Shown here piece by piece: positions 1-33,128 of a stretch of 33,128 nucleotides of DNA. The stretch spans positions 1 through 33,128 of the forward strand of contig JADGHL010000049.1 in assembly GCA_019686135.1 (NCBI GenBank), in the 5' to 3' direction. Source of the DNA: Myxococcaceae bacterium (GTDB lineage: Bacteria > Myxococcota > Myxococcia > Myxococcales > Myxococcaceae). Under the pieces are notes generated by a model, which had not been told where the DNA came from, made no database searches, and saw only the letters and a program-made list of their open reading frames with translations. Each line of letters opens with the position of its first letter. The stretch's first letter is position 1. The translations under genes and the position numbers were made by a program.

Positions 1-91
1 CACGACCGTGAACAAGGCTGCAACGACGAAGAAGGCCGCAACGGCAAAGAGCGGCGCGACCGTGAGTAAGGCCGGAGCCACGAAGAAGGCC
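1..91 (+). repeat. Direct repeat copy 1 (91 bp) inside H1-like gene
   Basis: These 91 bases are identical to positions 142-232. The spacing of 141 bp equals 47 codons, so the repeat is in frame and duplicates the Lys/Ala tail units. The left end is cut by the window and may extend further. Confidence 0.9.
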
Positions 92-553
92 GCGGGGGCG
101 AAGGGATTTGCGGCGCGCAGAGCTGCGACCGCGAAGAACGGCACGACCGTGAACAAGGCTGCAACGACGAAGAAGGCCGCAACGGCAAAGAGCGGCGCGA
201 CCGTGAGTAAGGCCGGAGCCACGAAGAAGGCCCGGCCGGCGAAGGAGACCGCGCCGAGAAGGGCCGTGACTTCGCAGAGCAGCGGGATGCGGGGCAAGGC
301 GGCAACGACGAAGGCGGTCGCGCCGGCGCAGGAGGTCCCGTCGAGGAAAGCCGCAACGACAAGGATGGCCCCGCGAGCGGAGAAGACCGCACCGAAGCAG
401 AAGGCCGCGCCGAAGATGACCGCGGCCCGAAGCCAGCGCCCACGCCGCACACCGAATCCAGCCATGCCGGCCCACGCGGGCCGGCATCCCACAAACCGCT
501 CACTCCTCACGACCCACCGAAGTCGGATCGCGAAGAAGGGGAGGCGGTCATGA
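2..553 (+). CDS. Histone H1-like Lys/Ala-rich protein (5' partial)
   Basis: The reading frame is already open at the left edge of the window, so the true start lies upstream. The visible 184 or so residues are almost entirely Ala, Lys, Thr, Arg, Gly and Ser in short blocks such as ATTKKAATAKSG and TVSKAGATKKA. That composition is typical of bacterial histone H1-like / AlgP-like nucleoid proteins, which bind DNA through a disordered basic tail. Two in-frame copies of a 91-bp block lie 141 bp (47 codons) apart. The last 40 residues are more Pro/His/Arg-rich and less regular. The TGA stop overlaps the ATG of the next gene (ATGA), suggesting translational coupling. No folded domain is visible. 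Composition alone supports the function; a low-complexity protein of another role cannot be excluded. Confidence 0.6.
   Translation, partial: TTVNKAATTKKAATAKSGATVSKAGATKKAAGAKGFAARRAATAKNGTTVNKAATTKKAATAKSGATVSKAGATKKARPAKETAPRRAVTSQSSGMRGKAATTKAVAPAQEVPSRKAATTRMAPRAEKTAPKQKAAPKMTAARSQRPRRTPNPAMPAHAGRHPTNRSLLTTHRSRIAKKGRRS
142..232 (+). repeat. Direct repeat copy 2 (91 bp) inside H1-like gene
   Basis: This is an exact copy of positions 1-91. Sequence identity at every base, including synonymous sites, points to a recent slippage or unequal-crossover duplication rather than convergent low complexity. Confidence 0.9.
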
Positions 554-1266
554 GTGGCGGCGGTCCGAAGTACGAGCGGTATGAGCGCGAGCCGCCGAAG
601 CCCGAGGAGTTGGTGCTCGATGTCCGCAAGGAGCGCATCGAGAAGGTGATCGCGAACCGAACGCGGTCGTTCACCGTGGTGCTCGATCGCCTCGAGGACA
701 GCTTCAACATGGGCGCCGTCGTCCGCACCTGTGAGGGTATGGGCCTGCAGGAGGTACATGTCGTCAAGAACCCCGAGGCGCCGTTCCTCCCGAACACGAA
801 GGTGACCCAGGGCTGCGAGAAGTGGATCGACGTCGTGAAGCACGAGACCTTCGCGGAGGCCCGCGAGCACCTCAAGTCACGCGGCTTCACGATCTATGCG
901 TCGGCGATCCGGGAGGACGCGACCTCGCTGTTCGAGCTGAAGTTCGATCGGAAGATCGCCCTTGTCTTCGGGAACGAACGCCACGGCGTCTCCGACGAGG
1001 TGCTCGCCGGCGTGGACGGCGTGTTCTGGATCCCGATGCGCGGCTTCACCCAGAGCCTCAACGTCTCCGCGGCCGTGTCCGCCTCGGTGACGCGCGCGAT
1101 CGCCTGGCGCGCCGAGCACCTCGGCCCCGCGGGCGATCTCTCCCCGGAGGAGCAGGGAGCCTTGTGCGAGCGCTTCCTCCTCCTGTCGCTCAAGCAGCGT
1201 AAGCGTTTCGCGAAGGCGGTGGGCGGCGGGTTGAATCCGGGAGGAGCCCCCTCGTCCACAAAGTAG
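550..1266 (+). CDS. TrmH/SpoU-family RNA 2'-O-ribose methyltransferase
   Basis: This 238-residue protein has the three motifs of the SPOUT (trefoil-knot) methyltransferases. Motif 1 is at residues 50-60 (EDSFNMGAVVRT, with the catalytic Arg59), motif 2 at 137-146 (ALVFGNERHG) and motif 3 at 163-175 (MRGFTQSLNVSAA). The family transfers a methyl group from S-adenosylmethionine to a ribose 2'-OH, in TrmH on G18 of tRNA. Length and the basic C-terminal tail (residues 205-222, LLLSLKQRKRF) fit TrmH better than the larger RlmB type. The N-terminal 35 residues are charged. The ATG at 550 overlaps the stop of the upstream gene. The exact target (tRNA Gm18 or another position) cannot be read from sequence alone. 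Confidence 0.88.
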   Translation: MSGGGPKYERYEREPPKPEELVLDVRKERIEKVIANRTRSFTVVLDRLEDSFNMGAVVRTCEGMGLQEVHVVKNPEAPFLPNTKVTQGCEKWIDVVKHETFAEAREHLKSRGFTIYASAIREDATSLFELKFDRKIALVFGNERHGVSDEVLAGVDGVFWIPMRGFTQSLNVSAAVSASVTRAIAWRAEHLGPAGDLSPEEQGALCERFLLLSLKQRKRFAKAVGGGLNPGGAPSSTK

Positions 1267-1299
1267 CCGTCGAGTTCACCAAGCCCTACAGGGGATCCC

Positions 1300-2043
1300 A
1301 TGCTGATCGAATCCATGCTGTCCGCCTTCCTCTCCGTGATGCCCGCGGCCGCTCCCGGTCAGCCCCCGGGCACGCCGGAGCAGGGCGCGACCGAGAAGCC
1401 CGCTGCCGCCGCCGCGAAGCCGATGGCGCCGGACGTGAGGGCGCTCGTCGATCGGATGCAGGACTTCTACGAGAAGACGTCCGACTTCACCGCGGACTTC
1501 GATCAGAAGTACACGTACAAGAAGTTCAAGCGGACGCAGACCTCGTCGGGCAGCGTGATCTTCAAGAAGCCCGGGGTGATGCGCTGGGAGTACGTCGCGC
1601 CCAGCCCGAAGTCGTTCATCCTCGCGGGCGACAAGGTCTACGCGTACGACCCGCAGGCGATGCTCCTCACCAAGGCGAGCATCGACACCTCCCAGCTCTC
1701 GGCATCGGTCACCTTCCTGTTCGGCAAGGGCAGGCTCGCGGACGAGTTCTCCATCGAGAAGCTCGCCTGCAAGGACTGCAAGGGCACGCTGCTGCAGCTC
1801 ACGCCGATCAAGGCCGATCCCCGGTTCAAGCGCATCCTGCTCGAGGTCGATCCGCAGAGCGCTCAGGTGCTCCGCTCCACGGTGATCGACCCAGACGGGA
1901 GCGAGAATCAGATCACCTTCCGCAACCTGAAGACCAACACCGGCGTGACCGAGGCGGCGTTCAAGCTCAATCCTCCCGAGGGCACGCAGGTCCAGGACTA
2001 CACCCGGCCTCCCTCCGAGGGTGGCGCGCCCGAGAAGAAGTAG
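1300..2043 (+). CDS. lolA: Outer-membrane lipoprotein carrier protein LolA
   Basis: LolA is the periplasmic chaperone that takes lipoproteins from the LolCDE complex and carries them to the outer membrane. The 247-residue product begins with a short hydrophobic stretch (MLSAFLSVMPAAA) that could be a signal peptide, followed by a Pro/Ala-rich spacer to about residue 45. The LolA fold then follows: the helix LVDRMQDFYEKTSDFTADFDQ, the strand block SGSVIFKKPGVMRWEY (about 86-101), and AGDKVYAYDPQ near 110. The ATG at 1300 has AGGGG about 9 bases upstream; an ATG at 1315 is an alternative start. It lies 33 bp after the methyltransferase gene and 38 bp before a lipoprotein gene, so it is probably cotranscribed with both. 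Confidence 0.87.
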   Translation: MLIESMLSAFLSVMPAAAPGQPPGTPEQGATEKPAAAAAKPMAPDVRALVDRMQDFYEKTSDFTADFDQKYTYKKFKRTQTSSGSVIFKKPGVMRWEYVAPSPKSFILAGDKVYAYDPQAMLLTKASIDTSQLSASVTFLFGKGRLADEFSIEKLACKDCKGTLLQLTPIKADPRFKRILLEVDPQSAQVLRSTVIDPDGSENQITFRNLKTNTGVTEAAFKLNPPEGTQVQDYTRPPSEGGAPEKK

Positions 2044-2081
2044 GCGGAGCCCGGCGCGCGGCGGGCTACGATCGGCGCCGC

Positions 2082-3590
2082 ATGCGCGCTCTCCCCGTCG
2101 CCCTCCTCGCGCTGGTCCTCCACGCGGCATCCCTTTCAGGCTGCGCCGGCCGGCGTGCGGTTCCAGCGGACGAGCCGCAATCCCTCGCGGGCCTGGAGGC
2201 GCCGCTGGAGAGCAACGGGGCGGTGCGGCTCGGCGTGGCGGGGAGCGTGGAGGGCAGGCCGGCGCTGGTGATGTTCGAGGTCGCGCAGCCGCGGACGTCG
2301 GTGGCGCTGGGCTGCTTCGACGAAGAACCGAAGTCGCACGCCACGGTGCGGTTCAGCGACGCGCGCGGCGGGATGCTGGAGGCGTCCGAGATAGAAATCG
2401 CGGAGGTGCAGGTGGGCGGCCGGCGCCTGGGTGCGCTGGATGCCGCGGCGGCCGAAGGCGACGAGTGCGTGCTGACGCTCGGGTCCGACGTGCTGATGCC
2501 CTATGCGCTCACGATCGATCCCGGCCGCCGCAGCGTCCGCATCGGAGTGAGCCGACCCCGCGAGGTGTGGCTGCAGCAGGCGGCCACTCCGGATGAGGCG
2601 GCGCAGACGAAGGAGCTGCACCTGCTCGAGCTCGTGCGCGATCTGACCTCCGACTGGCCGCTTCTGGCGGTGCGCGCGCGGCAGGGAGAGGCGCAGCTGA
2701 CCGGCGCCTTCGTGCTCTCCACCAGCCTGGCGGAGTCCTACGTCGACGCCGCCTCGGCCGAACGCGCAGGGCTCCAGCGCGGCTCCGAGGTTCTGCGCGA
2801 TCTCGGCTTCCCGGAGCACGTGGAGCTCCCGAAGTCGCTGGGGACCGACCTGTTCACGCTCGAGCGCATCGAGCTGAGCCCCGGCTTCGGGCTGCGCTTC
2901 ACCGGCCTGCGCGCGGACGAGGGCTGGTCGAACCCCGGAGCGGTGGGCCTTCTGGGCGGGGACGTGTGGGGCCGCTTCGTCGCCACGGTGGATGTGGCGG
3001 CGGGCGTGCTCGCGCTCGAGCGGCCGCGCGTCTTCAGCTCCGGTGGGCGGCAGCGCTGTGTCACCGCGGCCGACGGCAGCGCCAGCGAGGAGGCGTGCTT
3101 CGTGCTGCACCAGACGCGCACCGAAGAGGGCCTCGACGTGGTGACCACCGTGTGGCGCGATCTCCCCCGCGGTGCGCGCGTCTACTTCGATGTGCTCGAT
3201 GGCCAGGGCCAACCGATCGGCGGCATGTGCCGGGTGGGGTTCACGTTTCCGCGCAGCGATCGCGGCGTGACCGCAGCGCACGAGCTCCCGTGGAAGGGGC
3301 TGGTGCGGGGACTGCCGGGCTGCGCGCAGGCGCTGGCGCACGCCGCCGAGGTCCGCTTCGGGCTTTGGGAGGAGGGCAGCATGGCGGAGTGTCCCGGCAC
3401 CTGCGCCTTCGTGGTCGACAACGTGACCGCGCGGGTGAGCTGCGAGTGCCAGACCTCCACGGTGGGCGTGATGAACCAGGCCGAACGGCAGTTCATGGAG
3501 CTGTACCGCGACCTGCAGGAGCGCAAGGACCTGAAGCGTCAGCCGCCGACAGGCAGAGGGCTCCGGGACGAGCCGGCCGACCCGCAGTAG
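2082..3590 (+). CDS. Lipoprotein with two aspartyl-protease-like lobes lacking catalytic Asp
   Basis: This is a 502-residue lipoprotein: the hydrophobic N-terminus ends in the lipobox LSGC (Cys21). Two consecutive segments resemble retropepsin/pepsin lobes. The first (about 46-155) has PALVMFEVAQPRTSVALGC where a protease would have its Asp-Thr-Gly loop, then LTLGSDVLMPYALTIDPGRR, the typical 'LG.D.L..f.v.iD' strand. The second (about 192-311) has FVLSTSLAESYVD and GLLGGDVWGRFVATVDVAAG. In both lobes the Asp is missing (Glu66-Val-Ala and Ser212-Thr-Ser), so proteolysis is unlikely. The last 190 residues contain several Cys (around 335-345 and 420-470) and no fold I recognise. I assign the fold by pattern, not by alignment. 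Its place after lolA fits an outer-membrane lipoprotein. Confidence 0.6.
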   Translation: MRALPVALLALVLHAASLSGCAGRRAVPADEPQSLAGLEAPLESNGAVRLGVAGSVEGRPALVMFEVAQPRTSVALGCFDEEPKSHATVRFSDARGGMLEASEIEIAEVQVGGRRLGALDAAAAEGDECVLTLGSDVLMPYALTIDPGRRSVRIGVSRPREVWLQQAATPDEAAQTKELHLLELVRDLTSDWPLLAVRARQGEAQLTGAFVLSTSLAESYVDAASAERAGLQRGSEVLRDLGFPEHVELPKSLGTDLFTLERIELSPGFGLRFTGLRADEGWSNPGAVGLLGGDVWGRFVATVDVAAGVLALERPRVFSSGGRQRCVTAADGSASEEACFVLHQTRTEEGLDVVTTVWRDLPRGARVYFDVLDGQGQPIGGMCRVGFTFPRSDRGVTAAHELPWKGLVRGLPGCAQALAHAAEVRFGLWEEGSMAECPGTCAFVVDNVTARVSCECQTSTVGVMNQAERQFMELYRDLQERKDLKRQPPTGRGLRDEPADPQ

Positions 3591-3648
3591 CACGCGCCAA
3601 TCCGCGTCGAGCACCCCGCCTCAAAGCCACCGTAAGCGCGCCTGCGGA

Positions 3649-3672
3649 AGACGGCAGACGGTAGACGGCAGA
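3649..3672. repeat. Short imperfect AGACGG-type tandem repeat
   Basis: Three imperfect copies of an AGACGGCA/AGACGGT unit sit in the 89-bp gap between the convergent lipoprotein gene and the fused monooxygenase gene. No U-tract terminator is visible there. The function is unknown; it may be simple slippage sequence. Confidence 0.5.
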
Positions 3673-3679
3673 CCGGACG

Positions 3680-5968
3680 TCACCGCCGCCGCGGCGTGAC
3701 CGAATGATACGGGTTCGGCCACGGCACCTCCGGATAGCCCTGCTCGGCGGCAGCGGCCATCGTCCAGTGCGGGTTCAAAAGGTGCGGCCGAGCCAGCGCG
3801 CACAGGTCCGCCCGCCCGGAGGCGATGATGGTGTTCACCTGATCCGCCGAGACGATGTTGCCCACGGCGATGGTGGGGATGTGCGCCTCGTTGCGGATGA
3901 GGTCCGCGAACCGCGTCTGCCACATCCGGCCGTAGACCGGCTGCTGGTGCGGCACGGTCTGGCCCGTGGAGACGTGGAGCAGGTCGCAGCCGTGCTCGCG
4001 GAACGCGCGGCCGATCGCCACCGCGTCCTCTTCGCTGAGACCGCCCTCCGCCCAGTCGCAGGCGGAGATGCGCACCGACATCGGCTTGTGCTTCGGCCAG
4101 ACCGCGCGCACCGCGTCGAACACCTCGAGCGGGAAGCGGAGCCGATTTTCGATCCGGCCGCCGTACTCGTCGTCGCGGTGATTGGTGAGCGGCGACAGAA
4201 AGCTCGCCAGAAGGTACCCGTGCGCCATGTGCAGCTCGAGCAGGTCGAAGCCGCACGCCTCCGCCATCTGCGCGGCGCGCACGAAGTCCGCGCGCACCTT
4301 CGCCATGTCCTCCGCAGTGGCGGCGCGCGGCGTCTGGTTCTCCGGGCTCCAGGGGATGGCCGACGCGGAGATGAGCGGCCAGTTCCCGGTCGGCAGCGGG
4401 ACGTCGTAGCCCTCCCACCCGACGCGGGTGCTGCCCTTGCGGCCGGCATGACCGAGCTGCAGCGCGATCTTCGCGGGCGACCGCTGGTGGACGAAGTCGA
4501 CGATCCGCCGCCAGGCGCGCTCGTGCTCGGGCGCGTACATCCCGGCGCATCCGGGCGTTATGCGTCCCTCCGGGGAGACGCAGGTCATCTCGGTGTATAC
4601 CAGGGCGGCGCCGCCCAGCGCGAAGCTGCCCAGGTGCACGAGGTGGAAGTCGTCCGGCGTGCCGTCCTTCGCCGAGTACATCGCCATCGGCGACACGACG
4701 ACGCGGTTGTGGAGGACGAGGTCGCGCACCTTGAACGCGGTGAACATCGGCGGCGGCGTGGGGTGCGGCGCGGGACGCGTGTACGGCCCGTCCCCGACGC
4801 ACGCCAGCGGATCGGCGCCGCACAGCTGCTTGCGCGCTTGTGCCGCGAACCACTCGGTGACCGCGCCGGTGAAGCCCGGATCGCGCATTCGCAGGTTGTC
4901 GAAGCCGATCCGCTTGGACCGCGTCAGCAGGCTGAACGCCGCCTGCATCGCCGGCTGGGCGTGGTAGCGGCGGGTGTTCTCGAACCACAACAGCGAGTCC
5001 TGCGCGGCCTTCTGCGTGCGCTCGACCATGCCCCTGCGTTCGGTCTCGTAGGCCTCCAGCGCTTCGCGCACGTCGTTCGGGTGCTGCTTCATCGCGGCCG
5101 CCAGCGAGATGGCGTCCTCGAGCGCGAGCTTGGTCCCCGATCCGATGGAGAAGTGCGCGGTGTGCGCCGCGTCCCCGAGCAGCACCACGTTCTCGTGCCG
5201 CCACGTCTTGTTTCGCACGGTGACGAAGTTGATCCACGTGGACTTATTGAGCAGCAGCGGGTTGCCGTCGAGGTACCGGGCGAAGACCCCTTCGAGGTAC
5301 CGGGCGCCCTCCTCGGGCGTCATCTTGTCCAGCCCCGCGGTCCGCCAGCTCCGCTCGTCGCACTCGACGATGAAGGTGCTGGCGCTCTTGTCGAAGCGGT
5401 AGGCGTGGACCTGGAAGAGGCCGTGCGCGTTCTCCTCGAAGATGAAGGTGAAGGCCTCGAACAACTTGTGCGTGCCCAACCAGATGTAGCGGGCCTTGCG
5501 GAAGTCGAGGTCGGGCTGGAAGGTCGCCGCGTACTTCTGGCGGACGATCGACCGGACGCCGTCCGCGCCGACGAGCAAATCCCACTCGCGCGGATCCGGC
5601 ACTTCCGTGAGCTCCTTCTCGAAGTGGATCCGCACGCCCAGCTCGAGCGCGCGGTCCTGCAGGATGCGGAGGAGCGCCTTGCGGGCGATCCCCGAGAAGC
5701 CATGGCCGGTCGACCGGAAGCGCTCGCCCTTGATGTGGATGTCGATGTCGTTCCAGTGGGCGAACGTCCGGGTGATGGCCTGGTGCGTCGGGCCGTCCGC
5801 CTCGAGCAGGTTGCCCAACGTCTCGTCCGAGAACACCACGCCCCAACCGAAGGTCTGGTCGGGCGGGTTGCGCTCGAAGACCTCGATGTGATGCCCCGGG
5901 TCCAGCTTCTTCATCAGGATGCTGAAGTACAGGCCCGCCGGGCCACCGCCGATGACGCCGATTCTCAT
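3680..5968 (-). CDS. Fused FAD monooxygenase / Old Yellow Enzyme (2-aminobenzoyl-CoA or salicylyl-CoA hydroxylase type)
   Basis: The 762-residue protein joins two enzymes. Residues 1-400 are a class A flavin monooxygenase with the dinucleotide motif GGGPAG (7-12), a DG motif (LVGADGVRS, 132-140) and the GD motif [16 protein letters not shown] (263-278). Residues from about 408 are an NADH:flavin oxidoreductase barrel ([42 protein letters not shown]). This fusion is known from 2-aminobenzoyl-CoA monooxygenase/reductase and from proteins annotated as salicylyl-CoA 5-hydroxylase/oxidoreductase. These hydroxylate an aromatic acyl-CoA and, in the aminobenzoyl case, reduce the ring for non-classical aromatic degradation. 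The start is set at ATG 5968 because the FAD motif begins directly there. No aryl-CoA ligase gene is adjacent, so the substrate is open. Confidence 0.85.
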
Positions 5969-6102
5969 GCTGGCTGGCGGGTGTAATTGACGAGGCCGGA
6001 CGTGTCCACGCAGACGGATGGTCGTCTGCCCTGCGGAGGGCCGGGCCCGCATGGCCGCTCGGCGCCATGGCTCCTACCTTCTGCTGAAGGAGGCACCGAC
6101 CG

Positions 6103-6393
6103 ATGAAGCCCGTCGAGATCTACGTGACGGAGGGTTGCAAGCTCTGTGCGCGTGCGCGCCAGCTCTTGATGAGCAAGGGCGTCCTCTTCACGGAACGTGA
6201 CATCACCTTCGCGGACGATCTCCGCCAGGAGCTGGTCCGCCGGTGCGGGAAGGAGACCACGCCGCAGATCTTCATCGGCGGAGAGCACATCGGCGGGTAC
6301 GAGGAGCTGCGCCGGCTGGACGAGTCCGGGGAGCTCGCCAGAAAGCTGTCGTACAGCGGCGACGCCAGCGACCTACGGACCTCGCACGTGTAG
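6103..6393 (+). CDS. Glutaredoxin (GrxC-like, CxxC active site)
   Basis: This 96-residue thioredoxin-fold protein has the dithiol active site CKLC (Cys12 and Cys15) after the first strand VEIYVTEG. The cis-proline motif TTPQIFIGG lies near 60 and the glutathione-binding GGYEEL near 69. Glutaredoxins reduce disulphides and glutathionylated proteins in the cytoplasm at the expense of glutathione. The start is well supported: AAGGAGG at 6087-6093 is 9 bases before the ATG. It is transcribed divergently from the fused monooxygenase gene across 134 bp. The last 12 residues are a non-conserved tail. The middle residues KL replace the more usual PY, which may alter redox potential or partner choice. 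Confidence 0.85.
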   Translation: MKPVEIYVTEGCKLCARARQLLMSKGVLFTERDITFADDLRQELVRRCGKETTPQIFIGGEHIGGYEELRRLDESGELARKLSYSGDASDLRTSHV

Positions 6394-6445
6394 GCCAACT
6401 TCCCGGAGGTGACCGGCACGGCGCGTAGTACGCTGGCGGCCACTC

Positions 6446-6865
6446 ATGCGAGTCCTGCTCGTCGACGACAGCGGCACCGTGCTCGGGATGATGAAGGCGC
6501 TCCTCGAACAGATGGGCCACACGGTGGCCGTCGCCAAAGACGGCGACGCCGGCCTGGAGGTGATCGCCGACTTCGAGCCCGACGTCGTGGTGTGCGACCT
6601 CAAGATGCCCCGGATGAACGGGCTTCAAGTGGTGCGGGCGGTGCGCGACCGTTCCGCGACGCTCCCGGTCATCATCTTTACCGATGAGGCGGACGTGCCG
6701 CGCGCGGTGGAGGCGATGAAGGAGGGCGCCTACAGCTACGTGGTGAAGGGCTCGCCGGTGGAGCGGCTGGCGGAGGAGATCGAAGCCGCGTTCGCGCAGA
6801 AGAACCGGCTGGAGCGGGCGCGCGCGCTGGAGCGGGAGAGGGAGAAGGAGAAGCTCCGCTCCTGA
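6446..6865 (+). CDS. Single-domain response regulator (CheY-like) with charged C-terminal helix
   Basis: The 139-residue protein is a receiver domain with the acidic pair Asp7/Asp8, the phosphoacceptor Asp51 (VVVCDLKMPRMNG), the switch Thr79 (IIFTDEAD) and Lys101 (YVVKGSP). These receive a phosphoryl group from a histidine kinase and signal by protein contact. No DNA-binding or enzymatic domain follows. Instead residues 113-139 form a strongly charged helix rich in Arg, Glu and Lys (RLERARALEREREKEKLRS) that could be a short coiled coil. No kinase gene is adjacent, so it is an orphan regulator here. The start ATG has only a weak upstream GGCGG. It is 52 bp downstream of the glutaredoxin gene, possibly cotranscribed. 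Confidence 0.87.
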   Translation: MRVLLVDDSGTVLGMMKALLEQMGHTVAVAKDGDAGLEVIADFEPDVVVCDLKMPRMNGLQVVRAVRDRSATLPVIIFTDEADVPRAVEAMKEGAYSYVVKGSPVERLAEEIEAAFAQKNRLERARALEREREKEKLRS

Positions 6866-6872
6866 ACCCCGT

Positions 6873-7348
6873 TCAGTGAAGCGGCTCCACGCCGGCGCGT
6901 CCCGAGAGCTTCTCGTTCACGAGGCGGAGCAGCATCTGCTGCGTCTGCAGCGCCCTCGCCCGGAGCGCCGGGACGCGTTCGTGGATCTTCGCCCGGATCT
7001 CGGACCGGATGTCCCACGACCGATCGATCCGCGCGATGAGCTGGCCGATTCCGATGCTGCCCAGCGGAGGGCACTCCAGATCGAGATCCTCTAATAGCCC
7101 CATCACCTGGGACGCGTAGGGAAGCGCCGCGAAGATGAGGAAGTGCAGGCGCAAGCCGATCGCGAACTCGAACCGGCCCATGAGGTCGAGGATCTGACGC
7201 GCCGAGTAGCGCCGCAGGACCTCGGCCCGGCGTTGTGCTTGTGGGCCACCACCGCGTGGCTGTGCTGCACGTCGGTCTCCTCCATCGGCACGAAGACGAC
7301 CTCGGCGTCGTAGCGTTCGATCATGAAGTCCGCGCGTTGGCCAAAAGC
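6873..7348 (-). pseudogene. Remnant of a polysaccharide pyruvyl transferase family gene (truncated, frameshifted)
   Basis: Two reading frames together give the C-terminal part of a pyruvyl transferase (CsaB/WcaK-type) protein. The first frame (7348 to about 7235) reads AFGQRADFMIERYDAE then VVFVPMEETDVQHSHAVVA. The second (about 7233 to 6873) continues RRAEVLRRYSARQILDLM and FAIGLRLHFLIFAALPYAS. The join needs a one-base frame change near 7225-7235. The conserved 'R.LHFLIFA' motif is kept, but the usual segment between FAAL and the next ALPYAS (about six residues with 'VPF') is missing. The N-terminal half is absent: an in-frame TGA lies at 7357 and the next gene's end overlaps. It is likely non-functional. 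The C-terminal 60 residues remain open to the TGA at 6873. Confidence 0.72.
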
Positions 7349-7372
7349 GCACGTTCAACGCCGCGACCCCGG

Positions 7373-8533
7373 TCACAACCTCGCGATTTGCTCGAGCAGC
7401 TTCGCGACGTCCGTTTCGTCCTGGTACACGCCGAAGCCGATCCGGAAGCGGTCCTCGCGGGCGTCGGTGATCACCCGCTCCTTGCGCAGCCGCTCAGTCC
7501 AGCGTCGCGCGTCGGGCGAACGGAAGGTGAGGAACTGTCCGCGGTGCTCATCACCCGCGGCAGGAAGGAGCTGCTCGACCTTCAGCGGTGACGACGACGG
7601 CAGCGCGTCGAGGAACTTCCGCTGGAGCCCCTGCGTGTACGCCCGCGTCGTTTCCGGGGTCAGGCCCTGCTCGCGCCGCCAGCGCATCACCGCGTTCAAC
7701 CGGTAGAGCCCGCTGGCATCGAACGTGGCGCCGGCGAAGCGCGTGCCGCCGGGCCCGTAGGGGATGCGATCGCCCATCGCCCCTTCCAGTGCGCCGAACG
7801 CGGCGAACCACCCGGTGTTCACCGGCCTCATGGGCGCAGAAGGCGGGACGTGGAGGAAGCACGCGCCCTCGCCGGCCATCGCGTACTTGTAGCCGCCCGC
7901 GAGGTAGAAGGCGCGCTCGGCGATCGCCGAGAGATCGGTCGGGACGGCGAGGAAGCCGTGGTAGCCGTCTACGACGACCAGCGGTTCGGGCGGCAGCGCG
8001 CGGACCACGTCGGTCCACTGCTGCACCACGGCGCCGGAGTTGAAGAACACCTGGCTGAAGAAGACGAGGTCCGGCTTCTTCGCCCGCGCGGCGTCCACCA
8101 GCCGATCGCCGAAGGTGGCGAACGGTTCGGCCGGAACCCGTGTCGCCTCCACCCGGCCCGCCTCCTCCAGCCGGCGGAGCTGCCGCTCGAAGGAGTGGAA
8201 CTCGCTGTCGCTGGTGACGATCCGCGCGCGATCCGGAAGGCAGGAGAAGATCCGGTTCACGAACTCGTGCGTGTTCGGCGCGAACACCAGCGTCTGCGGA
8301 TCCGGCAGCCGCAGGGTGGCAGCGACTTCCCGCTGCGCGGAGGGCAGCACCTCGCCGAAGACGCGGTCCCACTTCTCGTCCGCCAGCGTCGCCGCATCCA
8401 GCCAGGCCTGCTGGTGCGCGGCGAAGGTGACGTCCGGCCACGGGTGGTGGCTGTGCGCGGCGAAGTGGAGCCGTCCGGGCTCGGCGGCGAAGAAGCGGGA
8501 GAAATGGGGCTTGAGGCTCTGCGTCACGGCCAC
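7373..8533 (-). CDS. Kynureninase-like PLP-dependent enzyme (aminotransferase class V fold)
   Basis: The 386-residue protein has the fold-type I PLP pattern: Asp189 in VVVDGYHGF with His192, and the Schiff-base Lys216 in AGGYKYAMAGEG. The NTGWFAAFG segment near 239 and the GGTRFAGATFDASGLY region resemble kynureninase more than cysteine desulphurase. Kynureninase cleaves kynurenine to anthranilate and alanine, but the substrate here is not proven and many such proteins are annotated only as class V aminotransferases. The start is a GTG at 8533, three bases after the rimO stop, so translation is probably coupled. The stop overlaps the upstream edge of the pyruvyl transferase remnant. Possible metabolic link: anthranilate could feed the aminobenzoyl-CoA-type oxygenase at 3680-5968. 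Confidence 0.72.
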   Translation of the reverse strand: MAVTQSLKPHFSRFFAAEPGRLHFAAHSHHPWPDVTFAAHQQAWLDAATLADEKWDRVFGEVLPSAQREVAATLRLPDPQTLVFAPNTHEFVNRIFSCLPDRARIVTSDSEFHSFERQLRRLEEAGRVEATRVPAEPFATFGDRLVDAARAKKPDLVFFSQVFFNSGAVVQQWTDVVRALPPEPLVVVDGYHGFLAVPTDLSAIAERAFYLAGGYKYAMAGEGACFLHVPPSAPMRPVNTGWFAAFGALEGAMGDRIPYGPGGTRFAGATFDASGLYRLNAVMRWRREQGLTPETTRAYTQGLQRKFLDALPSSSPLKVEQLLPAAGDEHRGQFLTFRSPDARRWTERLRKERVITDAREDRFRIGFGVYQDETDVAKLLEQIARL

Positions 8534-8536
8534 GGC

Positions 8537-9970
8537 CTACCGCGGCGCGCCGATCACCGGAAGCGGGAACGACTGCTCGCGCGCGGCGTGCGGCCGCTTC
8601 TTCGGATCCGGCCGCGCCACCACCTTGCCGATCAGGTCGTAGTCATGGGCCTCGGTGATCTCCACTGTGACGATCTCGCCGGGGTAGCCCATCCCGTCGT
8701 TGATGATCACCTGTCCATCGATCTCCGGCGCCTGGCCCTCGTGGCGGCCCACCAGCAGGTCCTCGGACTCGGGGTGCGGCCCCTCTACGAGCACGTCGAG
8801 GTGCTTACCCACCAGCTTCCGGTTCTTCTCGCGCGAGATCTTCTTCTGGATCGCCATGATCTCCCGCCAGCGGCGTTCGATGATTGCCTTCGGCAGCTTC
8901 CCTTCCATCTCGAAGGCCGCGGTGCCTTCCTCGTCCGAATACTGGAAGCAGCCGAGGTGGTCGAAGCGCTGCTCGATCACGAAGTCCTTCAGGATCTGGA
9001 AGTCCTCCTCCGTCTCCCCCGGGAGCCCGGCGATGACCGACGTCCGCAGCACCAGCCCCGGCACGCGCTCGCGCAGCTTGTGGAGCAGGTCCCTGAGGAA
9101 CCGAGAGTCACGGCCGCGCCGCATCCGCATCAGCAGCTTGTCGCTCGCGTGCTGCAGCGGCATGTCGAGGTATCGGGCAATCTTCTTCTCCGTCGCCATC
9201 ACCTCGATCAGCTCGTCCGGGAACACCCGCGGGTAGGCGTAGTGCAGGCGGATCCACCGCGCGTCCACGTCGCGGCACAGCGCGCGCAGAAGGTCGTGCA
9301 GTTTCGGCTTGCCTTCGAGGTCGTGCCCGTACGCGGTGAGGTCCTGCGCGACCAAGTTCAGCTCCACCACGCCCTGCGCGGTGAGCTGCTGCGCCTCCTT
9401 CACGATGTCGTCGATGGGCCGCGACCGTTGCCCGCCGCGCAGCTTCGGGATGATGCAGAAGGCGCACTTGTTGTCGCAGCCCTCGGCGATCTTCAGGTAC
9501 GCGGTGTAGCCCGGCGACGAGTTCACCTTCGGAGTCGAGGCGCTGTGGATGTAGTCCGGATCCGGAATCACCTGCCGCGGCGCGGCTTCGGCGGCGAGCA
9601 GGTCGCCGATCTGCACGTACGCGGAGGTTCCGAGGAAGTGATCGACCTCGGGGATCTCCTTCGCCAACTCCGCGCCGTACCGCTGCGACAGGCACCCGGT
9701 GACCACCAGGGTCTCGCACGCGCCCTCGCGCTTGTACTGCGCGAGCTCGAGGATGTTGTCGATCGACTCCTGCTTCGCCGGCCCGATGAAGGCGCAGGTG
9801 TTGATGACGATCACCTCGGCGTCCTTCGGATCCTGCACGAGGCGGTAGCCGCGGTGCTGCAGCGTCCCGAGCATGACCTCGGAGTCGACCCGGTTCTTCG
9901 GGCACCCGAGCGTCATCATGTAGAGCGTCTTGTCGTCTCCCCGCTTCGTCTTCGTCGTCACGTCGTCCAC
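8537..9970 (-). CDS. rimO: Ribosomal protein S12 methylthiotransferase RimO
   Basis: RimO is a radical-SAM enzyme that adds a methylthio group to an Asp of ribosomal protein S12. The 477-residue product has all three parts. The N-terminal UPF0004 domain carries the auxiliary-cluster cysteines Cys23 ([12 protein letters not shown]), Cys59 (INTCAF) and Cys93 (TGCLSQRY). The radical-SAM triad is Cys165, Cys169 and Cys172 ([16 protein letters not shown]). A TRAM domain lies near 395-465. The TLGCPKN.VDSE signature separates RimO from MiaB. The longest frame begins with GTG 9970; a GTG at 9961 preceded by AGGTGG is an equally good start. It sits 4 bp after a secreted-protein gene and 3 bp before the kynureninase-like gene in a tight minus-strand run. 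Confidence 0.93.
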
Positions 9971-9974
9971 CTGG

Positions 9975-11066
9975 TCACCGGCTTCCCACCTCGGTGCGCT
10001 CGAAGTGGTCGTTCGACCAGACGAACGTCGCGGTGCTGCCCAGCGTGTATCCCACCGTCAGCTCGCCGTCCTCGCTCAAGTCGAAGGACACCGCCCGGCC
10101 GAGCGCGCAGGAGGAGGCCGGCCACTCGAGCACCCGCTCCGCCGTTCGCCCCTTCACGAGGTACAGCGCGAACCGGAGCTCGCGGTCGCCCTCGCACTTG
10201 CCCTCCACCTCATACGGGTTCTTCCCCGAGAGCACGCTCAGCACCGTGCTCCCGCCGGGCAGCGACATCGCGTCGGGGAGGTTGATGCCCGCCTTCTTCG
10301 CGTCGTACGCGTTCTCGGCCACCAGCGAGCGCAGCACGTTGGCGGTCATCGGTTCGTCGGACGCCGCCCAGACGGGGTAGTGCAGCACGGCATACCCGAC
10401 CCAGCCCTTCTTCCGGCCCTCGATGCCGATCACCTCGTCGAACGGCTTGAGCTTGAGCCCTTTGCGAAACTCGTCCGGCAGCCGGAGCGCGTCGGTGGTC
10501 ATCGTGCCGTCCTTGCAGTTGCTGGAGAGGACGGGGGACTGGGCCGGCTGATCGCGATCCTCGTACGTCACGCACAGCTCGAAGACCATCGGCTCCTTCG
10601 CGGGGAAGCGCGGCAGCGCGCGGGCCGGAATCTGCGCCTCCACCGCCAGCCCCGACCCGGTCTTCACGACCGTGGACCGGGTCAGATCCATCGCGTCGGT
10701 GGGCCACCCGTTCGCGTTCATCTGCGGGCGCAGCCCGTCCACCGCGAACCGCCACTCGTTGCCCTCGGCGGTGGTGCCGGCGCCGGGGAAGAAGATCGTC
10801 ACGTCGACGATGTCACCGTTGGTGACGAGGTCGTCCGTCACCGTCACGCCGAGATAGAGCGCATCGCCGCGGTAGCCCACCCGGGCGGACCAGGCGTCCT
10901 CGGGGCCGCTGGTCGGCTTCAGCGGAAAGCCGCAGTTGAGGTCCTTGAGCTGGCCGTCGATCTTCGGCGCCTTCCTCAGCGCGGGGACGGGCTTCGACGG
11001 GCGATCAGCCTGCGCCAGCGCCGCTACGCTCAAGAGGGGCAGGGTTACGAGGATCCATCGTCTCAT
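9975..11066 (-). CDS. Secreted protein with CBM9/DOMON-like domain, unknown role
   Basis: The 363-residue product has a clear signal peptide ([19 protein letters not shown]). Residues about 30-165 resemble carbohydrate-binding family 9 / DOMON-like beta-sandwiches: [14 protein letters not shown], then [29 protein letters not shown] and EWRFAVDG. This family binds sugars or acts as a scaffold in envelope proteins. The remaining 200 residues have no fold I can name and contain three Cys. The start is put at ATG 11066, directly before the signal peptide; a TTG three codon positions earlier is less likely. The ATG lies just after the yajQ stop (TGA at 11069-11071), so coupling is likely. The exact ligand is unknown. 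Confidence 0.7.
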
Positions 11067-11068
11067 GA

Positions 11069-11566
11069 TCAATCGCGGAAGTTGTTGAACTGAAGATCCA
11101 GCTGGATCTTGTCCTGCTGCGCGCGCAAGAGCGCGATCGCCTGCTGTAGGTCGTCCTTGCTCTTGCCGGTGACGCGGAGCTGGTCGCCCTGGATGGACGC
11201 CTGCACCTTGAGCTTCGACTCCTTCACCACCTTCACCAGCTCCTTCGCCTTCTCGGTGGGGATCCCCTGTTTGATGGTGATGGTCTGCTTCACCATCCCC
11301 ATCCCGACCTTCTCGATGGGGCCGCGGTCGATCGACCGGGCGGAGAGGCCGCGCTTCACTGCCTTCTGCAGAAAGACGTCATAGGCCGCGTTCAGCTTCA
11401 CCTCGTCGTTGGTCTTGATGGTGAGCGAGGCCTTGTCGTCCCCGAGCGTCAGCTCGGTGTTGCTCCCGCGGAAGTCGTAGCGGGTGAGGATCTCCTTCTT
11501 CGCGTTGTTCACCGCGTTGTCGACCTCCTGGAGGTCGACTTTGGAAACCACGTCGAACGAGGGCAT
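11069..11566 (-). CDS. yajQ: YajQ-family nucleotide-binding protein
   Basis: The 165-residue protein matches the YajQ (DUF520) family from end to end. It starts MPSFDVVSKVDLQEVDNAVNNAK, has RYDFRGSNTELTL near 33, contains GMVKQTITIKQGIPTEKAKE near 100, and ends in the conserved LQFNNFRD. Members are small cytoplasmic two-lobed ferredoxin-fold proteins. In Xanthomonas a homologue binds cyclic di-GMP and acts with a transcription factor, while other work reports tRNA or nucleotide binding. The molecular role in this organism is therefore open. It begins 14 bp after the RNase J stop and its own stop is only 3 bp before the next ATG. It probably shares a transcript with RNase J and the downstream genes. 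Confidence 0.92.
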   Translation of the reverse strand: MPSFDVVSKVDLQEVDNAVNNAKKEILTRYDFRGSNTELTLGDDKASLTIKTNDEVKLNAAYDVFLQKAVKRGLSARSIDRGPIEKVGMGMVKQTITIKQGIPTEKAKELVKVVKESKLKVQASIQGDQLRVTGKSKDDLQQAIALLRAQQDKIQLDLQFNNFRD

Positions 11567-11580
11567 GGGAGGGTCCCTTA

Positions 11581-13329
11581 TCAAAGCCGGACGACGATCG
11601 GCAGCACCGCGCTCCGCTTGCCGGTGCGCTGTTTCATCGCCCGACGGACGGCACGGGTCAGCTCCTCGCGCACAAAGGCCACATCGCCCAACAGCGCCCG
11701 GGTCACCGTCTCCAGCGTCTGGCGCGCGTCCACCGCCACGTCGGGGAGGAACAGCGCCTCCTCGCGCGACAGCCCCCGCCCTTCGAGGTGCGGCCCGCTG
11801 ACGATGCGCTGACCCGCCACGTCCACCACCAACGCGGCCACGATGATCCCCAGCTCGGCCAGCTTCTCGCGCTCGGCGACCGCGGCGTCGTCGAGCTGAC
11901 CATCGCCCCAGCGATCCTTGAGCACGCGACCGGTGGGGATCTGCGCGACGTGCCGGCCGGTCCCGTTCTGGAACTCGAGCACATCGCCGTCGCGCGCGAG
12001 CAGCAGCCCGGGCTCGGGCACTAGGCCGGTCTCGCGCGCGAGCTGGAGGTGACGGTGGAGGTGGCGCAGCTCGCCGTGGATCGGCACGAAGTGCCTCGGG
12101 CGCACCGCTTCGATGATCCGCCGCTGGTGCGGCTGCGATCCGTGGCCGCTCACGTGCACGCCGGGGTAGGAGCCGCCGTAGTAGACGGTCGCGCCGCGTT
12201 CGAGGAGACGGTCGATCAGCGCGCCCACCAGTCGCTCGTTCCCGGGGATCGCCCGGGCGCTCAGGATGACCGTGTCCCCGGCCTGAATCGTCAAGGTGGG
12301 CAGCGGGATGAGCGCTTCGGGGTCGCCGGCGTGCGCGTGCCCCGGCGCGCCGGGCTCCACGTCCGCAGCGGGGATCGGCGGCGGCGTGGACCGTGCGAGC
12401 CACGTGCCCATCGCCATCTGCACCAGCGCGCTGCGCGGCTCTGCCTGAGAACCGGTGGCGAGGATGAGGACCTGGTGCGCGGGCAGCGAGGGCGCGTCCT
12501 CGGCGGGGACAATCAGGTGGGAGGGCACGTCGATCAGCCCGAGCTCGCGCGCCAGATCGATGTTCCGCTGCAGCGACCGTCCCGCCAGCACCACCTTGCG
12601 GCCCAGCGTCGCTGCGAGCTCCAGCGTGAACTTCAGCCGGTGCACGTTGGACGCGAACATCGAGACGATCAGCCGGCCCTTCGCGCGCGGAAAGAGCTCC
12701 GCGAAGGTCCGCTCCACTTCGCGCTCGGGCGGCGTCGGGCGCTCCTGTTCGGCGCCGGTGGAGTCCGACAGAAGGCAGGTCACGCCCTCTTCGCCCAGCT
12801 CCTCAAAGCGGCGCAGGTCGGTGCCCAGCCCGTCCACCGGGTCGTCGTCGAGCTTGAGGTCGCCCGTGTGCACAAGACTCGTCCCGTCCGGCGTGCGCAC
12901 GGAGATGGCCGTGGCCTCCGGTATGGAGTGCATCACCCGGATGAGCTCGACGCGGAAGCCGGTGCCGACGAGGAACTCCTCGCGCGCATCGACGCTGCGG
13001 AAGTCGCCGGCCAGCCCCGCCACGTCCACGCGGCCACGCGCCACGCCGAGGGTGAACGGCGTCCCGTACACCGGCACCTGGAGGCGTTCGAGGAGCGAGG
13101 GGAGCGCGCCGACGTGGTCTTCGTGCCCGTGCGTGAGGACCACGCCCTTGAGCTTCTCCGGCTCCTCCAGAAGCCAGGTCCAGTCCGGCACCACCACGCC
13201 GATGCCCGGAGTGAGCGGCGAGGGGAACATCAACCCCGCGTCGATGAGCAGACGCTCGTCCCCGTGCTCGAGCACCATGGCGTTGAGGCCGAACTCGCCG
13301 AGCCCGCCGAGGGGTATGACACGCACCAT
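11581..13329 (-). CDS. rnj: Ribonuclease J (metallo-beta-lactamase / beta-CASP)
   Basis: RNase J is a zinc-dependent 5'-3' exo- and endoribonuclease in mRNA decay and rRNA maturation. The 582-residue protein opens with VRVIPLGGLGEFGLNAMVLE and has the metallo-beta-lactamase motif HGHEDH (67-72). His134 (MHSIPEA), Asp157 (HTGDLKLD), the beta-CASP histidines in HVSGHGSQ (392-399) and PIHGE (His418) follow. The start is set at ATG 13329; earlier in-frame codons give no family similarity. Residues about 312-346 are a Pro/Ala/Gly/His-rich insertion where other RNase J proteins go directly from the 'LVQMA' helix to the 'GDTVI' strand. It heads the minus-strand run to yajQ, is divergent from exonuclease III, and shares a 136-bp upstream region with it. 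Confidence 0.92.
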   Translation of the reverse strand: MVRVIPLGGLGEFGLNAMVLEHGDERLLIDAGLMFPSPLTPGIGVVVPDWTWLLEEPEKLKGVVLTHGHEDHVGALPSLLERLQVPVYGTPFTLGVARGRVDVAGLAGDFRSVDAREEFLVGTGFRVELIRVMHSIPEATAISVRTPDGTSLVHTGDLKLDDDPVDGLGTDLRRFEELGEEGVTCLLSDSTGAEQERPTPPEREVERTFAELFPRAKGRLIVSMFASNVHRLKFTLELAATLGRKVVLAGRSLQRNIDLARELGLIDVPSHLIVPAEDAPSLPAHQVLILATGSQAEPRSALVQMAMGTWLARSTPPPIPAADVEPGAPGHAHAGDPEALIPLPTLTIQAGDTVILSARAIPGNERLVGALIDRLLERGATVYYGGSYPGVHVSGHGSQPHQRRIIEAVRPRHFVPIHGELRHLHRHLQLARETGLVPEPGLLLARDGDVLEFQNGTGRHVAQIPTGRVLKDRWGDGQLDDAAVAEREKLAELGIIVAALVVDVAGQRIVSGPHLEGRGLSREEALFLPDVAVDARQTLETVTRALLGDVAFVREELTRAVRRAMKQRTGKRSAVLPIVVRL

Positions 13330-13465
13330 CGGCGGCAAGTTATGCCGTCGCGCCCCAAGGCGCCCCGAATTCGACCCGGGAGATGGGCGCAGGGCCGGGT
13401 GCCGCTTATGGTTCCCGTGCGCTTCTCCCGTGCGCGTCGTGGCCTGCTGGAGCAGTCTTGATGCC

Positions 13466-14368
13466 GTGGCCGTGCAGCCTCTGAAGATCACCACCTGGAA
13501 CGTGAACGGAATCCGCGCCCGCGAGGCGCAGGTCCTCGAGTGGGTGCAGCGCGAGCAGCCGGACATCTTCTGCCTGCAGGAGATCAAGGCCTCCCCGGAC
13601 GCGGTGCCGGCGGCGCTGAGCGGCATCGCCCCGTACTGGTGCTACTGGCACGGGTACAAGGGCTATTCGGGCGTGGGCCTCGGCGTCCGCAAGGACCTGT
13701 GTGCCGCGAAGCCGGAGTTCTTCCACCCGGCGTTCGACCACGAGAACCGGATCGTGGCGGTGCGGTTGGGCGAGCTGTTGATCGCGTCAATCTACGTGCC
13801 GAACGGGAACAAGGATCTGCCGGCGAAGATCCGGTTCCTCGAGGCGCTGGCGGCGTTCGCCCGCGACGAGCACGCGAAGGGGATGAAGCTCATCCTCTGC
13901 GGCGATCTCAACGTCGCGCTGGAGCCGCGCGACGTGCACCCGGTGCTGCAGAAGCCGACTCAGACCGGCCAGACCGAAGAGGAGCGCGCGCTGTTGCAGC
14001 GGATCCTCGACGAGGGACTGGTCGATCTGCTCCGCCGCCATCACCCCGACGACGACCGGCTCTTCACCTGGTGGGCGCCGTGGCGGAACTTCCGGCAGAA
14101 GAACTACGGGTGGCGGTTGGACTACGTGCTGGCCAGCCGGACCATCGCGGACCGGGCGGTGTCGTGCGACGCGCACCGCGAATTCGGAACCAGCGATCAC
14201 GGCCCGGTGCAGGCGGTGCTGGAGCTCGACCTGCCCAGGCACGCGCCCGGTTGTGGCGAGGAGACGGTGACGGCGGAGGCTCCGGCGGCCGGACCGGTTG
14301 AAGGACAGCTTTCGCTCCCGCTGCTGGCGCCGTCCGGCGAGGACCGGACGCCAGGCTCCGGCTCGTGA
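13466..14368 (+). CDS. xth: Exodeoxyribonuclease III
   Basis: Exonuclease III removes nucleotides 3'-5' from duplex DNA and cleaves abasic sites in base-excision repair. The product shows the endonuclease/exonuclease/phosphatase fold: LKITTWNVNGIR at the start, the metal ligand Glu39 in CLQEIK, the Asp-Asn pair in ILCGDLNVALEP, the YGWRLDYVLAS segment and the terminal SDHGPV with catalytic Asp-His. The start is uncertain: GTG 13466 (300 aa) or GTG 13472 (298 aa). The ATG at 13461 is in another frame. The core ends near residue 258; the last 40 or so residues are a Pro/Glu/Ala/Gly-rich tail absent from typical XthA. It is convergent with the cysteine-free glutaredoxin-like gene, 15 bp apart. 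Confidence 0.9.
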   Translation: MAVQPLKITTWNVNGIRAREAQVLEWVQREQPDIFCLQEIKASPDAVPAALSGIAPYWCYWHGYKGYSGVGLGVRKDLCAAKPEFFHPAFDHENRIVAVRLGELLIASIYVPNGNKDLPAKIRFLEALAAFARDEHAKGMKLILCGDLNVALEPRDVHPVLQKPTQTGQTEEERALLQRILDEGLVDLLRRHHPDDDRLFTWWAPWRNFRQKNYGWRLDYVLASRTIADRAVSCDAHREFGTSDHGPVQAVLELDLPRHAPGCGEETVTAEAPAAGPVEGQLSLPLLAPSGEDRTPGSGS

Positions 14369-14383
14369 GCGCGGGTGCCGCGG

Positions 14384-14743
14384 CTATCGGCCGAGCAGCG
14401 TCTTCAGCTCGCCGGAGTGGATCAGCTTCTTCAGATCGCTCGCGCCGCCGATGAAGGTGCCCTTGATGAAGATGAGCGGGAAGGTCGGCCAGCCCGCCCA
14501 GATCTTCAGCGCGAGACGGCGGCGCCATCCGCGGAGATAGCTGCCGTATTCGAGGTAGTGGTAGGGGATCTTCTGTTCCTCGAGCATCCGGCGCGCGCGC
14601 TTTCCCGGCAGAAGCCCGGCGACGCCGACGACCACGACATCGTGCGTCTCGACGGCAGCGGCCACCTCTTCGACCAGGTCGGCGTGGTACGCCGCGCGGG
14701 CGGCGACGACGGCGGGATGCGAGGGTGGGGAAGGACGGCTCAT
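14384..14743 (-). CDS. Glutaredoxin-fold protein with no cysteine
   Basis: The 119-residue protein follows the glutaredoxin plan: a strand DVVVVGVAG (35-43), a helix KRARRMLEEQKIPY, the hallmark cis-Pro strand GWPTFPLIFIKGTFIGG (84-100) and the closing helix ASDLKKLIHSGEL. At the place of the CxxC or CGFS active site there is GLLPGK (43-48), and the whole protein contains no cysteine. It therefore cannot do thiol-disulphide exchange or hold an iron-sulphur cluster through its own thiol. It may bind glutathione or a protein partner. An Arg-rich segment (LRGWRRRLALK, 70-80) lies before the WPTFP motif. The start is ATG 14743; a TTG four codons earlier is possible. It is the last gene of the minus-strand run that begins with fadN. 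Confidence 0.75.
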   Translation of the reverse strand: MSRPSPPSHPAVVAARAAYHADLVEEVAAAVETHDVVVVGVAGLLPGKRARRMLEEQKIPYHYLEYGSYLRGWRRRLALKIWAGWPTFPLIFIKGTFIGGASDLKKLIHSGELKTLLGR

Positions 14744-14800
14744 GGTGGCACGCAATCTAACGGCCGCATGGGCGTCGCGCTCGACGAACGCCCCATTGGG

Positions 14801-15391
14801 TCACGGCGCCTCGAGCAACTCCCGCACCGCGCGCAGCACGCGCCGGTCGCTCAGCATCAGCGGGTGAAGGAGCACCGGGAACGCGCGCGCGCTCCTGGCC
14901 TGCTTCAGGAGCGAGCTCTTCGCCGGGAGGATGATCAGATCGAGCGGCGTGTAGAGGACGTGGACCTCCACGTCGCCGAACGGATCGGGATCGGCTTCGA
15001 GCTCTCGGAGGAACGCGCTCCCCGGGCGCATCTCGCGGATCCCGGGTCTACGCAACAGGTGTGCTGCCCACGTGCCGGCGTGCGGTCCGGAGATGGAGAT
15101 GAAGCGGCGCGTGCGTGCCTTGCCGTTCAGCTTCTGCAGCCAGTGACGCGCGACCAGCGTGCCCATGCTGAACGCGACGATGTCCAGCTTCTCCGCGCCG
15201 CTTTCCCGAAGGAGCGTCTCCGCTGCCCGGTCCACCTGCGCCGCGAGCTCGCGCAGGCTGACCGAGCCGTCGTTGGGCACGAGGTCGACCGCGTGCAGGT
15301 GCATCGCGCCGGCCGTCTCGAGCGTGCGCTGCATCTTCGCGAACCCGTCGGCGCGATCGTTGAGCCCGTGGATGAAGAGGACCGGGTGCAC
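14801..15391 (-). CDS. Lipase-like alpha/beta hydrolase
   Basis: The 196-residue protein begins with the oxyanion-hole strand HPVLFIHGLNDR (His8-Gly9) and has the nucleophile elbow IVAFSMGTLVARHW with Ser75. The form is AFSMG, where the first Gly of GxSxG is Ala, as in Bacillus-type lipases. The segment FISISGPHAGTWAAHLL resembles the 'gtPh.Gt..A' block of triacylglycerol lipases, and LYTPLDLIILPAKSSLL probably carries the Asp. Substrate may be a lipid ester, but there is no signal peptide, so it should act in the cytoplasm. It starts with a GTG directly abutting the TAA stop of the heme A synthase gene, so translation is coupled. A short hydrolase of another specificity is also possible. Confidence 0.78.
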   Translation of the reverse strand: MHPVLFIHGLNDRADGFAKMQRTLETAGAMHLHAVDLVPNDGSVSLRELAAQVDRAAETLLRESGAEKLDIVAFSMGTLVARHWLQKLNGKARTRRFISISGPHAGTWAAHLLRRPGIREMRPGSAFLRELEADPDPFGDVEVHVLYTPLDLIILPAKSSLLKQARSARAFPVLLHPLMLSDRRVLRAVRELLEAP

Positions 15392-16366
15392 TTATGCCGC
15401 GGCGGTTTCCGACTGAGGTGCCGGTGCAGGGGCGCCCGCCGCTTCCGACGAGAGCGCATCGCCCCCGGCGAGGATCAGCGCGACCCACACTCCGTCTGCG
15501 AGGAACAAGTGGAGCATCTGCATCCACACCGGCGCCAGCAGCACCACGTTGAGAAGGCCCGCGCAGAACTGCGTCGCGAACAGCGCGGTGAGGACGATCG
15601 CCCAGCGCTTCTGCTTCGGCGACGGGCGCAGCGCCAGGGCCGTCCAGCCCGCGGCCACCACCAGCAGCCCGACCACCACCGCCAGGAGCGGGTGGAAGAT
15701 CCGCAGCCGCAGGAGCAGGTGCGCCGTCGGGGAGAAGTCCTGCGACAGCCCGTGCTCCAGGCTCTGGGGTGGCCAGAGCGTGTCGCCGAGTGCGGTCACC
15801 GCGCCGCTGACGCCGAGCACGATCATCCCCAGCGCCGCCGCACCGAACACCGCGCCCACCGCGCCGCCGGAGCGGAGCTTCGGGGGCGCTCCGCCGCTGG
15901 CCGCGCGCGCCGCGAGCGTGATCGAGGCCAGCAAGAGCAACGTGTTCACGAGGTGCAGGCTCATCATGTACGCCCGTGCCATCGACTGGTTCTCCGCGAC
16001 CAGGCGAAACAGCACCAGGCTCGCGCCCACGCCCGACTCCAGCACCATGAAGACCATCGAGAGGATGGACATGCGCTTGAGGTGGGCGCTGGCGGTGCGC
16101 GACCTCAGCGCCCACACCAGCAGCACCAGCACCGCGAGGAACGCCAGCCCGCTGGAGGCGCGGTGGCTGAACTCGATGATCGTCTCGATCGCCTTCGCGC
16201 GGGGGATCACCTCGCCGTTGCACAGCGGCCAGTGCTCGCCGCAGCCCGCGCCGCTGCCGGTGGCGCGGACGTACGCGCCCCAGAGGATGACGACGATGTT
16301 GAAGGCGAGCGTGCCCCACGCGAAGCGGCGCAGGGCGGGGCTGGCGACGGCGGGCGAGGTCTCCAT
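15392..16366 (-). CDS. ctaA: Heme A synthase (CtaA/COX15)
   Basis: CtaA oxidises the C8 methyl of heme O to give heme A for cytochrome aa3-type oxidases. The 324-residue inner-membrane protein has about eight hydrophobic helices in two four-helix halves. The four heme-ligand histidines are His68 (EFSHRAS, with Glu65), His138 (SLHLVN), His225 (IFHPLL) and His286 (LHLFLAD). The extracellular loop after helix 1 has the Cys42-Cys49 pair (GCGEHWPLC) seen in type with disulphide. The C-terminus is an Ala/Pro tail. It begins 6 bp after the thiolase stop and joins the hydrolase gene at TAAGTG. No ctaB or oxidase subunit genes are in the window, so its partners lie elsewhere. Confidence 0.93.
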
Positions 16367-16372
16367 GACGCG

Positions 16373-17539
16373 CTACGCGACCTCGAACAGCGCGGCCGCG
16401 CCCATCCCGCCGCCGATGCACATGGTGACCACGCCGCGCTTGCCGCCGCGGCGCTTGAGCTCGCGCAGGATGGTGGCGGTCATCCGCGTCCCGGAGACGC
16501 CGAGCGGGTGGCCCAGGGCGATCGCCCCGCCGTTGGGGTTCACCTTCGCCGGATCCAGCCCCAGCTCGCGGATGCAGTAGACCGACTGCGCGGCGAACGC
16601 CTCGTTGAGCTCGAAGACGTCGATGTCGTCGATCTTCAGGTTGTTGTTCTGGAGCAGCTTGCGCACCGCAGGCACCGGGCCGATGCCCATGATGTCCGGC
16701 GGCACGCCCGCGACGACGAAGTCGACGTAGTAGCCGAGCGGCGTGACCCCGAGGGCCTTCGCCTTCGCCTCGGACATCAGCACCGCCGCCGCCGCGCCGT
16801 CGGTGAGCGGGGACGCGTTGCCCGCGGTCACCGTGCCCTTCGGGTTGAAGGCCGGCTTGAGCTTCTGCAGACCCTCCAGCGTGGTGTCGGGGCGCAGGAT
16901 GGTGTCCTCCGCGAGCGTGACGGTGCGCGGCGTTCCGGTCTCGTCGTAGACCGTGGTGGTGACCGGGAGGATCTCGTCTTTGAACTTGCCGGTCTCGCGC
17001 GCGGTTGCGGCGCGGCGCTGGCTCTCGTACGCGAACCGGTCCTGGTCCTCGCGCGACACCTTGAAGCGCGCCGCCACGTTCTCCGCAGTGGCGCCCATCG
17101 AGGTGTAGACCTCCGGGTGCTTCTCCATCAGCTCCGGGTTGGCGGAGATCTTGTTCCCGCCCATCGGGATCATCGTCATCGACTCGGTGCCGCCGGCCAC
17201 CCCGACCTCGTACTGCCCGGCGAGGATCGCCTGCGCCACCATGGCGATCGACTGCACGCCCGAGGAGCAGAACCGGTTGATGGTCATCGCCGGCACCTCG
17301 ACCGGCAGGCCGGCGAGGATCGACGCGGGCCGGGCCACGTTCATGCCCTGTTCGGCCTCCGGCATCGCGCAGCCGAGGATGACGTCCTCCACGTCGGAGG
17401 GCTGGAGTCCCGGCACCCGCTCGATGGCGGCCTTGATCACCCACGCGGCCATCGTGTCCGGACGCGTGTCCTTCAACTCACCCTTGTTCGCGCGCGTGAA
17501 CGGCGTGCGAATGGCGCTGGCAATGACGACTCGGCTCAT
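16373..17539 (-). CDS. fadA: Acetyl-CoA C-acyltransferase (3-ketoacyl-CoA thiolase)
   Basis: Thiolase cleaves 3-ketoacyl-CoA with CoA to acetyl-CoA and a shortened acyl-CoA, the last step of beta-oxidation. The 388-residue protein has the acyl-accepting Cys91 (NRFCSSGVQ), the NEAFAAQ motif, His344 ([11 protein letters not shown]) and the second active-site Cys374 ([11 protein letters not shown]). The start ATG at 17539 is backed by AGGAG nine bases upstream and by the [14 protein letters not shown]-terminus; the frame extends further upstream without homology. It begins 34 bp after the FadN-type gene, giving the fadN-fadA order known from Bacillus, but the acyl-CoA dehydrogenase gene fadE is not adjacent. 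A biosynthetic acetoacetyl-CoA thiolase is less likely given this neighbour. Confidence 0.9.
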
Positions 17540-17573
17540 GACGGGTCTCCTGACGGGTGGGGGTGTCGCGCGC

Positions 17574-19967
17574 TCAGTTGCGGAGCGGTTTACCCTTCTC
17601 AAGCATGTGCATCATCCGATCGCGGGTCTTCTGCTCGCCCAGAAGCGAGAGGAACGCCTCGCGCTCGAGTTCGAGGAGCCGCTCCTCGCTGACCAGGTTG
17701 GCGGGCGTGGTGTCGCCGCCGGTGAGCACGGTCGCCAGCTTGCGGGCGATGGTCCGGTCGTGCTCGGTGATCTGGTTGTTGAGCTGCATGTCGTACAGCA
17801 GCATGTCGATGGTCGCGTAGCCGCTGCGGCCGGGCAGGCGGAAGAAGGTCTTCCGCGGCGGCCGGAACCCGGCGTTGGCCATCCCGAGCGCGCGCTGCTT
17901 GGCGTCGTTGAGCAGAAAGTCGCGGTTGAGGGAGATTGCGTTCTCGGGCCCCAGCAGCCCCAGCTCGCGCGCTTCCTCCGCGGAGGTGGCCACCTTCGCC
18001 ATGCCGATCGTCAAAAACACCTTCTTGAGGAAGGGCAGGGCGTCGAAGTCCTTGTCCGCGGCGAACGGGCCGAAGATGTTGCGCATCAGCATCAGGTTGC
18101 CGCCGCCGCCGGGGATGAGGCCCACGCCGACCTCGACCAGCCCCATGTACGTCTCTGCGGCCGCCTGCACCGCGTTGCCCGCCATGGTCACCTCGGCGCC
18201 GCCGCCCAGCGTCATCCCGAACGGCGCGGTCACCACCGGCACCGGGCTGTAGCGGAGCCGCTGGTTCGCGTTCTGGAACGCCTCCACCATCTTCGCGACG
18301 GACGCGATGTCGTCGGAGTTCACCGCCCAGAGGATGGCCATCAGGTTGGCGCCCACCGAGAAGTTCGCGCCGTCGTTGCCCACCACCATCCCGCGGAAGT
18401 TCTTCTCGGTCTCATCGAGGCCACGGTTCATCACGTCGATGATGCCGTCGTCGATGGAGTTCATCTTCGAGTGGAACTCGAGCAGCGTGATGCCATCGCC
18501 CATGTCCCAGAGCGTGGCGGAGTCATTGCCGAGGATCTTCTTGTTGCCCCGCTTGAGGTACTCCACGCGCAGCGTGCGCGGGTTCTCGGGGACGGGCAGC
18601 GCCTTCTTCTGCTGGATGTCCCAGTACGTGTCGCGGGTGCCTTCGGTGGCGTAGAAGCTCTGGCGGCCGGCCTTCAGCATCTCCAGCACCCACGCGGCGG
18701 GCTGGATGCCGAGCTCCTTCATCCGGTCCACGCCCTTCTGCACCCCATAGGCGTCCCACACCTCGAAGGGCCCGAGGTCCCAGCCGAAGCCCCAGCGCAT
18801 GGCGCGGTCGACGTTGACGATGTCGTCGGCGATCTCCGGGATGCGGCGCGATGCGTAGGCCAGAGCGTCCAGCGTCACCTTCTCCGCGAACTGCGCCGCC
18901 TTGTCGCCGCCCTTCATCACTGTGGCGACGCGCTCTCTGACGTTCTCCACGTCCTTCGCCGCGCCCAGCGACTCGTAGCGGACCTTCTGCTGCGGCTTGT
19001 ACTCGAGCGTCTTCAGATCGAGCGCGAGGATCTGCTTCTCGCCGTCGGCGCCCTTCTCCTTCTTGTAGAAGCCCTGGCCGCTCTTGTCGCCCAGCCAGCC
19101 GTTCTTCACCATCTGCTGGAGGAACGCGGGGATCTGGAAGATCTCCCGCTCCTCATCCCGGGTGAGCGTGTCGTAGCAGTTCTGCGCGACGTGGATGAAC
19201 GTGTCGAGCCCGACCAGATCCGCGGTGCGGAACACCGCCGACTTCGGGCGCCCCATCGCCGGGCCGAAGATCTTGTCGACCTCCTCGATCGACAGCCCGG
19301 CCTTCTGCATCTCGGCGATGGTCCGCATCATCCCGTACACGCCGATGCGGTTGGCGATGAAGTTGGTCGTGTCCTTGCCGTAGACGATGCCTTTGCCCAG
19401 CACCTCCTCGCCGAACTGGTGGATGGTCTGGACGATCTCCTTCGACGTCTCCGGGCCCGGCACGAGCTCGAGGAGCTTCATGTAGCGGACCGGGTTGAAG
19501 AAGTGCGTGACGAGGAAGTGCTTGCGGAACTCGGCGCCGCGGCCCTCCAGCATCCCCTTGATCGACAGGCCCGAGGTGTTCGACGAGACGATCGTCCCCG
19601 GGCGGATCGCCTTCTCCACCTTCGCGAAGGTGGCCTGCTTGATCGCCAGGTCCTCCTTGACCACTTCGATCACCCAGTCGCACTCAACGAGGCGGCCCAT
19701 GTCGTCGTCGAAGTTGCCCACCTCGATCAGATCCAGCACCGCGCTGGAGAAGATCGGCGACGGCTTCTGCTTGCGGAGGTTGGCCACCGCGTTCGTGGCG
19801 AACCGGTTCCGGAACGCCTTCGAGTCCGTCCTCTCGCCCTCCTTCGGGTTGGGCGGGACGATGTCCAGCAGCAGGGAGGGGATGCCGGCGTTGGCGAGGT
19901 GCGCGGCGATCCCGCTGCCCATCACGCCCGCGCCCAGAACGGCGACCTTGCGAATGCGGAGGCTCAT
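17574..19967 (-). CDS. fadN: FadN-type 3-hydroxyacyl-CoA dehydrogenase / enoyl-CoA hydratase
   Basis: This bifunctional beta-oxidation enzyme hydrates trans-2-enoyl-CoA and oxidises the L-3-hydroxyacyl-CoA with NAD. The 797-residue protein has the dehydrogenase first: a Rossmann motif AVLGAGVMGSGIAAHLANAG near 9-28, the SNTSGLSI and HFFNPVRYMKLLELVPG blocks, and the C-terminal dehydrogenase domain to about 300. The crotonase domain follows at about 430-680 with GANFSVGANL (oxyanion hole) and GLVEVGVGLIPGGGG (catalytic Glu region). Dehydrogenase-before-hydratase order and length match FadN of Bacillus rather than E. coli FadB, where the hydratase is first. AGGAG precedes ATG 19967. It heads a five-gene minus-strand series (fadN, fadA, ctaA, hydrolase, Grx-like). 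Confidence 0.92.
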   Translation of the reverse strand: MSLRIRKVAVLGAGVMGSGIAAHLANAGIPSLLLDIVPPNPKEGERTDSKAFRNRFATNAVANLRKQKPSPIFSSAVLDLIEVGNFDDDMGRLVECDWVIEVVKEDLAIKQATFAKVEKAIRPGTIVSSNTSGLSIKGMLEGRGAEFRKHFLVTHFFNPVRYMKLLELVPGPETSKEIVQTIHQFGEEVLGKGIVYGKDTTNFIANRIGVYGMMRTIAEMQKAGLSIEEVDKIFGPAMGRPKSAVFRTADLVGLDTFIHVAQNCYDTLTRDEEREIFQIPAFLQQMVKNGWLGDKSGQGFYKKEKGADGEKQILALDLKTLEYKPQQKVRYESLGAAKDVENVRERVATVMKGGDKAAQFAEKVTLDALAYASRRIPEIADDIVNVDRAMRWGFGWDLGPFEVWDAYGVQKGVDRMKELGIQPAAWVLEMLKAGRQSFYATEGTRDTYWDIQQKKALPVPENPRTLRVEYLKRGNKKILGNDSATLWDMGDGITLLEFHSKMNSIDDGIIDVMNRGLDETEKNFRGMVVGNDGANFSVGANLMAILWAVNSDDIASVAKMVEAFQNANQRLRYSPVPVVTAPFGMTLGGGAEVTMAGNAVQAAAETYMGLVEVGVGLIPGGGGNLMLMRNIFGPFAADKDFDALPFLKKVFLTIGMAKVATSAEEARELGLLGPENAISLNRDFLLNDAKQRALGMANAGFRPPRKTFFRLPGRSGYATIDMLLYDMQLNNQITEHDRTIARKLATVLTGGDTTPANLVSEERLLELEREAFLSLLGEQKTRDRMMHMLEKGKPLRN

Positions 19968-20062
19968 GAACGGCTCCTGTCTCGGTGCGTCAAAGCAGCA
20001 GGCCTCTTCGCCCCGACTGACCCGAATGTCAATCGCCGATGACCGGCCGGGCAGGCGGGACG

Positions 20063-21343
20063 ATGAGCAGCGGTGATGGGCTGGACACAGCGTGTTCGAT
20101 GGGGCACTCGGGGGTGACCGTGAGCGCCTCCCTTGCCCTTCCAGTCTCTGCGCGGTGGGCGTCTGCCGGCCAGGCGACCCGCGCTCATCGCGCGCTCTGC
20201 CTGCGCTGCCGGCGGCCGGCGCGTGTCTGCTACTGCGCGCACATCCCCTCGCTCCAGACGCGCACCCATCTGGTGTTTCTGCAGCACGTGCGCGAGCGGC
20301 GGATGCCGATTGGCACCGCGCGCATGGCGCACCTGGCGCTGCCCAACTCCGAGTTCCACGTCGGGATCGACTTTGCGGGCAACGAGCGCGTCTCGGCGCT
20401 AGTCTCCGAGCCCGGCACCTTCTTGCTCTTTCCCGGGCCGAACGCGCGCGATCTGCGCGATCTCCGCGAGGGCGAGCTCAAGTCGCTCATCGTCGTCGAC
20501 GGGACCTGGCCGTTGGCGAAAAAGCTCATCAGGGTGAACCCCGCGCTCAGCCGGCTGCCGCAGTTGTCCTTCCGGCCCTCGCGGCCGGGCAACTACCGAA
20601 TCCGCAAGGAGCCGGCGGAGCACTGCGTCGCCACGATCGAAGCGGTGGCCGAGGTGCTGGGCGTGCTGGAGGGCGACCCGGAGCGCTTCCAGCGGATGCT
20701 CCGCGCCTTCGATGCGATGGTGAACACGCAGCTGCGTCTGCGCGCAGAGCGGACCGGGCCCAGCCGGTACGCCACCGTGCGGCCGAAGCCGAAGAAGCCA
20801 CCGGAGCGCGTCCGTGTGGCCGAGTCGCTGCGCGCGCTGGGCGAATCGCTGGTGCTGGTCTACGCCGAGTCCAACCCGGTGAAGGTGAGCGAAACCGAGC
20901 GGCGGCAGGAGCTGCTCCACCTGGTCGCCTCGCGCCCATCCACCGGGGAGCGCTTCGAGGCGCTGATGCGTCCCGGCGCCGAGCTGGCTCCGTCGGCGCC
21001 GCACCACCTCGAGCTCGACGCACAGGAGATCCTCGCCGGAGAGCCGCGCGATGTTGCGCTGGCGCGCTGGCGTGCGTTTCTGCGCACCGGCGACGTGTTC
21101 GCGGGCTGGGGCTACTACGCGTGGGCGTTGATCAAACCCGAGCTGGAGGAGGGCGCGACGTTCATCGACCTGCGTGAGCGGCTCATCCGCGTGGTCCGGA
21201 AGAAGCTCGGCGGCCTGGACGAAGCGGCGGGTGTGACCGCTACCGACTGCTTCGCGGGCGCGCGGGGCAGGGCAGGGCGGAGGCTGATCGCGCTCGAGCG
21301 CGTGCTGGAGAGGCTGCTTGCGCCGGCGGCGGATCCGGAGTGA
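20063..21343 (+). CDS. DTW-domain tRNA-uridine aminocarboxypropyltransferase-like protein with extra C-terminal domain
   Basis: DTW-domain proteins (TapT type) transfer the 3-amino-3-carboxypropyl group of S-adenosylmethionine to a tRNA uridine. With start ATG 20063 the product is 426 residues. The N-terminal zinc-type cysteines are 46, 49, 56 and 58 (CLRCRRPARVCYC), then VFLQHVRERRMPIGTAR, the DTW motif as VVDGTWPLAKKL (145-156) and RIRKEP (179-184). This domain ends near 225. Residues about 253-420 are an added domain: ESLVLVYAESNP and ERFEALMRPGAELAPSAPHHLEL resemble the first strands of DEDD exonucleases, but the first catalytic Asp position is Tyr267 and only Glu269 is kept. The start could also be ATG 20039, ATG 20099 or GTG 20120. 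The domain reading of the C-terminus is inference. Confidence 0.78.
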   Translation: MSSGDGLDTACSMGHSGVTVSASLALPVSARWASAGQATRAHRALCLRCRRPARVCYCAHIPSLQTRTHLVFLQHVRERRMPIGTARMAHLALPNSEFHVGIDFAGNERVSALVSEPGTFLLFPGPNARDLRDLREGELKSLIVVDGTWPLAKKLIRVNPALSRLPQLSFRPSRPGNYRIRKEPAEHCVATIEAVAEVLGVLEGDPERFQRMLRAFDAMVNTQLRLRAERTGPSRYATVRPKPKKPPERVRVAESLRALGESLVLVYAESNPVKVSETERRQELLHLVASRPSTGERFEALMRPGAELAPSAPHHLELDAQEILAGEPRDVALARWRAFLRTGDVFAGWGYYAWALIKPELEEGATFIDLRERLIRVVRKKLGGLDEAAGVTATDCFAGARGRAGRRLIALERVLERLLAPAADPE

Positions 21344-21420
21344 ATAGGCGCCCGCCTGCGCCGTCGTAGGCGCGCCGACAATGGTGTCGGCCCTGCCGGC
21401 GCTCTCTGGGAGGGGCCAAC

Positions 21421-21783
21421 ATGAAGAACAGGATGATGCGTGGACTGGTGGCGGCGTTGTGTGCGGGTGCGGCACTGGCGATCAGCGGCTGTGGCCAGAG
21501 CCTGTGCGATCGCGTGGAATCGGTGAACCAGTCGCTCGAATCGAAGATCGGCGACTGCGAGAACGTGCAGCTGGACAGCGTGGGTCGCGACGTGTGCGAA
21601 GCCAACATCGGAAAGTGCAGCGCGGACGACCAGGCGAAAATCAATGACCAGCTCGACTGCATGGAGCAGGTCTCGGCCTGTCAGAAGGGCAACGAGCTCG
21701 CGTGGCTGAGCGCGATGGCCGAGTGCGCGAAGAAGGCCGAAGGCGTCAGCGCGGACTGCTCGAAGGCGTTCAAGTCCGAGTAG
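21421..21783 (+). CDS. Small cysteine-rich lipoprotein, unknown function
   Basis: The 120-residue protein has a basic N-terminus, a hydrophobic stretch and the lipobox ISGC (Cys24). It should be lipid-anchored on the periplasmic side of a membrane. Eight further Cys lie in the mature part, spaced fairly regularly (SLC, GDC, DVC, GKC, LDC, SAC, AEC, ADC), which suggests four disulphides and a compact helical fold. A GGGAGGGG ribosome-binding site precedes ATG 21421 by about 7 bases, so the start is secure. It lies 77 bp after the DTW-domain gene. I recognise no family. Similar small Cys-rich lipoproteins are common in myxobacteria, but this is general knowledge rather than a match. Confidence 0.75.
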   Translation: MKNRMMRGLVAALCAGAALAISGCGQSLCDRVESVNQSLESKIGDCENVQLDSVGRDVCEANIGKCSADDQAKINDQLDCMEQVSACQKGNELAWLSAMAECAKKAEGVSADCSKAFKSE

Positions 21784-21829
21784 CCGCTGTCGTTGTTGGA
21801 GCCCGCCTCTATGCCGGGGCGGGCTCGCC

Positions 21830-22067
21830 GCGGTCGATCTGGATGAAGAATGTGCCGAGCTTCGCCCGTGGGCGTGAGACCCACGACCTCGCGCGATGAG
21901 TGGAGCACGAGCCAGACGATGCGGACGCCGTGATCGAAGTACCAGGCAGCCTTCGAACGCAGTGTCGCCTCCGGTTCGTACTCTCCTTCGACCTCCACCG
22001 CGAGGATGGGCGGCTTCGAGACGAACACGCCGCGGTTCTTCGGCCAGTCTGATGCGCGCCACATCGC
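21830..22067 (-). pseudogene. Fragment of a Uma2-family (DUF820) PD-(D/E)XK nuclease-like gene
   Basis: The segment reads MWRASDWPKNRGVFVSKPPI, then LAVEVEGEYEPEATLRSK, then AAWYFDHGVRIVWLVL. This follows the Uma2 core 'PDLVVEV....K...Y...GV..VWvvd' with the Glu and Lys of a PD-(D/E)XK site. The first acidic residue is Ile in the place of Asp. The family's N-terminal 80-100 residues are missing, and after GEARH the frame runs into unrelated sequence and over the end of the lipoprotein gene on the other strand. The open frame itself spans 21681-22184 from a TTG, but only this part has recognisable similarity. I read it as a decayed remnant. A short functional protein cannot be fully ruled out. 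Confidence 0.5.
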
Positions 22068-22190
22068 CGTCGCCTCCTGCGCGCGGGCGATCACGCGCTG
22101 CATTCTGCAGGCGGCTTCGCGAACGGGATCGCTTCGAGGTGGCGGCATGGACCGGAGCCGACCTTGTCGCGCAGCGTCGGTCAATGGGAC

Positions 22191-23819
22191 TCAGCGCCAG
22201 TCAATCTCCGGCACCTCGGCTGGCTCCGCGTACGGGCCGCCGGGCGCGACGAACTGGCTCCACTGTTCGGGCCAGGTGGGCGAGCCGGAGGTCTTCGCGT
22301 CCAGGTACGTCGAAGCGAAGATGGACGTGCCCGCCGCGCCCACGGTCCGCGCGTAGTCGATCCGCGCGCGGATGCGATCGAACTTCGGTGCGTTGCCGTC
22401 GATCGCATGCATCCCGGCGATGATCGGCCGCCCGTTCGATCCGGCGAGGAAGCCGTCCAGAAGCGTCGCCCAGTCGGTGCAGCCGGTCCCGATGTCCCAG
22501 TAGATCATCGGCACCAGCGCGTCGATCTGCCCCTCCTTCATCCAGGCGATCGAGTCCTGGTAGTAGCCGCTGTAGCCCTCGGAGGTGTTGCAGCCGGGGA
22601 GCTTCTTGTAGATGCCCCACACCGACGCGGAGAGGATCGCGTTGGGCCGATTCTCCTTGAGCAGCTGGTAGATGCCGGCCACCGTCTTCGACACGTTGTC
22701 CCGCTGCCAGTCCGGGCGGGAGGGCTTGTTCTCCGCAGGGAGCGCGGCGTACTCGGCATTGCTGACCGCGTCATACGAGTAGCTGCTGCCCGGGTAGCGG
22801 ATCCGGTCGAGGTGCAGCCCGTCGATGTCGTAGTGGGTGATGAGCTCCTCCGCCGCCTCGAGGATGTGCTGGCGCACGGCGGGGTTCCCCGGCGACAGCC
22901 AGTAGTACTCGGTGTCCACGCTCTTGCCGTTCGAGGTCACCGCCATCCAGTCCGGATGATCGTGGAGCACGTGGTTGGGCATCCCGACAGGCGATGCGGG
23001 CGGCAGCGTGCACGAGTCGCTGTGGCCCTGTTCGGGCTGGCAGGTGCAGGTCGTCGACGAGCAGCCCGCCGGCGTCGGCCAGCCCGCGAACACGTTCCAG
23101 TACGCGTGGAGCTGGATCCCGCGCGCGTGCGCGGCGTCGATCGCCACCTGCAGCGGATCCCAGCCCGGATCCCTTCCGAGCGTCCCGGTCAACCGCTGCG
23201 CCCACGGCACCAGGTTGGACTTGTAGTAGGCGTCGCCGTTGCCGCGGATCTGGAAGAACACCACGTTGAACCCCGCGTCCGCGGCGCGGTTGATGATTGC
23301 CTGAACGCTGGCCTTGTTGGTGAAGGCGAAGCGGGTCACCCAGACCGCGCGGAACTCGCGCGGCGTGGTGTCCGGTTCGGTGACCATGACCGGGATGGTG
23401 TTCGAGATCACGCTGCCCGTCTTCGCCTTCAAGGTGGCCGTCCCCGCTTTCAGCGTCTCCACGCGCGCGAGCGTGTCGTCGACCTCGACCTGGATCACAT
23501 CCGGGGGCTCGGCGATCCAGTGGACGGTGCCCGTCACATCGGAGGTCGTCCCGTCGCTGAACGTCGCCATCGCCGTGACGCCCGAGACGTTTCCCACCGC
23601 AAGATCGAGGGAGGCGGGCGTGACCGTGAGCGCGGTGATCCTCCGGATGGTGACGCCGGAGTCGGTGCTGCCTCCATCCGGCATCTCCTCCGGGTCGCCG
23701 GCGTCCGGCGGCCGCGCCACCGTGCCCGCGTCCTCGTGAGCCTGTGGCGGCGGCGAGAAGCAGGCGGCGGTCGCCATGAAGACGGCGGCGAAGACGAAAG
23801 CGAACGCGCGAGGCTGCAT
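22191..23819 (-). CDS. Lipoprotein with Ig-like (BIG2) domain and GHL10-type glycoside hydrolase domain
   Basis: The 542-residue protein is a lipoprotein with lipobox TAAC (Cys20), followed by a Pro/Asp/Gly-rich linker (about 21-60). Residues about 65-150 resemble a bacterial Ig-like group 2 domain (LTVTPASLDLAVG, TAMATFSDGTTSDVTGTVHW). From REFRAVWVTRFAFTNK (about 155) on it is a glycoside-hydrolase-like GHL10 (YngK/DUF187) barrel: FNVVFFQIRGNGDAYYKS, GIQLHAYWNVF, YDIDGLHLDRIRYPG and MIYWDIG, with candidate acids in DGLHLDRIRYP. A cysteine loop (SSTTCTCQPEQGHSDSC) interrupts the barrel. The family is linked to extracellular polysaccharide breakdown but few members have known substrates. AGGAG precedes ATG 23819. 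It is divergent from the GH15-like gene. Confidence 0.83.
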   Translation of the reverse strand: MQPRAFAFVFAAVFMATAACFSPPPQAHEDAGTVARPPDAGDPEEMPDGGSTDSGVTIRRITALTVTPASLDLAVGNVSGVTAMATFSDGTTSDVTGTVHWIAEPPDVIQVEVDDTLARVETLKAGTATLKAKTGSVISNTIPVMVTEPDTTPREFRAVWVTRFAFTNKASVQAIINRAADAGFNVVFFQIRGNGDAYYKSNLVPWAQRLTGTLGRDPGWDPLQVAIDAAHARGIQLHAYWNVFAGWPTPAGCSSTTCTCQPEQGHSDSCTLPPASPVGMPNHVLHDHPDWMAVTSNGKSVDTEYYWLSPGNPAVRQHILEAAEELITHYDIDGLHLDRIRYPGSSYSYDAVSNAEYAALPAENKPSRPDWQRDNVSKTVAGIYQLLKENRPNAILSASVWGIYKKLPGCNTSEGYSGYYQDSIAWMKEGQIDALVPMIYWDIGTGCTDWATLLDGFLAGSNGRPIIAGMHAIDGNAPKFDRIRARIDYARTVGAAGTSIFASTYLDAKTSGSPTWPEQWSQFVAPGGPYAEPAEVPEIDWR

Positions 23820-23980
23820 GGTGGCTCCTGCCCGGGCGGTGTCCGGAGGCAGCGATATCAATGGAGCCCCGAACGCCGGCAATCCGGCGTGTGCCGGTTG
23901 TCACTCCGCTGTGACGGAGGCCCCGAGAGCGTTGAAACCCGCCGGCACGCGAAGCGGGACCGTCGATCGCGAACACCCCG

Positions 23981-23996
23981 GGACCGCGCGCGGTCC
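23981..23996. promoter_or_regulatory. Perfect 16-bp palindrome in divergent intergenic region
   Basis: GGACCGCGCGCGGTCC is identical to its reverse complement. It sits 51 bp before the ATG of the GH15-like gene and 161 bp from the start of the divergent GHL10 gene, so it could be an operator for one or both. No known regulator's consensus is recognised, and in GC-rich DNA such palindromes also arise by chance. Confidence 0.4.
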
Positions 23997-24047
23997 ACGC
24001 GACCTCCCGGAGGCAGCGCCTCGCGCCTCCTGTAAGGTTCACCGCGC

Positions 24048-26585
24048 ATGAACGCGCGCACGCTCGTTGCGGGAGCGATCTTCATCACCCTCTTCACGCC
24101 ACGCACGGCGCCGGGACAGACGCCGGCCCGGTCCATGACGCAGCTCCCTTCCTCGAACGGGCACTGCGCGGTGATGGTCGACCTCACCACGGCGAAGGTC
24201 ACGCACTTCCGCGAACACCTTCCGGCGACCGAGGAGCCGCTGCTGGATGCGCAGGGCAACGAGGTGTGGAATGGCAACCAGCCGCAGGCGGTGAAGACGC
24301 GCGACCTTCTCTACGACGCGTACGTCGGCGCACGCGTGAACGGTTCGCAGCAGTGGTTGACGACGGTTCCGGTGGACGGCGCGAACAGCGGCTACGCGCC
24401 GTGGACGCCCGGGGTTCTTGGCGGCACCGGCATCGTCACGCTCACGCAGAAGGTCGGGCCGCTGGAGATCGTCACCTGGGTGTTCGCGCCCCGCGGGCTG
24501 CCTCGCGCGGGGTTCGTCCTGGCCGCGCGCGTCCGGAACACGGGGACGGCGCCGGCAACGGGTGTGAGCCTCTTCACCCTGCACAACTTCCACCTCGGCT
24601 TCGGCCGCCCCGGCGTGACGGCGGACATCGGCGAGTCCGGCGAGACCGTGGTGATCGACACGAACGGGCACACCGACGTGCTCGAACGCGCGTTCGCCGG
24701 CGTCATCGCGGTCCGGGCGCTCGCGCCCCCCACGCACGTCGCCGCATGGAACGAAGCTTCGCTGCCATCGGAGAACGGGTTCCTCATCGTCCAGGGCGGT
24801 GGCACGGCGGACCTCCCCGACTCGAGCGGCACGCTGCCGACGGCAAACGGCTGGGCGCACGCGTTCCAGTTCGACGTCGGGACCCTCGATGTGGGCGCCG
24901 AGGCCTGGGCGGGCGTGGCCATCGCGCACGATCCGGATCCGTTCGCGGCTGCCTCGGCGCAGGGAGCGCTGGATGCGTGGCTCGAAGGTCGCGGCGTTCG
25001 ACAGGTCGTCGAGGACGAGCTTTCGGCGTGGAGCGCCTTCCAGTCCGCGCTGAGGCTGCCAGACGGGTTGAGCGCGGAGGAGACCACGCTGACGCGGCAG
25101 TCGGCGGTGGTGCTGGAGATGGCGCAGGTGCGCGACTCGGAGGCGTTCCTGCGCGAGTGGCTCACGATCGACGGCGAGCCCCGCTTCACCCGCTTCCGCA
25201 ACGTCGATGGCGGTTCGAACGCGCTGCCCGCGCGCGTCCGCCACCGCGGCTTCGGCGCCGTGCTGGCGAGCCTGCCGCCCGGAGAGTGGACGTACGCGTG
25301 GCCACGCGATGGCGCGTACGCCGTCGCGGCGATGGCCGCGCTGGGAATGAAGGACGAGGCCGCCGACGCGCTGCGCTTCTATTTGCAGGCGGACTCCGGC
25401 CGGCTCCAGAACTGGAACGAGCTGAAGCCGTACGCGATGCCGCCGTACCTCATCTCGCTCACGCGCTACCACGGCTTCGGCGTGGAGGAGACCGACTTCA
25501 ACGACTTCGGGCCGAACCTCGAGTTCGACGGCTTCGGCCTCTATCTCTGGGCGCTGCGTTCGTACGAGCGCGCGACCGGGGACCTGACGCTGGCGGAGAA
25601 CGCCTGGCCGGAGATCGCCACGAAGGTCGCCGATCCGATCGTCGCGCTCGTCGATCCGGCGACCGGCCTTCTGCGCCCGGACTCGTCGATTTGGGAGACC
25701 CACTGGAACGGCCGACAACGGACGTGGACGTACACCAACATCACGGCGGTGCGAGGGCTGTGCGACGCCGCGGAGATCGCCGAGCGGCTCGGTGACGAGG
25801 CCAACGCGACGAAGTACCGGAGCACGGCGTTGGCGGTCAGGGCGGCGATCGCCGCACGTCTGACCGACCCGAACGGCGCGCTGGGCTCGAACCTCGAGGA
25901 GCTCCGGGTGGGCGCCGGTTACGACGACGCCGCAGTGCTCGAGGCGATCGCTTTCGGGCTCTTCGATCCGCACGGACGGATCGCGCAGGCCACGCTCGAT
26001 CGGATCGACCTGAAGCTGCGCACGCCGGCAGGGAAGGGGTGGGCGCGCAACGACGACGCGGTCGATCATCCCGGCGCGACCGACTGGAGCCCGTGGGGCA
26101 GCGACTACGACCGAGCGGAGTGGGTGGTGACCGACCTGCGCGGCGCGATCGCGATGGAGCGCGCCGGTCGTCCGACGCGCGCGAAGGAGCTCCGCGACTG
26201 GGTGCTGACGCAGTCGAACGCCAACTTCGGTGCCCTCTCCGAGACGTACGACCCGGACACCGGCGCCTACAAGTTCAACGCGCCGATGATTGGGTTCGGC
26301 GCGGGCGCGTGGGTGCTGGCGATGGCCGAGCGCGCTGCGCCCACGGAGCCTGCCTGCGGCGCCTATTTCGACGAGCACGTCCCGACCGACGCGGGGACCT
26401 CCTCACCCGACGCAGGAATCCGCGACGCGGGCTCACCGGACGCCGGTGCAGGTGCCGACGGAGGCGCCGGGCCCGGAAGCGAGGCGCTCTCCTGTGGCTG
26501 TACCGGCTCTGTGGACGCGCTGTCGGTGGTAGCGCTCCTTCTCGCTGTTCTCGTGTGGCGTCTGCGAACAGCGCACGTTCGCTGA
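24048..26585 (+). CDS. Secreted GH15-like glucoamylase/glycoside hydrolase with MYXO-CTERM anchor
   Basis: The 845-residue protein starts with a signal peptide (RTLVAGAIFITLFT). It has an N-terminal beta-sandwich (about 30-330) and an (alpha/alpha)6 barrel of the GH15 type: WTYAWPRDGAYAVAAMAALG, WNELKPYAMPPY, SSIWETHWNGRQRTWTY with the likely acid Glu550, and GALSETYDPDTGAYKFN with the likely base Glu732. GH15 enzymes release glucose from alpha-glucans or trehalose by inversion; the true substrate is unknown. A linker of Asp-Ala-Gly repeats (about 787-812) leads to Cys816-Gly-Cys818, a hydrophobic helix (VALLLAVLVW) and a basic end (RLRTAHVR). This is the MYXO-CTERM sorting signal of myxobacteria, thought to anchor proteins at the surface after cleavage. 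Confidence 0.85.
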   Translation: MNARTLVAGAIFITLFTPRTAPGQTPARSMTQLPSSNGHCAVMVDLTTAKVTHFREHLPATEEPLLDAQGNEVWNGNQPQAVKTRDLLYDAYVGARVNGSQQWLTTVPVDGANSGYAPWTPGVLGGTGIVTLTQKVGPLEIVTWVFAPRGLPRAGFVLAARVRNTGTAPATGVSLFTLHNFHLGFGRPGVTADIGESGETVVIDTNGHTDVLERAFAGVIAVRALAPPTHVAAWNEASLPSENGFLIVQGGGTADLPDSSGTLPTANGWAHAFQFDVGTLDVGAEAWAGVAIAHDPDPFAAASAQGALDAWLEGRGVRQVVEDELSAWSAFQSALRLPDGLSAEETTLTRQSAVVLEMAQVRDSEAFLREWLTIDGEPRFTRFRNVDGGSNALPARVRHRGFGAVLASLPPGEWTYAWPRDGAYAVAAMAALGMKDEAADALRFYLQADSGRLQNWNELKPYAMPPYLISLTRYHGFGVEETDFNDFGPNLEFDGFGLYLWALRSYERATGDLTLAENAWPEIATKVADPIVALVDPATGLLRPDSSIWETHWNGRQRTWTYTNITAVRGLCDAAEIAERLGDEANATKYRSTALAVRAAIAARLTDPNGALGSNLEELRVGAGYDDAAVLEAIAFGLFDPHGRIAQATLDRIDLKLRTPAGKGWARNDDAVDHPGATDWSPWGSDYDRAEWVVTDLRGAIAMERAGRPTRAKELRDWVLTQSNANFGALSETYDPDTGAYKFNAPMIGFGAGAWVLAMAERAAPTEPACGAYFDEHVPTDAGTSSPDAGIRDAGSPDAGAGADGGAGPGSEALSCGCTGSVDALSVVALLLAVLVWRLRTAHVR

Positions 26586-26690
26586 GCACAGCTGCGACTG
26601 TACCGGCTCTGTGGACGCGCTGTCGGCGACAGCGCTCGCCCTCACCAGGCTCACGTGGCGCCGCCGACTATGTCCGCTGAGCGCAGCCTG
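26493..26690 (+). repeat. Tandem duplication of the MYXO-CTERM-coding segment, second copy degenerate
   Basis: Positions 26498-26526 are identical to 26598-26626 (29 bp, offset 100 bp), and the seven bases AGCGCTC recur at 26531 and 26631. Both copies end in CGCTGAGC. The second copy, outside the gene, still codes CDCTGSVDALS, a hydrophobic run and WRRR in another frame, so it is a decayed copy of the membrane-anchor tail. Confidence 0.8.
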
Positions 26691-27012
26691 CCGTCCTGTG
26701 AATGCGATCGGGGGTGGACAACCTCGGGCGGACTGCATCCGGGAGGACGGGAGACCTCTGGCCGATGTGGGTGATGCCGGCCCGTCCGATTCGCCAACTC
26801 CCGCGACAGTCGGTCCCGTCGCGGACCGGCCTCGGAGAGTGCGCGCGAGGAGTCGTGCCATCAAGTCCGTCGCGGCCTGTCGTGGCGCGACCGCTGAAGC
26901 AGCACTGCGCCCACGGGAGCAGAAGGTGAACCCGGTGGAGCATGACCCGGTACCGCCGCGCGCACGGACGAAGCGACCGCATCATGGATCCCGCCGGAAG
27001 ACGAGCGACGGC
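26691..27012. other. Intergenic region with no supported gene
   Basis: Together with the degenerate repeat, this leaves about 430 bp between the GH15-like stop and the convergent thioesterase stop. Open frames cross it on both strands, but none has a ribosome-binding site, a recognisable motif or a fitting composition. It may be debris of a lost gene. I see no clear terminator hairpin with a T tract. Confidence 0.5.
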
Positions 27013-27480
27013 TCAGTTCACCGCCGGGCTCGTTCCCGATTCCCACTTCAACGAGCTCATCCGCACCAGCCCATCGCACTTCGCGCAGGGCCTTCCCTCT
27101 GCGTCGTAGATGGTGGCGCGCGAGAACAGCATCGAGCTGCCGCGGGAGTCGATCACCGCCTCCGCGTGGATCCGCGATCCAGTGACGGGCTTCATGAAGG
27201 ACATCGACAGCTGCACGGTGGCGGATCGCCGCGTCGGATCGATCAACGCGGGCGTGCAGCCGATCACCAGATCGAAGAGCGCCGCGAGCACGCCGCCGTT
27301 CACGGCGCTCGTGCCCAGTCCACCCAGGTGATCCGGCCGCACCTCCAGGTCGGCGCGGACCTTCGCGCCCTCCGGAAAGCTGATCCGCACCCCGAGGAAC
27401 CTCATCGAGCGGCTCTGGTTGAACTCTTCCGCGTAGCGCGCGAGCGCCTCGGCGGTGGGACGAGCAGGCTGATCGGACAT
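27013..27480 (-). CDS. PaaI-family hotdog thioesterase
   Basis: The 155-residue protein has the hotdog-fold thioesterase core: the strand VRADLEVRPDHLG (His51), then TSAVNGGVLAALFDLVIGC with Asn61 and the likely catalytic Asp70, and LSMSFMKPVTGSRIHAEAVI. PaaI-type enzymes hydrolyse acyl-CoA or aryl-CoA thioesters in the cytoplasm, freeing CoA. The substrate is not known. The C-terminal CAKCDGLVRM has a Cys pair that is not part of the family core. ATG 27480 has no strong ribosome-binding site. It is divergent from the uvrD-like gene with only 65 bp between the starts, so the two promoters must overlap or nearly so. Confidence 0.85.
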   Translation of the reverse strand: MSDQPARPTAEALARYAEEFNQSRSMRFLGVRISFPEGAKVRADLEVRPDHLGGLGTSAVNGGVLAALFDLVIGCTPALIDPTRRSATVQLSMSFMKPVTGSRIHAEAVIDSRGSSMLFSRATIYDAEGRPCAKCDGLVRMSSLKWESGTSPAVN

Positions 27481-27545
27481 GGAGAAACCTTACAGCCGGC
27501 CACTCGTCGTGGCATCGCTGCGATGTTGCCGGTACAAGGCCGCAC

Positions 27546-29813
27546 GTGAGCGACGCACTCCTCGAAGATCTCAACGCCCCGCAGAAGGAGGCCGTGCTCC
27601 ACGACCAGGGGCCGCTGCTGGTCCTCTCCGGCGCGGGCAGCGGCAAGACGCGGGTCATCACTCGCCGCGTCGCCTTCCTCGTCCAGGAGCGGGGCGTGCA
27701 GCCCTGGCGGATCCTCGCGGTCACCTTCACCAACAAGGCCGCCCGGGAGATGCGCGATCGTCTCTTCAAGCTCCTCGGCGGACAGGCGGCCGATCTGGTG
27801 GTCGCCACCTTCCATTCCGCGTCGGCGATGATCCTCCGGCGCGAGGCGGAGGCCGTCGGGCTGTCGAGCTCTTTCGTCATCTACGACGACGCCGATCAGC
27901 TGGCGCTGGTGAAGCGTGCCGCGCGCGAGGCCAACGTCGACATCACGCAGATCTCCCCGCGCGAGCTGCTCTCCCGCATCGATCGCTGGAAGAACGCCGC
28001 GCTGACGCCCGAACGGGTCCACCTGGGAGAGGAGGACTACCGCAACCAGATCGCCCTCCGGGTCTACCGCGCCTACCAGCGCCAGCTCCGCGCGGCCAAC
28101 GCGGTGGACTTCGGCGATCTGCTCCTTTTGCTCGTCGAGCTGTTGCGCACGCGCCCGGACATCCGGCGCAAGTACCAGTCCCGCTTCGAGTACGTGCTGG
28201 TGGACGAGTTCCAGGACACCAACCCGGTGCAGTACGAGCTCCTCCAGCTCATCGCGCCGCCGCCCTCGTCGAACCTCTGCGTGGTCGGCGACGACGACCA
28301 GTCCATCTACCGCTGGCGCGGAGCGGACGTGGGCAACATCCTCGGCTTCCCCGAGACCTACTCCGGCGCGAAGGTCGTCAAGCTCGAGCAGAACTACCGC
28401 TCGGACCAGAACATCCTCGACGCCGCGTATTCGGTCATCTCCCGGAACCGGCGGCGGATGGACAAGCGCCTCTGGTCGGACCGTCCGCGGGGCGCGCCGC
28501 TCTCGCTGCTCATCAGCCGTGACGAGCGCGGCGAGGCCCAGGCGATCGCCCGGGGGATCCTCGAGCTGCGGCGCGAGGGGCTCACCGACCCGGGGCAGAT
28601 CGCCGTCTTCTACAGGACCCACGCGCAGAGCCGCGTGCTCGAGGAGGCGCTGCGGCTGGAGCGCATCCCCTACACCCTGGTGAACGGGCGCAGCTTCTAC
28701 GAGCGGGCCGAGGTGAAGGACGCGGCGTCGTACCTGCGCCTGATGGTGAACCCGCGCTCGGACGCGGACCTGCTCAGGGTGATCAACACGCCGGGCCGGG
28801 GAATCGGCGACACCACCGTGGAGCGCCTCACCGACTTCGCCACGCAGAGCGGGATGAGCCTGTACGAAGCGCTCGGCCTCGCGGCGGAGATCTCCACGCT
28901 CAACGCCGGCGCCCAGCGCAAGCTGTCCACCTTCCGCGCGCTGCTCGACCGTCTCCAGGAGTTCGGCCGCACCGCTCCCGACGCCGCCTCGGCGGTGGAG
29001 TTCATGCTCAAGGAGACCAACCTGGTGGTCGCGCTGGAGGCGGAGGGAACGGACGAGGCGCTGGGCCGCGCGGAGAACCTGCGCGAGCTCTTCGGCGCCG
29101 CGCAGCAGTTCGATCTCGACCGCGCGGCCGCGCCGCCGCCCGGGCCCGAACAGCTCGCCGCCGACGTCCCGCCGCTGCAGGCCTTCCTCGAGCAGATCAG
29201 CCTGCTCGGCGACGCCGACCAGCCCGTGGGCGAGGGCCGGGTGGCGCTGATGACGCTCCACGCCGCCAAGGGCCTCGAGTTCGACGCAGTGTTCATGGCC
29301 GGGATGGAGGAGGAGGTCTTCCCGCACGCGCGCGCGCTCGACCCGGACGCCGACGAGGAGGAGATGGATGAAGAGCGGCGCCTCTGCTACGTCGGCTTCA
29401 CCCGCGCGCGGAAGCGGCTGTTCCTCTCCCTGGCGCAGTCCCGCGCGCTCTTCGGCGAGCTGAAGTTCAACGCTCCCTCCCGCTTCATCCGGGAGGTGCC
29501 GCAGGAGCTCTTCGACTTTTCGCGCGAAGAGGAGCTGTCGCGCAGCCCGCCGCCCACGGCGATCCGCCCCACCGTCCGCAGGCGGTCGTACGACGACGAC
29601 ACCGGGCCGCAGATCGATCGCTCCTACGATCAGAGCGTGCACTACGAGGACGTCGATCGCCCGCTGATCGGCCTGCGCGTGCGCCACAACCAGTTCGGCG
29701 AAGGCAGGATCGTCGCGTGCGACGGCCAGGGGCCGAACGCCAAGCTCACCGTGGACTTCCCGTCGGTCGGGCTGAAGCGGGTGATCGCCCGATTCCTCAC
29801 CCCGCTGGGCTGA
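27546..29813 (+). CDS. UvrD/PcrA/Rep-type superfamily 1 DNA helicase
   Basis: The 755-residue protein is an ATP-driven 3'-5' helicase for nucleotide-excision and mismatch repair and for clearing replication blocks. Motifs in order are the Q motif LNAPQKEAVL, Walker A GAGSGKT (29-35), TFTNKAAREM (Ia), LVDEFQDTNPVQ (II), VVGDDDQSIYRWRGA (III), QNYRSDQNI (IV), VALMTLHAAKGLEFDAVFM (V) and CYVGFTRARKRL (VI). The C-terminal domain IGLRVRHNQFGEGRIVACDG is the Tudor-like module of UvrD/PcrA that contacts RNA polymerase in those proteins. An acidic stretch (DPDADEEEMDEE) lies before motif VI. The start is GTG 27546. The length is normal for PcrA; which of UvrD or PcrA is meant cannot be told from the sequence. 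Confidence 0.93.
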   Translation: MSDALLEDLNAPQKEAVLHDQGPLLVLSGAGSGKTRVITRRVAFLVQERGVQPWRILAVTFTNKAAREMRDRLFKLLGGQAADLVVATFHSASAMILRREAEAVGLSSSFVIYDDADQLALVKRAAREANVDITQISPRELLSRIDRWKNAALTPERVHLGEEDYRNQIALRVYRAYQRQLRAANAVDFGDLLLLLVELLRTRPDIRRKYQSRFEYVLVDEFQDTNPVQYELLQLIAPPPSSNLCVVGDDDQSIYRWRGADVGNILGFPETYSGAKVVKLEQNYRSDQNILDAAYSVISRNRRRMDKRLWSDRPRGAPLSLLISRDERGEAQAIARGILELRREGLTDPGQIAVFYRTHAQSRVLEEALRLERIPYTLVNGRSFYERAEVKDAASYLRLMVNPRSDADLLRVINTPGRGIGDTTVERLTDFATQSGMSLYEALGLAAEISTLNAGAQRKLSTFRALLDRLQEFGRTAPDAASAVEFMLKETNLVVALEAEGTDEALGRAENLRELFGAAQQFDLDRAAAPPPGPEQLAADVPPLQAFLEQISLLGDADQPVGEGRVALMTLHAAKGLEFDAVFMAGMEEEVFPHARALDPDADEEEMDEERRLCYVGFTRARKRLFLSLAQSRALFGELKFNAPSRFIREVPQELFDFSREEELSRSPPPTAIRPTVRRRSYDDDTGPQIDRSYDQSVHYEDVDRPLIGLRVRHNQFGEGRIVACDGQGPNAKLTVDFPSVGLKRVIARFLTPLG

Positions 29814-29818
29814 GGCGT

Positions 29819-30889
29819 TCAGCGCGAGGCGCGCTTGATCTTCCAGGCGAGCACGCGCCCGTCGGAGGCGAGCGTGAGCACCGTGTCTCCGAACACCCGC
29901 GGGGCGGTGCGCAGCGCGCTGTCGGCCCGGAGGTTGACCACCGGTTCGGCCTGTCCCGGGCGAAGGCCCCACAGCCGCCCTTCGCGGCCGTCGGTCGGCA
30001 CCAGAACGATCTCGCGCCAGGCGGCCACTCCGCCGCGCGCCGGCGCCGGCAGCTGCACGCGCCACGTCTCCGCGCCGTCCTGTGGGTCGAGCGACATCAG
30101 CCCGCGTTCATCGAACGCGATCCACAACAGGCCGCGCGCCAGCCAGGGGCCGGCCTGCGGCTTCTCGTCGAGCGTGCGTTCCCACTCCACCGCGCCGGTG
30201 CCCGCATCCAGCGCCAGCACCCGGCCTTCGCGCGTGGCGGCGTAGAGGCGCGCGCCCTCCACCAGAAAGCCCACGACCTCGCCCACGGACCTTCGCCACA
30301 GCGTCTCTCCGTCGGCGGGGTTGAGCGCGAACAGGCCCGCCTTGCCGAGCGCGACGTGGAGGCGACCGTTCTTCGCCACCGGCGCGCAGAGCCCGGCCGC
30401 ATCGCCCACACCGCGCGGAGGGAGCAACCGCCACGCGGTGCCACCGCTCGAGCCGGAGATGGCGAACACCGATCCATCGTCGGCCACCGCGTAGGCCCGC
30501 TGGTCGTCGGACGCGAGCGGCACGGTGAGCGCGGGCTTGCCGCCCAGCCGCCACTTCTCGGCCCCGGTCTGGAGCGACACGCCCAGCCATTCGCCGCTCG
30601 TGGTCGCGGCGACGACGACGTCGCCCACCACCGCGGGGCGCGCGGCGATCTCCCGGCCCACCTGGACGCGCCACCGCACCCTGCCGGTCTCATCCAGCCG
30701 CACCAGCGCGCCCGCCTCGTTGCCGAAGATGACGCCGCCGTCGACCTCCGTGAGCCCGCTGCGCGACGGCCCTTCGCCTGCCCAGGACCACGACAGTTCG
30801 GCCGCCTGGTCGCAGCCCGACAGGGCCAGCGCGAGTCCGGCGAGGAGCGCCACCTTCCGGATACTCGCGTCGCCGCTGGAACGGTGCAT
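29819..30889 (-). CDS. Beta-propeller (PQQ/BamB-like) lipoprotein
   Basis: The 356-residue protein has a lipobox LSGC (Cys26) after a hydrophobic stretch, so it is a lipoprotein. The rest is made of repeating blades of the PQQ type, with a hydrophobic strand then a Gly-Asp-turn and a Trp: for example LVRLDETGRVRWRVQVG, GVSLQTGAEKWRLG, FALNPADGETLWRRSVG, VLALDAGTGAVEWERTLD and MSLDPQDGAETWRVQLP. BamB is the eight-bladed lipoprotein of the outer-membrane beta-barrel assembly machinery, but other propeller lipoproteins look alike and no bam genes are near. The start is ATG 30889; further upstream codons lack the signal. It converges with the helicase gene, 5 bp apart, and is divergent from adenosine deaminase across 59 bp. 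Confidence 0.8.
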   Translation of the reverse strand: MHRSSGDASIRKVALLAGLALALSGCDQAAELSWSWAGEGPSRSGLTEVDGGVIFGNEAGALVRLDETGRVRWRVQVGREIAARPAVVGDVVVAATTSGEWLGVSLQTGAEKWRLGGKPALTVPLASDDQRAYAVADDGSVFAISGSSGGTAWRLLPPRGVGDAAGLCAPVAKNGRLHVALGKAGLFALNPADGETLWRRSVGEVVGFLVEGARLYAATREGRVLALDAGTGAVEWERTLDEKPQAGPWLARGLLWIAFDERGLMSLDPQDGAETWRVQLPAPARGGVAAWREIVLVPTDGREGRLWGLRPGQAEPVVNLRADSALRTAPRVFGDTVLTLASDGRVLAWKIKRASR

Positions 30890-30948
30890 GGTTGCGGGTG
30901 CGATTTTGCGATTCCTAAGCTGGTTCTCCAAGAAGGGACACACTTCTC

Positions 30949-32112
30949 ATGGCTTCCATTCGTGACGACGAGACGCCCAGCGCCACGGGCATTCCCTCCA
31001 CCGAGCGCCGCACTGACGGCGAGGCGCTGCCGCCGCTCGATGTGTCGGAGGAGCTGATCCGCGCGCTGCCGAAGACCGATTTGCACTGCCACCTCGATGG
31101 ATCGCTGCGCCTCAAGACGATCCTCGAGCTGGCCGAACAGCAGAAGGTGAAGCTCCCCGCGGACACCGAGGACGGGTTGGCGAAGGCGATCCACATGGGG
31201 GAGAACGCCGGCTCGCTCGAGCAGTACCTCACCGCCTTCGACGTCACGCTCGCGGTGCTGCAGACCGAGGAGGCGCTCTACCGCGCCGCCTACGAGCTGG
31301 CGGTGGACTGCGCGGCGGAGAACGTCCGCTACCTCGAGGTCCGCTACGCGCCGGTGCTCCACCAGAAGAAGGGGCTCAAGCTCACCACCATCGTGGACAC
31401 GGTGCTGGAGGGCCTGCGGGCGGCGAAGCGCGAGACCGGGATTAAGACCGGCGTGCTCATCTGCGGTATCCGCCACATCAACCCGCACACCTCGCTTCGG
31501 CTGGCGGAGCTGTGCGTGGCCTACAAGAACCGCGGCGTGGTCGGCTTCGACCTGGCCGGCGCGGAGTCCAACTTCCCGGCCAAGGACCACAAGGAGGCCT
31601 TCCAGCTCATCCTCCGCAACAACGTCAATTGCACCGCGCACGCCGGCGAGGCCTACGGGCCGGAGTCGATCGCCCAGGCCATCCACTACCTAGGCGCGCA
31701 CCGGATCGGCCACGGGACGCGGCTGCGCGAGGACGGCGATCTGCTCAACTACGTCAACGACCACCGCATCCCGCTGGAGATCTGCCCGTCCTCCAACGTG
31801 CAGACCGGCGCGGTGGCGGACCTCGCCTCGCACCCGCTCAAGTTCTATTTCGACTACGGCCTCCGGGTGACCATCAACACCGACAACCGGCTCATCACCG
31901 ACACGACGGTCACCAAGGAGATGTGGCTGGTACACAAGGCGCTGGGGCTCTCGCTCGAGGACCTCACCACGATCATCGTCTCCGGCTTCAAGAGCGGGTT
32001 CATGCCCTTCCGCGAGAAGCAGGACATGCTCAAGGCGGTGAACGCCGAAATCGAACGCACTGTGGCGCAGTTCCAGCAGCGGAACGTGAAACAAATGAAG
32101 CGCCCGGCCTGA
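30949..32112 (+). CDS. add: Adenosine deaminase
   Basis: Adenosine deaminase converts adenosine and deoxyadenosine to inosine forms in purine salvage. The 387-residue protein has the zinc and substrate residues in order: His46 and His48 (LHCHLDGS), His231 and Glu234 (TAHAGEA), His255 (HRIGHGTRL) and Asp312 (NTDNRLITDTTVT), where Asn313 takes the place of the second Asp seen in many family members. The first 30 or so residues are an extra hydrophilic leader before the core begins at ELIRALPKTDLH. AAGGG lies about 13 bases before ATG 30949 within a small AGAAG/CTTCT inverted repeat. A related deaminase (adenine or aminodeoxyfutalosine) is possible but the motifs fit adenosine best. Confidence 0.9.
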   Translation: MASIRDDETPSATGIPSTERRTDGEALPPLDVSEELIRALPKTDLHCHLDGSLRLKTILELAEQQKVKLPADTEDGLAKAIHMGENAGSLEQYLTAFDVTLAVLQTEEALYRAAYELAVDCAAENVRYLEVRYAPVLHQKKGLKLTTIVDTVLEGLRAAKRETGIKTGVLICGIRHINPHTSLRLAELCVAYKNRGVVGFDLAGAESNFPAKDHKEAFQLILRNNVNCTAHAGEAYGPESIAQAIHYLGAHRIGHGTRLREDGDLLNYVNDHRIPLEICPSSNVQTGAVADLASHPLKFYFDYGLRVTINTDNRLITDTTVTKEMWLVHKALGLSLEDLTTIIVSGFKSGFMPFREKQDMLKAVNAEIERTVAQFQQRNVKQMKRPA

Positions 32113-32120
32113 TGGGCCGG
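32104..32120 (+). terminator. Possible hairpin at the end of the adenosine deaminase gene
   Basis: CCGGCC at 32104-32109 pairs with GGCCGG at 32115-32120 around a five-base loop, straddling the stop codon. There is no following T tract, so it is not a typical intrinsic terminator and may be chance in GC-rich sequence. Confidence 0.3.
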
Positions 32121-32138
32121 ACGCTCCGCCTGCCTCCC

Positions 32139-32462
32139 TCAGCTCAGAGGCGGCCCCGCGCACGGTGGCGGCGGACCCGCACGGATCGACACGTCGAGCA
32201 CCTGCGCCCACCAGGGCGGGTTCTCGCGTTCGCCGGAGTATGGCATGCGACCGCGGAAGATCATCCCCGCTTCGCTGTCCGTTCCTGCGAGCCCCGAACC
32301 GCCGACGCCGGGTGTGGTGTTGAGGTACCGCTCGTCGGCGAGCGTCCGCTGCGCGTTGCAGATCCTCACGCTCTCTCCGCCAGGAGAGACGCCCTGCTGG
32401 GGCCCGGACGCAAACGACGCGGCGGACGACCACACCGCGGCGGCAGCGATCAGGGCTCGCAT
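32139..32462 (-). CDS. Small secreted hypothetical protein
   Basis: The 107-residue product has a good signal peptide (RALIAAAAVWSSAASFA, cleavage near Ala18/Ser19) and a Gly/Pro-rich mature part with two Cys (ICNAQ near 35 and PPPCAG near 101), which could form a disulphide. The start ATG 32462 has GGAGG about 8 bases upstream; the frame opens further upstream but without a signal or site. I recognise no family. The gene converges with adenosine deaminase and follows the Hsp20 gene by about 105 bp, so it may be cotranscribed with it or have its own promoter. Confidence rests on the signal peptide and ribosome-binding site only. Confidence 0.55.
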   Translation of the reverse strand: MRALIAAAAVWSSAASFASGPQQGVSPGGESVRICNAQRTLADERYLNTTPGVGGSGLAGTDSEAGMIFRGRMPYSGERENPPWWAQVLDVSIRAGPPPPCAGPPLS

Positions 32463-32541
32463 GACGACACCTCCAGTTATTGAAGGTGCGCAGGGCGGGG
32501 CGCAGAGCAACCCGCGCCGCCGCCCCATCCCGTCCGCTGCC

Positions 32542-32568
32542 GCGCCCGGCGAAGTGGAAGGCGGGCGC
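32542..32568 (-). terminator. Candidate hairpin after the Hsp20 gene
   Basis: GCGCCCG at 32542-32548 and CGGGCGC at 32562-32568 form a 7-bp stem with a 13-base loop at the Hsp20 stop codon. No T tract follows in the minus direction, so termination is only a guess. Confidence 0.3.
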
Positions 32569-33059
32569 TACGCCTTCGCCTCCTTCTTCCCGCCGATGGA
32601 GAGGCTGATCTTGCGCGGCTGCACCTCCGGCTTCTTCGGGATGACCACCGAGAGGACGCCGTCCTTGAGCTCGGCCGAGACGTGGTCGGCGTCCACGCCT
32701 TCCGGCAGCGTGAACGTGCGCGAGAACGCCCCGTACGCGCGCTCGTAGGCGAAGTAGCGGTCCTTCTCCTCCCGGCTCTCCTCTTCGCGCTTGCCGGAGA
32801 TGGTGAGCCGGTTGCCGGTCAGCGAGATGTCCACGTCGTTCTCGTTCACGCCCGGGAGATCCGCGCGGAAGATGAACGCGTCACCGCTCTCCTTCACGTC
32901 GAATGCGGGGACGAACGTACCGGCGCTGGGCGTGGGGAGCAGCGTGCCCAGATCCGCGAACGGATCCATCTGCAGCATCTCGCGCATCAGCTCGAACGGA
33001 TCCCAGACGCGCTCCTGCCTGGCCAGCTGGCCAACCTGCCTTCTTGGAATGATCGCCAT
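32568..33059 (-). CDS. Hsp20 / alpha-crystallin small heat-shock protein
   Basis: Small heat-shock proteins are ATP-independent holdases that bind unfolding proteins in large cytoplasmic oligomers. The 163-residue protein has a variable N-terminus (WDPFELMREMLQMDPF), an alpha-crystallin domain from about 48 to 145 (PAFDVKESGDAFIFRADLPG, NRLTISGKREEE, RAYGAFSRTFTLPEG, and the conserved LKDGVLSVVIPK), and a C-terminal hydrophobic pattern ISLSI. The last of these provides the IxI-type contact for oligomer assembly. A GGAGAGGG site precedes ATG 33059. The upstream 70 bp reach the end of the window and hold an imperfect GC-rich inverted repeat. I see no CIRCE element, but the true promoter may be cut off. 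Confidence 0.92.
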   Translation of the reverse strand: MAIIPRRQVGQLARQERVWDPFELMREMLQMDPFADLGTLLPTPSAGTFVPAFDVKESGDAFIFRADLPGVNENDVDISLTGNRLTISGKREEESREEKDRYFAYERAYGAFSRTFTLPEGVDADHVSAELKDGVLSVVIPKKPEVQPRKISLSIGGKKEAKA

Positions 33060-33128
33060 GACACCCTCTCCTCACGAGGGGCACGGCCGTCCGGATGCCC
33101 GGGCGGCGGGAGCCGCCGTGCCCGATCC

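Follow-up and report, generated by a model that had tools for sequence, protein, structure and literature searches.

Pseudoproteases with a pepsin fold are known from eukaryotes, and some of them are inhibitors. In one account (PMC11313796), xylanase inhibitor, EDGP and basic 7S globulin have two lobes in a single chain with the C-lobe Asp replaced; four pepsin-fold proteins with this replacement are given as inactive, and the histo-aspartic protease HAP, which carries Asp32His, as active. Shewasins, the bacterial pepsins, are bilobal, keep both Asp residues and have no signal peptide, according to PMC4814920 and PMC2761423; the latter describes the bacterial pepsins known at its time as having both Asp residues conserved. 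The literature search brought up no bacterial pepsin-fold pseudoprotease that could be recognised by title or by the start of the abstract, subscription papers being mostly outside its scope. Nor was a paper on the lipoprotein described below recognised in this way, which leaves its absence from print unproven. The retropepsin domain of DDI1/DDI2 is single-lobed, dimeric and eukaryotic, and the Asp of the DDI2 D-S-G motif is its catalytic Asp.

How does a lipoprotein of the Myxococcaceae compare with these systems? Its gene lies in the window, the whole stretch of 33,128 nucleotides that was analysed (contig JADGHL010000049.1), and its features are collected in Table 1. The best reading is that of a lineage-specific pepsin-fold pseudoprotease that serves as an envelope binding protein. 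The product is probably a catalytically dead, two-lobed pepsin-fold lipoprotein with a Cys-rich beta-sandwich and an acidic-proline tail, and with a binding role in the envelope. This draws on computed observations: the fold prediction, the register of the active sites, the lack of an Asp at the second site in each of the 92 orthologues examined, the lipobox, the presence of the gene in nearly the whole family and its linkage to lolA. Like the eukaryotic pseudoproteases, the protein is predicted to have two lobes in one chain, with the C-lobe Asp replaced; unlike them it is bacterial, its first motif is also without D-T/S-G, it has an extra C-terminal domain predicted as a beta-sandwich, and its gene stands beside lolA. 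It is predicted to be bilobal, as shewasins are, but differs from them at the Asp positions and in its signal peptide. L001, a protein of the same genome, is likewise built of two retropepsin-type lobes that follow an N-terminal lipobox-like Cys, but it has a PDZ domain as well, and both of its lobes retain D-T-G. The DDI1/DDI2 domain matches the N-lobe and, unlike the lipoprotein, keeps D-S-G. That the open reading frame encodes a lipoprotein and that lolA lies directly upstream had been proposed in an earlier note made from the sequence, and both points were borne out, the first by the lipobox L-S-G-C21.

Table 1. Coordinates in the window of the lipoprotein gene, its predicted domains and sites, and the upstream neighbour
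Feature	Position	Strand	Basis
lolA, conserved upstream neighbour	1300..2043	+	PF03548, E 2.3e-29; adjacency counts
Lipoprotein CDS, 502 aa	2082..3590	+	ORF reading; orthologues in 92/96 genomes of the Myxococcaceae, the family of the window
Signal peptide and lipobox L-S-G-C, ending in Cys21	2082..2144	+	Sequence
N-lobe, predicted pepsin fold, about residues 36-176	2187..2609	+	Model and fold matches; DDI1/DDI2 retropepsin profile match; limits approximate
Glu66, position of first catalytic Asp; E-V-A replaces D-T/S-G	2277..2279	+	Profile register; counts over 92 orthologues
C-lobe, predicted pepsin fold, about residues 177-316	2610..3029	+	Model, fold matches and profile-profile alignment; limits approximate
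Ser213, position of second catalytic Asp; S-T-S replaces D-T/S-G	2718..2720	+	Profile-profile register; Asp in 0/92 orthologues
Cys-rich C-terminal domain, about residues 322-463, predicted beta-sandwich	3045..3470	+	Alignments and model; weak fold matches only
Conserved C-terminal tail E-P-A-D-P, residues 497-501	3570..3584	+	Invariance in alignment; tail counts

The protein was modelled with AlphaFold2 from a 36-sequence alignment without templates (pLDDT 87.9, pTM 0.85), and residues 36-315 of the model form a two-lobed pepsin fold. Foldseek with this model returned 102 PDB chains at E <= 0.001, the best at E 1.7e-7. The best 50 of the 102 are, by title, aspartic proteases or their relatives, plus 9iy9, a putative endopeptidase of Bacteroides fragilis; HAP is among them, as is Bla g 2, an inactive relative. 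By VIA-align, 9iy9 is the closest solved fold among the matches listed (Z 16.9, rmsd 4.0, 243 aligned, 13% identity), and no paper on it was found among the publications listed in the literature search. The other 49 listed matches, which comprise renins, chymosins, pepsins, cathepsin D and others, reach Z 14.3-15.0. Most of these span model residues 36-315, and thus both lobes, and sequence identity to the 50 solved pepsin-fold matches listed is only 8-15%. No LolA- or LolB-like fold is among the Foldseek and VIA-align matches listed, either for the whole model or for the C-terminal domain, which does not speak against such a fold. As modelled, then, one chain would hold two similar, pepsin-like lobes, and the fold prediction and fold search that the earlier note had proposed as its check came out in its favour. 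Its further claim of a duplicated fold stands for the two lobes of the model; by sequence alone internal duplication is weak, with the late strand alone aligned when lobe is compared with lobe (30 columns, E 0.013).

The late strands are LGSDVLMPYALTID at residues 133-146 of the N-lobe and LLGGDVWGRFVATVD at residues 290-304 of the C-lobe. A hydrophobic-hydrophobic-Gly sequence after the active-site loop is found in the C-lobe as L290-L291-G292. Its N-lobe counterpart is T132-L133-G134, with V-L-G in some orthologues. G134 is invariant in both alignments, A1 (30 rows, out of 48 that remained after leaving out L035, which has a bad start, and L048, from the same genome as L004) and A2 (36 rows), and L291 is invariant in A2. 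These two strands, the Glu66-Val-Ala triplet and the Cys-rich C-terminus had all been pointed out before and are confirmed by the sequence. An NCBIfam search gave no match for the window protein; an NCBIfam match at E 0.03 in one of 30 orthologues and a PF23157 match in one of 30 were both taken as chance.

Of interest is the Cys-rich C-terminal region, which had been described as having no recognised fold. There is still no firm match, but the region modelled alone (183 residues) gives a confident predicted beta-sandwich with a terminal helix (pLDDT 83.4, pTM 0.68). Eight Cys residues are conserved in the domain, at 326, 339, 383, 414, 437, 441, 454 and 456; six of these are invariant in A1 and A2, and the other two, C326 and C339, show no variation in A2 and hardly any in A1. 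Foldseek found no match to the domain at E <= 0.001. The best of the weak matches listed is the DUF1425 protein 3o0l (Foldseek E 0.014, and Z 5.7 where the guide for chance is about 8), followed by Cj0090, 4gio (Foldseek E 0.11, Z 5.6), and both are below the tool's guide for safe matches; a Pfam search of 36 members gave no DUF1425 sequence match at E <= 0.5. Pfam and PDB-sequence searches of the domain produced nothing firm, an Ntox33 match (E 0.14, in one of 36 members) was taken as chance, and sequence alignment revealed no similarity of the domain to either pepsin lobe. In the tail, E497, P498 and D500 are invariant in 36 sequences, and the tail pattern stands at the very end of the protein in 83 of 92 orthologues. 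Three divergent members (L033, L036 and L037), of 295-341 aa, are without the Cys-rich domain. As one of them, L033, ends in E-P-A-E-P, the tail is not strictly tied to this domain. The Myxococcus/Pyxidicoccus orthologues L082-L087 are longer than most (527-614 aa), and in several of them the profile match is split in two, the pepsin body and the Cys-rich domain being separated by a gap.

How widely is the gene distributed? A family profile search found it in 92 of 195 genomes of the phylum. All 92 are among the 96 that belong to the window's family; none of the 99 others has a match. Scans of genome contigs gave 37 pattern matches and no relative with a single-sequence query, and 67 pattern matches and 35 loci with an alignment query. 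These 35 named loci are from Myxococcus, Corallococcus, Archangium, Pyxidicoccus and Citreicoccus, from MAGs in or near this group, and from one record titled Comamonas sp. KCTC 72670 (L067, BNCN01000002.1), which carries a Myxococcus-type locus and whose title looks wrong. The sole match outside the family (G153) came from a single-sequence scan and covers 61 aa of the C-terminal domain with one internal stop (E 8.1e-5); neither the profile search nor a search for ORFs of at least 60 aa reproduced it, and it was set aside as a possible chance match. One family genome (G090) has two partial matches near contig ends, L132 on C177 and L013 on C126, with identity of 33% and 43%; a second copy or a mixed assembly is possible. 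Four family genomes are without a profile match. In one of these (G089) the first 1.5 kb or so downstream of lolA gave no match. The others are three small genomes of 2.1-2.7 Mb, in which a lipoprotein-like ORF stands right after lolA and shows weak lobe similarity (14.2, 13.2 and 6.4 bits); by their sequences these ORFs are suggestive only as relatives of the lipoprotein, and Pfam found nothing in the two that were scanned.

Has the protein lost most of its function, as a fast-evolving relic or a neutral passenger of the lolA operon? Orthologues are 25-44% identical to the window protein, compared with 52-70% for LolA, and the neighbours LolA, SpoU and RimO are all more conserved. The dN/dS values, which are rough, with third positions probably saturated, have a median of 0.35 and a maximum of 1.4 over 1673 non-independent pairs (NG86, pairs with dS 0.2-0.8 only), and medians by domain are 0.32-0.39 with maxima above 1. 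These figures are what a relic might show. Against this, the gene is kept in 92 of 96 family genomes, and the protein has 21 invariant columns in 30 sequences and 35 in 36 sequences; the 35 include Asp191, Trp192, Asp294, Asp304, the Cys residues and Glu497, Pro498 and Asp500 of the conserved tail. A relic is quite unlikely.

The lolA stop codon and the lipoprotein start codon are 38 bp apart, and a weak scan of 1200-3800, limited to the sigma-70 consensus, found neither promoter-like sites nor, on the same strand, terminator-like ones. With adjacency taken as a lolA match that ends within 400 bases of the start, and 12 of the 92 loci uncounted that have under 900 upstream bases, the gene is found directly after lolA in 73 of 80 testable loci. 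In the seven non-adjacent loci, lolA is farther upstream in two and outside the stretch examined in five. At L059, one lipoprotein-like gene lies between lolA and the lipoprotein gene. Outside the window's family, three genomes of the same order (f2) have a TPR protein, or a TPR protein and a periplasmic-binding-like protein, after lolA, and three of four f3 genomes have, by eye, an ATPase-like gene. As other genes fill this slot outside the family, lolA does not need the lipoprotein in general. Two further genes of the window can be mentioned. On the minus strand, 3680-6052 encodes a fusion of FAD monooxygenase (PF01494) and Old Yellow Enzyme (PF00724) domains that resembles salicylyl-CoA/anthraniloyl-CoA monooxygenases. 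On the plus strand, 1-553 is a repetitive ORF rich in Lys and Ala. It contains 11 related units of 33 nt and a direct duplication of 141 nt at 86% identity, has no Pfam match and is histone-H1-like in composition.

Could the lipoprotein act in place of LolB? A functional LolB substitute of unrelated fold, as outer-membrane acceptor or as a helper of LolA, would agree with the lolA adjacency and with the small-genome ORFs that follow lolA. The LolB model PF03550 was found in none of 39 sampled family genomes, matched E. coli only among 14 control genomes, and did not match the window protein itself at E <= 1. A lipoprotein signal with a lipobox Cys, which is a LolB-type feature, is predicted from the sequence of the window protein, and 91 of 92 orthologues share this Cys; the remaining one (L013) begins at a contig edge. 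However, such a substitute seems quite unlikely. We know of no acyl-chain cavity in a pepsin fold, and this fold would be an unlikely acyl carrier. LolA occurs without the lipoprotein in the three f2 genomes, and the similarity of the small-genome ORFs is weak. In favour of it, PMC11784454 gives the end of the pathway in LolB-lacking bacteria as open beyond one case; that case is a bifunctional LolA, which suffices in Caulobacter. LolB is also reported in Bacteroidota, according to the titles of PMC11885536 and PMC13103446, which suggests that it may be present there but unrecognised by sequence, and the same may hold here.

The catalytic positions were located by profile alignment. Among solved structures, a 30-orthologue profile gives its best sequence-level match with the retropepsin domain of DDI2 (4rgh, E 3.3e-5). 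The match covers the N-lobe, and the Asp of the DDI2 D-S-G falls on family position 66. L001 (contig C66, 674-1903, plus strand) is an active-looking two-lobed aspartyl protease with a lipobox-like N-terminus and D-T-G at residues 65 and 186. A profile of L001 and six relatives is co-linear with the lipoprotein profile over 231 columns (hhalign probability 84%, P 7.4e-6), and in this register position 66 corresponds to Asp65 and position 213 to Asp186. Taken singly, the lipoprotein N-lobe aligns with the active N-lobe of the L001-type profile at P 3.1e-8. The C-lobe aligns with the active N-lobe at P 5.9e-5, Ser213 being on the Asp, and with the active C-lobe alone in the late strand only (34 columns, P 0.0016). 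From the DDI2 and L001 registers, the two sites chosen in the earlier note are right, although its Ser212-Thr-Ser was misnumbered and should read Ser213-Thr-Ser. In Pfam, the window protein scores 13 bits with PF13975, below the curated cut-off of 28.2, and has no match to PF13650 at E <= 1; at E <= 0.1, two of the 30 orthologues match PF13650 (best 3.6e-6) and two match PF13975 (best 1.3e-5).

Other proteins with related lobes were seen. Matches to L001 occur in nine of 58 family genomes, its own included, and two of these cover the PDZ end only. L165 (G101) and L166 (G110) are two-lobed aspartyl proteases with PDZ, D-S-G in the first lobe and D-V-G in the second; possibly they represent an intermediate state of site loss. 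In the same genome as the window, a WD40-repeat protein (L002, contig C175, ORF 706-2379, plus strand) has a single retropepsin-like lobe between repeats, at residues 266-351 (PF13650, E 6.5e-4, 20.8 bits with a cut-off of 24.3). Its active-site stretch is F-D-A-A-Q-P, without D-T/S-G, and it is perhaps a second dead aspartyl-protease domain of this genome.

For the state of the two sites, 94 loci were taken, of which L131 (no ORF match) and L132 (the second fragment in G090) were left out; the 92 orthologues that remained are each from a different genome. At position 66, 85 of them carry Asp, four Glu, two Ala and one Gly. Position 213 holds Gly in 43 of them, Ser in 34, Ala in 12, Val in two and Thr in one, and it is never Asp. 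The claim that both Asp residues are lost therefore applies to the window protein but not to the family, where the first Asp is mostly kept. The first motif is D-V-A in 53 orthologues, D-V-T in 12 and D-V-S in 5, with rarer forms besides, and a Gly two residues beyond Asp66 is found in only three of the 85. When orthologues were checked for the motif, as had been suggested, Asp-Thr/Ser-Gly was at neither site in any of the 92, and the D-[TS]-G strings in five of them lie elsewhere. What active aspartic peptidases of families A1/A2 have, an Asp in both lobes and the D-T/S-G motif, is missing from these sequences. The site pattern is that of an inactive protein; the C-lobe Asp is absent, as in the inactive pepsin-fold proteins of PMC11313796. 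A predicted pepsin fold together with a replaced C-lobe Asp points to a pepsin-fold pseudoprotease, and the pseudoprotease reading of the earlier note is well supported by the fold and by the 92 orthologues.

Is Asp66 a relic, or was it regained? This depends on the root of the tree. A quick tree, for which the motif columns were left out, has just two changes between Asp and other residues at position 66. The Glu66 of the window protein is common to three other long-branched rows. Asp66 and Arg215 occur together in 78 of 85 orthologues with Asp66 and in none of the seven without it (Fisher p 3.9e-7). A rebuilt salt bridge as a co-adaptation was rejected, as it is inseparable from descent: among 113 positions compared, several others (46, 154, 220 and 398) score alike, and there is only one independent pair on starred branches of the tree. 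Might the fold be right and the protein never have come from a peptidase, as an independent branch of the retropepsin fold in which Asp66 was gained later? With midpoint rooting, the rows nearest the root have Ala, Gly or Glu at position 66, and the Pfam score is below the cut-off. But the root and several long branches are unsure, and the alignments with DDI2 and with the two-lobed D-T-G profile keep the active-site register; an independent branch is very unlikely. The weakest alternative, and a highly improbable one, is that the protein is still a peptidase that works by the single Asp66 or another residue through an unusual mechanism like that of HAP: most orthologues do have Asp66 and HAP is active with one Asp, but HAP keeps the C-lobe Asp (PMC11313796), exactly the one that is absent in 92 of 92 here, the first motif is never D-T/S-G and rarely has the Gly, and the window protein itself has Glu66.

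How, then, might a dead pepsin-fold lipoprotein with a binding role function? It would be lipidated at the lipobox Cys and would reach the outer membrane, where the former substrate cleft, the C-terminal domain or both might bind an envelope protein or peptide partner without cutting it. Such binding would be analogous to that of eukaryotic pepsin-fold pseudoproteases such as the xylanase inhibitors. Peptide binding, envelope scaffolding and a surface location, which the earlier note had put forward, may likewise apply to the protein. Some points count against this reading. A purely dead scaffold need not keep Asp66, which 85 of 92 orthologues have; dN/dS is above 1 in some pairs, conservation is below that of LolA, SpoU and RimO, and four family genomes lack a profile match.

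As the lolA neighbourhood is conserved, outer-membrane lipoprotein biogenesis is the first place to look for a function. A part in the delivery of lipoproteins without LolB is no more than a possibility. It is very doubtful that the protein is the outer-membrane acceptor that takes lipoproteins from LolA, with the retired pepsin cleft holding lipoprotein N-termini or LolA itself; if this were true, a peptidase fold would have been turned into a part for lipoprotein delivery. A pseudoprotease that almost every genome of a bacterial family encodes, usually beside lolA, is a concrete candidate for a role in the envelope, and it touches the question of how bacteria without LolB finish lipoprotein delivery.
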